Assembly: GCF_030529325.1 (NCBI RefSeq)
Contig: NZ_JAUMXC010000006.1
Coordinates: 1 to 64,000, forward strand
DNA length: 64,000 nucleotides
Origin: Porphyromonas sp.
GTDB taxonomy: Bacteria; Bacteroidota; Bacteroidia; Bacteroidales; Porphyromonadaceae
Direction of reading: 5' to 3'
Part shown: positions 1 to 64,000 of the stretch, piece by piece
Layout of the letters: the number at the start of each line of letters is the position of its first letter
How positions within the stretch are numbered: position 1 is the stretch's first letter
Notes under the pieces: model-generated
What the model saw: only the letters and a program-made list of their open reading frames with translations
What the model was told of the DNA's origin: nothing
Database searches by the model: none
Translations under genes and position numbers: made by a program

Positions 1-95
1 TGAAATCGTCAGAAATCCTAAACTTCCTACTTGCGCTTAAATCGAACTGGCGTTAATTTATCGTTTTTAGTTGCTTTTATTTCAGAAGGCACACC

Positions 96-124
96 TTGAT
101 ATTATTAAATATTTTTTATCTTTG
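96..124 (+). promoter_or_regulatory. Promoter of the CorA/Cmr operon
   Basis: A TATCTTTG element at 117-124 matches the Bacteroidota -7 consensus TAnnTTTG. A TTG at 96-98 sits 18 bp upstream, inside the usual 17-23 bp spacing. Transcription would start near 130, upstream of every possible corA start. No other promoter of this form was seen before cmr1, so this one probably drives the whole effector operon. Confidence 0.6.
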
Positions 125-240
125 TTATGACTCCAAAAGCAGGAGTTTTCTGACAATAATTTTGAGGAAATACTCTCCTCTTCGGCTATATTTAACCGAT
201 GGTGAGGCATGAAAATACTCACCTTTTTCACTTCAGACTC

Positions 241-1851
241 ATGGATAATAATATGCCATACAGCAGACATATCTTCATTTTTCCTTTTCAATGGGACTAC
301 ATCGGTCATAAGGTTTCGAAAAAGGAGGATCTATCGTACAATCAACGTACAGACATAGAGGCCTTTGATAGGATATTCACACAAGAGACGAAGTTGAAGA
401 GGACGTTTTTTGAGATCAACGACTCTGCCATACATTACAATGAATACACCTACTATTATCCCTTTGTCCGCAACTCTATCTATGGCACAAAGGAGAATAA
501 AGCAGTGTACTTTTACGAACTGCATGATGAAAATGGCAAGTATTCTATCGATATTAAAGCAGGCATCAATAGGACTTATGATCTAAGGCTAACGAAGATA
601 TCGGTGCATATCTTTGATACAGGGGTAGGGCTTGTCTCCTTTACCCTGCACAATGACTCCTATAAGGATGAGTCTGATATCCTTCGGATCAATGACTTCG
701 GGCGTCGTCTATATCCACAATTTTTAGACAAATCGGAAAGACTTAAGGCCAAAGAAGTCTTCCTTGCTGATTCAATTTCGGGCCATATCGGAGTCTTGGA
801 CTTTTATGAGGACTTCAGTCAGTTTGAAGGAGAAATAGACCACCGCAGCCCCTTCCTGCCACCGGATCATATTCGACAGGTATTCGGGTATTCGAAAACA
901 GACCGATTGGGAGACAGTTGGAGTAAATTTGTCTTCAGAGACCAGGATGAGCGTGCAGGTACGATCCGGATCTCTCCCATCATGGATGATAGGATGTACT
1001 TCTTGAGTCACTACAAAAATGGCCATCTCGCCAACCGAGTAGGAAGAAAAAGGGACTGTCCCAAACAAAAAATTGCAGCCCTCCATGGTATTACAGCCAA
1101 TGACGGGTACGCATACGAGAGCGGTTATGAAAGAGACTTTTGGTACCGGTATATGTATGGAGATGGAAATGGCAAGGGGATTGCCAACTCTGATCTACAG
1201 CTATCTGAAATCAAGAAAGGCACATATTCACGATGGGTGGAGAACGGCACACTTATAGGGATCACAAGGGATTCTTCTGTTTACCTGTCAACTTTTCCTC
1301 CGATAGAAGCTCACTTCATGAGCATATACTATCAAATGGCAATACTCAACCTTGTTCAACGCGCCGGAGTCCTACGCTTCAGTGCAGAAATCACCAATCT
1401 TACCGAACAGATACTGGGACGGAAGAAAAAAGCAGGGAGACATATCAAAGAACTATACGAAAACTATATCCGATTTCTTAATCAGGTATTCTTCAGAGAA
1501 GTCACATCACAAATACAAGGCATCGAGATGTATGAGCTCTTCCAAAAGGCAATGAATATCGAGCGTGATGCCAAGGCGCTTGATGGAGAAATGACAGAGC
1601 TATTCAACTATCTCGAGATAGAAGAACAAACCGCCTTGAACAAAACTGCCAACCTGTATCTGCCTCTTGCTCTGATTACCGGAGTGCTGGGCATCAACAC
1701 CCTTGGCTATAATGGTTGGTTTGACCGCCTATTCGCATGGAATAACACCAACAGTTGGCAGTGGAGTGTCGGAGACTTCATAACAACAATAGTCATAGCT
1801 ATATGCCTATACTTCCCCATTAAATACCATTTCAAAACAAAAAATAAATAA
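241..1851 (+). CDS. corA: CorA-like membrane effector of type III-B CRISPR
   Basis: Predicted membrane effector of the adjacent Cmr system. About 480 soluble residues precede two C-terminal membrane helices (around nt 1610-1700 and 1760-1825). The first helix ends in a G-I-N triplet at nt 1690-1698, in the place of the CorA GMN signature. Large CorA-like proteins next to Cmr genes in Bacteroidota are known type III ancillary effectors; in Bacteroides fragilis the CorA responds to SAM-AMP made by Cas10. That this copy senses SAM-AMP is inference from family and context. The frame is open from ATG 199; ATG 241 or 253 fits the conserved YSRHIFIFPF opening better. The stop lies 9 bp before the next gene, so the two are probably co-translated. 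Confidence 0.85.
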   Translation: MDNNMPYSRHIFIFPFQWDYIGHKVSKKEDLSYNQRTDIEAFDRIFTQETKLKRTFFEINDSAIHYNEYTYYYPFVRNSIYGTKENKAVYFYELHDENGKYSIDIKAGINRTYDLRLTKISVHIFDTGVGLVSFTLHNDSYKDESDILRINDFGRRLYPQFLDKSERLKAKEVFLADSISGHIGVLDFYEDFSQFEGEIDHRSPFLPPDHIRQVFGYSKTDRLGDSWSKFVFRDQDERAGTIRISPIMDDRMYFLSHYKNGHLANRVGRKRDCPKQKIAALHGITANDGYAYESGYERDFWYRYMYGDGNGKGIANSDLQLSEIKKGTYSRWVENGTLIGITRDSSVYLSTFPPIEAHFMSIYYQMAILNLVQRAGVLRFSAEITNLTEQILGRKKKAGRHIKELYENYIRFLNQVFFREVTSQIQGIEMYELFQKAMNIERDAKALDGEMTELFNYLEIEEQTALNKTANLYLPLALITGVLGINTLGYNGWFDRLFAWNNTNSWQWSVGDFITTIVIAICLYFPIKYHFKTKNK

Positions 1852-1860
1852 GAGAACATT

Positions 1861-2061
1861 ATGTGTATGATCAATAGCTGGCCTCAACTTATTTTCTGGT
1901 CGATTGTAGCAATCTGTTTAACTGTGGCGTTTGTTATGCGAATTGATAGACGTTATAAGTATCGTACCAGGAAAGCAGAACTAAATGCTCAAAAGGATAT
2001 GGAAGAAATGCGACTCGGAAAACAACAGAAAAACAAAGAGGACGAACAGAAAAAATCATAA
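1861..2061 (+). CDS. Small single-pass membrane protein beside CorA
   Basis: A 66-residue protein of no family I recognise. One hydrophobic helix spans about residues 7-26. An Arg/Lys-rich stretch (RRYKYRTRK) follows and gives an inside-positive C-terminus, then a highly charged, probably helical or coiled-coil tail rich in Glu, Lys and Gln. It begins 9 bp after corA and precedes cmr1 by 93 bp on the same strand, so it is very likely in the effector operon. In related CorA loci this slot often holds a phosphodiesterase (NrN) or SAM-AMP lyase; this protein is far too small to be either. A role as a CorA partner or as an independent membrane toxin is speculation. Confidence 0.7.
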   Translation: MCMINSWPQLIFWSIVAICLTVAFVMRIDRRYKYRTRKAELNAQKDMEEMRLGKQQKNKEDEQKKS

Positions 2062-2154
2062 TCAACAAGGCCCAGTCATCCTCCCAAGCAAAGCATGAAA
2101 ATCTATATGCTGTGATACCAAGGTTAAATCCTTAAATCAAGAGAACAAGACTTT

Positions 2155-3354
2155 ATGCACAAGTTAGAATTTGAACTCAAACAACACACTCCCATCATCC
2201 ACTTCCAAGCAACGGATGATGGAGCAACTTTACGAGCTTCGGAAGTCAAGCCAAAACTGGATAGGTTTCTATTGAGAGCATATGAAAAAAAAATACCTCA
2301 ATCGACAATCAAAAATGGAACAGAAAAAGGACATCATCCGAGCCTGGACTTCAAAATAAAGTTCATTCCTCACAATACAAAACGGATAAGTGCTGATCGT
2401 ACGCCAATGTATTTTGGCAATCTAAAGTCAAAGAAGCCCAAACAGTTAATCTTTTCCGATAACGGAGTACGTATGATTATCTTGGTAAAAGATGAGACTC
2501 TAAAGAAACTTATTGAAGAAAACATGGCAAGGTTCTTCCTCCTTCATAATTTTGGATCTCGACAATCTAAAGGCTATGGTTCATTCACAATAAAAGATGA
2601 GAAAATCTCAAACATCAGGAGTCTCTACAAATACTCTTTTGATATTAAGACAACTGATTACAATAATGTCCTAAAGAGCATAAATTACTTTTACAAAAGT
2701 CTCAGAAGTGGAATAAATGAGTATCGTTCTAGTAAAGATAAAAAGTTGGTCTCTCTCCTCTATTTTAAGTCGGCTTTTCATTATTACGCCACGACCCATA
2801 AAGGAAAGCAATGGGATAAAAGAAGTATCAAGCAACACTTCTTCCCAGAACAACTGAAAAAAGAAGAGCAAATCCATAAGATCAATGATATCAACCGTGA
2901 TGACGAAAAGTATGATTTTAGGGATTTACTTGGACTATCGACAAACGAAACTTGGAAACAATTCAATATCAGCAAGACTTGCAGGGGTAAAGACGGCAAG
3001 GAAATAAATCGTCTAAAGTCACCAATTCAATTTAAGCCCATTTTTATCGGAGACAAATGCGTCGTCTTCTTTGATGTATTTACCGAAGATACAGGGTTTG
3101 AAGAATTCTTGGGTAGCAAGGTGTTTGTGAATGCATTCAAAAAAGAGAAAGGGGAAGACTCCCTCAAGGAACCTTCAAAGCCTATCAAAGAACCATTAGA
3201 AATGATTGTTCCGCGTGATATTAAACTAAACGACATTCTCGACTATATATTTTCAAATATCGATGTAGAGAAAAGAATTGCTCCCATAAAAACGGAAGAA
3301 GGGAAAAAAATATTTGAAGATATAAAACGTATTTATACGAGTCTAAAAAAATGA
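2155..3354 (+). CDS. cmr1: Cmr1, type III-B RAMP subunit (Cas7 group)
   Basis: RAMP-fold subunit that caps the 3' end of the crRNA in the Cmr complex and helps capture target RNA. The 399-residue protein opens with the TPIIHFQ segment and an early LRASEVKPKLDRFL stretch, which takes the place of the usual Cmr1 GSSLRG-type RAMP motif in Bacteroidota. A Gly-rich loop (GSRQSKGYGSF) occurs near residue 135. Length is normal for Cmr1. Its last 4 bases overlap the cas10 start, so the two are translationally coupled. Family assignment rests on these motifs and on the cmr gene order. Confidence 0.85.
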   Translation: MHKLEFELKQHTPIIHFQATDDGATLRASEVKPKLDRFLLRAYEKKIPQSTIKNGTEKGHHPSLDFKIKFIPHNTKRISADRTPMYFGNLKSKKPKQLIFSDNGVRMIILVKDETLKKLIEENMARFFLLHNFGSRQSKGYGSFTIKDEKISNIRSLYKYSFDIKTTDYNNVLKSINYFYKSLRSGINEYRSSKDKKLVSLLYFKSAFHYYATTHKGKQWDKRSIKQHFFPEQLKKEEQIHKINDINRDDEKYDFRDLLGLSTNETWKQFNISKTCRGKDGKEINRLKSPIQFKPIFIGDKCVVFFDVFTEDTGFEEFLGSKVFVNAFKKEKGEDSLKEPSKPIKEPLEMIVPRDIKLNDILDYIFSNIDVEKRIAPIKTEEGKKIFEDIKRIYTSLKK

Positions 3355-4889
3355 GTACGAATACCTACACAGCTGTAACAATCGGACCGATATACAAGAC
3401 TATTGAAAAGGCGCGTAGCGTGAAAGCCTTTTGGACTGCGAGCTATATGTTTTCGTGGATAATGAAGAGACTTCTGGAGGAGTATCCCCATAGAGACTTG
3501 ATTATATCGCCTTGTCTTCCACAGGACGACGATTCTTTCAGAGGTCTAAAACACAAAGTGGGGCTATTCCCTGATAGACTTTTTATAGCAGGGGATGCTA
3601 AAGCCGACATCGAAAAGATTAAGGAAAAGGTCTTAATAGAGTTAGCGGAAGAGTTTAAGAACACTTTGGTAACTAAAGCAAACAGAGAAAGAAAACTTGT
3701 AGACTTTCAGGATTACTTAAAAAATTATATCTCCATCTCCACGATTACCCTAAAAGGCCTCGACTCCGGTGTCTTAAAAACGCTCAACGAGTACTTGGAC
3801 ACACAAGAACTTTTCAGCAAAAGTTCTCCTCAGAGCAAGGATTACATGGAAAAGTTTATTGAGGATCACGAAATTTATTTTTTGAAAGATTTCAGGGAGG
3901 AAGGAGAATCAAGAGCCTTTGAGAGCACCTCGGAGATAGCTGTTTCGGGGTGGCTTAGTAAAAAGGAGATTGAAGGGATCCTGAATAATAAAAGTGAAAT
4001 TGACTACACAAAACTGACGCACAAAGAAGGTTATCGCAACTGCTACAAATACTTAGCCATCATAAATGCTGATGGAGACAATTTTGGTAAGTACATCAAA
4101 AAGCTTTCGAATCGGGAAGAAATGCAAGACTTTGCTCAGTTGTTTTTTGACTTCTCCGTCAATGTAACCAAAAAGCTAATGGATAAGACCAAGGCAGTTC
4201 CGGTCTACATCGGAGGAGATGACCTAAAGCTCTTTACTCCAATATTGGAAGGCGAGTCGGAGAAAGACATCTTCAGGCTCATCGATATCATAGACGAATG
4301 CTTCCGAGAATTTTGGGAAAAACTCCAAACCAGTGAGAAGTTGTCGATGTCATACGGAGTAAGCATCTTCTACCACAAAAGCCCTATGTCTGAAGCTCTC
4401 AAGGTGGCTGATGATATGAAGGAAAAGGCCAAAAGTGCTAAAGGCAAAGATGCCGTGGCGATATCCATCCAAAAACACAGTGGCCAAAAGATAGAGTTTC
4501 GGCTCCCTTGCAAGCACTCTACCTCTGTTCCTGCGGATCAAGAGCCTACTACCCTATATGCAGAGGCTTGTGAGCTCATAAAGGCATTCAAAGGAGATGT
4601 ACCTATGATCAACAGCCTCATCTATTGGATTGAGGAGATGTATGAGGTCATCTTCACCGATAGTGTGGTGAAGGATGAAAGACGTATAAAAGCTGTCTTT
4701 GACAACTTTTTCGATGAGAGCACACATAAGGAGCATCATGAGGAAGACAGATTTTTCGATAGGCTTCAAAAGTTCATCTACAAGATGTACAACGATAAAG
4801 ATGCACCCCAAGGGCTAAAGGAAAAGAAGGCGCTTTTACATGGCATCCTGCGCTACTGTCAGTTTGTAACCGCTAAAGATGAGAAATAA
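3351..4889 (+). CDS. cmr2: Cas10/Cmr2 without HD domain, GGDD polymerase
   Basis: Large subunit of the Cmr complex. On target RNA binding, its Palm domains make a nucleotide second messenger. The GGDD catalytic motif is intact at residues 288-291 (nt 4212-4223), and the upstream Palm strand NADGDNFGKY is at about residue 240. The protein begins directly with the first Palm region (AFWTASYMFSWIMKRLLEEY), and there is no N-terminal HD nuclease. This explains its 512 residues against roughly 800-1000 in HD-containing Cmr2. It should therefore signal but not cut DNA itself. Together with the CorA-like effector, SAM-AMP is the likely product; that is inference. Confidence 0.9.
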   Translation: MSTNTYTAVTIGPIYKTIEKARSVKAFWTASYMFSWIMKRLLEEYPHRDLIISPCLPQDDDSFRGLKHKVGLFPDRLFIAGDAKADIEKIKEKVLIELAEEFKNTLVTKANRERKLVDFQDYLKNYISISTITLKGLDSGVLKTLNEYLDTQELFSKSSPQSKDYMEKFIEDHEIYFLKDFREEGESRAFESTSEIAVSGWLSKKEIEGILNNKSEIDYTKLTHKEGYRNCYKYLAIINADGDNFGKYIKKLSNREEMQDFAQLFFDFSVNVTKKLMDKTKAVPVYIGGDDLKLFTPILEGESEKDIFRLIDIIDECFREFWEKLQTSEKLSMSYGVSIFYHKSPMSEALKVADDMKEKAKSAKGKDAVAISIQKHSGQKIEFRLPCKHSTSVPADQEPTTLYAEACELIKAFKGDVPMINSLIYWIEEMYEVIFTDSVVKDERRIKAVFDNFFDESTHKEHHEEDRFFDRLQKFIYKMYNDKDAPQGLKEKKALLHGILRYCQFVTAKDEK

Positions 4890-4890
4890 T

Positions 4891-6084
4891 ATGCCGACCT
4901 ATCTCGTTAGACTCACACCGATAGACAAGTTTTTCTTCGGGCAAAAGAAGACCTTTGGCAACGATAATGCCAATTACTTTGTTCACTCTTCATACTTCCC
5001 ACAGCAGACGACATTATTGGGGTTGCTGAGGTATCAGTTGCTACAAATAGCGGGGAATAATGTCTTCAAGGACAATAAGATTGCAAAGCCAAGGCTCGCA
5101 GAGCAAGAGATCGGCTCGCAGAGCTTTACTCCCTTTGCCACTGAGAGATTGAGATTCGGTAAGATTGAGTCAATATCTCCTGTCTTCATCATAGACAGGG
5201 CTACCGGAGAGCGTTTTATTCCCATGGGAAAACGATACAAAGAAAAAGAAGAAGAAAAGACTTCTTACGAGCTACTCTCACTATCCTGCGAAGAGGGGTG
5301 TCCACCAATTCTTGAGAAGTATGATGCGAAAGTTAAGCTTAAATCTTGCTGGGTATCATTAGAGAAAGGTACAATAATCCCTGAGGAAAAATTTTTCACA
5401 CCTGACGAACGCACAGGAATCCGAAAGGATTATGAAGGTTCGACTCAAGATGACTCTTTCTTCCGTCAGACATTCTATAAATTCAATAAGTTTATTGATG
5501 AAGGAGAAGATAAGAACCCCCATAGTGATCCACATGACTTCTACTTTGCGACTCTATTGGAGACCAACAGCGAGATCAAATTCCCTGCTTTAGACAAACG
5601 CATAGTATACCTTGGTGGCGAACGACAACCTTTCGTGATGGAAGTCTCGGAGGAATCTTTCGATTTATCGAAAGCTGCTCCACCTTCTACAAGTGATAAG
5701 CAACACTATACCGTAGTCCTGCTGTCGGATGCATTGATCAAGCCGGAGCAGGTCTCTAAAGCTACTTTTGGCATCACAACGTTGAAAGACTTTGCATGTC
5801 TCCTCACCAACATAGACACGAAGAAGTATTACAACATGACAAAAAACCGTGCCTCAAAACCAAGAACATCAGAGGATGTCATAGCAGAAAAGAAGCAAAA
5901 CGAATGTGAGCCAGAAGTTGCCCTGAGTTACGAACAAGAACTATATGCAGCCGGATCGGTCTTCTATTTCAAATGCGAGCAAGAAGCGGAAGATTTCCGC
6001 GAAGCTCTCAAAAGCAACATCAACTTCCATACCATCGGTTACAATCATGCCATAGTCATCGACCCATTACAACCTGAAAAATAA
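4891..6084 (+). CDS. cmr3: Cmr3, crRNA 5'-handle-binding subunit (Cas5 group)
   Basis: RAMP subunit that with Cas10 grips the crRNA 5' handle. The opening MPTYLVRLTPIDKFFFG is characteristic of Cmr3, and a TLLGLLRYQLL stretch follows at about residue 40. ATG 4891 is preferred because it lies 1 bp after the cas10 stop and starts at the conserved beginning; an in-frame ATG at 4879 would overlap cas10 by 11 bases. At 398 residues it is of usual size. An 11-bp gap separates it from cmr4. Confidence 0.85.
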   Translation: MPTYLVRLTPIDKFFFGQKKTFGNDNANYFVHSSYFPQQTTLLGLLRYQLLQIAGNNVFKDNKIAKPRLAEQEIGSQSFTPFATERLRFGKIESISPVFIIDRATGERFIPMGKRYKEKEEEKTSYELLSLSCEEGCPPILEKYDAKVKLKSCWVSLEKGTIIPEEKFFTPDERTGIRKDYEGSTQDDSFFRQTFYKFNKFIDEGEDKNPHSDPHDFYFATLLETNSEIKFPALDKRIVYLGGERQPFVMEVSEESFDLSKAAPPSTSDKQHYTVVLLSDALIKPEQVSKATFGITTLKDFACLLTNIDTKKYYNMTKNRASKPRTSEDVIAEKKQNECEPEVALSYEQELYAAGSVFYFKCEQEAEDFREALKSNINFHTIGYNHAIVIDPLQPEK

Positions 6085-6095
6085 ACCTATAACAT

Positions 6096-6767
6096 ATGAA
6101 AACAGCTATTTATACCATCAGATGCCTTACCAACATGCATGTCGGCAAGGGTGATGCTACCTACGAAGTCGTAGATAATTGTGTCCAACGGGATGTAACG
6201 ACAGGCTTTCCCTGCATCTATTCTTCAAGTCTGAAAGGAGCTCTGAGACAATACTTCAGCAGTAAGAAATTTCCTCACATAAGACACGTCTTTGGAAGTG
6301 ATGCCAATAACAAAGACCTGTCTCACAGTGTAGGACACTTCACCTTTTTCCAAGCCAACCTGATCGGCTATCCTGTTCGTACTGAAGGTGGAAACGAAAC
6401 ATATATACTCAGGACAAATAATAAACTAATAAAGCCCATTGAAAATTTGGCTAAACTTCTTGGAGTAGAGGATCTCTTTAATCAGGCGAAGCCTAATTTG
6501 ACAGAAAATGAAAATCTCCTCGCTGAGCTCGAACAACTTCCGGTCATTGCCCGCAACAATTTGGATAACGGAGAGAGCCAAAACCTTTGGTACGAGGAAG
6601 TCATCCCTTCTGAGGCTCGATTTGTCTTCTTTGTATCTTACGACGATGAGGAGATATTTAAGGAGTTTGACAAGATACTCCAAGAAAGTCCGGTACAGAT
6701 AGGAGCGAATGGCTCGATCGGTTATGGTTTTTGTAAGATTGAGAACATAATAAAAATTCAGAAGTAG
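6096..6767 (+). CDS. cmr4: Cmr4, backbone and target-RNA-cutting subunit (Cas7)
   Basis: Repeating backbone subunit of Cmr; its loop aspartate cuts target RNA every 6 nt in characterised homologues. The N-terminal pattern HVGKGDATYEVVDNCVQRD, then TGFPCIYSSSLKGALR, matches the Cmr4 signature. Asp27 occupies the catalytic position (the D of VVD). The C-terminus ends with the RAMP glycine loop GANGSIGYGFCKI. It is 223 residues, shorter than many Cmr4 (about 280). The stop directly abuts the cmr5 start. Confidence 0.88.
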   Translation: MKTAIYTIRCLTNMHVGKGDATYEVVDNCVQRDVTTGFPCIYSSSLKGALRQYFSSKKFPHIRHVFGSDANNKDLSHSVGHFTFFQANLIGYPVRTEGGNETYILRTNNKLIKPIENLAKLLGVEDLFNQAKPNLTENENLLAELEQLPVIARNNLDNGESQNLWYEEVIPSEARFVFFVSYDDEEIFKEFDKILQESPVQIGANGSIGYGFCKIENIIKIQK

Positions 6768-7211
6768 ATGGACAAGAGGAAGATACAAGAGCTTATCCCG
6801 ATAGCAATGGATGCCATTGAAAGTGTCGGCATTGTAGATACTACTACAGCTTCATTCGAAAAAGTCCACAAAGGATACATCAATGCCCTTGGTCCCAACA
6901 TCGTGCAGTCAGGGCTACTACCCACTCTTATTTTCTACAATAAAGAAGAGCGTGAATTATGGCTCAAAGCCCTCTACTATATGGAGATGAAGCAAGAGGG
7001 CAGGGAGATGACAGATCCCGATTTCACAGCAATCATCAAACTCGCTATCGACGAAAAGGCCGGAGATCTAAAAACATTGGCAACTGGTCCCGAACATAAA
7101 ATGTGGGAGAAGAAGATACTTGAATACGCTGTGGCACTCAAGTTGGCACTTCGGACATTCACAGCAAAAGAGGCGAGCAAGGAAGATGAGAAAGGAGGGA
7201 AGGGACAATGA
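6768..7211 (+). CDS. cmr5: Cmr5, small helical subunit (Cas11)
   Basis: Small alpha-helical subunit that forms the minor filament of the Cmr complex alongside Cmr4. The 147-residue protein has the Cmr5 features of an early helix (AMDAIE), the GYINALGPNIVQSGLLPTL segment, and a conserved region linking oligomer and target contacts. It starts at the base after the cmr4 stop and overlaps cmr6 by 4 bases (ATGA). Position and size are typical of III-B operons. Confidence 0.85.
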   Translation: MDKRKIQELIPIAMDAIESVGIVDTTTASFEKVHKGYINALGPNIVQSGLLPTLIFYNKEERELWLKALYYMEMKQEGREMTDPDFTAIIKLAIDEKAGDLKTLATGPEHKMWEKKILEYAVALKLALRTFTAKEASKEDEKGGKGQ

Positions 7212-7957
7212 ATTTTGGTCACTGGTACTATCGGCGTTATTTCGACACGTTGAAGATCAATAAAAAAGGAGAAGTTGTCAACTTCTCTGAGTTCAACAAG
7301 GGATCTAATGATAAGCTCAAAAACATTAAGATTATCCCCAAGATGCCACAAGACGGCTTTGGGGAAGGGGTCATTCAGACCTTCAAGCTGAAAACCACTT
7401 ATCCCGGGCTGGTGTGTGGGATAGGTTATCATCACGAGATCAATAAGCCCAAAAGCGAAAAGGAAACAACAGACAAAGAAGACACCCCCGAAGTATACAA
7501 CCTCGGGATGTACTTTGACTACACCTCAGGACTTCCCGTCATTCCCGGATCTTCGATCAAAGGGATGCTATGCTCAGCCATTGTTGAGTGGAGCTTCTTG
7601 AAGGACAAGGGCATGGATGCAGATAAAGTAGATAAATTTGTCAGCACCGTCTTTAAGGGTGAAGGTTTGTCGATCTACGATAGGGACATCTTCCTCGATG
7701 CTGTCCCTGTCGGCACACCGTCTCAACTCCTCTTCGGAGAGGACTACATCACCCATCATCCCGCCCCACTGCAAAACCCCACCCCTGTCCGCTTCCTGAG
7801 GGTCAATCCCGGCGTGACCTATGAGTTTCGGTTTATCCTCAAAGACCACGCAAAGGAACCCTCTGCCAAGGAAAAGCTTGATCTTTTCAAAGAGATCATC
7901 CTCACCTTCGGTCTCGGTGCCAAGACCAATGTAGGGTACGGACAGTTTACCGAATGA
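7208..7957 (+). CDS. cmr6: Cmr6, RAMP subunit (Cas7 group)
   Basis: RAMP subunit near the 3' end of the crRNA in the Cmr complex. It contains the hallmark segment SGLPVIPGSSIKGML (about residues 110-124) and ends with the glycine loop LGAKTNVGYGQF. Its 249 residues are normal. The start overlaps the cmr5 stop by 4 bases. A strong terminator hairpin begins 17 bp after its stop and closes the effector operon. Confidence 0.88.
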   Translation: MNFGHWYYRRYFDTLKINKKGEVVNFSEFNKGSNDKLKNIKIIPKMPQDGFGEGVIQTFKLKTTYPGLVCGIGYHHEINKPKSEKETTDKEDTPEVYNLGMYFDYTSGLPVIPGSSIKGMLCSAIVEWSFLKDKGMDADKVDKFVSTVFKGEGLSIYDRDIFLDAVPVGTPSQLLFGEDYITHHPAPLQNPTPVRFLRVNPGVTYEFRFILKDHAKEPSAKEKLDLFKEIILTFGLGAKTNVGYGQFTE

Positions 7958-7973
7958 TAAATCTACGACACGA

Positions 7974-8014
7974 GGGTGTGTTCCAAAGTTCAACACTTTG
8001 GCACACCCTTTTTT
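7974..8014 (+). terminator. Terminator between cmr6 and cas6
   Basis: GGGTGTG at 7974-7980 pairs with CACACCC at 8002-8008, and the inner arms CCAAAG/CTTTGG extend the stem. Six T follow. It ends the cmr operon, so cas6 would need read-through or its own promoter. It also argues against the cas6 start at 7976, which lies inside the hairpin. Confidence 0.8.
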
Positions 8015-8026
8015 GTTATCATCTCT

Positions 8027-8836
8027 ATGTCAGCCGTTACGCCAGCATCCTTACCCTTATTTCTCCAAAAGTTTTCCGCCTATCATTTCAGAGTCCGGTT
8101 CGAAGCCCGTCAGGCTTTCACCTTTTCGGGCAAATGGTACTTCTTGCCACGCTATGCACTGGGCAATGCATTGAAAAACAGTTCGCGCTTCTCACACCTC
8201 TATGGCGAACTATTCAAGCCACACGAGACAGAAGACGGCACCAACTCCTCTTCGCGACTGATCATACGAGTAGACAAGCCTTCCCGACGAGGATTTTCAA
8301 GAGGAGAAGCCCTCGATATCTACATCACCATCATCTCCCAAGACCCTCAGCTTGTGGAGGACTTCCTTACCTTTTTGCCCGAGTGGCAGGCGTACAACTT
8401 CTTTAACGATCACAGCTTCATCTACCGTTCTTACCAACTCTTCAGCCCCGAAGCCTCACTCTACCGCAACGGATCGACTATCGATCAAGCACGCCTTACG
8501 ATCAACTTTTTTGTCCGCCAAGCCCCTCGTTGGCACGAACACCTCAGTCTGCGCTTCTTGACCCCTACGACGCTCAAGGTCGATCAAGTCCTCAAGCCCT
8601 CCCGAAGAGACGCCATGACACTACCTCTTAAGGCACATCATAAGGGCCCCAAAGGGTCAGAAAACAGCTGTTTGATTTTCGAAAAACATTTCCCCTCTCC
8701 TAAAAGCACTTTTCTCTATAAATCAACACATTATGAAAAACAAAAACGTCGACACTTTTTCGAAAATCATAGTCTAATGATAAGACCCCAACATATTTTC
8801 GAAGAAATGCCATCTTTAACAATTATAACACCCTGA
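8027..8836 (+). CDS. cas6: Cas6-like crRNA endonuclease, C-terminal domain lost
   Basis: Would process pre-crRNA by cutting repeats. The first ~190 residues look like a Cas6 of the PF10040 type, including LSLRFLTPTTLKVD (nt 8543-8584), which normally opens the C-terminal RAMP domain. About 15 residues later the similarity stops: the remaining ~70 codons have low-complexity, non-coding character, lack the glycine-rich loop and cross two of the leader palindromes. The catalytic C-terminal domain (~110 residues) therefore seems to be deleted. ATG 8027 is preferred; the frame extends to 7976 inside the terminator. Probably inactive, or dependent on another cas6 elsewhere. Confidence 0.6.
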   Translation: MSAVTPASLPLFLQKFSAYHFRVRFEARQAFTFSGKWYFLPRYALGNALKNSSRFSHLYGELFKPHETEDGTNSSSRLIIRVDKPSRRGFSRGEALDIYITIISQDPQLVEDFLTFLPEWQAYNFFNDHSFIYRSYQLFSPEASLYRNGSTIDQARLTINFFVRQAPRWHEHLSLRFLTPTTLKVDQVLKPSRRDAMTLPLKAHHKGPKGSENSCLIFEKHFPSPKSTFLYKSTHYEKQKRRHFFENHSLMIRPQHIFEEMPSLTIITP

Positions 8837-9008
8837 TTATCAGCAATGCCAAAGGGATATTTTTCGAAAATCGAAGAAAGATCATTTCTTAGCTTCTATT
8901 TTCGAAAAATCAAATTCTTTATATATCTTTGTTGCACAGGAGATTGAGAAGTAATATCTCATCCAAAATGTTCGTGTAAACACATTCTTGGACTATGATT
9001 TTCGAAAA
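8676..9008. repeat. Six dispersed TTTTCGAAAA palindromes in the CRISPR leader
   Basis: Perfect TTTTCGAAAA occurs at 8676-8685, 8757-8766, 8861-8870, 8899-8908 and 8999-9008, with one variant (TTTTCGAAGA) at 8797-8806. I see no perfect copy elsewhere in the window. The copy at 8899-8908 lies 15 bp upstream of the array promoter -7 element, where a -33 element would be expected. Regulator-binding sites or a leader signature are both possible. Confidence 0.7.
8924..8931 (+). promoter_or_regulatory. Probable CRISPR array promoter (-7 element)
   Basis: TATCTTTG matches TAnnTTTG. There is no TTG at the right distance; the position is taken by a TTTTCGAAAA palindrome. Transcription would start near 8937, giving about 140 nt of leader RNA before the first repeat at 9077. 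Confidence 0.55.
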
Positions 9009-9076
9009 AATAATCAGATCTGATTCTCAGTAAATTAGAAATGGTATAATCATTAAAACACTGATAATCAATCTCC

Positions 9077-9335
9077 ATCTATACATAATCAGTCAATAAG
9101 ACTATCAAGACTCCTCATACCAAGAGAGAAAGAGACGCTTCCCATAGTATCTATACATATTCAGTCAGTAAGACTATCAAGACGTAGAAACCTGAGCTCC
9201 TCCTTCAGTCCATTTCACAAACCTCCATCTATACATAATCAGTCAATAAGACTATCAAGACGAACCAACCACCCCTACCAAGTCGAAGTAGTAAGCTACC
9301 ATCTATATATGCTGTAAGACGATGAGAATCCGTTG
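9077..9335 (+). CRISPR. Mini CRISPR array, three repeats plus one decayed repeat
   Basis: 35-bp repeats lie at 9077-9111, 9149-9183 and 9227-9261. The first and third are identical; the second differs at two positions. A fourth, decayed copy starts in register at 9301, keeping its first 7 bases. Spacers are 9112-9148 (37 bp), 9184-9226 (43 bp) and 9262-9300 (39 bp). Each good repeat contains a short stem AGTC/GACT with a 5-nt loop, followed by exactly 8 nt, ATCAAGAC, as expected for a Cas6-type cut leaving an 8-nt 5' handle. Handle position and decayed last repeat both put the leader on the cas side, with transcription on the + strand. Confidence 0.85.
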
Positions 9336-9450
9336 TTTTTAATTTATTTTTTGTACTCTTGCAGAGTAGAGGAGTAAGTCCTCTCAGGTGGGATGTCCGA
9401 AAGGCATCGTGCCCCCGGGAAGATGAACATTCGTCTTCCCCTACTTTTTT
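9333..9450 (+). ncRNA. Small structured RNA downstream of the CRISPR array
   Basis: A promoter-like pair, TTG at 9333-9335 and TACTCTTG (one mismatch to TAnnTTTG) at 9354-9361 with 18 bp between, predicts a start near 9367. The RNA folds into GAGGA/TCCTC (9370-9384), then GATG-t-CC, a GAAA loop, and GGCATC (9402-9418 region), and ends in a terminator GGGAAGA/TCTTCCC with a T run (9417-9450). It contains no ORF. I do not recognise a family; it lacks the SRP, 6S, RNase P and tmRNA signatures. Length would be about 85 nt. Confidence 0.55.
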
Positions 9451-10037
9451 ATCCATGTACGTAGCCGATCGGTAAAGCTATTTAGGAAGTATATTAGGAG
9501 AAAAACAGAAAAATAATGGCACAAATGATCCCGAAAAATCCAGTAAGAGTCTTGGATTGCAGTTCCAAGGTCAAACTGCTGATTTTTTCGGGACTTTTTA
9601 TTTTGAGGGGATCTTCTGTGTATATGCGATCTGTCTTTAAGGGGCAGAACTTTGGAGTGACATTGTAGCGTTTATTTCCCATCGGCACATATTTCATGTA
9701 TGATGTTGATGGGATTTTTGTTTTCGGGATGTATCTGTCGAAGCAGAGGAGGTGAAAAATCTTGGTTGGATGAAAAAGGGGCAGGTAGACTTGAAGAAAA
9801 AAGGTTGTCTAACTTGATGCGACAAGTTAGACTGATGAATTCATGAAGTTAGACAACTTAATTTCGACCTTTCACTACCTTGATATCAAGAGGTGTTGCA
9901 GAGTGTCTTAATTTGTGTAAATTTGGAGGGTAAAAATGAACATGATAGGGGGAGTGTCTTGTGGAGGTCGGGGGAGAGTTCCGGCTTTGAGATGAACCTT
10001 GTATCGTATGTAAATCCAAATAATAATCGTTTGTATC
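9451..10037. other. Intergenic region with nested hairpin and palindromic element
   Basis: No credible gene. It contains a three-level nested hairpin at 9529-9593 (outer arms TCCCGAAAAATC and GATTTTTTCGGGA, inner CAGT/ACTG, innermost CTTGGA/TCCAAG) followed by a T-rich stretch, and the palindromic element at 9797-9873. The two short reading frames here have no family signature. Confidence 0.6.
9797..9873 (+). repeat. Hairpin-brick element, copy 1
   Basis: Starts with an A run and GGTTGTCTAACTTG, then the inverse unit with AGAC loop, then a third unit, and ends TTAATTTCGACCTTTC. Several bases of the middle unit have decayed. Same family as the copies near 16.6, 26.7, 32.0, 35.9, 42.6, 47.0, 56.3 and 62.0 kb. 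Confidence 0.8.
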
Positions 10038-11126
10038 ATGAAGAGATTTATCGTAATGGCAACAGTGTTGTTGATGCTGTTGTCTTGCCAAGAAAAGAGT
10101 CAACAACAAATCGAGGCCGGAGCGAAGTGGTTGGAGAGCCTGATCATCAATGCGGATGGTGAAGTGTGTGTCGACAGCACCGACGAAGAGCTGGTGATGA
10201 CTCCTCGTCTGAGGGAGTTTTTCAATGACGCACTTCGTATCTACGGACCATCGAACATGGATGAAAATGAGTTGAAGGCTGCGGAGCAGGCTTACAAGGA
10301 AAAGTGGAAAGACATCTATCCCATCAAGGAGGATGATCACAAACTTTTCGGGAAAGGAAACGGGGAGACCACCTCTCTCTATGACCTCAAGGTCACACAC
10401 AAGGAGGGATTGGTCTACAACGTGTACATCAGGTACGGCAGAGACTATGTCTACAACACGGAGGTAACACTCATACCTCATGAGGGAGCATTTCAGATAG
10501 ACTATGCTTCGGTCGAGTATAGCAGGGCTCCCGGTGGGGATCAGGAAGGTATCGAGCCTTACTGGTCACTCGAGGATAGAGAGGCGAGAAAAAGGAAGTT
10601 TGAAGAGATCTTCACCCAATCGGAAGAGGGGGAGATGACCTATGAGGGGGCTTTGTTGACAGAGTTGGCGGGATTTACCAATCCCGAAGAGGTGACAGAA
10701 AAGTGGGGAAAGCCTCTGTTTGAGTGCAAGATATCCTACCCCAAGGACAACTATTACTACACAACCTGTGGAATAACCCACTCTTCTTTCGTCACTTATG
10801 AGCCGTTTGAGGCTTCTTGGGTACACTTTGAGTACAATCCGGAGTATCAAGCCGACCCATCCTTGACATTATTTTCGACCAACAGAGAGGGCTTTGGCTT
10901 CGCCGGACTCTATGTAGGTGTACCCGAGTGCAACAAGGAGGCTGTGATAGAGTACCTCGGCAACTGGTTTGGTCCGGAGCTATTGTCTCTATATGACAAG
11001 GAGGAGCATAGGGATGAGATGCTCGTCGTCAGACTCAGCCAAGAACTTCCCATAGAGATGGTCATCGTTTTTTCGGAAGATGGGTTGATCAAGTCTATGG
11101 AGTACAGCCCCGGTACATGTATGTAA
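10038..11126 (+). CDS. Hypothetical lipoprotein
   Basis: A 362-residue exported protein. The N-terminus MKRFIVMATVLLMLLSC is a lipoprotein signal with lipobox LLSC (Cys17), so it is probably anchored in the envelope. The mature part is acidic and mixed alpha/beta, with an early helical region (FFNDALRIYG, about residue 60) and many Tyr-rich strands in the second half. I recognise no family with confidence. It stands alone between two intergenic regions and is followed by a terminator at 11201-11241. Confidence 0.75.
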   Translation: MKRFIVMATVLLMLLSCQEKSQQQIEAGAKWLESLIINADGEVCVDSTDEELVMTPRLREFFNDALRIYGPSNMDENELKAAEQAYKEKWKDIYPIKEDDHKLFGKGNGETTSLYDLKVTHKEGLVYNVYIRYGRDYVYNTEVTLIPHEGAFQIDYASVEYSRAPGGDQEGIEPYWSLEDREARKRKFEEIFTQSEEGEMTYEGALLTELAGFTNPEEVTEKWGKPLFECKISYPKDNYYYTTCGITHSSFVTYEPFEASWVHFEYNPEYQADPSLTLFSTNREGFGFAGLYVGVPECNKEAVIEYLGNWFGPELLSLYDKEEHRDEMLVVRLSQELPIEMVIVFSEDGLIKSMEYSPGTCM

Positions 11127-11200
11127 AGGAGACAAAATCTGAGAATTTACCGATCTGAGGCATAGACATTTGGCCTCAGACAGAGAGCAGATAAAGCCGA

Positions 11201-11241
11201 ACTCCGGGGAGACGTTACAAGGTCTCTCCGGAGTCTTTTTT
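11201..11241 (+). terminator. Terminator after lipoprotein gene
   Basis: ACTCCGGGGAGAC (11201-11213) pairs with GTCTCTCCGGAGT (11222-11234) with one mismatch, followed by six T. Confidence 0.85.
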
Positions 11242-11413
11242 AAGGATCACTTGGTGGGAGGGAGCGGGGAGATAAACTTTTGAGCCGTGGATATGATCCC
11301 GAGAGAGGAGAGAGTATGAGTAAAGTCTAATTATTTCAGCCAGATAGCTGTAATTAGGGACAAAAAGCGTAACTTCGCAGCTACGAAATTTTATTTACAG
11401 CAAGACTAACGAC

Positions 11414-12436
11414 ATGAGACAGAAGATACAAGCGCTTAAAGCACAGTTGGCAGAGCTCGCTCCGGAGACAGCAGAAGCTCTGGAAGAGATGAGACTGAAA
11501 TACTTGAGTAAAAAGGGTGCGTTGAACGCCCTCTTTGCCGACTTCAAACTTGTCCCCAATGAGGAGAAGAAGGAAGTGGGTGCGCTCATCAACGAACTCA
11601 AGCAGTTGGCAACAGATAAGTACAACGAACTCAAAGAAAGACTCGAAAGTCGTAAGCAAAAGGGTGAGGGCAACCTCGATCTCAGCCGTACGGCATTCCC
11701 TTTCCCCATGGGCTCTCGTCACCCTCTCAACATCGTGAGGGATGAGGTCATCAATATCTTTTCCCGTCTCGGATTCAACGTGGCCGAAGGTCCTGAGATA
11801 GAGGACGACTGGCACGTCTTTGAGTCGCTCAACTTTGCCGACGATCATCCTGCTCGCGATATGCAGGATACATTCTTCGTATCTCACACGCCTGAGATAG
11901 TGTTGCGCACGCATACTTCTTCGGTACAGTCTCGTGTCATGGAGCAGGGACAACCTCCCATACGTATCATCTGCCCGGGCAGGGTGTATCGCAACGAAGC
12001 GATCTCTGCTCGCGCTCACTGCTTCTTCCATCAGGTGGAGGCACTATATATAGACGAAAATGTGTCGTTTGCCGATCTTCGTCAGGTACTCATGCACTTC
12101 GCTCAGGAGATGTTCGGGACAGAGACCAAGATACGTCTCCGCCCTTCGTTCTTCCCATTTACAGAGCCTTCGGCAGAGATGGATATCTCTTGTAACATCT
12201 GTGGCGGAGAGGGTTGCGGATTTTGTAAGCACACCGGCTGGGTGGAGATCCTCGGCTGCGGTATGGTTGATCCTGCCGTGCTCGATGCTTGCGGTATAGA
12301 CAGCAAGAAGTACACGGGCTATGCTCTCGGTATGGGTATCGAGCGTATCACCAACCTGAAGTACCGTGTGAGCGACCTTCGCTTGTTCTCGGAAAACGAC
12401 TTGAAGTTCTTACGCCAGTTCACCGCAGCACACTGA
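11414..12436 (+). CDS. pheS: Phenylalanyl-tRNA synthetase alpha subunit
   Basis: Catalytic alpha subunit of the (alpha-beta)2 enzyme that charges tRNA-Phe. The 340-residue protein has the N-terminal coiled-coil arm (residues 1-90), then class II motif 2 (RTHTSSVQSRVM, about residue 177) and motif 3 near the C-terminus (GYALGMGIERI). The FRPSFFPFTEPSAE-like segment appears as LRPSFFPFTEPSAE. Full length. pheT is not adjacent; the next gene, nth, begins 8 bp after the stop and is probably co-transcribed. Confidence 0.97.
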   Translation: MRQKIQALKAQLAELAPETAEALEEMRLKYLSKKGALNALFADFKLVPNEEKKEVGALINELKQLATDKYNELKERLESRKQKGEGNLDLSRTAFPFPMGSRHPLNIVRDEVINIFSRLGFNVAEGPEIEDDWHVFESLNFADDHPARDMQDTFFVSHTPEIVLRTHTSSVQSRVMEQGQPPIRIICPGRVYRNEAISARAHCFFHQVEALYIDENVSFADLRQVLMHFAQEMFGTETKIRLRPSFFPFTEPSAEMDISCNICGGEGCGFCKHTGWVEILGCGMVDPAVLDACGIDSKKYTGYALGMGIERITNLKYRVSDLRLFSENDLKFLRQFTAAH

Positions 12437-12444
12437 TCAAAAGA

Positions 12445-13092
12445 GTGAAGCGACAGGAGAGATACGATGCCATCATCGCCTACTTCAAGGAAGCGATGCC
12501 CACAGCTGAGACGGAGCTGGAGTACACCAACCCGTTTGAGCTGCTTGTCGCCGTCATACTGTCTGCACAGTGTACGGACAAGAGGGTCAATATGATCACT
12601 CCCGCACTGTTTGAGGCCTTCCCGACGGCAGAGGTCATGGCGGCAGCTTCGCCCGAACTGCTATTTGAGTACATCAGAAGTGTCTCCTACCCCAACAACA
12701 AAGCGAAGCACCTTGCAGCGATGGCACGGATGCTGGTAGAGGACTTCGACTCCGTAGTACCGGACAGGATAGAGGAGCTTGTCAAACTCCCCGGGGTGGG
12801 CCGAAAGACAGCCAACGTCGTGGCTTCGGTCATCTATGATGTGCCTGCAATGCCCGTAGATACCCATGTGTACAGGGTGTCTCATCGCTTGGGGCTGGTA
12901 CCGAGTACAGCCAATACGCCTCTCAAGGTGGAGCGTCTGCTGGAGCGTCACATCCCTCGTGAACTCCTTTCTCGTGCCCACCATTGGCTCATCCTCCACG
13001 GCAGATATGTATGCATAGCTCGCAGTCCGAAGTGCATGGAGTGCGGGATACGCTCTTATTGCCGTCACGGCGAAAAGGTACAGACCCTTTGA
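12445..13092 (+). CDS. nth: Endonuclease III (DNA glycosylase/AP lyase)
   Basis: Base-excision repair enzyme that removes oxidised pyrimidines and nicks AP sites. The helix-hairpin-helix LPGVGRKTANVV carries the catalytic Lys121, and Asp139 lies in PVDTHV. The C-terminal 4Fe-4S ligands are spaced C-x6-C-x2-C-x5-C. The frame is open back to 12289 inside pheS, but GTG 12445, 8 bp after the pheS stop, gives 215 residues (E. coli Nth has 211) and is chosen as the start. Confidence 0.93.
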   Translation: MKRQERYDAIIAYFKEAMPTAETELEYTNPFELLVAVILSAQCTDKRVNMITPALFEAFPTAEVMAAASPELLFEYIRSVSYPNNKAKHLAAMARMLVEDFDSVVPDRIEELVKLPGVGRKTANVVASVIYDVPAMPVDTHVYRVSHRLGLVPSTANTPLKVERLLERHIPRELLSRAHHWLILHGRYVCIARSPKCMECGIRSYCRHGEKVQTL

Positions 13093-13294
13093 TCATCTGC
13101 CGATCGTCTGCCACTCCGATTATTTTTTTCATATTTGTCTACGGCTCGTATATTTTACAACTATTTGGGTCTCTCCGATGTTGAATATTAGTGAGCTTTG
13201 TGTGGGTTATGGGAAATATGGCACGCATTTTGCTACGTAATAGAGAGAGTATACTTACTCCACGCTCAATGACTTTTTGAAATACAGATATTAG

Positions 13295-15823
13295 ATGAAC
13301 TTAGATATTTTTTTGGAAGAAGACACCCTGAATCAGGATGATCTGACAGGTGGTATGACGCCAATGATCTTTCCCGAAGACATGGACATGGACCTGTCGG
13401 AAGGACTTGACAGCCTGCCTGAAGAACTACCTGTCATCCCGCTGAGAGATATGATACTCTTCCCCGGGGTGATGCTCCCTGTCATGGTGGGTCGCGCCAA
13501 AACTAAAAAGTTGGTGAACCAACTCGGTAAAGCCAAAAATAAACACGTCCTCGTGGCGGTACAGAAGGAACCGGAGACGGAAGACCCGGAATTTGAAGAC
13601 CTTGTCCATGTAGCAACGATAGGAGAAATAGTGCGAGTGATGCAGGTACAGGAGGACATCCTCACCGTCATCATTCAGGGTAAGAAGCGTGTCGAACTGA
13701 CAGGATTGACACGGACAAATCCTTATCTCTTCGGTACTTATCGCCTCTTGGAGGACAATAAACCCGCAGAGGATGACATAGAGTTTCAGGCCCTGATCTC
13801 CACTCTCAAAGAGAAATGCATAGCCATCCTCAGACACAGAGGAGATCTGCCTCAACCCGTACTGCAGGCAATAAAGGGTGTAAAAGACCCTGAAGCCATG
13901 CTCAACTTTGCTTGTACCAATTTCCCTTCCGATATGGCTGAGAAGCTCTCTCTGCTCATGATCGGAGACCTCAAAACAAGGGCTTATCGCATGCTGACAA
14001 GTGCCAATACTCTGCTCCAACTCTTTGAGATGAAGCAGATGGTACAGCAGAAGACCCGCAAGGAATTGGACAAGCAACAGAGAGACTTCTTCCTCCAGCA
14101 ACAACTCAAGGTCATCAAGGACGAGCTCAATGAGGGCGATGAGGACGATATCATCGAACTCAACAAAAAAGCCCTCCACAAAAGATGGTCAAAAGAGGTA
14201 GACCAGGCGTTCAAAAAGGAGATAAAGAAACTACAACGAATGAACTCCCAGTCGCCGGACTACAGCATACAGATGCAATACTTGCAGACCATGCTCGATC
14301 TGCCTTGGGAGGAGACGACAGAAGACAACTTCAACATACCTAACGCAGCCAAGATACTCGACAAGGATCACTTCGGACTCGAAAAGGTCAAGGAGCGTAT
14401 CCTCGAACACCTTGCTGTCCTCAAGCTCAAGGGAGATTTGCGTTCGCCCATCATCTGCCTTTACGGCCCTCCGGGGGTAGGTAAGACTTCTCTTGGGCAG
14501 TCCATAGCCTCAGCTCTCAATCGTAAGTATGTGCGTATATCTCTCGGTGGTCTCCATGACGAGGCTGAGATACGAGGACACAGACGTACCTACATCGGAG
14601 CTATGCCGGGCCGTATCATCAAAGGATTTATCAGAGCAAAGTCCGCCAACCCTGTCTTTGTCCTTGACGAGATAGATAAGCTGGCTCAGGACTACAAGGG
14701 AGACCCTTCGTCTGCCCTTCTTGAGGTCCTCGATCCGGAACAAAACAACACATTCCACGATAATTACCTTGACCTCGATTACGACTTGAGCAAGGCTCTT
14801 TTTATAGCTACCGCCAATAATATAGGAGCTATACCGGGTCCTCTCCGTGATCGTATGGAGATGATCGAAGTGAGTGGCTACATCCTCGAAGAAAAAGTAG
14901 AGATTGCGCACCGACACTTGTTGCCAAGAGCGTTGGAAAATCATGGACTCTCCAAAAAGAACGTCAAAGTCAGCAAAAAGACTATTGCCGAACTCATCGA
15001 GCGATATACACGAGAAAGTGGTGTCAGAGAGCTTGAGAAACGTATAGCATCGCTCATGCGCAAAGTGGCAAAGAGGGTAGCCGACATCACCGATAACGGA
15101 GGAGAGATGCCCGTCTTTACCATCAAACCTGAAGACCTCAAGGATTTCCTCGGAGCACCTAAACATACTCGTGACCAGTATGAGGGCAACCAATACGCAG
15201 GAGTCGTCACAGGTCTTGCATGGACATCCGTAGGCGGTGAGATACTCCTTGTGGAGAGTGCCTTGAGTCCCTCCAAGAGCGGCCGTATGACCATCACCGG
15301 AAATCTCGGAGATGTGATGAAGGAGTCTGCAGTCCTTGCTCTCGAATACGTCAAGAGCCATGCCAACGTGTACGACATCCCGAAAGAAGTCTTCGACTAC
15401 TGGAACGTCCACATCCACATCCCTGAGGGAGCGATCCCCAAAGACGGTCCGAGTGCAGGTATCACTCTTGTGACTTCCCTCATCTCGACATTTACCCAGC
15501 GAAAGGTCAAGTCCTCCATAGCCATGACCGGAGAGATCACTCTTCGTGGCAAGGTACTCCCTGTGGGAGGTATCAAGGAAAAGATCCTCGCAGCGAAGCG
15601 TTCAGGCATCAAGACCATCATCCTCTGCCAAGAAAACCGCAAAGATATAGAGGAGATCAAGGATGTATATATCTCCGGGCTTGATTTCGTATACGTCACA
15701 GATATCAAGGATGTCATCGCTCATGCTTTGACAGAAACAAAAGTCAATCATTCGGTGGATTTGATGAGGCACGTCAACCAGTTCAAAAAGCAAAATGAAA
15801 AAGACAATGCTTCGAGTAACTAA
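13295..15823 (+). CDS. lon: ATP-dependent protease Lon
   Basis: Cytoplasmic AAA+ serine protease for damaged and regulatory proteins. The 842-residue protein has an N-terminal substrate-binding LON domain (about residues 45-240), a coiled-coil, an AAA+ domain with Walker A GPPGVGKTS and Walker B FVLDEIDK, and a C-terminal protease domain with Ser720 in PKDGPSAG and Lys761 in VGGIKEK. Usual Lon length is about 780-810; the extra residues are an acidic N-terminal extension. Monocistronic, closed by the terminator at 15853-15890. Confidence 0.97.
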   Translation: MNLDIFLEEDTLNQDDLTGGMTPMIFPEDMDMDLSEGLDSLPEELPVIPLRDMILFPGVMLPVMVGRAKTKKLVNQLGKAKNKHVLVAVQKEPETEDPEFEDLVHVATIGEIVRVMQVQEDILTVIIQGKKRVELTGLTRTNPYLFGTYRLLEDNKPAEDDIEFQALISTLKEKCIAILRHRGDLPQPVLQAIKGVKDPEAMLNFACTNFPSDMAEKLSLLMIGDLKTRAYRMLTSANTLLQLFEMKQMVQQKTRKELDKQQRDFFLQQQLKVIKDELNEGDEDDIIELNKKALHKRWSKEVDQAFKKEIKKLQRMNSQSPDYSIQMQYLQTMLDLPWEETTEDNFNIPNAAKILDKDHFGLEKVKERILEHLAVLKLKGDLRSPIICLYGPPGVGKTSLGQSIASALNRKYVRISLGGLHDEAEIRGHRRTYIGAMPGRIIKGFIRAKSANPVFVLDEIDKLAQDYKGDPSSALLEVLDPEQNNTFHDNYLDLDYDLSKALFIATANNIGAIPGPLRDRMEMIEVSGYILEEKVEIAHRHLLPRALENHGLSKKNVKVSKKTIAELIERYTRESGVRELEKRIASLMRKVAKRVADITDNGGEMPVFTIKPEDLKDFLGAPKHTRDQYEGNQYAGVVTGLAWTSVGGEILLVESALSPSKSGRMTITGNLGDVMKESAVLALEYVKSHANVYDIPKEVFDYWNVHIHIPEGAIPKDGPSAGITLVTSLISTFTQRKVKSSIAMTGEITLRGKVLPVGGIKEKILAAKRSGIKTIILCQENRKDIEEIKDVYISGLDFVYVTDIKDVIAHALTETKVNHSVDLMRHVNQFKKQNEKDNASSN

Positions 15824-15852
15824 ATAATTGACTAAATATACAAACAGAACTT

Positions 15853-15890
15853 AAAAGGCTGTGCAAAAAGTTGTTTGCACAGCCTTTTTT
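15853..15890 (+). terminator. lon terminator
   Basis: AAAAGGCTGTGCAAA pairs with TTTGCACAGCCTTTT around a 6-nt loop, with a T run directly following. Confidence 0.9.
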
Positions 15891-15931
15891 CGTAAAAATG
15901 CTATACAAAAGGCTTTTTTGAATAGAAAAAA

Positions 15932-16148
15932 TTTGGACTTAGTTCATATTTGTTTATATTTGTCATGACACATGTTAAAATAGAGCAATAATACACTGAG
16001 AATGCTTAAAGACGACTTCCAAGTCGTTGATTGAGGGTAGACATGCCGTGAGGCAGCTCAACTCTTAATAATAATGATTGATGTTTTAGATTGATTTGTT
16101 TCATGGAGTTAGGGAGCTTGAGAAAGAACCCTAACTCTTTTTGTTTTT
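15932..16148 (+). ncRNA. Putative structured non-coding RNA after lon
   Basis: A clear promoter (TTTG at 15932-15935, 19 bp, TATATTTG at 15955-15962) predicts a start near 15968. No usable reading frame follows. The RNA has a hairpin GACGACTT/AAGTCGT (16011-16026), then TTGAG/CTCAA enclosing TGCC-GTGA-GGCA (16032-16063), and ends with a terminator GAGTTAGGG/CCCTAACTC plus T run (16106-16148). Length is about 180 nt. The TGCC-GTGA-GGCA stem recurs with compensating changes in the RNA near 35.7 kb. Family unknown. Confidence 0.55.
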
Positions 16149-16335
16149 ACTCTCGGGATTATCTGTGCCCATCCATGACACTCCGGAGGTCCAAGCCCGG
16201 GATCACAGCCTTCTAAGCTGTGGGTCCATACAAGGCAGACTCCCCCGCCCTACCCGATCCGAAAACGGATAAGTCGTCAAACTATTGTCAGATAGCTATA
16301 TTTTATTTACCTTTGCATCGATAAACGAAAGCCAT

Positions 16336-16417
16336 GCCCAGATGGCGGAATCGGTAGACGCGCTGGTCTCAAACACCAGTGGAGCAATCCATCCCGGTTC
16401 GATCCCGGGTCTGGGTA
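16336..16417 (+). tRNA. tRNA-Leu (anticodon CAA)
   Basis: A cloverleaf can be drawn: acceptor GCCCAGA with TCTGGGT, D-arm containing GGCGGAATCGGTAGACGC, anticodon stem CTGGT/ACCAG with loop CTCAAAC (anticodon CAA, reads UUG), a long variable arm typical of Leu, and T-arm CCCGGTTCGATCCCGGG. CCA is not encoded. A terminator follows at 16424-16460. Confidence 0.95.
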
Positions 16418-16423
16418 CAGATG

Positions 16424-16460
16424 AAGGCTGATAACCAATAGGTTGTCAGCCTTTTTGTTT
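16424..16460 (+). terminator. tRNA-Leu terminator
   Basis: AAGGCTGATAACC pairs with GGTTGTCAGCCTT (one mismatch) around AATA, followed by five T. Confidence 0.88.
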
Positions 16461-16789
16461 TGTATTCGGGAGGATGAGACTGATCATGGAAAGGGCTCGA
16501 AACAGAAGGTCTCGACTCTTGGAGAGAGATAATCAGGAAAGCAAAGCAGGTGATCGGACAAAGTAAAGAAAGGTCGAAATCAAGTTGTCTAACTTGTGAT
16601 CGCAAGTTAGACAACTTGATGAATCACCTTAGACGACTTTTTTGGGGCTGTCAGAGTCCGAAATTATTTGCTTTGACACGGACAAAAAAAAGGGAATCTG
16701 AGGAGGCGGTCTGGGCGGTAGCTTGTCCGAGCGATCCCCCCACCCTTTGAGGGGGCGTGGGAGAGGACACTTTTTATATCCCTCTGTGA
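16461..16789. other. Intergenic region upstream of dpp4
   Basis: No gene seen. It holds the palindromic element at 16569-16643 and a G/C-rich hairpin CCCCC/GGGGG at about 16737-16755, upstream of the dpp4 promoter. Confidence 0.6.
16569..16643 (-). repeat. Hairpin-brick element, copy 2
   Basis: Inverted relative to copy 1: it begins AAGGTCGAAATCAAG and ends GACGACTTTTTT. The central palindrome CAAGTTGTCTAACTTG, 6 nt, and the matching CAAGTTAGACAACTTG is almost perfect. Confidence 0.85.
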
Positions 16790-16821
16790 TTGGCTTATTT
16801 AGTCGGGATATGTTATCTTTG
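16790..16821 (+). promoter_or_regulatory. dpp4 promoter
   Basis: TTG at 16790-16792 and TATCTTTG at 16814-16821 with 21 bp between. The expected start near 16828 leaves only about 13 nt before ATG 16841, which fixes that start codon and excludes ATG 16790. Confidence 0.7.
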
Positions 16822-16840
16822 TTCAACCAAACTAATAGAT

Positions 16841-19009
16841 ATGAACAGTTTAAGATACCTTTTACTCTCTGCTCTACTGAGCAGTTCGGTGTGTGTTGCT
16901 CAGACGACCACGCCCAAGAGTCCTACTATCCAAGAGATTACGAGTGGAGTATTTGCAGCCAAAAGAGCAGGGAACGGATTTCGTTCGACTGCCGATGGCA
17001 AGCACTACACCATATTGAGTCAGGACCACAGTGCCATCGTGCGTTACTCGTATGAGACGGCAAAGGTCGTCGATACGCTCTTCAACTGCAAGACAGCTCG
17101 CGAATGCGACTTCAAAGACATCGAAGACTACCGCATCAGCGACAACGGTCATCACATCATCCTCCTCAGAGAGACAAAACCCATCTACCGCCGCAGTCGC
17201 AGCTATACAGCTTACCACTACGATGTGCGCCGCAATATGGTCAAGCCTCTCGCAACGACCGCAGGCAAGGTGCGCATCCCCACCCTTTCGCCCAATGGTC
17301 GTATGTGTGCCTACGTGATAGACAACGACATCTATATCAAGAAGTTTGACTACGACACAGAGGTTCGCGTGACGACAGATGGCAAGATGAATGCCATACT
17401 CAACGGTGTCACGGACTGGGTCTACGAGGAGGAATTGTACACCATCGGACTGATGGAGTGGAGCCCTGACGGAGCTTTCCTCGCTTTTGTACGTAGCGAT
17501 GAAAGCAAGGTCAAGACCTTCGACATGACAATCTTCGGCAGGGGCAACTACCCCTTCAACTACGTGTACAAGTACCCTAAGGCGGGAGAAAAAAACTCTG
17601 ACATATCGATCAAACTCTACAACGTAGACAATCGTGACACAAAGGACATCAAACTCCCTGAAAAAGAAGAGTTTTATATTCCTCGTATGGACTTCTGCAA
17701 CGAAGCCCTCTACGTCTTCACGCTCAACCGTCATCAGAGTATATTCAAGGTGTACAGCGTCAATCCCAAGAGCTTCGTAGCCAAGGTGTGGTTGCAAGAC
17801 AGGGACGAAAAGTACATCGACACCGAGTGGGTGAGACAGTTGACGTTTGACAACCGGGGAGCACTCTATGTCAATGAGTCGGACGGTACGGCACAGATCT
17901 ACAGATATGACAAAAACGGTACTCTCGCAGGCAAGGTCACCAAGGGAAAGAGCGATGTGGCTCACCTCTATGGTGTGACGGCTGCGGGCGAACTCATTTA
18001 CTCCCTCGCATCCCCTACTCCCGGCGACCGTGTCATCATCGCACAGGACAAAAAGGGTAAGCAGAGATACCTTTCGCCCAAGAGTGGTGTCAGCTCCGTT
18101 GTTTTCAGCAAAGACATGAGCTACTACCTCCTATCGCACTCATCGGCTACCGAAGTGCCAAGCTACAAGATATGCCGCACTCGTGATGCCAAGGAGGTCA
18201 AACTCCTCGAAGACAATAAGGACCTTAAGAGCACCCTTGGACGATACGATATACCTAAAAAGGAATTCATGATGCTCAAGACTGCCGAAGGCATAGACTT
18301 GTGCGCGTGGATGATCAAGCCTACCAACTTCGATCCCTCACGTCGTTATCCCGTCGTGATGACTCAGTACAGCGGTCCGGGCTCTCAAGAGGTGGAAAAC
18401 AAATACGAGACCGATTGGGTCGTAGCCATGGCACAAGAGGGCTTCATCGTCGTCTGTGTAGATGGTCGCGGTACGGGCTTCCGTGGCAGAGAGTTCAAGA
18501 AGGCTACTTATCTCAACCTCGGTATCCTCGAGAGTGACGATCAGATAGCGGCAGCCAAGGCTCTTGGCAAACTTCCATACATCGATGGCAACCGCATCGG
18601 TATCTTCGGCTGGAGCTTCGGTGGCTACAACGTGCTCATGTGTATGACTCGTGGCAATGGTACGTTCAAGGCCGGTGTATCTGTCGCTCCTCCTACAGAC
18701 TGGCGTCTCTACGACACCATCTACACGGAGAGATATATGCGTACACCCAACGAAAACCCAGAAGGCTACCGCCGGACCTCTGTCCTCACCCATGTCAAGG
18801 GACTTCAGGGCAAGCTCATGATCATCCAAGGCTCGGCCGATGACAACGTACATATGCAGAATACAATGCTCTTGACTGAAGCACTTGTCCAGGCAGACAA
18901 AGACTTTGATATGATGACCTACACCGACAAGGATCATGGCATACATGGAGGAAACTCTCGTAACCACCTTTTCCGCAAGGTTATAGGCTACTTCAAGACC
19001 AACCTATGA
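16841..19009 (+). CDS. dpp4: Dipeptidyl peptidase IV (S9B)
   Basis: Exported serine exopeptidase that removes X-Pro and X-Ala dipeptides from peptide N-termini, used in protein-based nutrition by oral Bacteroidota. The signal peptide MNSLRYLLLSALLSSSVCVAQ is followed by a beta-propeller (about residues 50-480) and a C-terminal alpha/beta hydrolase domain. The nucleophile is Ser592 in GWSFGGY, the Asp lies in GSADDNVH and the His in DKDHGIHG. Length 722, against 723 for P. gingivalis DPP IV. The last 4 bases overlap lipA. Confidence 0.95.
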   Translation: MNSLRYLLLSALLSSSVCVAQTTTPKSPTIQEITSGVFAAKRAGNGFRSTADGKHYTILSQDHSAIVRYSYETAKVVDTLFNCKTARECDFKDIEDYRISDNGHHIILLRETKPIYRRSRSYTAYHYDVRRNMVKPLATTAGKVRIPTLSPNGRMCAYVIDNDIYIKKFDYDTEVRVTTDGKMNAILNGVTDWVYEEELYTIGLMEWSPDGAFLAFVRSDESKVKTFDMTIFGRGNYPFNYVYKYPKAGEKNSDISIKLYNVDNRDTKDIKLPEKEEFYIPRMDFCNEALYVFTLNRHQSIFKVYSVNPKSFVAKVWLQDRDEKYIDTEWVRQLTFDNRGALYVNESDGTAQIYRYDKNGTLAGKVTKGKSDVAHLYGVTAAGELIYSLASPTPGDRVIIAQDKKGKQRYLSPKSGVSSVVFSKDMSYYLLSHSSATEVPSYKICRTRDAKEVKLLEDNKDLKSTLGRYDIPKKEFMMLKTAEGIDLCAWMIKPTNFDPSRRYPVVMTQYSGPGSQEVENKYETDWVVAMAQEGFIVVCVDGRGTGFRGREFKKATYLNLGILESDDQIAAAKALGKLPYIDGNRIGIFGWSFGGYNVLMCMTRGNGTFKAGVSVAPPTDWRLYDTIYTERYMRTPNENPEGYRRTSVLTHVKGLQGKLMIIQGSADDNVHMQNTMLLTEALVQADKDFDMMTYTDKDHGIHGGNSRNHLFRKVIGYFKTNL

Positions 19010-19920
19010 TCACAGGAGCAAAAGCCAATACCAAACCCCTGCGCAAGCCCGACTGGCTCAAGATAAGCATCCGCAGTACGGACAACTACTCGCACACCTC
19101 GGAGACCCTCACCACGGGAGGTCTGCACACGATATGTGCCAGTGGCCGTTGTCCCAATATGCATGAGTGTTGGAGCCGCGGTACTGCCACATTTATGATC
19201 TGTGGCAACGACTGTACGAGAGCATGCCGTTTTTGTGCGACAAACTCCTGTGCGAAGCCTGCCCCCGTGGACCCTCTCGAGCCGAAGCGTCTGGCAGCGA
19301 GTGTGGCTCAGATGAAGCTCAGATACGCGGTCATCACCTCTGTGGACAGAGACGATATGGATGACTACGGAGCAGGGCACTGGGCAGAGTGTATACGAGA
19401 GGTCAAGAAGAGATGCCCGGATACGAAGATAGAGGTACTCATACCTGACTTCCAAGGTGATCCGGATTGCCTCCAAAAGGTGCTGGACACACGACCCGAT
19501 GTAGTGGGGCACAACCTTGAGACCGTGCGTCGTCTCACACCTACAGTACGTCACAGAGCCACTTATGACACGAGCATGAAGGTGCTGCGCACCATTGCGG
19601 AGCGTGGATTTGTCGCCAAGACAGGTATCATGGTGGGTCTGGGAGAGACTCCGGAGGAGGTCAAGGAACTGATGAGAGACTGTGTCGCCAATGGCATATC
19701 GACCCTCACCATAGGTCAGTACCTGCGTCCGTCGAAGCGCAATATAGAGGTGGTGGAGTATGTGCATCCCGACCAATTTGCCGAGTACAAACGTATCGGT
19801 GAAGCTCTCGGGCTTACCCATGTGGAAAGCGGTCCTCTCGTGCGCTCCTCTTACCATGCAGACAGCCAGTTCTCAAAGGCAAAGGAACAAAAGAGTTTGA
19901 GAGACCTCGTGAAAAAATAA
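19006..19920 (+). CDS. lipA: Lipoyl synthase
   Basis: Radical-SAM enzyme that inserts two sulfur atoms into octanoyl groups on lipoyl domains. Both iron-sulfur clusters are visible: the auxiliary cluster motif C-x4-C-x5-C (CASGRCPNMHEC) and the radical-SAM motif CTRACRFC, with the C-terminal RSSYHA segment whose serine ligates the auxiliary cluster. It is 304 residues, full length. It overlaps dpp4 by ATGA, so the two unrelated genes are translationally coupled. Confidence 0.97.
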   Translation: MITGAKANTKPLRKPDWLKISIRSTDNYSHTSETLTTGGLHTICASGRCPNMHECWSRGTATFMICGNDCTRACRFCATNSCAKPAPVDPLEPKRLAASVAQMKLRYAVITSVDRDDMDDYGAGHWAECIREVKKRCPDTKIEVLIPDFQGDPDCLQKVLDTRPDVVGHNLETVRRLTPTVRHRATYDTSMKVLRTIAERGFVAKTGIMVGLGETPEEVKELMRDCVANGISTLTIGQYLRPSKRNIEVVEYVHPDQFAEYKRIGEALGLTHVESGPLVRSSYHADSQFSKAKEQKSLRDLVKK

Positions 19921-19930
19921 CGCCTACAAG

Positions 19931-19975
19931 ACAAACACCCTCAATGTGCACTGCATCGAGGGTGTTTGTTTCTTT
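19931..19975 (+). terminator. dpp4-lipA terminator
   Basis: ACAAACACCCTC (19931-19942) pairs perfectly with GAGGGTGTTTGT (19958-19969), followed by TTTCTTT. Confidence 0.88.
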
Positions 19976-20065
19976 GGATCAAAAGATAAGACAGAAAGGA
20001 TAAGAAAACACTTATCCATCTGATAAATAATAAAATAAGTAACAACTCAAATACATCGAAGACTT

Positions 20066-20311
20066 ATGAAATGTTCGGTCGAACTCAGTTATTATCCCCT
20101 TACCGATGACTTCAAGCCACATATCCGTGCTTTCATCGCCGACCTTCAAAAGCATGACAACATAAAAGTCGAGCCCGGCAGCATATCCACCCGTGTCTTC
20201 GGCGAATATACGGAGGTGATGAATATCCTCACAGAGGCTATGGGACGTGCTTTCAAAGGGCCTGCGGCAAGCTTTGTCATCAAGGTGCTCAACCTCGATA
20301 GGGACAAGTAA
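20066..20311 (+). CDS. Small MTH1187/YkoF-like protein
   Basis: An 81-residue cytoplasmic protein. The pattern SVELSYYPLTDDF near the N-terminus, followed by a central STRVFGEYTEVMNIL, resembles the ferredoxin-like thiamine-binding MTH1187/YkoF families, where such proteins bind thiamine or hydroxymethylpyrimidine. This is a pattern match only. It is monocistronic, with about 90 bp to the lipA terminator upstream and a long gene-free stretch downstream. Confidence 0.6.
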   Translation: MKCSVELSYYPLTDDFKPHIRAFIADLQKHDNIKVEPGSISTRVFGEYTEVMNILTEAMGRAFKGPAASFVIKVLNLDRDK

Positions 20312-20782
20312 ACCTCGGCATCGAGTCTGTAAACAATTTTTTCCACACGTCAAGGTACATCTATAGTTGTATAGATAGCTTTCCGGGCGCGTAGAAACGA
20401 TTGTTTTGGCATTCGGGTAAGACTAATCCATCACAGACGAAATAAAGCGCCATAAACACAAATAAAAGGCCTCTAAAGCTTTCTTCGGAAAGAATAGGGG
20501 AAGATAAACAGAAGATAGAGTCCGATATAGCCGTTATATCGGACTCTCTCGTATCTACGCCTCCGTTTGGATAGATGCAGGATAAATGCTCGGGAAAGAG
20601 ATAAACAACCCTCCAAATAGATATGCTTACCTTGATGCATCGAAGCAGGCAACTTTTTTCGGAATCTTTCAAATCTGAATCACAAATGGGATCACGAGTA
20701 GGATAGCATGGGATAAAGATCCGGAGCAAAAATGACAAGGAAAAGGAGAAAGTCTGCTTAGAGTAGGGGGTAGGCGGTTTTT
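20312..20782. other. Gene-free stretch with two hairpins
   Basis: I see no convincing gene; a 159-codon frame on the minus strand has no domain signature and crosses structural elements. A perfect hairpin with 12-bp arms GAGTCCGATATA/TATATCGGACTC lies at 20518-20546, and a decayed unit of the hairpin-brick family (CTTACCTTGATGCAT, then AGGCAACTTTTTT) at 20619-20658. Confidence 0.55.
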
Positions 20783-20852
20783 GAAACAAAAAAACTCCGG
20801 ACGGATGAAGCGTGACAACCATAAGGTCATCCGCTTTCATCCGTCCGGAGTT
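20783..20852 (-). terminator. tpiA terminator
   Basis: A very long stem: AACTCCGGACGGATGAAGCG (20793-20812) pairs with its complement at 20832-20852 with one bulge. On the minus strand it is followed by a run of T, so it ends the tpiA operon. Confidence 0.88.
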
Positions 20853-20873
20853 ATCGCTTTTGTCTACTTGTGT

Positions 20874-21635
20874 TTACTTGTCGAAGGCCTCGATGATGGG
20901 CAAAAACTTATCCGCAGCGAGAGCGGCACCACCGATGAGTCCGCCGTCTACGTCAGTCTTTGAGAAAAGTTCGACAGCATTGCCGCCGTTGCAACTTCCC
21001 CCGTAGAGGATAGAGCAGTCTTGGGCTACGGATTCGCCATACTTCTTCGCCACAGCCTTACGTATGTAGTCGTGTATCTCCTGAGCCTGATCTGCAGTGG
21101 CAGTCTTGCCTGTACCGATAGCCCACACAGGCTCGTAAGCAAGGATGATCTTGCGGAAATCGGCCTCAGAAAGTCCGAAGAGAGATTCCTCAACCTGACG
21201 ACCTACGACCTCAAAGTGCTTACCTGCTTCGCGCTCTTCGAGGACTTCTCCGATACAGAATATAGGAGTCAATCCATTGTCGAGAGCCAGTCTCACCTTC
21301 TGCGCAAGGGTCTCATGACACTCTTTGAAGTACATACGTCTCTCGGAGTGGCCGAGGATGACATGAGAAACTCCTGTCGATGCCACCATGGCAGCCGACA
21401 CTTCGCCGGTATATGCTCCTTTGTCGTAAGCAGCACAGTTTTCCGCAGCTACCTTGATAAGTGAGCCTTTGACAGCCTCTACCACAGAGGTAAGGTGCGT
21501 AAAGGGAACTCCGAGGATGACTTCACAGTGAAGCGTCTTGCCCTCTACGGAAGCTCTGACATCCTTGGCAAGTTGGATACCCTCAGCGAGGGTAGTATTC
21601 ATTTTCCAATTTCCTGCTACAATATTCTTTCTCAT
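20874..21635 (-). CDS. tpiA: Triosephosphate isomerase
   Basis: Glycolytic enzyme interconverting DHAP and glyceraldehyde-3-phosphate. The TIM-barrel has Lys11 in GNWKMN, the catalytic His in LGHSERR, and the catalytic Glu in [11 protein letters not shown]; the phosphate-binding GGAA lies near the end. The 253-residue form starting at [11 protein letters not shown] is chosen; the open frame extends further into the preceding gene. It is the last gene of a three-gene operon, 7 bp after the DoxX-like gene. Confidence 0.96.
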
Positions 21636-21642
21636 ACTATTG

Positions 21643-22917
21643 TCATTGAGGTTTATAGGTTGAAACATTCTTTTTCTTGAAGACAATGAGGAGGAGAAGT
21701 ACCAAGGCTGCGATACCAAAAGGTATAAATCTCATTACGGCAGATTTCTTGACGGCTTTGATACTCTTCTCTGCATCGAAAGGATTGGAGGTAAACTCCT
21801 CTTCATCGAGGAGGCGGGAAATCTTGCGATCGGCAACTTTACGAATCAGTACTCCGTCCTTGATGATGAGTAAGGCGGGATCTGATCTCACCACAGTCTT
21901 CATGATCGTGGGATCCATGTGGTACATCCCGGAAATATCTCTGAACGACCACAGAGGATCGTCATAATCCTCCGGCATAGGAGTACCCATGGCTATGTAC
22001 AGGGATCCCCCGGTGTTGAAAGCAAGTTCCGATAGAGCCTTCAGACGCTCTTTGTCCTTGAATACACGGGTCTCACAATCCTTTGCCACACAGTAGATAA
22101 ACATCGATGACTGAGACCTCATGAGCTGAGCGGAGACATCTTTGCCTCTTTCGTCCGAGAGTACAAAGTCCGCAGGAGTCACCTCTACACCCGCCGCAGC
22201 TTCGTTAGAAGCATCTCGGACATATACCCAAGTCGAGTCTACCTGATCAAGCTCATTCATCGCGAATATGTGCTCTTCGCCACCTTTGCTGTAGACGAAG
22301 CGGAAGTTTTCGGGATCATCCTTGTGAGCTTCCTTGTACTCCTTGGCTTCGAGGATTGATGTCCCTACCTTGAACGGTCTGAAGTCTATAGCCGGAAGAT
22401 CGATAACGGTGACAAAGAGAAAATTGGCCATCACGAGCACACATCCTATCACTGCGAGCTTTCCCCTGCGGAATAGTATGAGGGGATTGACGTAAGCGGA
22501 GTAGTGTAGGAGGATGAATGCAAGTGGTAGGAGTATGACATTTTTGACGAAAGTTGCCTCATTGCTGATCTTGAAAGCATCACCAAAGCAACCGCAGTCG
22601 CTTATGGGATTGCGCACCATTATGTACAGCGTGAGGAGCGTCATGAGGGTCATCATCACCGTTGCGAGTGCCCCCGTCACCCTGCGCCATATCCCCAAAA
22701 GGATGGATATACCGATGCCAAACTCAAAGAGACACAAGCCCAAGGCTATGGCCAAGGCAAACCATGAAGTCATCGGCAAAGAGGCCGTAGCAAAGTACTC
22801 CTCTATCTTTATCGCCGTACCCATAGGATCGATGGACTTCATCAGTCCTGAAAAGATGAACAGTAAACTGAGAACGGTCCTCGATACCCATACGAGTATA
22901 CGTATGCTTCTTTTCAT
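21643..22917 (-). CDS. DoxX/MauE-like membrane protein (BT_3928 family)
   Basis: A 425-residue inner-membrane protein. About four helices in the first 150 residues form a DoxX/MauE-type domain ([22 protein letters not shown]), with a CGCF motif at about residue 110 suggesting redox-active cysteines. A periplasmic thioredoxin-like segment follows with CVAKDC, then a last helix near the C-terminus and a Lys-rich tail. Bacteroidota proteins of this type always neighbour DUF1599 and tpiA, as here. Function unproven; a thiol-redox role is inferred. Start overlaps the DUF1599 gene by 4 bases. Confidence 0.88.
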
Positions 22918-23477
22918 ACTTTGCCTCCCCTCTCTTCGTTGAGTCTTATGAGTGCAAAGACGGCATAATTGATCATATCGAGATAATTGGCATCTATACC
23001 TTCGGAGACACTGGTCTGCCCTTGATGATCCTCTATCTGTTTGGTACGGAAGACCTTGGTGAGTATCATATCGGTGAGCGAAGCTATGCGCATGGAGCGC
23101 CAAGCCTCATCATAGTCATGATTTTTGGACTGCATGAGGTCTTTGGCCACTTCCGCATATTTGTCGTACCACTCGAGCACATGAGGTTCGTCAGCTTCGG
23201 GTTGTTCGGTATATCCCTTTTCGAGCTGTACAAGCCCCATGATGCCGTAGTTGATGATGGCAACAAACTCACCACGTATGTCATCTCCCACGAGACTCAC
23301 TCCCTTGTCCTGTATAGAACGTATCCTGTTGACTTTGATAAAGATCTGATCGGTCATGGAAGTAGGGCGCATGATACGCCACGAAGCACCATAATCCTTC
23401 AGCTTGGCGACAAAGAGGGCACGACACTCCCTTATCACTTCGTCGTACTGTCGGGATGTCTCAGAGATATGAGCCAT
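22914..23477 (-). CDS. DUF1599 family protein
   Basis: A 187-residue soluble protein made of two similar halves. Each has an YDEV/KDYGASWR- or HDYDEAWRSMR-type segment followed by (S)LTD(Q/M)I(F/L)xKVxR, the DUF1599 repeat (residues about 10-75 and 110-175). The His/Asp/Glu-rich all-alpha layout recalls MazG-like folds, but no activity is known. First gene of the DUF1599-DoxX-tpiA operon and coupled by a 4-base overlap. Confidence 0.88.
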   Translation of the reverse strand: MAHISETSRQYDEVIRECRALFVAKLKDYGASWRIMRPTSMTDQIFIKVNRIRSIQDKGVSLVGDDIRGEFVAIINYGIMGLVQLEKGYTEQPEADEPHVLEWYDKYAEVAKDLMQSKNHDYDEAWRSMRIASLTDMILTKVFRTKQIEDHQGQTSVSEGIDANYLDMINYAVFALIRLNEERGGKV

Positions 23478-23500
23478 AAGAGTATAGGATGATGTAGATA

Positions 23501-24241
23501 TTACTTGTTACGTGTGCACTCGCCCATATCAGGCTTGGTCATGAGGAAGTTCACATCATCGGATGGAGACACTTCATGAGGCTCTTCGCCCAACAAGAAG
23601 AGGCGAGCCGTGTGATCTCCCACGAGAGTCAACTTGCCTCCGACATAGAACATCCTCGAACCTTCTCTAAGTCCTACGACACACACACCCGGATTTGCGA
23701 CAAGGTACTCACGGATACGTTGTTCTCGAGTCTCTCCACCGTGACCTTCGGGATGAGCATCGAGGTAGTGAGGATTGATCTGGAAAGGCACAAAGTTCAA
23801 TGCCTCAAAGCTCAAAGGCTCCACGATAGGCATATCATTGGTAGTGCATATAGTAGGGCAAGCCACATTTGCACCTGCGCTCCAGCCCACATAAGGCACT
23901 CCTGCTCTGACACGTTCACGGATGGCATTGAGGATACCCGACTCCTGCATCATCTTGAGGAGGCGGAAGGTATTACCACCACCTATCATGATAGCTTTGG
24001 CTTCAGCTATGGCACGCAAAGGCTCGTCAAAAGTATGTATACCTCTTACCTTGACTCCGTGTGGAGCGAGGGCGTTGTTGACCTTTGCCACATAGTCGTC
24101 AAAAGTCATCGTGACACCTGCAAAAGGGATAAATACCACATCTCCCTTGGTATCTCCAAGATGACGAGCTATATCTGCTCCGGGCTTTTCGAGATAAGTT
24201 TCACCCGGTGATGCTGAATTGCTGATAAGTAGTAGTTTCAT
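23501..24241 (-). CDS. pepE: Dipeptidase E (alpha-aspartyl dipeptidase)
   Basis: Cytoplasmic S51 serine peptidase hydrolysing Asp-X dipeptides. The nucleophile serine is in GWSAGAN, the conserved ICTTNDMPI region and the His of QINPHYLD complete the active site, and GGGNTF forms the oxyanion region. At 246 residues it is near the family size (229 in Salmonella), with a short extra C-terminus. It has its own promoter at 24287-24314. It fits the peptide-using lifestyle suggested by DPP IV. Confidence 0.93.
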   Translation of the reverse strand: MKLLLISNSASPGETYLEKPGADIARHLGDTKGDVVFIPFAGVTMTFDDYVAKVNNALAPHGVKVRGIHTFDEPLRAIAEAKAIMIGGGNTFRLLKMMQESGILNAIRERVRAGVPYVGWSAGANVACPTICTTNDMPIVEPLSFEALNFVPFQINPHYLDAHPEGHGGETREQRIREYLVANPGVCVVGLREGSRMFYVGGKLTLVGDHTARLFLLGEEPHEVSPSDDVNFLMTKPDMGECTRNK

Positions 24242-24286
24242 GTCTGTATATGGTTATTTGGTTTGTTAGTAATTACATAACTTCCA

Positions 24287-24314
24287 CAAATATAACTTTT
24301 TTCCCCCGAAGCAA
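24287..24314 (-). promoter_or_regulatory. pepE promoter
   Basis: On the minus strand TTG (24314-24312), 17 bp, TATATTTG (24294-24287) match the Bacteroidota consensus. The start would be near 24281, about 40 nt before the ATG. Confidence 0.65.
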
Positions 24315-24425
24315 CGCCCCAACACATACCCATATTGTACAGAGATGTCACCGAGATACTCATAATCACCCATAATTTATATCTATTTAGGGTGGTAAAT
24401 AATATGACTACACCGCTCTGTATAT

Positions 24426-24466
24426 ACAAAAGCCCCTCCGCTATCCAACACGGACAACGGAGGAGC
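24426..24466 (-). terminator. dps terminator
   Basis: Arms GCCCCTCCG and CGGAGGAGC (one mismatch) at 24432-24440 and 24458-24466; on the minus strand a short T run follows. It lies in the 312-bp gap between dps and pepE, which otherwise holds only the pepE promoter. Confidence 0.65.
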
Positions 24467-24553
24467 ATGGTTTAATAAAGCGATTATAAATGAGTGTTGT
24501 TTTCTATTGATATTCCTTACCTTTTAGTATATCCTAATATTTTGTTCTATGTC

Positions 24554-25036
24554 TTACTTCTTGAGGAACGCTGTAAGCATCCACACAAGTTTTTCCTGAC
24601 CTGCGATGTATTCTGACATCATACCTACTGTGACATCATCACCATTTTCAGTTGCGAATCCGAGGATTTCTCTCTCGATGCGGATAAGTGTAGCTACATA
24701 GTCAAGAAGGTTTTCAGAGATTTTGTCAGCGCAAGTGATTACTTCCGACTGCTTCATTTCAGATAGCTTTTCGATCTCGCTGTAGATACGTACAGGTACA
24801 CCACCAAGTTGTAGGATACGCTCTGCCACTTCGTCGATACGCTCAGCTTCTGCGTCGTACATCTTTTCGAGTTCAGAGTGGAAAGTAAAGAATGACTTAC
24901 CCTCTATATGCCAGTGAAAACCTCTGAGGTTAGAGTAATAAACGTGAAGTGTAGCTGCAAGCTTGTTGAGCTTCTTGTTCATTTCCTGTGCATAGTTTGC
25001 ATCAATGTTGAGAATTGAAAGAATGTTTGTGTTCAT
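24554..25036 (-). CDS. dps: Dps, DNA-protecting ferritin-like protein
   Basis: Dodecameric ferritin-like protein that oxidises and stores iron with peroxide and shields DNA. The ferroxidase signature GFHWHIEGKSFFTFHSELEKMYD (first 18 residues hold the His and the last part the Glu/Asp ligands) is intact in a 160-residue, full-length protein. It is divergent from oxyR, its likely activator, across a 135-bp gap. Confidence 0.95.
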   Translation of the reverse strand: MNTNILSILNIDANYAQEMNKKLNKLAATLHVYYSNLRGFHWHIEGKSFFTFHSELEKMYDAEAERIDEVAERILQLGGVPVRIYSEIEKLSEMKQSEVITCADKISENLLDYVATLIRIEREILGFATENGDDVTVGMMSEYIAGQEKLVWMLTAFLKK

Positions 25037-25084
25037 AACTGTATATGTTTTTAATTATTACTACTATTATCTTTTTGTCTGATG

Positions 25085-25115
25085 CAAAGGTAAATCATAA
25101 CATTCTTGTATACAA
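25085..25115 (-). promoter_or_regulatory. dps promoter
   Basis: On the minus strand TTG (25115-25113), 20 bp, TACCTTTG (25092-25085). Upstream, toward oxyR, AT-rich dyads such as CTATA/TATAG at about 25126-25139 could be OxyR contacts; this is inference. Confidence 0.65.
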
Positions 25116-25171
25116 ACTATAATATCTATACCTTTATAGACGTTATCTATATATAAACGATTTGTAGCGCT

Positions 25172-26110
25172 ATGAACATCCAACAACTCGAGTATTTACT
25201 AGCTTTGAGAAAATACAGACACTTTGTAAAAGCTGCCGAAGAATGTGGTGTCACCCAACCCACTCTGAGTGCCATGATAGCCAAACTCGAAGACGAACTC
25301 GGTGTCAAGCTCCTCGACAGATCTACCCAACCCCTCTCTCTCTCACGCATAGGCGAAAGGGTAGCCGACCAGGCTGTCAAAGTACTCCACAACATACGTG
25401 GTATAGAGGGGATAGCTGCCGAAGAAAAAGATGAAGTGAGCGGTACTGTCACCATCGGTATATTGCCTACGATAGCACCTTTTTTATTGCCTATACTACT
25501 CCCCATATGTCGCAAAAATATGGGTAATATAGACATAAGGTTTGTGGAACTCACCACATCTCTATGCGAAGAAGGTATCAAAGACGGATCCGTAGACCTT
25601 GCCATAATCGCGGGAGACCTGAGAGGAGACAAACTCATCACACGTACACTCTACTACGAAGAGTTCATCGGATACGTCAGTCGCAACGAAAGCCTCTTTG
25701 CCTCCTCCTTCATACGTAGCTCTGAGATAGATCCGCAAGCCCTTTGGCTACTAGACGAAGGACACTGTTTCCGTAACCAGTTGATAAGGTTCTGTGACTT
25801 CAAAAAGACACATCCCAAACGTATCAATTTCACCCTCGGAGGTATAGAGACCTATATGAGACTCGTCGAAGCAGGACATGGTATCACCTTTGTGCCCGAA
25901 CTCGCCATCAATACCCTTAATGACAAACAAAAAGAGCTCCTCCGGAGATTTGCCATACCTCGCCCCGTACGCCCCGTGATGCTCGCCTATCATCCCACAT
26001 ATGTACGCTGCAAGGTCATAGAGCACATATCCGAGCTCATCCTCAAAGCCGTACCCGAAAAGATGCACACCATACACAGGGATCAGACCCTCGCCAATAA
26101 GTTCAAGTAA
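25172..26110 (+). CDS. oxyR: OxyR, peroxide-sensing LysR regulator
   Basis: LysR-type activator with an N-terminal winged helix-turn-helix (FVKAAEECGVTQPTLSAMI) and a periplasmic-binding-like sensor domain. The peroxide-reactive pair is conserved in position as well as context: Cys199 in DEGHCFRNQ and Cys208 nine residues later, the same numbers as in E. coli OxyR. At 312 residues it is full length. It is divergent from dps. Followed by a terminator at 26117-26147. Confidence 0.95.
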   Translation: MNIQQLEYLLALRKYRHFVKAAEECGVTQPTLSAMIAKLEDELGVKLLDRSTQPLSLSRIGERVADQAVKVLHNIRGIEGIAAEEKDEVSGTVTIGILPTIAPFLLPILLPICRKNMGNIDIRFVELTTSLCEEGIKDGSVDLAIIAGDLRGDKLITRTLYYEEFIGYVSRNESLFASSFIRSSEIDPQALWLLDEGHCFRNQLIRFCDFKKTHPKRINFTLGGIETYMRLVEAGHGITFVPELAINTLNDKQKELLRRFAIPRPVRPVMLAYHPTYVRCKVIEHISELILKAVPEKMHTIHRDQTLANKFK

Positions 26111-26116
26111 AAAGGT

Positions 26117-26147
26117 AGGAGAGACAAAGAGTCTCTCTTATTTTTTT
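26117..26147 (+). terminator. oxyR terminator
   Basis: A short stem AGGAGAGAC/GTCTCTCTT around AAAGA, followed by ATTTTTTT. Confidence 0.75.
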
Positions 26148-26156
26148 ATCTGTAAA

Positions 26157-26369
26157 TCAGTATCTCGGAGGCCTGCCATGATAACCATCCATGAAACCAT
26201 CTCTGGCATCTGACAAAAAAGCGGGAACCTTTCCATTCATTATGGATCTGACAATATCAGGCCCCTGATCAATCACTATATGTACTATAAAAGTTATCAA
26301 AATAGTGATCAGGACAGTCTTGATATTCCATCTTTGCGACGTAGTACTTGACAATTTTTTCTTACTCAT
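26157..26369 (-). CDS. Small membrane protein
   Basis: A 70-residue protein of unknown family. A basic N-terminus (MSKKKL...SQRWN) precedes one hydrophobic helix (about residues 17-36), and the C-terminal half ends GFMDGYHGRPPRY, an export-side acidic/aromatic tail. Convergent with oxyR across the terminator. The composition looks protein-like, but there is no promoter match and I cannot confirm expression. Confidence 0.5.
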   Translation of the reverse strand: MSKKKLSSTTSQRWNIKTVLITILITFIVHIVIDQGPDIVRSIMNGKVPAFLSDARDGFMDGYHGRPPRY

Positions 26370-26702
26370 AATTCTCTATTTTACCTTTCCGTATTTAGAT
26401 ACTGTATACATTTATTATTGAACGATATCTGATTCTGCACTCTGAAGCCTATTTTGACAACAGAGTATGGAGAAATAATTCGTAACAAAGTTAAATATTT
26501 TAACAGAAAAAGTTCCAAATCACACATACAAGTCCACCACTTCCGCATAAAAGTGTATAGAATACTAATAAAGTCCCTCATAAAAATGTAGAAAACGATG
26601 ATAAAGTCCCTCATAAAAGTTTGAATTAAGAAACAAAAGAATCTTAGTGAAATTATTCAGGTCTTCGGTGTGAACTCATATATCCAAAATAAGAAGAAGT
26701 AG
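26370..26702. other. AT-rich intergenic region with short tandem repeats
   Basis: No credible gene. Two near-identical AAGTCCCTCATAAAA copies at 26571 and 26604 (33-bp period) and a third weaker copy at about 26531 explain the reading frame seen on the minus strand, which I do not accept as a gene. Confidence 0.5.
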
Positions 26703-26780
26703 AAGGGTCGAAATTAAGTTGTCTAACTTGATGAATGAAGATGTCTAACTTGAAGTCTCAAGGTAGGCATCTTTTTTTTT
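26703..26780 (-). repeat. Hairpin-brick element, copy 3
   Basis: Inverted orientation: it starts GAAGGGTCGAAATTAAG, has two GTCT-loop units and a third unit of the GGTAGGC type, and ends in ten T. It directly abuts the DnaA-box cluster. Confidence 0.82.
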
Positions 26781-26789
26781 CGCACATGT

Positions 26790-27240
26790 ATATATGTGGA
26801 TAAGTAGGGATAAAACTGTGAATAGGTTGTGGAAAACTTGTGGAAAAATAAGTGTTAAAATATTTGGTATAATGAAGGCTCATTTGATATATAATCTTTG
26901 TTGATCTGACCAAAAAATAAGGGGAAAAGTTATCCAAAAGTTACTATCATAGTTATCCACATAAAAGATCCGGAAATTAACATTCAGTTAGCTCTTCACA
27001 GGATAAATTATGGTTATCCACAGTATGGATTATCTCTTTGTTTTAATGTAATATAGACTGTGGATAATGCTGTGGATGAATGTGGATAGACAATATGCTG
27101 CAAGAGCTAATGTATTTTGTCCACAATCTCTTTCCACAATACTCACAACTATTATCATCTTATATTTACGAGTTATTTTTTTTAGATCAACCCCTTTCTC
27201 CACAGCCTCCGAAAAGTAGTTACTACCATATAAATATAAA
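26790..27240. other. oriC: Candidate chromosomal replication origin (DnaA-box cluster)
   Basis: Four perfect DnaA boxes (TTATCCACA or its complement) at 26795-26803, 26953-26961, 27014-27022 and 27059-27067. Near-matches lie at 26817, 26828, 26839, 26930, 27071, 27081, 27117 and 27130. A gene-free AT-rich stretch (27140-27240) could be the unwinding element. A parS-like site lies 12.5 kb away. Against it, genes on both sides mostly point toward this region, the reverse of the usual bias, and dnaA is not in the window. DnaA-rich non-origin sites also exist. Confidence 0.6.
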
Positions 27241-27299
27241 GATGATGAAAAGTGTGGAAAAAGCTAAAGTAATTGTCCCTCAGACTACAAAATAATGGT

Positions 27300-27307
27300 T
27301 ACATTTG
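27300..27307 (+). promoter_or_regulatory. pta promoter -7 element
   Basis: TACATTTG. The nearest TTG (27273-27275) is 24 bp upstream, slightly beyond the usual spacing. Transcription from about 27313 excludes the upstream ATG 27295 and supports ATG 27343. Confidence 0.55.
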
Positions 27308-27342
27308 TGCAAGAATTCAATTTAACTTCCAATACATCATTT

Positions 27343-28350
27343 ATGAAACTACTTGAAGATATCATCAAGAGAGCTCAGAACAACCCTATGCGTATAGTGT
27401 TGCCTGAGGGTACAGAAGAGCGTACACTACAAGCTGCAGATCGTTTGCTTGCCAATAAAGTGGTCAAGGTCATCCTCATCGGTGATCCTGCTGAAATCAA
27501 GGCAAAGGCTGCAGATCTTGGCCTTAAGCACATCGAAGAGGCTACTCTGCTATGTCCTAAGACCAACGAAAAGAAGGATGTATATGCCAATCTCCTTTTC
27601 GAACTTCGTAAGAGCAAGGGTATGACTATCGAAGAGGCTACAAAGAAGGCTGAAGATCCTCTATACCTCGCTTGTCTCATGATCAAGAACGGTGATGCTG
27701 ATGGTGAAGTGGCAGGTGCACTCAATACCACGGGTAATGTCCTCCGTCCTGCACTCCAGATCGTCAAGACTGCTCCGGGCATGAAGTGTGTATCGGGTGC
27801 TTTCCTCATGATGGTAAAGGAAAAGGGTTATGGTGAGGATGGTCTTCTTATCTTCTCTGACTGTGCTGTGATACCTCAACCTACTGCAGAGGAGCTTGCA
27901 CAGATCGCTGTGGCTTCGGCTCAGACAGCTAAAGCCATCGGCGGTATCGAACCACGTGTGGCTATGCTCAGCTTCTCTACAAAGGGTAGTGCGGCTCATG
28001 AGTGTGTGGATAAGGTGGTCGAAGCTACTCGCATAGCTAAGGAAATGGCTCCTGAACTTGCCATAGATGGTGAACTCCAGGCAGATGCTGCTCTCGTAGA
28101 GTCTGTAGCTCGTCAAAAGGCTAAGGACAGTACCGTAGCGGGTAAGGCTAACGTCCTTGTGTTCCCTAACCTTGAAGTGGGAAACATCTCTTACAAACTC
28201 GTTCAACGCCTTGGTGGTGCTGAAGCTGTGGGTCCTATCCTCCAAGGTATGGCGGCTCCTATCAACGACCTCAGCCGTGGTTGCTCTGCTGATGACATCT
28301 ATTATATGGCTGCTGTCACAGCAAATCAGGCTATGGCAGCTAAGAAATAA
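27343..28350 (+). CDS. pta: Phosphate acetyltransferase
   Basis: Converts acetyl-CoA and phosphate to acetyl phosphate in the fermentative acetate pathway. The 335-residue single-domain form has the PTA signature ([17 protein letters not shown] near the start, then [20 protein letters not shown] and the C-terminal [19 protein letters not shown] segment). It starts at [12 protein letters not shown]. Followed after 43 bp by ackA in the standard operon order. Confidence 0.95.
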
Positions 28351-28393
28351 TTAACAATCAATTATATATTAAAAAAAAGAACAAAGGGAAATA

Positions 28394-29593
28394 ATGAAGA
28401 TTCTTGTTTTGAACTGTGGTAGTTCCTCAGTTAAGTACAAGCTATACGAGATGCCTACAAAGGACGTATTGGCACAGGGTGTAGTAGAAAAATTGGGACT
28501 AAAAGACTCATTTCTCAAGATGACTTTGCCAAACGGTGAAAAGGTAGTACTTGAAAAAGAAATGCCTGAGCACACCAGCGCAGTAGAGTTCATCCTCGAA
28601 AATCTCACAAGCCCACAGTACGGTTGTATCAAGTCTTTCGACGAGATCAACGCCGTAGGTCACCGTCTCGTGCATGGTGGTGAAGCTTTCAAGGAAAGTG
28701 TCCTCATCACTGACGAAGTGATCGCTAAGGTCAATGAGTGTATCGACCTCGCTCCTCTACACAATCCACCCAACCTCAAGGGTATCGATGCTATCAAGAA
28801 GCTCCTCCCAACCATTCCACAGGTAGGTGTATTCGACACAGCATTCCAACAGTCTATGGAACCACACGCATTTATGTACGCTCTTCCATACCGTGTGTAT
28901 GAGAAGTATGGTGTACGCCGTTATGGTTTCCATGGTACCAGCCACAGATATGTGAGCAAGAGAGCTTGCGAGATCCTTGGTAAGGACTTCAATAACACTC
29001 GTATCATCACTTGCCATATCGGTAACGGTGCATCTATGAACGCTATCAAGAATGGTAAGGTTGTAGATACCACAATGGGTCTCACTCCTACCGAAGGTCT
29101 CATGATGGGTACTCGTTGCGGTGACGTCGATCCGGGAGCTTTGGCTTTCATCATGGGTAAGGAAAACCTCAACGTAGAAGGCTTCAGCAATCTTATCAAC
29201 AAGGAATCAGGTGTATTTGGTGTATCAGGTATCTCATCGGATATGCGTGACATCGAAAACGCTATCGAAGCGGGTAACGAGCGTGCTAAGCTCGCTATGG
29301 ACATGTACAACCACCGTATCAAGAAGTATGTGGGTTCGTTCATGGCTGAACTTGGCGGTTGCGACATCATCATCTTTACAGGTGGTGTGGGCGAAAACCA
29401 AACTTCTACCCGTGAGATCGTATGTGCAGACATGGAGTACTGCGGTATAGAGCTCGATACAGAACTCAACGCTAAGACTCGAGGTAAGGAGATCGTCATC
29501 TCAAAGCCTTCAAGTAAGGTAACAGTGATGATCGTTCCTACCGATGAAGAGTTGATGATAGCTACAGATACACTCGCTCTCGCAGGTAAGTAA
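28394..29593 (+). CDS. ackA: Acetate kinase
   Basis: Makes ATP and acetate from acetyl phosphate. It has the ASKHA fold with the N-terminal LNCGSSSVKYKLYE phosphate loop, RLVHGGE, and the conserved RYGFHGTSHRYVS and FTGGVGEN segments. The 399 residues are full length. With pta it forms the substrate-level phosphorylation route, ending at the terminator at 29621-29662. Confidence 0.97.
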   Translation: MKILVLNCGSSSVKYKLYEMPTKDVLAQGVVEKLGLKDSFLKMTLPNGEKVVLEKEMPEHTSAVEFILENLTSPQYGCIKSFDEINAVGHRLVHGGEAFKESVLITDEVIAKVNECIDLAPLHNPPNLKGIDAIKKLLPTIPQVGVFDTAFQQSMEPHAFMYALPYRVYEKYGVRRYGFHGTSHRYVSKRACEILGKDFNNTRIITCHIGNGASMNAIKNGKVVDTTMGLTPTEGLMMGTRCGDVDPGALAFIMGKENLNVEGFSNLINKESGVFGVSGISSDMRDIENAIEAGNERAKLAMDMYNHRIKKYVGSFMAELGGCDIIIFTGGVGENQTSTREIVCADMEYCGIELDTELNAKTRGKEIVISKPSSKVTVMIVPTDEELMIATDTLALAGK

Positions 29594-29620
29594 TCTCCGG
29601 TAGTATAGATAGTCATTACA

Positions 29621-29662
29621 GACGAGGGTCTACGGTAAGATGCCGTAGATCCTCGTTTTTTT
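29621..29662 (+). terminator. pta-ackA terminator
   Basis: GACGAGGGTCTACGG (29621-29635) pairs with CCGTAGATCCTCGTT (29643-29657), one mismatch, with a seven-T run. Confidence 0.88.
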
Positions 29663-29769
29663 ATTTTCATGCAATACATCTTCGCATAATCCTATGTTAT
29701 TCGGTTGATAATGCTTACCTTGTGATTGTAGTCGATTTGCCTAACTTTCTTAATACTATACCATAACGT

Positions 29770-30228
29770 ATGAGTACCAAGCACATTGTAGACTATCTTT
29801 CGCATGCCGTGGTATTGGGTGTATTGGTCTTCATAGCCATTTATTATCCGAGTATGCTCGAGCAGATACCTGTGCACTACGATATCAACGGAGTGTGCGA
29901 TGCCATGGGGCACAAGAGCAGTATATTTATCGTCGTGGGAATACTTGTGGCGATACACCTTTTTATGGGTTTCCTCAGTGGCAAACCCCACAGATTTTCT
30001 TATCCTTTTACGATCAACGAAGAGCGCAAATATCACGTCTATGCCGCCGGGGCTATGACAGTCAAAGTTCTAAGACTCCCGGTTGTGGGCATATTTGCCT
30101 GTATTACGATTTTCTCCGCTCTTTCGGTGAGAGTTATGTCTCACATCTTTATTCCCTTTATACTCGTTTCTTTGGCGATAATAATCATCTTCGGAGCGCA
30201 TAGGATGAACAAGGCCAACAAGGTTTGA
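29770..30228 (+). CDS. DUF1648-domain membrane protein
   Basis: A 152-residue inner-membrane protein with four predicted helices (about residues 12-28, 52-70, 97-117 and 122-142). The first loop MLEQIPVHYDINGVCDAMGHKS is the DUF1648 signature (P-x-H-x-N-G-D pattern), seen in SdpI-like immunity and signalling proteins. It is monocistronic with a terminator at 30240-30287. No specific role is indicated by its neighbours. Confidence 0.75.
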   Translation: MSTKHIVDYLSHAVVLGVLVFIAIYYPSMLEQIPVHYDINGVCDAMGHKSSIFIVVGILVAIHLFMGFLSGKPHRFSYPFTINEERKYHVYAAGAMTVKVLRLPVVGIFACITIFSALSVRVMSHIFIPFILVSLAIIIIFGAHRMNKANKV

Positions 30229-30239
30229 TATATCGAAAT

Positions 30240-30287
30240 AAAAGCGATGCCTGACGATAAATGTCATACATCGCTTTTATTTTTTTG
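30240..30287 (+). terminator. Terminator after DUF1648 gene
   Basis: AAAAGCGATG pairs with CATCGCTTTT (30269-30278), followed by ATTTTTTT. Confidence 0.82.
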
Positions 30288-30374
30288 CCCGAACAGACGA
30301 TTGTCCGCAGGTGTAGGAGGCAGACTCCGGACACCGACAGACAATCATCAATCCATAGAGAGAATAAACAACCC

Positions 30375-30797
30375 TCAGTCTTGCTTTTCCTCCTTTCTGT
30401 AGAAGATAAGAGATGGTATAAGTATGCCTATACCTCCGAAGAAAAGTACCGAAGAAAGCGTAATCATTTCAAAATTTCTGTACACGAAGGAGACTTCCCA
30501 TATATCATTCATGTTCATGTCGTGATACACATAGTCAAGATAAACTATGAAAAGGGCGATGCCCAATCCAATGCCCATACCGAGGAGCAGTGAAGCTACT
30601 TTGATGGTAGACTTGTTGTTGACAGATCTGTTTCTGTATTTGCTGAGGATGGCATCCCGGAGAGCCTGTGGGTTATCACTTTCGCTGAGTTTGTCTATGA
30701 GTTTGATACGCTCATTGCGACGCACAAATAGTTCGAATATCTTGTAGATGCAGGTGAAGATGATAAAGATGATCGAGATTGCCATTATTTCTTTCAT
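30375..30797 (-). CDS. Membrane protein divergent from an ECF sigma factor
   Basis: A 140-residue protein with an N-terminal helix (residues 3-25), a soluble charged segment (RRNERIKLIDKLSESDNPQALRDAI, only its beginning quoted here: RRNERIKLIDKLSESD), then two more helices (about 66-86 and 112-133). The layout resembles DUF6249 proteins of Bacteroidota, whose function is unknown. It shares a symmetric promoter region with the ECF sigma gene on the other side, so it is a likely member of that sigma factor's regulon. Confidence 0.75.
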   Translation of the reverse strand: MKEIMAISIIFIIFTCIYKIFELFVRRNERIKLIDKLSESDNPQALRDAILSKYRNRSVNNKSTIKVASLLLGMGIGLGIALFIVYLDYVYHDMNMNDIWEVSFVYRNFEMITLSSVLFFGGIGILIPSLIFYRKEEKQD

Positions 30798-30850
30798 GAC
30801 TTTGAAATGTTTATTGGTTAGTACTTGATGTTGTTTACTTTTTACCCTTT

Positions 30851-30938
30851 AGACGCAAAAGGGTGGGGGCGGTTACACTTTTTAGCTTGGAAAAAATTTA
30901 TCTTCGGAAAGTGTAACCGTAAGCGACACTTTGCGTCT
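30851..30938. promoter_or_regulatory. Symmetric divergent ECF promoter region
   Basis: Nested inverted repeats: AGACGCAAA (30851-30859) with TTTGCGTCT (30930-30938), and GGTTACACTTT (30871-30881) with AAAGTGTAACC (30908-30918), each 11 bp apart on both sides. On either strand GTGTAACC then about 15 bp then GCGTCT reads as an ECF-type -35/-10 pair. The right-hand promoter points at the sigma gene (ATG 30960) and the left-hand one at the membrane protein (ATG 30797), so both would be driven by the same sigma factor. Confidence 0.75.
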
Positions 30939-30959
30939 ATATGACAAAGACCGACGATC

Positions 30960-31517
30960 ATGGACAAGACAAACATACTCAGCGATGAGGCTTGTATAGC
31001 GCGTGTGACGGGAGGCGATACCGAGGCCTTCGGTCTGCTCGTTGCCCGCTACAATGACAAGCTCATCCGTATGCTCATGCTCATGGTCGGCGACAGGTGC
31101 AATGCCGAGGATCTTGCACAGGAAGTGATGATCAAGGCATTTACCGGTCTTGACTCCTTTCACGGTCACTGCAGCTTCTCGACCTGGCTTTATCGCATAG
31201 CGTACAACAAGGCTGTCAGCGACATGAGAAAGAAGCGGAATAGATATACCGAAGTTCCTCTGAACGACTCCATACTCCAAGTAGAGGACGATGATGATGA
31301 GACAGAGACGGTCACAGAGTCGCCCGAAACACTCCGGTGGGCTTTGGCACAGCTCGATCCGAAGGATCAGACCCTCTTGTCTCTGTACTATGGAGAGGGA
31401 AAGAGTGTGTCCGAACTAAGTCTCATAGCCGGACAATCTCCCTCAAATATCAAGATAAGGCTCTTTCGCCTGCGTAACAAACTCAAAAAGATCATGTCTG
31501 CTTATGAAGAAAGATAA
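30960..31517 (+). CDS. ECF RNA polymerase sigma factor
   Basis: A 185-residue group 4 sigma factor with region 2 (DRCNAEDLAQEVMIKAF, about residues 45-62, and the WLYRIAYNKA segment of 2.3-2.4), an acidic linker (DDDDETETVTESPE) and region 4 (LDPKDQTLLSLYY, then SVSELSLIAGQSPSNIKIRLFRLR). The gene is probably self-activated from the promoter at 30911-30938. It overlaps the next gene, its likely membrane-bound anti-sigma, by 14 bases. Confidence 0.93.
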   Translation: MDKTNILSDEACIARVTGGDTEAFGLLVARYNDKLIRMLMLMVGDRCNAEDLAQEVMIKAFTGLDSFHGHCSFSTWLYRIAYNKAVSDMRKKRNRYTEVPLNDSILQVEDDDDETETVTESPETLRWALAQLDPKDQTLLSLYYGEGKSVSELSLIAGQSPSNIKIRLFRLRNKLKKIMSAYEER

Positions 31518-31923
31518 ACATATCATCAGACCCCCTCAAGAGTCCCTGCTCAAGGACGAGGGTCTATCCCATCTCTTTGCACAACTGCCTTCCATAGAGC
31601 CATCTTCGACCGATCTCAAATGGTCTGTGATGTCACGTATACGGGAGATAGACAACCGTCGCAAAAAGCGGGAAAAGGTCATCTTTTACCTCTGTATCAG
31701 TCTCGTCATCGTACTTGGGATAGCAGCTTCAGTCTTCGTTATTCATTACCTTTTTTCAGACGCATCGGAGGAGATGAGAGCGGCCTACTCGGGCATGGCA
31801 GAGACTCTCGGCAATCCTATGATATACATAGTGCTGTGCACGATATTTTTCTACCTCAGTATAGACCTTTGGGTCTCGCATAGGTGCAAGTCTCGCAAAT
31901 CGAAAAAAGGATACGACTCATGA
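31504..31923 (+). CDS. Candidate membrane-bound anti-sigma factor
   Basis: A 139-residue protein with a cytoplasmic N-terminal ~55 residues, a membrane helix at about 61-82, a short external loop with DASEEMRAAYSGMAETLG, a second helix (about 106-125) and a basic tail. No zinc-binding anti-sigma motif is visible, so the call rests on overlap with the sigma gene and on topology. Followed by a terminator. Confidence 0.65.
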   Translation: MKKDKHIIRPPQESLLKDEGLSHLFAQLPSIEPSSTDLKWSVMSRIREIDNRRKKREKVIFYLCISLVIVLGIAASVFVIHYLFSDASEEMRAAYSGMAETLGNPMIYIVLCTIFFYLSIDLWVSHRCKSRKSKKGYDS

Positions 31924-31941
31924 GGGTCGTATCCTTTTTTT
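31903..31941 (+). terminator. Terminator of ECF operon
   Basis: AAGGATACGAC pairs with GTCGTATCCTT; flanked by A and T runs, so it may work in both directions. It overlaps the last codons of the upstream gene. Confidence 0.85.
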
Positions 31942-31949
31942 GTGTCTCG

Positions 31950-32034
31950 AAAAGGTTGTCTGACTTGAAACATCAACGTGCCTACCTTGACGCATCAAGA
32001 TGCCTACCTTGATTTTTACCCTTCACTATCTTTC
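31950..32034 (+). repeat. Hairpin-brick element, copy 4
   Basis: A mixed copy. The first unit has GTCTGACTTG; the second and third units are of the GCCTACCTTG type; the 3' end is TTGATTTTTACCCTTC. It lies just after the gene end at 32069 on the other strand. Confidence 0.8.
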
Positions 32035-32068
32035 GATCGGGGGTGCTTGTCATCGGTAGGCGAGTCCC

Positions 32069-33574
32069 TTATTTTTCATGGATTTCCACCTTGTAGAGGA
32101 TATAGTTCCTTATCTTGTCCGCATGGGACAGGGGGATGCTCCGCACGGCGTAGATACCCGCCATGGTATTGACTGTGAGTTTGGCCCTTCCGGTACGTTT
32201 TTGGACAAAGGATTGGGATACCCTGACACTCTCCACTTTTTCGATGGGGATGAAGGTCTTGGTGCGGGCATACTGTCCTCCATAGATGAGTATATGGTGC
32301 GGATCTATGGCTATGGCGCTGTGCTTGTACATCAGATATGAGCCTACAAGTCCTATGGCGGTGACCAATGGGGCAACTACCCATAGTGCCGGTGAAAAAA
32401 GTATCGCCGTAGCTCCCACAACGGGAACGATGAGTACCAAAAACCTGATCAAAAGACTGTACCAAAATATCCCGAATCCCGAATGTGTACGCTCGGCAAG
32501 CAGTACCCCTTTGGCCTTGTACCAGTCGTTTTGCAGACTCTCATGATGTTTCCACCCGAAGAGTATTATACGCTCATTGCCCTTCTTTCCCTCTACCGCA
32601 TCGGACTGTTGGATGTACACACTGGCGATGCCGAGGATGGCTTCGATATAGTTGCTCTTTATGGTAAGAGCCGTGATCTTATCCTTGGTGATGAAGGCCA
32701 TGCGTTTAGTAAAGAGTCCTGCCTCGTAGCGCATCTTGTCCGCTGTCACGGATATCGTCGCTCCGTACTGTCTGACGACGATGAAGCCTATCCATACGAT
32801 GAGAGTGACGATATACGAGAGGGTGAGGGCTATGAGTAGTACGATCCAGTCGCTCTTGCTGTACCAGTCTTGGATCTTGTTGGTCATGTCCTCGATATGT
32901 CGCAGCACAAACTCATTGATTTCGTTGAAGATATAAAAGAGAAACGCAAAGACGATGAGAAGACCTTTGAGAGGGTTCTGCACCGTTGCACCGAGGATGA
33001 GATCCTTGAGTCCGTAGGGGAAGTGGTGGAGCTTTTCGCCCTCGATGATGGGTTCGCCGTCTTCCTTTTTATTGTCGGTAGTGATGTTGATCACGAAGTC
33101 TCCTTCCTCGTTGATCGTGTGCATGAGTCGGGTGAGGTCTTCTTGGTTGAGGAGCAGTTCGATCTCCACATCTTCGGACGCTATGCTGTCGAAGCTGATG
33201 CTCACCATATCCACAAGTCTGTAGAAAAATCCGCTCTTTGTCCTTATGGTGTGGATACGCTCGAGAGGTATGCTCTTCACTTTTTTATTGAAAAATCCAC
33301 TCTTGAGGATGATGCACTGATCAGAGACCTTGAAGTAGGTGGTGAAGTAGGTGATACTCTTGGATATAATACCGAATATCGCAATAGCAAGGATAAAAAG
33401 TCCCAGTCGGAGGAACACCGTTTCCGAGCGGTTTTCCCTGAATAGCACTATCAGAGCGATCGGCCAAAACTTCCACAAAAACATGGCCATACCCCGCATG
33501 CACATCAGCAGGAGTGCATCGGTACCCATACGTGTGTAGGCCTTGAAGTCCTTCGTCTTTTCCGATGACATCAT
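32069..33574 (-). CDS. PH-domain (bPH2/YdbT-like) membrane protein
   Basis: A 501-residue inner-membrane protein. Pairs of membrane helices alternate with three bacterial PH (bPH2, DUF304) domains: about residues 80-165 (SITYFTTYFKVSDQCIIL, SIPLERIHTIRTKSGF), 265-350 and 410-500 (IPIEKVESVRVSQSF). This is the YdbT arrangement. Bacillus YdbT/YdbS are linked to envelope stress and bacteriocin resistance; a similar role here is inference. It starts 3 bp after the stop of the YdbS-like gene. Confidence 0.85.
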   Translation of the reverse strand: MMSSEKTKDFKAYTRMGTDALLLMCMRGMAMFLWKFWPIALIVLFRENRSETVFLRLGLFILAIAIFGIISKSITYFTTYFKVSDQCIILKSGFFNKKVKSIPLERIHTIRTKSGFFYRLVDMVSISFDSIASEDVEIELLLNQEDLTRLMHTINEEGDFVINITTDNKKEDGEPIIEGEKLHHFPYGLKDLILGATVQNPLKGLLIVFAFLFYIFNEINEFVLRHIEDMTNKIQDWYSKSDWIVLLIALTLSYIVTLIVWIGFIVVRQYGATISVTADKMRYEAGLFTKRMAFITKDKITALTIKSNYIEAILGIASVYIQQSDAVEGKKGNERIILFGWKHHESLQNDWYKAKGVLLAERTHSGFGIFWYSLLIRFLVLIVPVVGATAILFSPALWVVAPLVTAIGLVGSYLMYKHSAIAIDPHHILIYGGQYARTKTFIPIEKVESVRVSQSFVQKRTGRAKLTVNTMAGIYAVRSIPLSHADKIRNYILYKVEIHEK

Positions 33575-33577
33575 AGA

Positions 33578-34099
33578 CTAACTTATTTTGCTCATTATCA
33601 TCTCCTTGAGACTCTCTGCCTGTTCGCGCGTGAGTCCTACGATGTTTACCCCGTCCGATGTCTGTGCTGCGGTACGTATGTTGAGACTGTACAACCCTAC
33701 GATACGGAAGATAATATTTTGTGAGACAACGACTTGTTGTATCTTATTGAACGGTATGGTGATCTGTCTGGACAAGATGATACCTCTCTTGTAGGTGAGG
33801 TCTTTGTCTCGCACGGCATAGCCTCTCTTGCTGCATGCCCTTTTGAGCCACGTGAGATTGACGATCAGTGCAACGGCAATGCCCAAGGATATGAATCCAA
33901 AGAGTTTGAGATAGCCGAAGTCCTCAAGTATGAGATAGATAAACCACGAAAGTCCCAGGATCAGCAACCATGTGAGTATGGTCTCGATGATCAGGACGTA
34001 GACAAATGTAGGTTCCAAAGGGTGGTAGCTCTGTTCTTCCGCTTTGGGAAGGGTATTGATGTCTACCTCGAGGTTGTGAAATGTTTCGTTTGTGTGCAT
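33578..34099 (-). CDS. PH-domain (bPH2/YdbS-like) membrane protein
   Basis: A 173-residue partner of the YdbT-like protein. Two membrane helices (about residues 33-55 and 60-80) are followed by one bPH2 domain with AVRDKDLTYKRGIIL and IPFNKIQQVVVSQN. Start MHTNETFHNL at 34099 is preferred over the upstream ATG 34189, which lies inside aroA. It follows aroA by 17 bp and precedes the YdbT-like gene by 3 bp, so the three are probably co-transcribed. Confidence 0.85.
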   Translation of the reverse strand: MHTNETFHNLEVDINTLPKAEEQSYHPLEPTFVYVLIIETILTWLLILGLSWFIYLILEDFGYLKLFGFISLGIAVALIVNLTWLKRACSKRGYAVRDKDLTYKRGIILSRQITIPFNKIQQVVVSQNIIFRIVGLYSLNIRTAAQTSDGVNIVGLTREQAESLKEMIMSKIS

Positions 34100-34116
34100 G
34101 GTTTCAATAGTTGATG

Positions 34117-35433
34117 TCAGTGAGATGGGGTTATGTCGGCAACTTTGGAGAGTTCGTTCCAAAATTTGGGATAACTCTTTGATACACAATCTGTATTGTT
34201 TATATATATCCCTTTGCTCAGGACAGCTCCGGCAACGGCAAAACTCATGGCGATGCGGTGGTCATCGTGACTGTCGATGAGGGTAGGCTGATTGGTTGTA
34301 TTTCTTGGCGTACCCTCGTAGGTAAACGTGGATCGGTCATGAGACACTCCGTCCGAAAAACCGAGAGCTTTGAGACCTGCCGAGACGCTCTCAAAGCGAT
34401 TGCTTTCCTTGAGACTAAGGCTCTCAAGTCCCGTAAAATGCATCGGCATACCCAGCATGGCATAGGTAACGGCCAAGGTGGGAAAAAGATCGGGATGGTG
34501 AGAAAGATCTATGGATGCAGTTTGGGGAACTGCCTGCGGAGCGGTTTTGACTATGCGTATGCCGTCTTCGTCTTCGATGGTGTCTATGCCTAATGGTTTG
34601 AAAAGGGATGCTACGACCTTGTCACCTTGCAAACTGTCGGAAAGGAATAATCCGGGTAATCGGATGGACGGTAGGGTAGGGTGGAGGCATAGGAAGCTGT
34701 ACCAGTAGCCGGCACCGGACCAGTCGAGTTCGACAGCCTTGTCGGGAATTTCTTTGTAGTCCTGAGGATAGACAGTGAGGATATCTTCTTGCCACTCGAC
34801 AGGGACTCCATAGGCAGACATCCGAGCCATGGTAAGGCTGATATAGGGCGTAGAGCCTTCTTTTTTCTGCCTCCTTAGCGATAGACCGCCTTCTACCTTG
34901 GGAGCTATGAGGAGTAGGGCACTCACGTACTGGGAGCTTTCCCAGCCCGTGGTATCGATGATACCTCTGCTCCTTAGTTTCTGTCCCCGGATCTTCAGCG
35001 GAAGGTGCCCATCGGCTTCGATATACGTGATGTCGGCTCCGATATCGCGTAGCGCCGACACCAGAGGAGCTATGGGGCGTCTTTGGACTTGAGGATCACC
35101 TTGGAGGACAAATGTACCCTCGCTGATTGCGAGAAGTGCGGTCATAAGTCGCATCGCTGTCCCTGACTGATGTATGTATATATGTATCGTGTCCTCGGAC
35201 CCTCCTTGTGCCGATCTTCCTTCTCTGACTCTAAGTGTTTTGCAGGCCTGCTTCAGGACTTCGATATCCACACATTCGTTGTTGTCAGAGTCCGGATCAG
35301 CAGGTAGACGGAGGATGCTCCTTATTATTAAATCCCTTGAAAGTAAGCTCTTGGAGGCATTAAGGCTGATTTCACAAGATTTTTGGTTGATATCTTTGAC
35401 CTTAATATGCAATCTTTGCACATTCATTGACAA
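34117..35433 (-). CDS. aroA: 3-phosphoshikimate 1-carboxyvinyltransferase (EPSP synthase)
   Basis: Sixth step of the shikimate pathway. The 438-residue protein has ASKSLLSRDLIIRS (PEP/S3P site; the usual N-x-x-I changed), SGTAMRLMTA, RRPIAPLVSAL, ESSQYVSALLL and the C-terminal DSHDDHRIAMSFAVAG. The usual second half motif order is complete. It lacks the common PGDKS spelling, as in other Bacteroidota. Start ATG 35433 (or 35427, MNVQRLHIKV). Confidence 0.93.
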   Translation of the reverse strand: MSMNVQRLHIKVKDINQKSCEISLNASKSLLSRDLIIRSILRLPADPDSDNNECVDIEVLKQACKTLRVREGRSAQGGSEDTIHIYIHQSGTAMRLMTALLAISEGTFVLQGDPQVQRRPIAPLVSALRDIGADITYIEADGHLPLKIRGQKLRSRGIIDTTGWESSQYVSALLLIAPKVEGGLSLRRQKKEGSTPYISLTMARMSAYGVPVEWQEDILTVYPQDYKEIPDKAVELDWSGAGYWYSFLCLHPTLPSIRLPGLFLSDSLQGDKVVASLFKPLGIDTIEDEDGIRIVKTAPQAVPQTASIDLSHHPDLFPTLAVTYAMLGMPMHFTGLESLSLKESNRFESVSAGLKALGFSDGVSHDRSTFTYEGTPRNTTNQPTLIDSHDDHRIAMSFAVAGAVLSKGIYINNTDCVSKSYPKFWNELSKVADITPSH

Positions 35434-35447
35434 TATTTAGAGATTTA

Positions 35448-35757
35448 TTGTGTTAATTTAATTTTATTTCTATACATTTGCAGCAAATAGAATTTTAGCC
35501 TTTTGATTTGTAAAGCTATCAAATATCAACGGTTAAAACAATGATTTACCTACTATTATGTAGAGTAATCCAAATTTGTAGGGGGAAGAGGGAAGGGAAA
35601 GAGTTAAGATTTCATCAATTAATAAAAATCACTGTCGAGCTCTGCGTTTTTTAAGAGTTTTTACGCTCAGCTCATTTTAATTGCTAAAGGACAGTGTAAA
35701 TATCCACGAGGAGGCTTGCCGTGAGGTAACCCTACCTTGTGGATATTTCTTTTTATA
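35448..35757 (+). ncRNA. Putative structured RNA upstream of aroA, opposite strand
   Basis: Promoter TTG (35448-35450), 22 bp, TACATTTG (35473-35480); start near 35487. The 3' half folds well: CACTGTC (35630-35636) with GACAGTG (35690-35696) enclosing GAGCT/AGCTC and GCG/CGC, then a terminator-like stem AAATATCCAC/GTGGATATTT (35698-35748) with an inner TTGCC-GTGA-GGTAA hairpin and a T-rich tail. No ORF of substance. Length about 270 nt. Family not recognised. Confidence 0.5.
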
Positions 35758-36156
35758 TCATCGTGGCAACTTCCGTACATTTCTTTCTACTTGTTTTGTT
35801 CCCAAATTTTTTTTTGAGGATCTTATCTTTTGCATCTTTGATCAGAATCTCCTCCGGATTAAAGTCCGATCGAGAGGAGATCATCATGGGGCTTAAAAAG
35901 GTTGTCTAACTTGATGCATCAAGTTAGACAACTTCATTCATCAAGGTAGGCACGAGAATTTCGAGGGTTCTATACCTTATTTTTGATATTGTGATTTTTA
36001 ATATCGTTGTTTTATGTAATATTTTGACTTTGCTTTGTTATTGCTGTCATAGATTGCGTATACGTCACTTTTTATTTTTGTGGATGTGTTACTCATAATT
36101 TTGGAGATCTTCGTTTTTAGGCCTGTTTATGAGTGTTGATTTTTGGCTGTTTTGAA
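35758..36156. other. Intergenic region between ncRNA and deoC
   Basis: No gene seen. It holds the palindromic element at 35895-35976 and then about 180 bp of AT-rich sequence without recognisable structure. Confidence 0.5.
35895..35976 (+). repeat. Hairpin-brick element, copy 5
   Basis: AAAAAGGTTGTCTAACTTG, spacer ATGCAT, CAAGTTAGACAACTTC, spacer ATTCAT, then a third unit CAAGGTAGGCAC whose right arm has decayed; the downstream GGTTCTATACC is shared with the copy at 62.0 kb. Confidence 0.85.
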
Positions 36157-36192
36157 ACAAAAAAGGGTATGCTTTTCGGCATACCCTTTTGG
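36157..36192 (-). terminator. deoC terminator
   Basis: AAAAGGGTATGC and GCATACCCTTTT (36161-36190) around TTTTCG; on the minus strand a seven-T run follows. Probably works in both directions. Confidence 0.88.
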
Positions 36193-36219
36193 TTTTATAT
36201 GGATGAATGTCGAGGATGA

Positions 36220-37083
36220 TCAGTCCAAACGTTTTTGGAGATCTGTTACGAGCGAACTTGCCCCGACGCGGAACAACTTATTGTTCATCCATTCGTCACC
36301 GAGGATTTCTTTCACGAGGCAAAGATACTTGATGGCTTCTTCGGTGGTGCGGATGCCACCCGATACTTTGAGACCTCTCTTGATGTTGTGCTTTGCGTTG
36401 TACTCTTTGAGCACCTGGCACATGACATAAGCTGCTTCGAGTGAAGCTCCGGGATACTCCTTACCTGTCGATGTCTTGATGAAGTCGGCATCACAGTAAA
36501 GAGAGAGTATAGATGCGCGTTGGATGTTTTCTGCCTTTTGGAGCGCACCTGTCTCGAGGATTACTTTGAGCTTTTTGCCCTTGCAAGCAGCCTTGAGTTC
36601 TTGGATCTCATCCGCTACTTCCTGATAGTTCCCTGCGAGGAAATTACCAAGGTGAAGCACGATGTCTATCTCATCTGCTCCGTCAGCTATCGCAAGGCCT
36701 GTCTCTACGATCTTTGTCTCAAGGAATGACTGTGATGATGGGAACGAGCCGGATACACATGCTACTGCCACATCTTGTACCATGAGGGCATCCTTGACGG
36801 TCTTGACGAAGTTGGGATATACGCAGATAGCCGCTACCGGAGGAATGGTAGGGTTGTTTTCGTCCAATTCATTGACCTGCTTGACGAAGTTGTAGATGTG
36901 ATCGACGTGATCGGTAGGATTGAGAGATGTCAAGTCTACACAACTGTGGATGAGCTTGATGCTGTCTTTGTTGTTGAGACTGTCATAGTGCTTGTCTATG
37001 ATCTTTTGGATCTCTGCTTTGATCTCACTGTCAGATAGCACAGGAGAAAATCCTTCGAATGCTTCTTGAAATTTACTTTTCAT
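36220..37083 (-). CDS. deoC: Deoxyribose-phosphate aldolase
   Basis: Splits deoxyribose-5-phosphate into glyceraldehyde-3-phosphate and acetaldehyde in nucleoside salvage. The Schiff-base Lys is in DADFIKTSTGK, the second conserved Lys in KVSGGIRT, and the early Asp/Cys environment in IHSCVDLTSLNP. At about 288 residues it resembles the longer DeoC form. Start MKSKFQEAFEGF at 37083, with ATG 37095 an alternative. Last gene of the mnmG-uvrC-dtd-mazG-deoC run, 30 bp after the mazG-like gene. Confidence 0.94.
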   Translation of the reverse strand: MKSKFQEAFEGFSPVLSDSEIKAEIQKIIDKHYDSLNNKDSIKLIHSCVDLTSLNPTDHVDHIYNFVKQVNELDENNPTIPPVAAICVYPNFVKTVKDALMVQDVAVACVSGSFPSSQSFLETKIVETGLAIADGADEIDIVLHLGNFLAGNYQEVADEIQELKAACKGKKLKVILETGALQKAENIQRASILSLYCDADFIKTSTGKEYPGASLEAAYVMCQVLKEYNAKHNIKRGLKVSGGIRTTEEAIKYLCLVKEILGDEWMNNKLFRVGASSLVTDLQKRLD

Positions 37084-37113
37084 GTTAATCATCATATATC
37101 TGTTCTTTTTATA

Positions 37114-37485
37114 TTATTGCTCAGTAAGTTTGATGTTGTTTAGATGTCTGTCTTTGTCTCTGGTTGTCTTTTTTCTGATGTTTCTTTCAAATGCCTTTGA
37201 GAGGTCGCAACCGGTCTGGTTGGCTATACATCCGACAACCCATAGTATGTCTGCAAGCTCGTCTGCAAGTTTATCCTGCGATATGTCCTCTCCTTTCTTT
37301 GTGGATTGATCACCGTACATTCGAGCCATGATGCGTGCGAGTTCTCCTACCTCCTCGGTGAGGATGGCCATATTGGTCAGGGGAGAGAAATAGCGTACCC
37401 CATATTCCTTAATCCAACTGTCTACCGCTTCTTGCATCTCCGAAAGGGTAGGGGAGGTAGCTTTATTCGATTGATCTGTACTCAT
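37114..37485 (-). CDS. MazG-like nucleotide pyrophosphohydrolase
   Basis: All-alpha NTP pyrophosphatase of the MazG/dUTPase superfamily, probably cleaning non-canonical dNTPs. The metal-binding signature is present: LTEEVGELARIM (EExxE) and, about 35 residues later, LADELADILWVV (ExxD). Length 123. It overlaps dtd by 4 bases and sits with uvrC, dtd and deoC, a nucleotide/nucleic-acid quality-control context. Confidence 0.88.
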   Translation of the reverse strand: MSTDQSNKATSPTLSEMQEAVDSWIKEYGVRYFSPLTNMAILTEEVGELARIMARMYGDQSTKKGEDISQDKLADELADILWVVGCIANQTGCDLSKAFERNIRKKTTRDKDRHLNNIKLTEQ

Positions 37486-37934
37486 CTGTTTTTGCTGTCA
37501 ATGATTATGGTGACAGGTCCGTCATTGCTGAGCGACACTTTCATATCAGCCCCAAATTTACCGGTTTGGACTCTCTTTCCCAAACTTTCGGAGAGTTTTT
37601 CAACCATTTCTACGTAGAGAGGCTCGGAAACTTCGGGTCTCGCTGCGTGTATGTATGATGGTCTGTTGCCCTTGCGTGTGTCGGCAAGGAGGGTAAATTG
37701 AGACACAAGCATCATCTCCGCTCCATCGACTTGTGTGATGTCGAGATTCATCACTCCGGCTTCGTCGTCAAAAATACGGAGTTTCGGGATCTTCTTGAGC
37801 AGGTATTGCAGGTCGTCTTGGGTGTCTTCGGTGCAGACACCAAGTAGGACAACCATACCATGGCCTATCTGAGAGTATATCTCCCCGTCTATGGTGAGTC
37901 GGGCTTCGCTCACTCGCTGGATTACAACTTTCAT
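37482..37934 (-). CDS. dtd: D-aminoacyl-tRNA deacylase
   Basis: Removes D-amino acids mischarged onto tRNA. A 150-residue full-length DTD with MKVVIQRVSEARLTIDG at the N-terminus, the SQFTLLAD active-site segment (about residues 77-84) and the DGPVTIIID C-terminal end containing the conserved GP-type motif as NDGPVT. Overlaps both neighbours by 4 bases, giving tight translational coupling uvrC-dtd-mazG. Confidence 0.95.
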   Translation of the reverse strand: MKVVIQRVSEARLTIDGEIYSQIGHGMVVLLGVCTEDTQDDLQYLLKKIPKLRIFDDEAGVMNLDITQVDGAEMMLVSQFTLLADTRKGNRPSYIHAARPEVSEPLYVEMVEKLSESLGKRVQTGKFGADMKVSLSNDGPVTIIIDSKNR

Positions 37935-39748
37935 TGTGGACTGTTAAAGTGGTCGTGAATAATCTTGGCCTTGGCTGCTCCGATGACCTCTGCAAGCTCT
38001 TCCATCGATGCCGATCGCATGCGTTTTATGCTCTTGAAATGTGAGAGCAGGGTCTTTTTCGTGACAGCTCCGATACCTTTTATATCGTCGAGTTGGGATT
38101 GCTTTTGCTTCTTGCTCCGTATATCTCTGTGGAATTTTATCGCAAACCTATGTACTTCGTCTTGTATCCGTGTCAGTAGGTGAAAGGCCTGACTCCGCTG
38201 AAGTATACCTACCAACTGAGGAGGGTCGCCATAGAGAATATTTGCGGTGTTGTGCTTGTCATCCTTGGCAAGTCCGAGTATCGGGATTTCCACTCCAAGT
38301 TCGGTCAATGCTGAAGATACCGTATTCATGTGTCCTTTTCCTCCGTCTGTCACGATAAGGTCAGGCAATTCGGCACCTTCCTCAATCATCTTGCTGTATC
38401 TGCGAGTGACGACTTCTCTCATCGAAGCATAGTCGTCAGGTCCGCTGACTCCTCTGATATGATAATGTCGATAGTCCGCTTTGGAGGGATGAGCGCCTTT
38501 GAAGACCACACAAGCTGCGACAGGAGCATCTCCGCTGATATTGGAGTTGTCGAAGCACTCGATATGGTAGGGTAGGGAAGGTAGACCTATTGTCGTCATC
38601 AGCTCCCTGAGGAGTTGCGTATTCCTCTGTTCCGGATTCAACTTCTCAGCCTGTTTGTACTTATCCTCCATATACTGGCGCACATTCTCCATAGACAGAT
38701 CAAGTACCTTTCTGCGGTCACCTCTCTGAGGAACGGTAATCGTAAGGTTTTTCCCAAGCTCGAATCCGGGATCAAAAGGAAGTATGACCTCTCTGATGTT
38801 TCCTGTCTTGGAGTTTTGGATCAGATCCTGCACGATCGAAGAAAGCACCTCATCTCTGTCCTCTTCGATGCGCTTTTTGTACTCCATGGTCTTTCCCGCA
38901 ATGATATTGCCGTGTCTAAGCTCGAGGTAATTGACATAAAAAGCCTCACTGTCGCTATCGCACGATACCACCAAGGCGTTTCCTATGACATCGCTGATGA
39001 TGGTCGATTTGGCCTGGTGATTTTCCAGGGCTATGATCGTCTGTTGTACATCATGCGCTTTTTCAAACTCCAATCTCTCGGCATGGGCAAGCATTGCGGT
39101 TTTGAGCTCTGCCACCACTTCCTTTATGTTCCCGTTGAGGATCTTTTTTGCGCTTTCCACATCCTTTTGATACTCCGCCAAGGGTATGTTGCCGATGCAG
39201 GGCGCCTTACATCTTTTGATGTGGTATTGCAGACACACCCTGAACTTTCCGGCCTTGATGCTTTCGGGAGTCAAGGCGAGCTTGCAGGTGCGGAACTTGA
39301 AAAGCCATTTGAATAGCTTTATGAGCGTATGGGGTAAGCTCCTGTCGGGATAGGGACCGAAGTACAACGAACCGTCTCTATTCATCTTGTGCGTCGAGAA
39401 TATCCTTGGGAAAGGCTCTCTTGTCACGGATATCCACGGATAGGTATTTCCTTCTTTGAGAAGGATGTTGTACATCGGTTGATGTTCCTTGATGAGGTTG
39501 TTTTCGAGAAGCAGGGCGTCATGCTCTGTCTCTACCACGATGTACTCCACCGAATTCAGGTCGCGCAAGAGGGCTCGTGTCTTTGGGTCTTCGTTCTCCT
39601 TTTGGAAGTACGAAGAAATACGCTTGCGGAGGTTCTTTGCTTTTCCGACATAGATGACCTCGCCGCCACTATTTCGATAGCGGTAGCAGCCCGGTTTTTC
39701 CGGAATGGCGCTTAGCGATGCTCTTATGTGTTCTCTCGGAATAAGCAT
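37931..39748 (-). CDS. uvrC: UvrABC excinuclease subunit C
   Basis: Makes both incisions in nucleotide excision repair. The N-terminal GIY-YIG nuclease (GCYRYRNSGGEVIYVGKAK, about residues 18-36), the UVR motif near 200-235, the RNase H-like C-terminal nuclease (IECFDNSNISG, then IVTDGGKGH) and terminal helix-hairpin-helix repeats (DIKGIGAVTKKTLLSHF) are all present in 605 residues. Starts 23 bp after mnmG; that gap holds the parS-like palindrome. Confidence 0.96.
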   Translation of the reverse strand: MLIPREHIRASLSAIPEKPGCYRYRNSGGEVIYVGKAKNLRKRISSYFQKENEDPKTRALLRDLNSVEYIVVETEHDALLLENNLIKEHQPMYNILLKEGNTYPWISVTREPFPRIFSTHKMNRDGSLYFGPYPDRSLPHTLIKLFKWLFKFRTCKLALTPESIKAGKFRVCLQYHIKRCKAPCIGNIPLAEYQKDVESAKKILNGNIKEVVAELKTAMLAHAERLEFEKAHDVQQTIIALENHQAKSTIISDVIGNALVVSCDSDSEAFYVNYLELRHGNIIAGKTMEYKKRIEEDRDEVLSSIVQDLIQNSKTGNIREVILPFDPGFELGKNLTITVPQRGDRRKVLDLSMENVRQYMEDKYKQAEKLNPEQRNTQLLRELMTTIGLPSLPYHIECFDNSNISGDAPVAACVVFKGAHPSKADYRHYHIRGVSGPDDYASMREVVTRRYSKMIEEGAELPDLIVTDGGKGHMNTVSSALTELGVEIPILGLAKDDKHNTANILYGDPPQLVGILQRSQAFHLLTRIQDEVHRFAIKFHRDIRSKKQKQSQLDDIKGIGAVTKKTLLSHFKSIKRMRSASMEELAEVIGAAKAKIIHDHFNSPQ

Positions 39749-39750
39749 AA

Positions 39751-39766
39751 TGTTCCACGTGGAACG
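39751..39766. promoter_or_regulatory. parS: parS-like ParB-binding palindrome
   Basis: TGTTCCACGTGGAACG contains the perfect 14-bp palindrome GTTCCACGTGGAAC and matches the bacterial parS sequence TGTTCCACGTGGAACA at 15 of 16 positions. It fills most of the 23-bp gap between mnmG and uvrC. parS sites normally cluster near oriC; the candidate origin is 12.5 kb away. Confidence 0.8.
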
Positions 39767-39771
39767 ATGTC

Positions 39772-41655
39772 TTATCGACCTATAAGGACAAGCAGGATAT
39801 TGATGTCACTTGGAGATATCCCCGGTATACGAGCGGCCTGACCGATGGTTTCGGGGTCTATCTTCTTTAGTTTTTGTCTCGCTTCGGTCGATAGAGATCT
39901 GATGTTATCGTAGTCAAAATGTCCTCGTATCTTTATATGTTCCAGTCTTTTAGCTTTTTCTGCGAGTTCTTTTTCCCTATCGATGTAGCCTTTGTATTTC
40001 ATAGCTATCTCTGCCGACTCCACGATCTCTTCTCTTCTGTCTTCCGGCAGTGCGCTGATCGCATTTGCAAGGGTAGGGATTATCGTTGCCAGGCTATTGA
40101 GCGAAAGGGTCGGGCGCAACACAAGGTCCACAAGTTTGCAGCCATGACGCAATGTTGTCGTGCCGTTGTCGATGAGGAACTGATCCACCTCTGACGGGGA
40201 TACCGAAGTGTTGTGGCAGAGGCGAATGATGTCCTCCACGGATTGCTCTTTGTCTCTCAATAGTGACACACGCTCACCCGAGCAAGCTCCGATGTTGTAT
40301 GCCAGTGGTGTGAGTCGCGCATCTGCGTTGTCTTGTCGAAGCAGTATGCGGTATTCCGCACGGCTCGTAAACATACGGTAAGGTTCATCCACACCCTTTG
40401 TCACGAGGTCATCTATGAGGACACCTATGTATGCCTCATCTCTGTGCAGTACAAACTCCTCCGAAGGACTATGTACCGACAAGTGCGCATTGATACCTGC
40501 CACGATACCTTGCCCCGCAGCCTCCTCATAGCCTGTTGTGCCATTGATCTGCCCTGCAAAGAACAGTCGCTTCACAAGCATCGTCTCGAGGGTGTGCTTG
40601 AGTTGGGTAGGGGGGAAGAAGTCGTACTCTATCGCATATCCCGGTCTCAATATGTGTGCATCCTTGAGGGCCGGTATGGCACGTATGGCAGCATCCTGCA
40701 CCTCATAAGGTAGTGAGGACGAAAAACCGTTGATGTAATACTCCGTCGTATGCTCTCCTTCGGGCTCGAGGAAGAGCTGATGACGCTCTTTCTCTGCAAA
40801 CGTCGTGATCTTGGTCTCTATACTCGGGCAATATCTCGGTCCTATACTCTGTATCTGTCCGTTGTAGAGGGGCGAGTCATCGAGGCTGTCTGCAAGTATC
40901 TTGTGTACTTCGGGGTTGGTGTAAGTGATGTGACAAGGACGCTGTATGAGTTGCTTGTTGGACACTCCCGGCAGGAACGAAAACTTGCGGAAGTCTTCGT
41001 CTCCGTGCTGTACATCACATAGGTCGAAGTGTATTGTGCGGGCATCGACACGCATCGGTGTCCCCGTCTTCATGCGATCGGACTCAAATCCCAGAGAACG
41101 CAACTGCTCGGTCAGACCGAACGAAGCCGGCTCGGAGATACGTCCTCCCGAAAACTGCAACTTCCCCACGTGCATCAAGCCGTTGAGGAACGTCCCATTG
41201 GTCAGTACCACGGCACGTGCCATGAACTCCACGCCCATGAACGTACGTACCCCTCTCACCTCGCCATCATGGATGATCACCCGGCTCACCGTGTCCTGCC
41301 ACACGGACAGGTTTTCGGTCTGCTCCACTATCTGCCTCCATGCTTCGCTGAATCTCTGTCGGTCGCTCTGTGCACGAGGGCTCCACATCGCAGGACCCTT
41401 GCTCCTGTTGAGCATCCTGAACTGTATGGCTGTCTTGTCCGATACCACACCCATGTGTCCGCCCAGCGCATCTATCTCGCGGACGATCTGCCCCTTTGCT
41501 ATCCCACCTACGGCAGGGTTGCAACTCATCTGAGCTATCTTGTTCGTATCCATTGTGATAAGCAAGGTCTTTGACCCCAGGCGAGCCGCAGCAGTGGCTG
41601 CCTCACAGCCTGCATGACCGGCTCCTACCACAATGATATCGTAGTTCACTCTCAT
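39772..41655 (-). CDS. mnmG: tRNA uridine-5-carboxymethylaminomethyl modification enzyme MnmG
   Basis: FAD-dependent partner of MnmE that modifies wobble uridine 34. The N-terminal dinucleotide-binding motif VVGAGHAGCEAA, the SCNPAVGGIAKG region, GLMHVGKLQFSGGR and RAEYRILLRQDNADARLT are all typical. The 627 residues are full length. First gene of the run to deoC. Confidence 0.97.
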   Translation of the reverse strand: MRVNYDIIVVGAGHAGCEAATAAARLGSKTLLITMDTNKIAQMSCNPAVGGIAKGQIVREIDALGGHMGVVSDKTAIQFRMLNRSKGPAMWSPRAQSDRQRFSEAWRQIVEQTENLSVWQDTVSRVIIHDGEVRGVRTFMGVEFMARAVVLTNGTFLNGLMHVGKLQFSGGRISEPASFGLTEQLRSLGFESDRMKTGTPMRVDARTIHFDLCDVQHGDEDFRKFSFLPGVSNKQLIQRPCHITYTNPEVHKILADSLDDSPLYNGQIQSIGPRYCPSIETKITTFAEKERHQLFLEPEGEHTTEYYINGFSSSLPYEVQDAAIRAIPALKDAHILRPGYAIEYDFFPPTQLKHTLETMLVKRLFFAGQINGTTGYEEAAGQGIVAGINAHLSVHSPSEEFVLHRDEAYIGVLIDDLVTKGVDEPYRMFTSRAEYRILLRQDNADARLTPLAYNIGACSGERVSLLRDKEQSVEDIIRLCHNTSVSPSEVDQFLIDNGTTTLRHGCKLVDLVLRPTLSLNSLATIIPTLANAISALPEDRREEIVESAEIAMKYKGYIDREKELAEKAKRLEHIKIRGHFDYDNIRSLSTEARQKLKKIDPETIGQAARIPGISPSDINILLVLIGR

Positions 41656-41797
41656 CTTATGTATATTGTGATCTTTTTTACTTTATTGTGAAACACACAA
41701 AGTTACAAAAAATAACCGTACTTATCCCGCGCCTTCTGACTGATCGTTAGAGGTTTAAGCCAAGAATATCCGTTGTCTCCATCCTTTTGGGCAGACG

Positions 41798-41847
41798 ACA
41801 AAGGCTGTGTACGGGGATCATTCCCTGTGCACAGCCTTTGTTTTATT
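41798..41847. terminator. Hairpin between mnmG and tpx
   Basis: ACAAAGGCTGTG and CACAGCCTTTGT (41798-41841) with inner GGGAT/pairing bases. The better T-rich side is on the plus strand, but tpx ends here from the other side, so its direction is uncertain. Confidence 0.6.
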
Positions 41848-41864
41848 TTATCGGCTTCTCTTTC

Positions 41865-42362
41865 TTAGAGTACTGCGAGAGCTGCTGCGTAGTCAGGCTC
41901 CTGAGTAATCTCAGGCACGAGTTCGCTGTGAAGCACCTTGCCGTCTGTGTCTACGACTACCACGCTACGTGCGAGAAGACCTGCGAGAGGACCATCCACC
42001 ATAACCACGCCGTACTTGTCTTCAAACGCAGGGTAACGGAAAAGTGAAGCAGGTACCACCTTGTCAAGACCCTCTGCACCGCAGAAACGACCGAGTGCAA
42101 ATGGGAGGTCCTTAGAGAGGCAAAGTACTACAGTATTTTCGAGGCCTGCAGCCTTAGCGTTGAACTCTCTCACGCTCTGTGCGCACACACCTGTGTCTAC
42201 GCTTGGGAAGATGTTGAGGATCACTCTCTTACCCTTGAGGTCGCATAGAGATACTTCAGATAGATCTGTCTTTACTGCTGTGAAGCAAGGAGCTTCGCCA
42301 CCCTTTGCAGGGAGATTGCCTTTGATATTTATAGGATTGCCTTTTAGTGTAACTGTTGCCAT
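41865..42362 (-). CDS. tpx: Thiol peroxidase
   Basis: Atypical 2-Cys peroxiredoxin that reduces peroxides using thioredoxin. The peroxidatic Cys lies in [14 protein letters not shown] (about residue 60) and the resolving Cys in [10 protein letters not shown] (about residue 94), the Tpx spacing. 165 residues, full length. Monocistronic; the upstream intergenic region contains a palindromic element and the blaR1 terminator. Confidence 0.96.
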
Positions 42363-42568
42363 AATTTTTTTCGATATGTTTTTGTAGTGTTAGTAAAAAC
42401 TCATTTTGCTTATATCAATCCTGAGTATAACAATCCGGAGTGCCAAAATGTTCGGGTAACCCTCTCCCTCTCTATGATGCAAGAGTGAAAACAATAAAAA
42501 TCCTGCTTGTAGACAGGGCTGCGTATATGATCTTGCCTGATGCTCTTCGACAAGTCGTAGAAGGTCAC

Positions 42569-42636
42569 AAAAAAGGTTGTCTAACTTGACGCATCAAGTT
42601 AGACAACTTAATTCATCAAGTTAGACAACCTTTTTT
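42569..42636. repeat. Hairpin-brick element, copy 6 (most symmetric)
   Basis: Begins AAAAAAGGTTGTC and ends GACAACCTTTTTT, with CAAGTT-type units between and spacers ACGCAT and ATTCAT. The symmetric A and T runs make it a plausible two-way terminator. Best copy for defining the family. Confidence 0.9.
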
Positions 42637-42676
42637 CGAGGTCCTCGGAATGAGGGTGGAACATGTTGTCAAAAGT

Positions 42677-42717
42677 GACTCCCCGATGGGCTTCGGATCA
42701 AAGTCTATCGGGGAGTC
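42677..42717 (-). terminator. Terminator of the blaI-blaR1 operon
   Basis: GACTCCCCGAT (42677-42687) pairs perfectly with ATCGGGGAGTC (42707-42717) around a 19-nt loop. The T run on the minus side is weak (CACTTTTG). Confidence 0.65.
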
Positions 42718-42779
42718 TTGTGGGTTTTGTATGCAATCACTTCAACCCTTCTTTTTTCCTCTTTTGCGTGAGGCTTGTA

Positions 42780-44732
42780 TTATTGCTTATTGTCTTGTTT
42801 CTTCACGTCATCAACCGGGATTCTGAAATTGATAGGCAGTGAGAATCTGACGCGCACGGGAGTGCCGTCTTCTTGTCTCCCCGGAGTGAACTTCAGTTGC
42901 TCCACAACACGCACGGCTTCGGCATCCAATAGAGGATGAGCGGACTTGATTACCTTTACGTTGGACAGATTACCGTCCTTCTCAACGATGAAACCTACTA
43001 TCACTCTACCGTTGATATTTTTATTTATTGCCTCTTCGGGGTATTTCACCATTCTTGCCAGGGCTTTCATCAATCCCCCTTCTCCTTCGTCGATGTACTC
43101 CGGCATATTTTCCAAGTAGTCAAACACATAGGTGTTCAGCTCGTCTTTTGTCTTTGCCGGTACATAGACCTTTATGGTTTGGACGCCATTTATTGAGGCT
43201 TCGAGAGTTTGATTCATGACGAATTGTTGCAACTCGCCTCTCAGTCTTGAGTCTTTGGCAGAGACTTTGACTGTTGCCGGCTTTCCACCTTCAACTTTGA
43301 TTGTGATGACGATATTTTCATTCTCTTTGTTGGGGAAGGCTTTTGCAAACCTCTCTACCTCAGCCTTGAGAGTACTCATGCTCTTGGGCTTGGAGGTGGT
43401 TTCTATTTTTCCCATGGGAGCGGCCTTGCCACCATCGTCGAGCCTGAAGTGTATAGGCATGTATATATTCGCCGCAACGGGTTTGCCATTTTTTATTGCC
43501 GGATTGTACTTCATCAGTTTGGCAACTCTGACAGCTTCTGCATCGAGTAGAGGGTGTACACCTTGTTTTACTTCTACCGAGGATACATTGCCCTTCTCGT
43601 CCACAGTTATTTTCAGATGTACTTTCCCCGATACACCTTGCTTTGCTGCTTCCTCAGGGTACCTGATCCATGAGCTCAGGTCCTTGTACATCTGTTTATC
43701 TCCTCCGATATATGAGGCATTTTTATCATCCGAGTCTTTGCCCTCTCCGGTTTTCTTGGGAGGAGGCTTTGCGATCATGTCTTCGACAGGAGCTGTGTCG
43801 GGAGCGGGGGCTATCGCCATCATGTTTGTCCCCACAAATATCCCAGCCGATGTAAAGATGAGCGTCGATGCCATCCGCAAAAATTGCAGACGCTTGCTTG
43901 GGGTTTCATTACTGTTCATCATACTGATTCTTTTTTTTAGGTTATAAACAGAGAAGGAGAGGCTGAGAGATTCGGCCGGTATCTTCAAAGAACTCTCCAG
44001 TAGTTGGCGTTGGTATGCCTTGCGGTCGATACCACTGTCTATGACGTGGTTGTCGGCAAGGTATTCGAGTATATTGTAGTGTGCACCGGTGAGTATCCAT
44101 GCAAAGGGGTTCCACCAGTGTGTTACGAGACATAGCTGATGCAGGATGAGGTCGTAGTGATGCCTCTGAGTGCAGTGTGCCTCTTCGTGACAGATGATGA
44201 GACTCCTGCGTCTCTCGTCGTCATATATCTCTCGTGGGAGCACGATAAGTCCCATGAATGAAAAGGCATTGGGGATCTTGTCGGTGATGTAGAGTCTCTT
44301 GCCGTCGTTGAGCCTCACTCTTTCGGCAGAGTACAGGATCGACAGCACTCTGATGAGCCCTATCACGAGGCGGATGAGCATGATGCCCGCTCCGATAGCC
44401 CACAACGCAAAGATGATGTCCGTCCATGAAAAGGAGAGTGTCCGCACGGTGTTATCTACGGCTTCGACAGATAGTCCGGGATGCAGATACATGTTCCACA
44501 TTTCGATGCTTACTCCTTTTCCACCCTGAGCTGCTGTCGGGATCAACTTGTGTGGGTATAGTGTCGAAACCAAAGGCAGGGCAAGGCTCAACAATAGTGA
44601 GAGGATGTAGAAGCCCCTCCTATTGTGGAGGCTGAGGTGGTGACGGAGCAAAAAACGGTCTGCTGCCGCACATATCGCCAGCCCTATCCCTGATATCAAG
44701 AGGTATGTCGTGAATGTAAGTGTCATGGTCAT
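42780..44732 (-). CDS. BlaR1-like M56 metalloprotease with two TonB C-terminal domains
   Basis: A 650-residue membrane sensor. N-terminal helices (about residues 5-25, 35-55, 105-130 and near 275-300) frame a BlaR1/MecR1 M56 domain with the zinc motif HEEAH (about residue 185) and HWWNPFAW. After the last helix come two TonB C-terminal-like domains in tandem (about 345-430 and 560-640), each with RYPEEA- or KYPEEA- and HPLLDAEAVRV. The usual penicillin-binding sensor domain is absent. It follows blaI by 43 bp and probably cuts that repressor on a signal; a link to TonB or envelope state is inference. Confidence 0.88.
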   Translation of the reverse strand: MTMTLTFTTYLLISGIGLAICAAADRFLLRHHLSLHNRRGFYILSLLLSLALPLVSTLYPHKLIPTAAQGGKGVSIEMWNMYLHPGLSVEAVDNTVRTLSFSWTDIIFALWAIGAGIMLIRLVIGLIRVLSILYSAERVRLNDGKRLYITDKIPNAFSFMGLIVLPREIYDDERRRSLIICHEEAHCTQRHHYDLILHQLCLVTHWWNPFAWILTGAHYNILEYLADNHVIDSGIDRKAYQRQLLESSLKIPAESLSLSFSVYNLKKRISMMNSNETPSKRLQFLRMASTLIFTSAGIFVGTNMMAIAPAPDTAPVEDMIAKPPPKKTGEGKDSDDKNASYIGGDKQMYKDLSSWIRYPEEAAKQGVSGKVHLKITVDEKGNVSSVEVKQGVHPLLDAEAVRVAKLMKYNPAIKNGKPVAANIYMPIHFRLDDGGKAAPMGKIETTSKPKSMSTLKAEVERFAKAFPNKENENIVITIKVEGGKPATVKVSAKDSRLRGELQQFVMNQTLEASINGVQTIKVYVPAKTKDELNTYVFDYLENMPEYIDEGEGGLMKALARMVKYPEEAINKNINGRVIVGFIVEKDGNLSNVKVIKSAHPLLDAEAVRVVEQLKFTPGRQEDGTPVRVRFSLPINFRIPVDDVKKQDNKQ

Positions 44733-44775
44733 AGAGTATTTTGTCAGTTTACTGAGCGTTGCCGCCCTTTCTATG

Positions 44776-45174
44776 TCATGATCGGGAATCGCCGTCCTCG
44801 ATCATCTTGAGTATCTCCTGGAGGTCTTCGGCAGATACCTTACCTTCTGAGGCAAAGTGTTGTATGAGACCCTTGTAACTACCGGTAAAGAAGTTGGAGA
44901 CGACATAACCCACGGTGTTGGAGCAGTAGTCCTCTTCGCTCACACGTGGAGCATAGACGAATCCACGCTTTTTACCCACACGATGTACATAGCCTTTCTT
45001 TTCGAGCTTCTGTGCTATCGAAGCCACCGTGGTGTAGGGTGTCGATGAGTGCTCCATACACTCGAGCACATCGCTGATCTCTCCGGACTCTATCTTCCAT
45101 AAGGCACGGATGAAGTCTTCTTCGAGAGGGGATAATCCGTTGAGGAAACTTTTGTCTTTTTCTTGCTTGTTCAT
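44776..45174 (-). CDS. BlaI/MecI-family transcriptional repressor
   Basis: A 132-residue winged-helix repressor. The helix-turn-helix area includes LSPLEEDFIRALW, GEISDVLECM and TTVASIAQKLEKKGYVHR, followed by a dimerisation tail. Such repressors are inactivated by cutting by their BlaR1 partner, encoded next. Two 15-bp palindromes over its own promoter are likely operators. Confidence 0.92.
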   Translation of the reverse strand: MNKQEKDKSFLNGLSPLEEDFIRALWKIESGEISDVLECMEHSSTPYTTVASIAQKLEKKGYVHRVGKKRGFVYAPRVSEEDYCSNTVGYVVSNFFTGSYKGLIQHFASEGKVSAEDLQEILKMIEDGDSRS

Positions 45175-45193
45175 AGATGTTTGCGCTTTGTTC

Positions 45194-45230
45194 TACGATT
45201 ATTCCGTAGCAAATATACGAAAAAATCGTA
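45194..45230 (-). promoter_or_regulatory. blaI promoter with two operators
   Basis: The -7 element TATATTTG lies on the minus strand at 45217-45210. It is flanked by two 15-bp dyads of the form TACGA-N5-YCGTA at 45194-45208 and 45216-45230. Their centres are 22 bp apart, two helix turns, so two repressor dimers could bind the same face. Confidence 0.7.
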
Positions 45231-45529
45231 GCAAGCAATAGTTATGACGAAAAAAAGTAAATGTGGAGACAAAATTTTATTACATTTGTGACTATGATTA
45301 TGCATATCAGTTTTTTAGGCAGACTGTCGGACTACGTACGATCAATATGTCGGGCTGAGACGCGGGGCTATCGGGGTATGCTGCTCCCTGAGCTCCTTTT
45401 CGGATTGGGTGTGACATCGGTATTGAAAGCGTGGTACAGAGTGGCTTATTCACGTACTTTATAGATTTAGAGATATTATTATCATATTATATTTCTACCT
45501 TTGTGCAAATAAATACCACAATTTGTAGC
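45231..45529. other. Intergenic region upstream of acidic protein gene
   Basis: No convincing gene. TACCTTTG at 45496-45503 is the likely -7 element of the next gene, though no TTG lies at the right distance upstream. Confidence 0.5.
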
Positions 45530-45859
45530 ATGGATACTAAAAAGACAGATAACGTTGAGATGGAGTACGACGATGATGCGTGTATAGCATTCATACGTGA
45601 GCAGACTGCAGGTAGCAAGGCTATCAAAGCTCTTTCGGATGATGACATCATGTACATCATTGATCTTGTGTATGACTTCATGGAGAGTCGTGGACTCATG
45701 GACGAAGACGACGAAGAGGACTTCGAGGTTGATCTTGAGGAGCTCTATCAATATGTGACCAAAAATATCAAAAGGGATGAGTTTGATTTCTCTCTTACAG
45801 AAGACGACTTCATCCTCATCTACGATGCCGAAGCCGAGTATACGGACACCCTTGTGTAA
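45530..45859 (+). CDS. Acidic hypothetical protein
   Basis: A 109-residue, strongly acidic cytoplasmic protein (long Asp/Glu runs such as DEDDEEDFEVDLEE) with predicted helices throughout. No family recognised. ATG 45530 is chosen because it lies about 26 bp after a TACCTTTG promoter element; the open frame extends upstream to 45431 over that promoter. It precedes the OmpA-family lipoprotein gene by 54 bp and may be co-transcribed with it. Confidence 0.7.
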   Translation: MDTKKTDNVEMEYDDDACIAFIREQTAGSKAIKALSDDDIMYIIDLVYDFMESRGLMDEDDEEDFEVDLEELYQYVTKNIKRDEFDFSLTEDDFILIYDAEAEYTDTLV

Positions 45860-45913
45860 ATCCGAGTGGCATAGGTATTCCACAATATGAACAACTAAAT
45901 AAATTATTAGATT

Positions 45914-46585
45914 ATGAAGAAGACAACAACATTCCTTGGAGCGGCATTTCTCTCCTTCGCAATGATGTTCAGTGGTTGCGGACTCAACAACGCAGCCAAA
46001 GGTTCAGGTATAGGACTCGGTGCCGGTGCAGCTATCGGTGCAGGTGTAGGTAAGGCTCTTGGCAATACAGGACTCGGCGCGGTCATCGGTGCTGCTGTCG
46101 GTGGCGCAGCCGGTGGTATCATCGGAAACAAGATGGACAAGCAGAAAAAAGAACTCGAACAAGCTGTACCTGAAGCAACCATCGAGACTGTAAACAATGG
46201 CGAAGTCATCCGCGTCACATTCGATAGCGGTATCCTCTTTGCTACCAACTCAAGCACGCTCAGCGCTGCATCTCGCACTGCTCTCATCCGCTTTGCTCAG
46301 AACATGAACGAAAATCCTGATACAGATATCAGAATCGTAGGTCATACTGATATCACAGGACGTCACGAGTACAATATGACCCTCTCCAAGAAGAGAGCTG
46401 ACAGTGTCTACAATCACCTTATCAACAACGGAGTAGCTCCTGCTCGTATGATCTCCATCGGTATGGGTCCTGATGAGCCTGTTGCAGACAATGCTACTGT
46501 ACAGGGACGTGCTCAGAACCGCCGTGTGGAAGTATACATCCTTCCAAACGCGAAGATGATCGAGGAGGCTAAGAAAGGTACATAA
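45914..46585 (+). CDS. OmpA-family lipoprotein with glycine zipper
   Basis: An outer-membrane lipoprotein of 223 residues. The signal peptide ends at a lipobox (MMFSGC, Cys22), followed by a glycine-zipper region (about 30-75, GIGLGAGAAIGAGVGKALG-like) and a C-terminal OmpA domain with the peptidoglycan-binding pattern HTDITGRHEYNMTLSKKRAD and NRRVEVYI. It probably links outer membrane and cell wall. Terminator at 46623-46663. Confidence 0.93.
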   Translation: MKKTTTFLGAAFLSFAMMFSGCGLNNAAKGSGIGLGAGAAIGAGVGKALGNTGLGAVIGAAVGGAAGGIIGNKMDKQKKELEQAVPEATIETVNNGEVIRVTFDSGILFATNSSTLSAASRTALIRFAQNMNENPDTDIRIVGHTDITGRHEYNMTLSKKRADSVYNHLINNGVAPARMISIGMGPDEPVADNATVQGRAQNRRVEVYILPNAKMIEEAKKGT

Positions 46586-46622
46586 TTCCCTTCCCCCGAT
46601 ACCTAATATCATATAGGGACTG

Positions 46623-46663
46623 TGCCGTGGGTCGTTAAGTTTCGATCCACGGCATATTTTTTG
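46623..46663 (+). terminator. Terminator after OmpA-family gene
   Basis: TGCCGTGG (46623-46630) with CCACGGCA (46647-46654), inner TCG/CGA, followed by TATTTTTT. Confidence 0.82.
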
Positions 46664-46886
46664 TCCTGATGGGTAGGAAGTCTTACCCAGGGCAACCGTA
46701 TCAAAATGTAAGTGCTTGATTATCAATCATATTTTTGAGTGTGTTCTTTATCTTTGAATATAACCCTCAAAATGCAACTATTTGAAAATTAGAGACTTGT
46801 ATTTTATCTGGATTTTTGATGCGGTTGCCCTGAGTCTTACCTCCCAAAAAGGATTTGGCACGGCAGTATTGCCATGTTATGTGGCT
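46664..46886. other. Intergenic stretch before tandem repeats
   Basis: Nothing recognisable in about 220 bp apart from a TATCTTTG sequence at about 46749-46756 without a gene behind it. Confidence 0.4.
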
Positions 46887-46996
46887 GCTCCACGGGGATC
46901 GACAAATTGCTCTCCGCGCGGTCGCCAAATTATCCCACATAGATCAGCAAATCTCTCTACGGGGATCGACAAGTTACTCCATAGGGGTAGGCAAGG
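46887..46996. repeat. Tandem array of degenerate 22-23 bp units
   Basis: Five units at 46887-46908, 46909-46931, 46932-46953, 46954-46975 and 46976-46996. Units 1 and 4 share CGGGGATCGACAA; the others are diverged. The last unit (GGGGTAGGCAAGG) resembles the arm of the hairpin-brick element that begins 5 bp later. Confidence 0.65.
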
Positions 46997-47000
46997 ATGC

Positions 47001-47076
47001 AAAAAAGGTTGTCTAAGGTGATTTGTCAAGGTAAGGAACTTTCGATCAGAAGTTCCTTACCTTGATTTCAACCCTT
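47001..47076 (+). repeat. Hairpin-brick element, copy 7
   Basis: A third arm type: CAAGGTAAGGAACTTT with its complement AAGTTCCTTACCTTG, after a decayed first unit GTTGTCTAAGG. Begins with six A and ends TTGATTTCAACCCTT. Confidence 0.82.
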
Positions 47077-47153
47077 GTCTAACCTCATTGTCCCTGCTTG
47101 GTACTTCTCTTACTTTTTTCAGAAGGTTGTATTTGTTTTTCTTGTAGTTTGTA

Positions 47154-47183
47154 TTGCAAAGTACAAGAATTTGCATACCTTTG
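47154..47183 (+). promoter_or_regulatory. padR-pspC promoter
   Basis: TTG (47154-47156), 19 bp, TACCTTTG (47176-47183); start near 47189, about 70 nt before the padR ATG. Confidence 0.65.
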
Positions 47184-47258
47184 TGGTATAGGTAGTGAAA
47201 ACGGCTACCGAAAAAGACAAAAACAATAATTAACCTCAAGAGCTAAAACGTTGGTATA

Positions 47259-47645
47259 ATGAACGAAGCAGTAGAAAAAGTGAAGTCTCAGATGCGTAAG
47301 GGTATCTTGGAGTACTGTATACTCCTGATCCTCCACCGCAAGGAGGCATACAGCACTGACATCATCAATGCGCTCAAGCAAAATGAGCTCATCGTGGTCG
47401 AAGGGACGCTGTACCCCCTCCTCTCTCGACTCAAAACCGGAGGGCTACTTGCGTACACGTGGGTTGAGAGTTCGCAAGGGCCTCCACGTAAGTATTACAA
47501 AATCACGGAAAAGGGTGAGGAGTTCCTCTCCGAACTGCATTCGGCTTGGCATGAGATCCGAAACACCGTGGATCTCCTCATGAAAGATTTACCCATCGAA
47601 GAAAACACTCAGTCCTATAATCCTGAAGACATTATTAACATATGA
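47259..47645 (+). CDS. PadR-family transcriptional regulator
   Basis: A 128-residue winged-helix regulator of the PadR type: RKGILEYCILLILHRKEAYS, VVEGTLYPLLSRLKTGGLL (recognition helix and wing) and GPPRKYYKITEKGEEFL. It overlaps the PspC-domain gene by 4 bases; PadR-PspC pairs are common in Bacteroidota and usually concern envelope stress. It probably controls its own operon. Confidence 0.93.
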   Translation: MNEAVEKVKSQMRKGILEYCILLILHRKEAYSTDIINALKQNELIVVEGTLYPLLSRLKTGGLLAYTWVESSQGPPRKYYKITEKGEEFLSELHSAWHEIRNTVDLLMKDLPIEENTQSYNPEDIINI

Positions 47646-48721
47646 AAAAAACGATTACCATTAACCTTGCTAACCGCGTCTTTCAGATCGAAGAAGAGGC
47701 TTATTCCATGCTTGAGCAGTACCTTCGCGGACTCAGGGCTTACTTCAAGCGTACCGATCCGGACGGAGAGATCACCGATGATATAGAAAATCGTATCAGC
47801 GAACTTTTTGCGGAGAAAAAACGCCTTGGGCACGAAGTCATCACGGTGGAGATCACTTCTGAGGTCATCCATCGTATCGGAGATGCCCAAGATCTCATAG
47901 ATACTGAGGGAGAGGAGACAGAGGATGGTCCTTCGGTAGAGACTGAGATCCCTTCGTCAGGCAACGAAAAGCCACATAGGAAGTTTTACCGCGATATCTC
48001 TCGCAGATGGGTCGGAGGAGTGCTTGCCGGACTTGCAGCCTACACCAATATCGATGTCTGGATCATGCGTTTGATCTTCATCGTGTTGTTGTTTACTCCC
48101 GGTACAATCTTCTTCATCCTCATTTACATAGCTTGTGCGATATTCGTAGAGCCTGCCGTCACTGTCGATCAACGTCTGCAGATGAGCGGTAAGGCAGTCT
48201 CGCCCGATGCGATGTGGAAAAAGATCTCCGAGGAGTCCAAGGAATTGGGCGGCAGAGTCTCTGATGGATTTTCTAAATTCCGCAGCAAGTACAACCTCGG
48301 ATACAAGACAGGAGACGAGCGACAAGAGTCTGCTCCCAAGAAGAGTTTTTGGTCCAATCTCCTTTGGGGTATCGTAGGTGTCGTCATCGCGATCATCCTC
48401 GGTATAGGGTGTCTCTATCTCCTTGCTCCTGACTTCGTTCAGGCCTTTTCTTACGGGCTTGAGGACGGATTTTCGGGAAGATACGGAGGTCCTTCTGATT
48501 TTTACTTTGGGGGCTTTTGGGAAAGTCTCTTTGCAGGAGGTCTCGGGTTGCTTACCGTCCTGATTGTGCCACTTTTGATATTGCTCCTTATCTTGTTTTT
48601 GGGACTTTTGTTGGCCATCCTCATAGTGCCGATAGGTATCATCCTCAAGACGCCTTTGCACGGATTGATCAAGGCTATCCTCATCGTAGCATGGTTTATT
48701 TTTCTCCTCGCAATGCTCTGA
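47642..48721 (+). CDS. PspC-domain membrane protein
   Basis: A 359-residue envelope protein. A cytoplasmic N-terminal part (residues 1-100, Asp/Glu-rich) precedes a PspC domain (about 115-175, DISRRWVGGVLAGLAAYTNID and two helices), a charged linker, and a further membrane region near 240-262 and 300-355. PspC proteins sense membrane stress. Translationally coupled to padR. Confidence 0.92.
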   Translation: MKKTITINLANRVFQIEEEAYSMLEQYLRGLRAYFKRTDPDGEITDDIENRISELFAEKKRLGHEVITVEITSEVIHRIGDAQDLIDTEGEETEDGPSVETEIPSSGNEKPHRKFYRDISRRWVGGVLAGLAAYTNIDVWIMRLIFIVLLFTPGTIFFILIYIACAIFVEPAVTVDQRLQMSGKAVSPDAMWKKISEESKELGGRVSDGFSKFRSKYNLGYKTGDERQESAPKKSFWSNLLWGIVGVVIAIILGIGCLYLLAPDFVQAFSYGLEDGFSGRYGGPSDFYFGGFWESLFAGGLGLLTVLIVPLLILLLILFLGLLLAILIVPIGIILKTPLHGLIKAILIVAWFIFLLAML

Positions 48722-48793
48722 CATAGAAATATGGACGCTTTAATAATATTTCTCATTTAGACCTTCATTAGGTCCACACATTGTACTTTTTTT

Positions 48794-48832
48794 CTCCGAG
48801 GTGGTTGGGATAACCATCTCGGAGTTTTTATA
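48794..48832 (+). terminator. padR-pspC terminator
   Basis: CTCCGAGGTGGTT pairs with AACCATCTCGGAG (one mismatch) around GGGAT, followed by TTTTTATAT. Confidence 0.85.
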
Positions 48833-48837
48833 TACAC

Positions 48838-48870
48838 AAGGAGTCACCAAAGTATCTTCGGTGGCTCCTT
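48838..48870 (-). terminator. Terminator of the beta-barrel gene
   Basis: AAGGAGTCACC pairs with GGTGGCTCCTT (one mismatch), lying 31 bp beyond the gene end on the minus strand. Confidence 0.65.
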
Positions 48871-48901
48871 GTGCCGTTGTCATGTCGCGATGAGAAAAGC
48901 G

Positions 48902-51574
48902 TCAAGGCTTCCTGCTCGGGAGTTTCCATCTCATAGTGAGGAAGACTTCTGACGGACGCAGATAGTATCTGCCCGAGTAAGCATTGAGAGCGCTTTGGCG
49001 TTCGATACGGTAGACCGAAGAGCCTCCGATGTTTTTTGCCGAAAGGATGAGAGTCGCCCAAGAGAGATTCCACTCTGCGCTTGCATCGAAGACATAAAAC
49101 TTGTGGGGTCTGCCCTCATTGACGACTTCGCTTTTATTGTAGTACAGTCTCCCTGTTGCATTGAGGAGTAGCGACTTGGCAGGCTTTGCAAAGACCGACA
49201 ATGTATGTACATGAGCATCTTGGACAGTGTAGTTGTCGGCCCCCTTGAGGCGGAAAAACGATCTGTTGAGACTGTTGCCGTACTTGATGCTGAAGCCCGT
49301 CTTGACCTGCCACTCGATGGTCGGCGAGAGCGTGATGTTGTGCGTGTTGAAGTGGTAAAGCAGGCCCTGCTGGTTGGTCTCCATGTCGGAGAAGCCATGC
49401 ATCACGGACAGATTGGTAGTAATGCCTGCAGACTGAAAGATCTTCTGGAGGTCGAGGTTTTGTGAGAACATCCTCCCTTTTTGAGGTACGGCTTCCGGCG
49501 AGTGCAGGCGATAGATGTCCTGCAATCTTGTGGAAACACTCATCGGCGTGTGGGTGAGGGCAAGATTGGCACTATAGACAGCGCTGAAGAAGTTGAAGAT
49601 ATCTTTGTATGCAAGCCTTGTATATAGCGATGTCCTTTTGCTTTCCCACCACCGGCGTGCACCTCGGGTGATGAAGTTTATACCCCTGAAGATGTACGGT
49701 GAATAGTGGTCAAGTGCCGAGGGCTCGTTTGTGCCGTGGTTGGCGCTCAGCATCCAGTCTATCGAGTGCCCTTCATAGAACAGCCCTGCCGATGGTGTGA
49801 ACCACAAATTCCCCCGTGACATCGTGCCGTCTGCGATATTTTTCTCAATTGCGGAGGTGTTGAAGAGCTTCACTTCAGGAGTCACCGAAAATCTCCAACG
49901 TTTGACCCGATAGATAAATCGCGGAGACACTTCCAGTACTATCCTCGAATACGTGAGATCTCCCTTGAGAGGAGCGTCCGCTCCGAGGGCTGGGAAATAC
50001 AGATCCGTGTCGTAGTGCTCGCGGAGGTACTTCAGATTGCTTCCGGCATTGAGTTGAAAACGTCCGGCAAAGTAGTCAAAATCGAGTTTGAGATCGTTGG
50101 ATATGCTGTTCGTCTTGGCATCCTGTATCACCTTGTCCGTATTGCCGGGCAGTGGAGACTCAGCGTGTAGGGAGAGTTTCTGAGGCATGTAGTCCAACCA
50201 CAGAGCATCGGATATGGAGAGGATGTTTTTGCCCAACTTCTTCGACCATGAGATGTTGTTTTTCAGCACCACTGCCGGAGCCAAGGTGTGTTGCGAATAG
50301 GGATTGCCATTTGTGCTCATGTCCGCTTTGAGATCCTTGTGCGCAAACTTGAGCAAGGTCTGTACCTTGGCAAACTTCTTGGAACCATTGTAAGTATAAT
50401 CGCTCTCTATCTCTCCATAGTGCTCTTGCCTCAAGAGCGAAGTGTGGTCCTGTACGATCCTTATCTCCGTGGGGGAGAGGCGGAAGTAGGTCGTCTCGTC
50501 CTTTTCTCGCTTTGCCTGATCAAATCCGTAGTTGGCATTGACTCTCCATTTGGCATCCTCCGAGATACGATGGAGGAAGTTGAACGACCCCAAGGCCGTG
50601 GTATTGATACGTCCACGATCGCGTACCACCTCATCTCCCATGTCTGCGCCGGTGCTGAAGAAGTCTTCCCTGCCACTGTTCTCGTAAGGGTTGCGGACGA
50701 TAACCTCATCGGGAGCCAGGGTATTGAGTTCGGAAAAGATGTCTCTCCCCGTATTGGCCCCTTTACCTATGATCATGGCCTGATTGTCTTTGCCGAAAGT
50801 ATATGCCGATCCATCCCCGAGATACAGAGGTTTCTTTTCTTTGTTGATGCCGACACCGGTCGTCAAGGCATAGATCCAATTGTTTTTGGCACTCTCTTTG
50901 AGACGGACATTCAGAGCTGCCTGATCGCTCAACGAACGATCCTTTTTGATCTTCACCGGTTCGTGGTTTTCCAGCACTTCAAGGGCTGCAACATCATCGG
51001 CTTTGATGTTTTTTGTGGCCAGACCGTATTTGCCACCCATGAGGTCAAGTCCCTCGATATAAAACTTGTTGATGCTTTTTCCCTCATAACTTATGCGTCC
51101 GCTTTTGTCTACCTGCATACCCGGGATGCGCTTGATGGCATCCTCGAGTGTATGATCCCCGAGCTTGATGAGTTGGCCCACAGAGTAACGTATTGTATCT
51201 CCCCTCTTGCGCACCGTTGTAGCACGTACGACGACCTCCTTGAGCTTCTCCTCACGGTTGGAGAGGACAAAGGTGCGCCCGCTGAACTGGCTCGCCGGCT
51301 CCGTCATCGAGAGTTTTTCGTATGCCAGGTGGGAGAGGGTCAGTGTCACCTTCTGAGACAAAAGAGCATCCGATATGGGGATCGAAAAACGCCCCTCTTT
51401 ATTCGTAAATCCACCGCCGATGATCCTCTTCGTCGTCGCATCCGTCAGAGAGACAGATACTGAAGGGACGGCTTCGTTCACACCTTTGGATACGACACGA
51501 CCGGTGATGGCGGACTGTCCGAAAGCAGTCATGCTCAAGGATATCAATATAAAAAGGACTGAAAGACTTCTCAT
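48902..51574 (-). CDS. TonB-receptor-like outer membrane beta-barrel protein
   Basis: An 890-residue outer-membrane protein. The signal peptide (MRSLSVLFILISLSMTAFG) is followed by a carboxypeptidase-like regulatory domain (about 20-110, ITGRVVSKGVNEAVPSVSVS), a plug-like segment (about 115-215, containing LEDAIKRIPGMQVDKSG) and a long barrel ending in the C-terminal RWKLPSRKP. Substrate unknown. Proteins of this class are commonly paired with GLPGLI proteins in Bacteroidota, and a GLPGLI gene lies 124 bp upstream, so they probably act together. Confidence 0.88.
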   Translation of the reverse strand: MRSLSVLFILISLSMTAFGQSAITGRVVSKGVNEAVPSVSVSLTDATTKRIIGGGFTNKEGRFSIPISDALLSQKVTLTLSHLAYEKLSMTEPASQFSGRTFVLSNREEKLKEVVVRATTVRKRGDTIRYSVGQLIKLGDHTLEDAIKRIPGMQVDKSGRISYEGKSINKFYIEGLDLMGGKYGLATKNIKADDVAALEVLENHEPVKIKKDRSLSDQAALNVRLKESAKNNWIYALTTGVGINKEKKPLYLGDGSAYTFGKDNQAMIIGKGANTGRDIFSELNTLAPDEVIVRNPYENSGREDFFSTGADMGDEVVRDRGRINTTALGSFNFLHRISEDAKWRVNANYGFDQAKREKDETTYFRLSPTEIRIVQDHTSLLRQEHYGEIESDYTYNGSKKFAKVQTLLKFAHKDLKADMSTNGNPYSQHTLAPAVVLKNNISWSKKLGKNILSISDALWLDYMPQKLSLHAESPLPGNTDKVIQDAKTNSISNDLKLDFDYFAGRFQLNAGSNLKYLREHYDTDLYFPALGADAPLKGDLTYSRIVLEVSPRFIYRVKRWRFSVTPEVKLFNTSAIEKNIADGTMSRGNLWFTPSAGLFYEGHSIDWMLSANHGTNEPSALDHYSPYIFRGINFITRGARRWWESKRTSLYTRLAYKDIFNFFSAVYSANLALTHTPMSVSTRLQDIYRLHSPEAVPQKGRMFSQNLDLQKIFQSAGITTNLSVMHGFSDMETNQQGLLYHFNTHNITLSPTIEWQVKTGFSIKYGNSLNRSFFRLKGADNYTVQDAHVHTLSVFAKPAKSLLLNATGRLYYNKSEVVNEGRPHKFYVFDASAEWNLSWATLILSAKNIGGSSVYRIERQSALNAYSGRYYLRPSEVFLTMRWKLPSRKP

Positions 51575-51627
51575 AGCTGTGGATAGTGATTATATTAGGT
51601 CTTGGAAAAAGTCGCCTATATTGACAG

Positions 51628-51688
51628 ATCGAAATAAGCACTTCATTTCATCGAGATAGGCACTTCGTTTTGTCGGGATGTACATCTT
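51628..51688. repeat. Decayed tandem units related to hairpin-brick elements
   Basis: Three 21-22 bp units, beginning CGAAATAAGCACTTC, CGAGATAGGCACTTCG and CGGGATGTACATCTTG. The middle unit clearly resembles the CAAGGTAGGCACCTTG form of the dispersed element. Confidence 0.55.
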
Positions 51689-51698
51689 GTGTGTAGGG

Positions 51699-52556
51699 TT
51701 ACTTCTCTATGTCCACAAACTTGTTGCGAAGGTCTTCGCCCCTGAGTTCTTTGCCATCCTGATCCTGTATGGTGACCGTAGCCCCCGGGAAGATCATCTG
51801 GAAGAACTTCTGCATATCCGTGACATATAGTTGTAATAGCCTCCTCACCTTGCTTTTAGAGTCGTGCTTAACCTCTCCGAGGACGAGGTACTTCTCACAG
51901 TCGATCTTACTGTCCTGCTCATCCATGGGTGCAAACGAAGACAGCGAAAAGGAGTAGATGCCTTCGGCTTCGGAGGCTTCGACGATGAGGCCGGGCAGTC
52001 CCCAGAGTTTCCAAGGACCTGCAGGAGTGGGGACTTCGGGAGTGAACCATACTGTCCATACTCTACCGAAATAGTCGGCCGTAGCCTTGTGACATTTATA
52101 GCCACTCTTGGTCTCCGTTACACTATCGTCGATAACCCACTCGGGGCGGAGCATCTCTTCTTCGTACCTGTAATGGTCGAAGTTAAGGGAATGGGTGACG
52201 ACCGATCGACCCGTCTCAAAGGACGAAAGGATGTGTATGTCCATACTACGGTTCGCGACCTTGTTGCTCTCCTGCTGAGCCTTGACTTGATCGTTGGTAG
52301 CCTCAAACACCGCATGCGTGATAGAGTCCTGAGTCATACTTGGCATACTGTAAAAGAACGACTTATCGGGATAGATCTCCAATGCCACGGGAAAGACCGG
52401 GATCTTCGCCTTGTCTTTGAGGCTCTCTGCACGGTAAGTACCTTTCATCTCATAGATAGCCTTGAAGACGGTGGTGGTAGTGCTCTGCGCTACCGATGTA
52501 CCTCGTGTCGAGAGGGATAGGATGATTACAAGTAATGTAGTAAGTGTTGCTTTCAT
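51699..52556 (-). CDS. GLPGLI family protein, copy 1
   Basis: A 285-residue exported protein of the GLPGLI family, unknown function. Signal peptide MKATLTTLLVIILSLSTRG; the family core WKLWGLPGLIVEA is near residue 190, preceded by VWTVWFTPEVPTPAGPW. Start at 52556 is chosen over an upstream ATG at 52592 because it opens the signal peptide. Closest GLPGLI gene to the beta-barrel gene, same strand. Confidence 0.9.
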   Translation of the reverse strand: MKATLTTLLVIILSLSTRGTSVAQSTTTTVFKAIYEMKGTYRAESLKDKAKIPVFPVALEIYPDKSFFYSMPSMTQDSITHAVFEATNDQVKAQQESNKVANRSMDIHILSSFETGRSVVTHSLNFDHYRYEEEMLRPEWVIDDSVTETKSGYKCHKATADYFGRVWTVWFTPEVPTPAGPWKLWGLPGLIVEASEAEGIYSFSLSSFAPMDEQDSKIDCEKYLVLGEVKHDSKSKVRRLLQLYVTDMQKFFQMIFPGATVTIQDQDGKELRGEDLRNKFVDIEK

Positions 52557-52834
52557 AGTGAAATTCCAAATTGTGTATGTGTTATATATCATAAAATCTT
52601 AAATACAGACAGTCTTACGAAGGTGGTCGAACGGCTCAGGAGCCACGTAGCATCTCATTCCTATGGATGGGAGCCGGACTGTCGTCCGTTGCTCGTCGGA
52701 CGATAGTCTGGTAGGCTACAGACTCGTGTACGTCGTGCATCGGAATACATTTTGTAGTATCACCGACCTTTCAAGAGGTTGTACAAGAGGTGTTTGTGTT
52801 CTCAAAGACAACGGCATAGCTCAGGCAAAAACTT

Positions 52835-53670
52835 TTACTGCTCTATATTCACGATCTTGCTACGTATCTCTTCGGGTGTGAGAGACTTGCCCTCCCCATC
52901 TTCGAGGATCACCTTCTGTCCCGGGTAGCGCAACTTGAGGAACGCCGCCGGATCGCCGAAGTAGAGTTCGAGGAGCTTACGGATGTCCTTACGACTACCC
53001 TCCTTGACCTCCCCGATGGAGATGTACTTCTTGAAGCCCTCTTGACTCTCCTCAGGGTTCAGCTTTTCGAACGAAGAGAGAGAGAAAGCAAACAAGCCCT
53101 CTGCCTCTGTGGCTTCGACGATGAGACCGGGCAGTCCCCACAGCTTCCATGGTCCGGCTGGTGTAGGCACCTCAAGCGTGTACCATACTGTCCAGCGACG
53201 ACCGAGGACAGTGGCAGTGGACGGTGGCAGGGATAACCGCTCTTGGTCTCGGTGACGGTGTCGTCGATCTGCCAGTCGATGTGCTCCATGGGCTCGGTGT
53301 AGGTGTGGTAATCGAAGTGGATGGCCTGGGTCACCTCCCTCTGCCCTGTGTCGAAAGTGCTTCGTATCATTACCTCCAGAGAACGGTTGTTCATCTTGAG
53401 GGCTTCGTGGATCGCCTTATGGGTATCCTGTGTCTCTTGAAGGGTCACAAAGAGGGTAGAGTCCGACGCAAGACGCGCCATATCGTAGAAGAAAGTCCTA
53501 TCGGGATAGATCTCCAGCACCGTAGGCGCACTGCGCCCTCTCTGTGCCCACTCTCGGATGTAGTGTCCTTTGGTTTCGTAGATTGCCTTGAAGGCATCTT
53601 GAGCTTGTGCATATGCTCCCACGAAGCTCAGTAGTACGAGGATAAAAAGTAAATTTACTTTCGTTTTCAT
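52835..53670 (-). pseudogene. GLPGLI family protein, copy 2, frameshifted
   Basis: A signal peptide and the first ~155 residues (to SGYPCH) are in one frame; the rest, with WKLWGLPGLIVEATEAEG through to the C-terminus IVNIEQ, is in another. Aligned with copy 3, one base is missing at about 53218-53224, between the codons for SGYPCH and the RRWTVWYT-type segment. Both halves are otherwise well conserved, so the change is recent or a sequencing error. Confidence 0.85.
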
Positions 53671-53778
53671 AGACTTATATATGATTTGTATCTTGGTTAC
53701 AACCCCTTCAATGCTCCCTTGAGAGGCTTATGGCTCGTAAATAGTAAGCCTTAGGGATGATGCCGTAGGGTGTCCGGG

Positions 53779-54615
53779 CTATCTCTCTATGTTGACAAAC
53801 TTATTGCGTACTTCTTCGGGAGTGAGAGTCTTGCCTTTAGTATCTTTAAGGACAAGTGTACCTCCGGGGTAGATCATGTTGAGGTAAGTGGCTGGATCGG
53901 CATGGTAGAGTTGGAGGAGCTTATGGATGTCCTTGCGCCTGCCCTCTTTGGCATCCCCCACAAGCAGGTATTTTCGACAATCCTCTCGACGATCTTCAGG
54001 TTTCAGTTGCTCGAACGAAGATAGGGAGAAGGCAAACAAGCCCTCTGCCTCTGTGGCTTCGACGATGAGCCCGGGCAGTCCCCAGAGCTTCCAAGGCCCT
54101 GCGGGCGTCGGCACTTCGGGCGTGTACCATACTGTCCAGCGACGACCAAGGATGGTGGCTGTGGCCAGGTGGCAGGGATAACCGCTCCTTGTCTCGGTGA
54201 CGGTGTCGTCGATCTGCCAGTCGATCCGCTCCATGAGTTCGGTGTAGCTGTGATAGTCGAAGTGGATGACGTGGGTCACCGTCCTCTTGTTGGTCTCAAA
54301 ATGAGTGTTGATCAGCATTTCGAGCGAAGGACTATTGTACTTGTTGCCCTCCTTCATCGCCAGATCGAAGTCATTACTTTTGTCGAACTCCATCCGAATG
54401 ACGGAGTCCCTCGCAACAACGGTCATGTCATAGAAGAATGTCCTGTCAGGATAGATCTCCAGAGCCATTGGTGCCTTGTGTCCTTGCTCCGCCCATGCTC
54501 TTTTGTAGTGTCCTTTGGTTTCATAAATTACCTTGAAGGCATCTTGTGCTGTCGCTGCACCTCCTACCATGAATGCCAGGGCAAGAGGGATAAAAAGCTT
54601 GCTAAACTGTTTCAT
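53779..54615 (-). CDS. GLPGLI family protein, copy 3
   Basis: A 278-residue intact paralogue with signal peptide (MKQFSKLFIPLALAFMVGG), conserved YETKGHY near residue 31, DTVTETRSGYPCHLATA, and WKLWGLPGLIVEATEAEG (about residue 170). Very similar to copy 2, which makes the missing base there easy to place. Function unknown; exported. Confidence 0.9.
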   Translation of the reverse strand: MKQFSKLFIPLALAFMVGGAATAQDAFKVIYETKGHYKRAWAEQGHKAPMALEIYPDRTFFYDMTVVARDSVIRMEFDKSNDFDLAMKEGNKYNSPSLEMLINTHFETNKRTVTHVIHFDYHSYTELMERIDWQIDDTVTETRSGYPCHLATATILGRRWTVWYTPEVPTPAGPWKLWGLPGLIVEATEAEGLFAFSLSSFEQLKPEDRREDCRKYLLVGDAKEGRRKDIHKLLQLYHADPATYLNMIYPGGTLVLKDTKGKTLTPEEVRNKFVNIER

Positions 54616-54636
54616 GAGGGATGTTTTTTGTTTGTA

Positions 54637-54880
54637 TTACTTTTCGAGCTCGATGTACTCAAACTCTCTGGTGAATTCGGCGTTGGAGATAGACGAACCA
54701 TTGAGATTCTTGAAGGCTATCTTCAACTCCGGGTTTTTCATCGCCAAGAACATCATAGGGTTGGTGATGTAGGTCTCAAGGACCTTGATCACCTTTTGCT
54801 TCGAGTCGGTGATTACTTCGCCTTCGACCATAAGCCCGGTCATATCGTTCTTCGCCATCTCGGGAGATATCTTTTATTTG
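54637..54880 (-). pseudogene. GLPGLI remnant, C-terminal part only
   Basis: About 75 codons homologous to the last quarter of copy 4 (ISPEMAKNDM, then KVIKVLETYITNPMMFLAMK and EFEYIELEK). No signal peptide or GLPGLI core precedes it; upstream is non-coding sequence and copy 4 begins 46 bp further on. A deletion remnant; a 73-residue frame from an internal ATG at 54858 is unlikely to be a gene. Confidence 0.8.
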
Positions 54881-54925
54881 TGTTTGACAATAGGTCTGTT
54901 GATAGGCTTAGGCATTAAAAAAATA

Positions 54926-55789
54926 TCAGTCCTCGAGCTCGATGTACTCGAACTGTGTCGTAAACTCGGATTTGTCTATAGGAGCGCCATCAGGGTTACC
55001 GATGCGGATTTTTTTGTTTGGCTCTTTCATCGTCATGAAGACCATGGGATTGGAGATGTATGCTTCCAATAGCTTGAGCACCTTTGCCTTTGTATCCGTC
55101 TTTATGTCTCCTTTGAGCATATATTTGGTGACATCCTCCGTCATCATCTCGGGAGAGATCTTGCCGAAAGAGGTCATCTCGAAGGAGAACCTCCCACCGT
55201 CGTCCCTCGCGTCGACGATGAGACCGGGAAGCCCCCATAGTTTCCAAGGGCCTGCGGATGTAGGGATCTCCGGCGTGTACCAGACTGTCCACTTGCGACC
55301 AAGATATTTTGCTGTTGCCCGATGGCACTTATATCCGCTTTTGATCTCGGTGATGGTCTCATCTACCGTCCACTCGGGGCGAGCCAACTCTTCGTCATAC
55401 CCATAATAATCTCTGAGTATCTCATGAGTTGTCGTGCGTTTGAGTTCGCCAAAGAGACTGCGGACAGTCATCTGCGGCCCTCCTGACTTGTACTTTCGTG
55501 CTACACTAAAGGCCATCATGGGGTCGTTTGTCTCGGAGAATACGGTTTTGGCAACAGAGTCTTTGAGCATCTTTGCATAGTTGTAGAAGTAAGACTTGTC
55601 TGCATGGATCTCAAGGGCACAGGGGTAAGTGACGCTGTCTTTGTTGAGCTCGTTTTTCTCTTCAAATACCGAAGTTCCCTTCTTGAACGAACACGAAGTG
55701 TCATAGAATGCTCTGAAAGTTTCTTGTGCCTTTGCGGTCATCAATGTCATCACACATATAGATGCGAATAGAAGAAATAACTGTCTCAT
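54926..55789 (-). CDS. GLPGLI family protein, copy 4
   Basis: A 287-residue intact paralogue of a different subtype from copies 2 and 3. Signal peptide MRQLFLLFASICVMTLMTAKA; core WKLWGLPGLIVDARDDGG near residue 190; C-terminus ends FEYIELED. Its C-terminal quarter matches the remnant at 54637-54880. Confidence 0.9.
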   Translation of the reverse strand: MRQLFLLFASICVMTLMTAKAQETFRAFYDTSCSFKKGTSVFEEKNELNKDSVTYPCALEIHADKSYFYNYAKMLKDSVAKTVFSETNDPMMAFSVARKYKSGGPQMTVRSLFGELKRTTTHEILRDYYGYDEELARPEWTVDETITEIKSGYKCHRATAKYLGRKWTVWYTPEIPTSAGPWKLWGLPGLIVDARDDGGRFSFEMTSFGKISPEMMTEDVTKYMLKGDIKTDTKAKVLKLLEAYISNPMVFMTMKEPNKKIRIGNPDGAPIDKSEFTTQFEYIELED

Positions 55790-55813
55790 AGGTCTCAGGA
55801 TGTTTTGATGTAT

Positions 55814-56146
55814 TTACTTTTCAATGTTTATGAATGTCTCTTTGAAGTCCTCTGTGGAGGCATCGATCAGCTCCGCAGGAGCGTCGGGGTTCTGCATGTT
55901 GTAGTAACCTATGGGATTCGAGATGTAATAACGCAGGAGTTTGATGACTTCCGCTTTGCCGGCTTTGATTTTCTTCCCAAAGATCAAGGTCGAAACATAC
56001 CCACGTTTACTATCTTCGGGTCTCATCTTGGCATAGCTCCCATAGGTGTCATAGACGGCTCTATATATCTTCTGTGCCGATACGGTAAGGCAGCAGATGT
56101 GGAGCAAAAGCCACAGCAAGGGGATATGGATTGCTTTCATATTCAT
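55814..56146 (-). CDS. Mini GLPGLI protein lacking the core
   Basis: A 110-residue protein in a single intact frame: a signal peptide (residues 1-24) and the N-terminal strand IYRAVYDTYGSYAKM are joined directly to a C-terminal part (VIKLLRYYISNPIGYYNM, ending FINIEK). The ~170 residues between, including the GLPGLI motif, are absent. It looks like an in-frame internal deletion of a copy-4-like gene. Whether the product is functional is unknown. Confidence 0.7.
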   Translation of the reverse strand: MNMKAIHIPLLWLLLHICCLTVSAQKIYRAVYDTYGSYAKMRPEDSKRGYVSTLIFGKKIKAGKAEVIKLLRYYISNPIGYYNMQNPDAPAELIDASTEDFKETFINIEK

Positions 56147-56251
56147 AGACTTGAGGATGATATCGCACCCAATTTATGAAAAAATATCGTGAAAAGAGGC
56201 AACTTTGAGTATTTTTGAGACTTCTCTCCCGATAAGGTCTGTGAGGGGAGC

Positions 56252-56330
56252 AAAAAAGGTGCCTACCTTGAGAGATCAAGGTAGGCACCTTAATTCATCA
56301 AGGTAGGCACGTTGATTTGTGGCCTTCTTT
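56252..56330 (+). repeat. Hairpin-brick element, copy 8
   Basis: All three units carry the alternative arms: GGTGCCTACCTTGA, GAGA, TCAAGGTAGGCACC, then ATTCAT and CAAGGTAGGCACGTTG. Both sides of the stem changed together relative to copy 6. Lies 16 bp beyond the 5'-nucleotidase gene end. Confidence 0.88.
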
Positions 56331-56346
56331 ACTTTTGGGTCGGCGT

Positions 56347-57273
56347 TTACTTGTTGTCGTTGGTGATGCCGAATGGTATGTGTACGGCAGGGATGCGTCG
56401 GAGTCGGTCGAGATGCACCCTTTGGTCGTCAAAGAAGATGTGGGGATTGAGGATGTTGAGGATGCGGGATTTGTCGATACCCCCAAGGAAAAAGACCTCG
56501 TCTACCTCGACATCGAGACTCCGAAGAGTCGTCACCATTCTCTCGTGTGCAGGGGCGTTGCGTGCCGTGACTATGGCAGTCTTGAGGATACGGCGATAAG
56601 ATTTGTCGGCATCGGCTTTGCTCTTCTCCAACTTTTGGAACGCCGATATCCGCTTGAGCAGTGTCCCGATAGGCCCTTGAGCCAAGGGTAGGGTGGCAAG
56701 CTCTTTTTCGTGACTCATGTAGTTGTCCAGCCCTCCGTCTTTGTATACCTTTTCGGAAGAGTCATCGGCGATCACTCCATCAAAGTCAAAAGCGAGTCTC
56801 AGTTCGTCATCGTCCTCTTCGTCGATGACTTCGCTATTGAGCACCATCCCGGCTGCATAGCCCATGCGGATAGCATCCTTGACATCGTCCATATTGGCAG
56901 AGAGGAAGAGGGCGGAGTTGAATGCCGGGAGGTATTGGTAGTTGCTCTTGCCCGATGAGAAGCACGCTCTGGATATGTTCAGTCCGTAGTGTTGGATAGA
57001 TCGGAAAGCTCTCAGCCCTGTCTCGGGGCTGTTTTTGGAGAAGAGTACGACCTCTACGGGTTGTTCGTCCGGAAAGGAGTTGTTGAGACTCAACAGCCTC
57101 TTGATGAACGGAAAGGCAACTCCTTTCTCAAACGGTTTGTCTATGTACTTGGTTTGGTATTTGCGGTATTCGTCCTCCCCCTTGGCTTGGAATATGCTGT
57201 CGGAGTCAAGCATGTTGAACAACGCGCTTGACGATACGGCGATGACGAGTTTGTCTTCTATCGGATGGGGCAT
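56347..57273 (-). CDS. 5'-nucleotidase (NT5C1-like)
   Basis: A 308-residue cytoplasmic protein of the PF06189 5'-nucleotidase family, dephosphorylating nucleoside monophosphates. It starts with KLVIAVSSSALFNML (nucleotide-site loop), has a FSKNSPETGLRAF segment near residue 80, and the HAD-type DFDGVIADDSS motif near residue 160, plus a late FFDDQRVHL acidic motif. Monocistronic; a hairpin-brick element lies downstream. Confidence 0.88.
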   Translation of the reverse strand: MPHPIEDKLVIAVSSSALFNMLDSDSIFQAKGEDEYRKYQTKYIDKPFEKGVAFPFIKRLLSLNNSFPDEQPVEVVLFSKNSPETGLRAFRSIQHYGLNISRACFSSGKSNYQYLPAFNSALFLSANMDDVKDAIRMGYAAGMVLNSEVIDEEDDDELRLAFDFDGVIADDSSEKVYKDGGLDNYMSHEKELATLPLAQGPIGTLLKRISAFQKLEKSKADADKSYRRILKTAIVTARNAPAHERMVTTLRSLDVEVDEVFFLGGIDKSRILNILNPHIFFDDQRVHLDRLRRIPAVHIPFGITNDNK

Positions 57274-57357
57274 GGGCTGATAGTGTTCTTGAGTGGGGCT
57301 TGATATCTTCGGTCTGTGGCCTTCGATACCGTTGAGGTGCAGACTGCGTTGTGGGGT

Positions 57358-57732
57358 TTATCGAGTCTCTTCGTGAGGTTTGTTATCCTTATTGTCTATG
57401 ACATCTTTCGGCCACATGTATTCTGCTTCGTAGAGGTATACATGAAGTGCCAAAAGGGGGAGACCTACGATGATGTACGATATAAAGAGTCCCCAAAAGA
57501 TTGATTCTGTAAATCCCGAAAATAAGCTTTTGACAATAAAGAAGCTGAGCTGTGGCAAAAAGATAGAGAGGAGGAGGGTCAGATAGCTGCGTTTGCTCAT
57601 ACGGCGCACCCACCCTTGGGTCTTGCAGTTGGGGCAGGTGAGGGTATAGCCGGCGCGCGAAAAGAAGCCCCGGCGTGGGATCTCATGTCCGCAACATCCG
57701 CAGGTCGTCGTTGTCTTTGTTTTTGTGTCCAT
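57358..57732 (-). CDS. Zinc-ribbon membrane protein
   Basis: A 124-residue protein. A zinc ribbon with CGCC (residues 11-14) and CPNC (33-36), 18 residues apart between pairs, matches the cxxc_20_cxxc pattern; two membrane helices follow (about 50-70 and 78-102). Function unknown; a TATATTTG element upstream (57810-57803 on the minus strand) may be its promoter. Confidence 0.75.
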   Translation of the reverse strand: MDTKTKTTTTCGCCGHEIPRRGFFSRAGYTLTCPNCKTQGWVRRMSKRSYLTLLLSIFLPQLSFFIVKSLFSGFTESIFWGLFISYIIVGLPLLALHVYLYEAEYMWPKDVIDNKDNKPHEETR

Positions 57733-57825
57733 AGCCTGAATCGTTTGTCGGTTCTTTGGAAAGCGTTGACAGATAACTTTTTAATCTCGATGAATATGCA
57801 GACAAATATAGGCATTATCCAAGAC

Positions 57826-57868
57826 AAAGGGGCGGTGCCAAACTCCAAGTTTTTGACACCGCCCCCTT
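57826..57868 (-). terminator. Terminator of the beta-barrel gene at 57.9 kb
   Basis: GGGGCGGTG (57829-57837) with CACCGCCCC (57857-57865) around a 19-nt loop; on the minus strand a short T-rich stretch follows. Confidence 0.7.
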
Positions 57869-57896
57869 GGGGAAGTATGTAGTGATTGATTATGAA

Positions 57897-58796
57897 TCAA
57901 AATCCCAGCGTCACACCGATAGTGGTCATGCGTAGGTCGGGACCTTTGTCAGAGAGGAAGAGCGACTGTGGAGTATAGAGGATCTGGAGACCCAACCAGC
58001 CGTAGCCGATACCGCCTCCGACTTCGGGTAAAAAGTTGCGGAGGTTCTTGTTGCCATCGAAGTTTTCACGACCTGTCGTGCGAGACCAGGCTTTCATGCT
58101 CGATGCCGTAAGGATCTTGCCTGCTGCATAGCCATAGATGTAGAAGTTGGACAACCCGGGTATAGGTCTGAGGGTGAACCTTCCGTACATGTTGAAGTAA
58201 GTCGCACTGAGACGATCCTTGCCGAACGCTTCTCCCGCAAGGGGAGCAGTCTCTACGGTCTTGCCGGTGGCGTCACGGCGGAGTGTGTAGTCATCGAGGA
58301 GGTGTATCTTGTTGAAATCAAATGATGTACCGAGCGTAAATGTCATGGCTTTTTGCTTGTAGTTGATCGCAAAGAGCCCGAGCATAAAACGATGACTGCC
58401 TGTGGTGTTGAGGTGGTCGAGGTTGCCGCTGAACTGGAACCTGCTGAAGCCAAAGCCGAGCCCCGAAATGTCCACTCTGTATGATTTTTTGTTTTTGCCT
58501 TTTCTCTCTCTGGTTACGAAAGGTATCCTGATCTTGTCGAAAGAGAAGGTTTGCTCTTCGCGACGGCCAAGGTCATACGTCCCACGGAAGATCTGACGGG
58601 CGTTGATCGTGTCTCCTTCGGCATTGATGCGTCTCACGGTGACATTGAAGCGTTGTCCCTTTTCGTGCAGAGTGATGAGCTTGTCTTTGACTCTCACGGT
58701 AGTGTCCGGTGCGCATACCGATGCTTCGTTTGCAGATAGTGCAGCTGGGGCAAAAAGGCTTGCAATAAGCAGCCCTGCAGTTAGAAATCGTTTCAT
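57897..58796 (-). CDS. Outer-membrane beta-barrel protein
   Basis: A 299-residue exported protein with signal peptide MKRFLTAGLLIASLFAPAALS and many amphipathic strands ending in a terminal Phe (TTIGVTLGF), as expected for an outer-membrane barrel. No family recognised. ATG 58796 opens the signal peptide. Probably in the operon downstream of the ECF sigma gene (sigma, anti-sigma-like, 58828-59514 protein, this gene). Confidence 0.8.
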   Translation of the reverse strand: MKRFLTAGLLIASLFAPAALSANEASVCAPDTTVRVKDKLITLHEKGQRFNVTVRRINAEGDTINARQIFRGTYDLGRREEQTFSFDKIRIPFVTRERKGKNKKSYRVDISGLGFGFSRFQFSGNLDHLNTTGSHRFMLGLFAINYKQKAMTFTLGTSFDFNKIHLLDDYTLRRDATGKTVETAPLAGEAFGKDRLSATYFNMYGRFTLRPIPGLSNFYIYGYAAGKILTASSMKAWSRTTGRENFDGNKNLRNFLPEVGGGIGYGWLGLQILYTPQSLFLSDKGPDLRMTTIGVTLGF

Positions 58797-58827
58797 AATG
58801 ATTAAGGTATTTCTATTGTGTGAGTTA

Positions 58828-59514
58828 TTAGTATTCTTGTATTGATTCTTTCTTGGCTTGCTTGATAGCCTCCCGTACTTCATCCATCGCGGAGTGCAGC
58901 TCTTTCATGGCCTCTCGGACTTCCTTGTCTGTATATCTCTGTGCAAGACGTCTTTTGTCCGATGGGCGGTGCTTGCTTTCCCTGTTTTTCTTCGGCGAGG
59001 ACTGCATACGGACTGCCCTTTTTTGCCTGATGATCGAGGAGATGCTTTTGCTGTCGATATTTCCCTGCATATAGGTGAGGACGATGTTGCTATTGTCCAT
59101 ATCGTAGCGATAGATGAGGTACGCCGACTCTTCGGGGGAGCGGTGCAGACGGTATGCTGCAGAGATGAGGTAGCCTTGGGCAAAGACCTCCTGTATATCA
59201 TCCGCTATGGCTTTGTCACTCTCTATGGTTTCCTCCACGTCTTTGACGACCTCCTGTGTCGGAGTGTTGAGTTGCAGGATGACCACATGGGAGAGGCTGT
59301 CGAGACCGTATATCGCCCTGCCGATGAGTACGGAGCCTTTCAGATTGACGTATGTGGCGTTGGATTTTCGTGCATATTTCTTGAAGAGCGAGCCTATGGC
59401 AAAGTCGCTTGGGGATACACTTCCGTCCGTAGCAAAGGCAGGCAGTGCGAGCATGATCATGAGCGAAAAGAGCAAGGGGACTCTGATCAAGGTATGAAGT
59501 CTGTGTTGTGTCAT
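58828..59514 (-). CDS. Exported hypothetical protein of the ECF operon
   Basis: A 228-residue protein with a signal peptide (cleaved near AFA, residue 28), a mixed alpha/beta middle with NATYVNLKGSVLIGRAIYG, and a very basic then helical C-terminal tail (from about residue 165). Resembles DUF6108-type proteins found beside ECF operons in Bacteroidota; that match is from memory of layout only. Third gene of the operon. Confidence 0.7.
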   Translation of the reverse strand: MTQHRLHTLIRVPLLFSLMIMLALPAFATDGSVSPSDFAIGSLFKKYARKSNATYVNLKGSVLIGRAIYGLDSLSHVVILQLNTPTQEVVKDVEETIESDKAIADDIQEVFAQGYLISAAYRLHRSPEESAYLIYRYDMDNSNIVLTYMQGNIDSKSISSIIRQKRAVRMQSSPKKNRESKHRPSDKRRLAQRYTDKEVREAMKELHSAMDEVREAIKQAKKESIQEY

Positions 59515-59583
59515 ATCTCAAAATAAGTTTGTTGGTACAATAATAGCCGACATCGATCGTCCTCTCCGGCAAAGGGCGACGCT

Positions 59584-60027
59584 CTACCACTCTATCTCAT
59601 CGACAGGATCGTAGACGACCTCTGCAAGGAGCTCTTCGGCAAGGAGGACGGCTTCGTCTTCTGACTCTATGGCCTTTCCGGCCTGATAGCCGAGAGGAGA
59701 TACAGGCAGGGTGTCTTCCGTCCCTATGGGCATCTTGACAAGGAGGGTGAGCATTGCGGCCGCTGCTACCGATCCCATGGTGATCCACCATACTTTGGAG
59801 CGAGAGATCTTGGACGAGTTTTGCTTTTGGGGAGCTTTGTCGTCGCTGATCGAGAGCCTTGCTGTCGCAGCACCATCGAGCATGAGCAGGATCGCACGTT
59901 CAGAGGCAGGGAGAGAGGACTCGTCCTTTTCTCTCAACATCCGGAGTAAAGCCTCTTCTTCGTGGGTCGAAGTCATACCGTCAAGGTACTTGTCGAGCAG
60001 GGTGGTGTATGTCGTATTTTCTTTCAT
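59584..60027 (-). CDS. Candidate anti-sigma factor
   Basis: A 147-residue protein with a cytoplasmic N-terminal helical part (DKYLDGMTSTHEEEALLRML, the typical anti-sigma 'YLDGxxxxEE' pattern), one membrane helix (about 78-100, VWWITMGSVAAAAMLTLLVK) and an acidic external C-terminus. It follows the ECF sigma gene by 23 bp, so it is very probably its anti-sigma. Confidence 0.8.
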   Translation of the reverse strand: MKENTTYTTLLDKYLDGMTSTHEEEALLRMLREKDESSLPASERAILLMLDGAATARLSISDDKAPQKQNSSKISRSKVWWITMGSVAAAAMLTLLVKMPIGTEDTLPVSPLGYQAGKAIESEDEAVLLAEELLAEVVYDPVDEIEW

Positions 60028-60050
60028 TGCGATAGGTGTGTCGGATGGTG

Positions 60051-60533
60051 TTACATAAGAGGCAGGAGGTACTCTCGCAGTTGTCTGCGGGCACGGCTGA
60101 GGTGGTTGTGTACCGCATCTATGCGGAGGTTGAGGAGTTGGGCGATTTCTTCGTTGTCGAAGCCCCGGAGCTCATGTAGTTCGTAGACCCTTTTTCTCAG
60201 TTCGGGCAACGTCCCTATGGCCTCACGCAGGAGTTCGCTCAGTTCGTACCGACCCAACGTATCGTCGCATCTGTCGGCTGTGACGCTCTCGTCCAACGGC
60301 TGTGTCCGTGCCGACCTCAGGTCATCGATGATGAGATTGCGCAGTAGCGTGTGGCAGTAGGCAGGTAACGATCGCACCTCATCGAGTGTGTGGCGGGTCT
60401 GCCACAAGCGTACGAAGAGTTCGCTCACCGCATCCTCGGCCCGCATCTCATCGCCATCGTACATCGAGAGAGCTTTCCGCTGCAAGTCGGGACGCAATCC
60501 CGCAACCTCTATGATAAACCTCTTTTGTTCCAT
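60051..60533 (-). CDS. ECF RNA polymerase sigma factor
   Basis: A 160-residue group 4 sigma factor. Region 2 includes MRAEDAVSELFVRLW and SLPAYCHTLLRNLIIDDLR, region 4 includes LPELRKRVYELHELRGFDNEEIAQLL and AVHNHLSRARRQLREYL. Start MEQKRFIIEV at 60533 is preferred over an upstream ATG 60575. First gene of the operon with anti-sigma and two exported proteins. Confidence 0.92.
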   Translation of the reverse strand: MEQKRFIIEVAGLRPDLQRKALSMYDGDEMRAEDAVSELFVRLWQTRHTLDEVRSLPAYCHTLLRNLIIDDLRSARTQPLDESVTADRCDDTLGRYELSELLREAIGTLPELRKRVYELHELRGFDNEEIAQLLNLRIDAVHNHLSRARRQLREYLLPLM

Positions 60534-60643
60534 CGTTGTACTTATAAGACGAACGAGACAGGTCAAACCTATCACCGAGGGAAGATATTTTTTGTGTTTT
60601 TCTGAGGATTTGTTTTTAAGTCATTGATTTTAAGTAGATATGA

Positions 60644-61831
60644 CTAATCTGTATAGGATACTTTTGTCGCAAGTTTGTTGCCCATGATGCGATTGACGAC
60701 AAGTGCGATGGCACCGTCACCCGTGACATTGCAGGCTGTGCCGAAGCTATCCATGGCGATGTACAAGGCTATCATCAGAGCTTGTGTGGCTTCGTCAAAA
60801 CCGAGCATGGACTGCAATATCCCCAGGCAGGCCATGATAGCACCACCCGGCACTCCCGGAGCTGCCACCATCGTCACCCCGAGCATGAGGATGAAGCCTA
60901 TAAAGCTCCCAAACTCTATCGGCATCCCCAGCATCATCATCAAGGCAAGGGCACAAGCCACTATCTTCAAGGTGCTACCCGATAGGTGTATCGTTGCGCA
61001 GAGAGGTATGACAAATCCTGCTACGTCTTCGGGCACTCCGTTTTTCCTTGTCTGTTGGAGAGATACCGGTATCGTTGCTGCCGAAGACTGTGTGCCGAGG
61101 GCTGTGAAGTAAGCAGGAAGCATCGTTGCCAGGAGTCGGAAGGGATTGCGCTTCACTATCAGTCCTGCAATGACATACTGGAAGATGAGCAACCCTATAT
61201 GGAGGACAAAGATAAGCCCGATGATCTTGACAAAGACCGAAAGGATCTCAAACACCTTTCCACTGAATGTCATGTCCAAAAAGATACCGAAGATATATAT
61301 CGGCAACAGAGGTATGATCACCGCACCTATGGTCTTTGTGATGATGTCTTTGAAGTCCGAGCATGCTCCCTTGAGCGCGGTACTGCCTATCGAAGCCATC
61401 CCCAGACCAAGGACAAAGGCAAGCACGAGGGCGGTCATCACGTTCATCATGGCAGGTATGGAGACCGTAAAATATGGCTTCAACGCTTTGGCTCCGGCAT
61501 CTATACTCTGTAGAGCTCCCGTCTCTATCAGGCGAGGGAAGCAGGTCACACTCATGCCGTAGGACAGAAGCCCTGACACCACCGTCGCTCCATAAGCTAT
61601 CGCCACCGTGATGAGCAATATCCGTCCTGCCCTGTGTCCGATGTCGGCTATCGCCACCGATACGAGAGCAAGGATGATGAGGGGGATGATGAAGTTGAGA
61701 AACTCGCCAAAAAGGCCATTGATGGTAACAAAAATACGAACCATGCCTTCGGGCAAAAACTGTCCGAAGACGATGCCGAGCACAATGGCGATGATGATGC
61801 GAGGGAGCAGACCTATGCGTATCTTTTTCAT
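60644..61831 (-). CDS. Dicarboxylate/amino acid:cation symporter (SDF family)
   Basis: A 395-residue secondary transporter with about eight membrane helices and two hairpin loops; the SDF signature regions include TQSSAATIPVSLQ and PLCATIHLSGSTLKI, and the transport core MDSFGTACNVTGDGA near the C-terminus. It takes up glutamate, aspartate, serine or C4-dicarboxylates with Na+ or H+; the substrate cannot be told here. Start at 61831, with a TATCTTTG promoter at 61867-61860. Confidence 0.92.
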   Translation of the reverse strand: MKKIRIGLLPRIIIAIVLGIVFGQFLPEGMVRIFVTINGLFGEFLNFIIPLIILALVSVAIADIGHRAGRILLITVAIAYGATVVSGLLSYGMSVTCFPRLIETGALQSIDAGAKALKPYFTVSIPAMMNVMTALVLAFVLGLGMASIGSTALKGACSDFKDIITKTIGAVIIPLLPIYIFGIFLDMTFSGKVFEILSVFVKIIGLIFVLHIGLLIFQYVIAGLIVKRNPFRLLATMLPAYFTALGTQSSAATIPVSLQQTRKNGVPEDVAGFVIPLCATIHLSGSTLKIVACALALMMMLGMPIEFGSFIGFILMLGVTMVAAPGVPGGAIMACLGILQSMLGFDEATQALMIALYIAMDSFGTACNVTGDGAIALVVNRIMGNKLATKVSYTD

Positions 61832-61859
61832 ATTTCGTAGGTTAATGTTTTTTTCTCCC

Positions 61860-61867
61860 CCAAAGAT
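61860..61867 (-). promoter_or_regulatory. Promoter -7 element of the SDF transporter
   Basis: TATCTTTG on the minus strand, about 29 bp before ATG 61831. No clear TTG upstream. Confidence 0.55.
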
Positions 61868-61998
61868 AGTATTTCTCACTTTTGGAGCAGACTTTTTTGA
61901 CACAGTATTTATGCTCTCTCGGGCAATTCTCCTGCGAGGAACAGACTCAGGCATCGAGGATTTCGTCCCACAGTATTTGACGACTCTTTCAAGGGGTA

Positions 61999-62082
61999 TA
62001 AAAAAGGTTGCCTACCTTGACGAATGAAGTTGTCTAACTTGATTCATCAAGGTAGGCACCTTGATTTAGAAGGTTCTATACC
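61999..62082 (+). repeat. Hairpin-brick element, copy 9
   Basis: Mixed copy: outer units of the GCCTACCTTG / CAAGGTAGGC type around an inner GTCTAACTTG unit. Its 3' flank GGTTCTATACC is shared with copy 5, and the element ends just before the promoter of the next gene. Confidence 0.85.
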
Positions 62083-62104
62083 TGTTAAACTCCTTACCTT
62101 TGAT

Positions 62105-62112
62105 TACCTTTG
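62105..62112 (+). promoter_or_regulatory. Promoter -7 element of glycosyltransferase gene
   Basis: TACCTTTG, with the start expected near 62118 and ATG 62140 after about 22 nt. Confidence 0.5.
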
Positions 62113-62139
62113 GTTCGAACGTTTTATCGAGATGGGACA

Positions 62140-63452
62140 ATGAAAACAATCAGAATACTTTTTGCGACCATCTTCCAAAATGGAGGAGATGCCACAAGAG
62201 CCATAGAGATAGCAAAGGCTCTGAGAGATGCCTGCCCGGAAGATCTCGCCTATGAGATCATCTTTTTATCGAGAGGAAGCAGCTTCGAGTCAAAAGCAGA
62301 GGGTGAGGGGTTCTCTATATATCATGCCAAGCCGAATCTCGGGGGCATACAGTATCTTGAAGATTTCAAAAGCCGTTTTGGCGAACTCATCGGTGATGTC
62401 GGACTGGCAAGGGAAATCCTTCAGGGAGAGATAGAGGCTTACAGAGAGCTTCGTCCTGATATCCTGATCTATGGCTTTTGGCCGATAGGGAGTATTGCTC
62501 TGAGGGTGGCTATCCCTGAGACACCGGCCATAGGATTTTTTCCACTGCCTCTCACGGAGGATTTCCTCAAGACCGTCCGATGCTTCCCGAACGAGACACC
62601 TCAGTCTCGTCTCCCGAAAGGACTACAAAAAGTAATCTCTGCTTGTCTGCCACTTGCACTCAAAAAGCGTTCTCCTGCACTGAGACACAGTTGCATCCGG
62701 AAAGCCGCGGATTCATTGGGATGGGAGGGGTCCCTCTCATCAATATCTTCCACATGCTCGAGTCGGACATGTATCTGGTCAATGACTTTCCGGATTTCTA
62801 CCCAACCAATTTGTTCGATGACAGAGTCATCTTTACGGGACCTGTATTTTCTCTCCCACAGTCAGCGGAAATAGATGATGTCGAAATATTGAGGATCCTC
62901 TCTTCCGTAAAACCAAAACTCCTCTGCACCCTTGGAACTTCGGGCAATAAAGAGGCTCTCTTTGAGGTGATCAAAATGCTCAATCTCAAAGATTGTCCGT
63001 GGAGTGCCGTTGTCTTGTGTCCTCCTGCGATATGTGACATCACGGAGGCAAGGCGTATATGTCATAATCCTGATGTCTACCTGACCGATGCCTTTGTCCC
63101 GGCTCCGGAAATAAATGCTCGTGTGGATGCCGTCGTATGTCATGGTGGGCAAGGGACACTGCAAACCGCCATACTTAGCGGAACTCCTCTTGTGGGTATG
63201 CCGACTCAGCCGGAACAACAAATGAATCTCCTGCATCTTGAGGATTATGGCATGGCTATAAACATCCCTCCTCGTAAATGGGAGGCCAAACGAATATGGG
63301 CGTCTGTGAACAAACTATTCTCAGATAGGAAATACAGGGAGGCTGCAATGCGTTTGAGAGAAAGAGCAGAGGAGCTCGACTCGCGAAAGATCATATCGGA
63401 CACGATCTTGGCGTGTATCCGAAATGCTGTGGAGAGGAGAAAGGAAAAATAA
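62140..63452 (+). pseudogene. UDP-glycosyltransferase, frameshifted
   Basis: A GT1/GT28-type glycosyltransferase split by one frameshift. The first ~200 residues (from MKTIRILFATIFQNGGDATR) are in one frame and the rest, including the sugar-nucleotide site VVCHGGQGTLQTAILSGTPLV and PTQPEQQMN, in another. The switch lies in the short G tract at 62727-62730. The rest is well conserved, so the break is recent, a sequencing error, or a rare slippage site. It would glycosylate a small molecule or envelope lipid; the acceptor is unknown. Confidence 0.82.
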
Positions 63453-63481
63453 GAAAGGGAAGGAGTGTCTCGTGAGGACCG

Positions 63482-64000
63482 TCAGCCCTTGTGAGCGCTC
63501 AGGATGCCTTCGATCTCGGCATCTTGGGTAGGTACGGGTACGAGATGATAGGTGTTGTAGCCCTTGCAAAGGATAGCAAGATACATCTCAGATACATGTA
63601 TGCCGTAGTGCCTGCGGAGGATATAGGAGTAGAGGTTTTGCTGGAGGGTATAACGGACAAAGGAGGTATCATACTTATGGGAAAGAGGGCCCAATCCTTT
63701 GCAAGAGAAAGGTGTGGAGGTGATGGGGATGAAGTTGCCACAGTATTCGTAACCTATCTTTTCGCTACGCTTCCAGTCTATCATCACGAAGCGACCATGA
63801 GGCGATCTGAGGAGACAGTCCATGGTACCTGCCACTCCGTGATCTTCGTCGTAGATGCGCCACTCTGTACGGTAGATACTGTGGGCGTGTAGGAGAGGAT
63901 GCTTGCAGAGAGACGAAAAGTAGGCCATCTCCGGAGCTATGCTTACACGTGTTTGTTGTCGCACCTCTTTGCCTTCGTAGACAAAGTCGTAAACATCCGA
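63482..64000 (-). CDS. PD-(D/E)XK nuclease-superfamily protein, partial
   Basis: The C-terminal part of a nuclease-fold protein; the reading frame is open to the window edge, so the start is missing. Visible: GTMDCLL then FVMIDWKRS (the D...D-x-K metal site) and a QQNLYSYILRRHYG helix (QxxxY motif) as in RecB/Cas4-type PD-(D/E)XK nucleases. At least 172 residues are in the window. It is not next to the CRISPR locus, so a phage or repair role is as likely. Confidence 0.75.
   Translation of the reverse strand, partial: SDVYDFVYEGKEVRQQTRVSIAPEMAYFSSLCKHPLLHAHSIYRTEWRIYDEDHGVAGTMDCLLRSPHGRFVMIDWKRSEKIGYEYCGNFIPITSTPFSCKGLGPLSHKYDTSFVRYTLQQNLYSYILRRHYGIHVSEMYLAILCKGYNTYHLVPVPTQDAEIEGILSAHKG

Follow-up and report, generated by a model that had tools for sequence, protein, structure and literature searches.

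A cluster of DnaA boxes in the gap upstream of pta almost certainly represents the chromosomal replication origin (oriC) of this Porphyromonadaceae bacterium, as judged from the sequence of the 64,000-nucleotide stretch analysed here (the window), from the assembly that contains it (G000) and from related genomes. The assignment is based on the enrichment of boxes, the uniqueness of the cluster in the genome, an orthologous cluster at which the GC skew flips in a close relative (G011), a single parS site, the direction of rRNA transcription and the agreement of two further members of the family (G023 and G008). The last four of these bear out the first-pass annotation, in which the cluster had been proposed as a candidate oriC, and the sequence evidence supports the location of the origin well. 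The features of the region are listed in Table 1.

Table 1. Features of the putative oriC region and its surroundings (window coordinates).
Feature	Position	Strand	Remarks
AT-rich intergenic region holding the putative oriC	26111..27294		LysR-type regulator gene on one side, pta on the other
33-bp repeat array (CCTCATAAAARTGT...)	26543..26622	+	About three copies; left flank of the cluster
DnaA-box cluster, putative oriC core	26795..27261		467 bp; 4 perfect and 8 one-mismatch boxes
Left box array	26795..26847	-	Boxes at 26795, 26805, 26817, 26828 and 26839; spacing 10-12 bp, helical register
Central boxes TTATCCAAA and TTATCCACA	26930..26961	+	21-bp run from 26925 identical in G011
Right-centre boxes	27014..27089		27014 (+) and 27059 (-) perfect; 27071 (-), 27081 (-)
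Boxes TTGTCCACA and CTTTCCACA	27117..27138	+	CTTTCCACA with two mismatches
Candidate unwinding element	27148..27190		CTATTATCATC (identical in G011) directly follows the boxes; AT-rich tract behind it, including a T8 run
Final DnaA box TTTTCCACA	27253..27261	-	Inside a 25-bp run from 27244, identical in G011
pta, phosphate acetyltransferase	27295..28350	+	Adjoins the putative oriC here and in G011
ackA, acetate kinase	28394..29593	+	Pfam Acetate_kinase
parS	39751..39766	+	TGTTCCACGTGGAACG, one mismatch; between uvrC and gidA/mnmG; 12.5 kb from the cluster
gidA/mnmG	39772..41655	-	Pfam GIDA, E 5.6e-160

The DnaA-box cluster

A scan of the window identified four perfect copies of the DnaA box TTATCCACA, at 26795 (-), 26953 (+), 27014 (+) and 27059 (-), and eight boxes with one mismatch, at 26828 (-), 26839 (-), 26930 (+), 27071 (-), 27081 (-), 27117 (+), 27196 (+) and 27253 (-). 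These numbers agree with the four perfect boxes and about eight near-matches previously described. The boxes extend over slightly more than the 350 bp given with them, and the last of them is beyond the end given for the feature. In the left array, the boxes at 26805 and 26817 carry two mismatches each.

The number of boxes expected by chance was estimated with a second-order Markov simulation (505 bp, 3000 runs). The 12 observed boxes with at most one mismatch compare with a simulated mean of 0.11-0.17 and a maximum of 3 in the 3000 runs, and the four perfect boxes with a simulated 0.002-0.006; the enrichment over the simulation is approximately 70-100-fold. The cluster is thus intergenic and well above chance, as is expected of a DnaA-dependent oriC. 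The genome-wide count of boxes that had been suggested as a check gave 31 perfect copies across the 2.18-Mb G000 assembly and singled out the same site: no second cluster of perfect boxes was found in this assembly, and no other three lie within 500 bp.

The surrounding gap is 1.2 kb in length with a GC content of 32.6%, compared with 46.8% for the 64-kb window, and no gene-sized ORF was found within it, in line with the adjacent AT-rich, gene-free region noted earlier. An Rfam search of the window gave no match. The gene that borders the gap on the right is presumably pta, a name that we take from its own sequence and from its place before the acetate kinase gene.

Conservation and GC skew in a single-contig relative

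The assembly that contains the window is split into 93 contigs, and the genome-wide skew was therefore judged on G011, which of the relatives assembled in a single contig is the closest (2,404,857 bp; a member of the same genus, with 95% identity in Pta). G011 has an orthologous cluster beside pta at 1745151-1745634 (78% identity). Segments of 40, 25 and 21 bp that cover boxes are identical in the two genomes; the longest starts at 26828, in the left array of the window. The G011 cluster holds nine boxes in 400 bp, compared with at most three in the sampled 20-kb stretches elsewhere.

For the skew analysis, 39% of the G011 genome was sampled in stretches. The two sides differ in mean GC skew in this sample, approximately +0.038 against -0.031, and the best switch points lie at 1.74-1.77 Mb and at about 0.62 Mb, roughly opposite each other. 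Over the contiguous 80 kb that surround the cluster the cumulative skew reaches its minimum at 1745041, 110 bp from the cluster, and the GC skew turns there from negative to positive. The GC-skew check put forward in the first-pass annotation, as run on G011, therefore places the minimum expected of an oriC on the orthologous cluster and not elsewhere.

The window's own cumulative minimum lies instead at 9.3 kb, to the left of the cluster. At fourfold sites the switch fits best at 11.3 kb, and one at 25.2 kb scores 4.7 log units worse; skew within the window alone gives no precise origin position. Collinearity with G011 is lost to the left and to the right of the cluster: the block with gidA has been inverted, and that at 16.8-24.3 kb has switched sides. 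The latter lies to the left of the cluster in the window and maps, in the same direction, to 1.777-1.786 Mb in G011, to the right of the putative origin. A recent rearrangement relative to G011 is likely to account for the position of the window's skew minimum and switch to the left of the cluster.

A rearranged neighbourhood would also suit a plasmid or mobile element that had integrated here with its own origin, and DnaA boxes occur at plasmid origins too. Such a source is nevertheless extremely improbable for this cluster: its neighbours are housekeeping genes (pta, ackA, tpi, gidA and uvrC), G011 has kept it, and the skew of the whole chromosome switches where it lies.

parS, dnaA and gene orientation

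The gidA (mnmG) gene is a classical origin-linked gene. The parS-like site beside it, which had been reported at a distance of 12.5 kb from the boxes, was recovered, and its perfect 14-bp core, GTTCCACGTGGAAC, occurs as a single copy in the G000 genome. The core is single in G011 too, 11 kb from the cluster and adjoining gidA. One perfect parS core is thus present in the origin region, as expected of a DnaA-dependent oriC. The rRNA operons, which are expected to be transcribed away from an origin, follow the same pattern in G011, where four of the five (16S genes) are co-directional with forks leaving the cluster and one is head-on.

Box clusters by themselves are no proof of an origin, and the window's own skew switch does not fall exactly at the cluster. 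The boxes could accordingly titrate DnaA or act in regulation, like datA or DARS of Escherichia coli, with the real origin elsewhere. We consider this very unlikely, given that the skew in G011 flips on the orthologous cluster, that a unique parS lies nearby and that G000 holds no other cluster of perfect boxes.

In many other phyla dnaA lies next to the box cluster; this arrangement is found in neither G000 nor G011. The gene is on another contig (C26) in G000, and in G011 it is at position 328 of the record, approximately 660 kb from the cluster on the assumption of a circular record. On genome maps of Porphyromonas gingivalis the origin is customarily placed at dnaA (PMC5771137), and records, that of G011 included, start at this gene by convention. 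An origin at dnaA nonetheless has next to no probability here: neither G011 nor G023 shows a skew switch near position 1, contig C26 carries no perfect box and oriC is commonly far from dnaA in Bacteroidetes (PMC4755523). An oriC upstream of pta would fix the replication origin for a lineage related to oral pathogens, and its true position matters wherever growth rates are estimated from read depth or strand bias is studied.

Most ORFs in the window point towards the cluster (39 of 57; 40.6 of 52.4 kb). The first-pass annotation had described this correctly and had taken it as an objection to an origin at this site. The objection falls because genes in G011 show no strand bias, with 295 of those sampled following the fork and 314 opposing it (48% co-directional). 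In this lineage the direction of genes holds no information on the origin and is useless as a means of finding origins.

Predicted initiation mechanism and known origins

By analogy with established DnaA-dependent origins, DnaA, made elsewhere on the chromosome, would bind the boxes, and the spacing of 10-12 bp in the left array would allow it to bind there in helical register. The duplex would then open beside the right-hand boxes, at CTATTATCATC and the T-rich tract of the candidate unwinding element (27148-27190). After opening, helicase would be loaded and two forks would leave in opposite directions, while ParB bound to parS, 12.5 kb away, would partition the duplicated origin.

The candidate unwinding element contains only two clean DnaA-trios (motif rule from PMC8287927), and a plain pattern search found no DnaA-trio run beside any box. 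Three trios are thought to be necessary in the basal unwinding system of Bacillus subtilis (PMC8287927, PMC6669920). The G011 counterpart of the CTTTCCACA box belongs to an abutting tandem pair, CTATCCACA-ATATCCACA, directly before the CTATTATCATC motif, which resembles this system. Since two clean trios are present and not three, we offer the likeness to basal unwinding as a tentative suggestion.

As in the oriC of E. coli and of B. subtilis, clustered TTATCCACA boxes lie beside AT-rich DNA. The gidA gene is close to oriC in E. coli and parS is near the origin in B. subtilis, both as in the window. Unlike these two origins, the one proposed here is flanked by pta and a LysR-type gene, dnaA is not adjacent and the search gave no clear DnaA-trio run. 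The arrangement is already known, namely an ordinary DnaA-driven origin away from dnaA, and is usual for the phylum, as oriC in Bacteroidetes has been reported to lie commonly at a distance from dnaA (PMC4755523). In Prevotella intermedia OMA14, which belongs to a different genus and family, the oriC predicted for the first chromosome likewise combines multiple DnaA boxes with a GC-skew transition and lies far from dnaA (PMC4755523); the likeness concerns these features.

Other members of the family

The cluster upstream of pta is absent from 28 further loci checked among the relatives, G011 being the sole one of those checked to carry it, and a DNA search of 12 genomes of the genus matched G011 alone beyond the window's own genome. 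In G023 (Porphyromonas) six one-mismatch boxes start at 2176842; they lie upstream of recO, with gidA 15 kb away. The skew minimum is at 2176677 (contiguous 80 kb) and the genome-wide fit is at 2.18 Mb. The inferred origin of G023 is like that of the window in combining a box cluster at the skew minimum with gidA at this distance, and unlike it in lying upstream of recO without a perfect box; the likeness is one of arrangement. In G008 a cluster at 18699 lies upstream of metK, 13 kb from gidA, with the skew minimum at 18288 (40 kb read), and in G001 a weaker cluster lies 17 kb from gidA, with the skew minimum 11 kb away. No clear cluster at the skew minimum was found in the gidA flanks of eight members (G014, G024, G028, G002, G006, G009, G012 and G016), and on this evidence the link between oriC and gidA is therefore not universal. 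It is possible, if on balance doubtful, that in at least part of the Porphyromonadaceae the origin stays approximately 9-17 kb from gidA while its immediate neighbours vary by species, and that the 33-bp array is a lineage-specific origin element, for example in unwinding or the control of initiation.

The G023 site at 2176842 (position 15843 of locus L189) is likely to be the true origin of this P. gingivalis-like genome, approximately 180 kb from the start of the record. In G028 a cluster with two perfect boxes (1904902-1905171; locus L212) lies directly upstream of dnaA and may reflect either dnaA autoregulation or an origin.

Flanking and dispersed repeats

The 33-bp repeats on the left flank of the cluster are the sole feature without an explanation. 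The tandem array is conserved in G011 with 3.7 copies (locus L002, 710-831), and near-exact copies of the repeat are rare in the rest of the genome.

The gap at 8836-10038, near the window's own skew minimum, was considered as an origin and rejected; every box there has at least two mismatches, and the gap holds CRISPR-like repeats. These form a short array at 9070-9261 (three 42-nt repeat copies, spacing 72-78 nt), following type III-B (Cmr) CRISPR genes at 2155-8836 that encode Cmr2/Cas10, Cmr3 and RAMP proteins.

A dispersed repeat, GTCGAAATTAAGTTGTCTAACTT, occurs in the window at 9846-9868, 16573-16595 and 26707-26729 and at about 30 further sites in G000, with 33 copies at no more than three mismatches compared with 0 for the reversed control. 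The copy to the left of the putative oriC forms part of a hairpin with a T run behind it (fold z -3.25).
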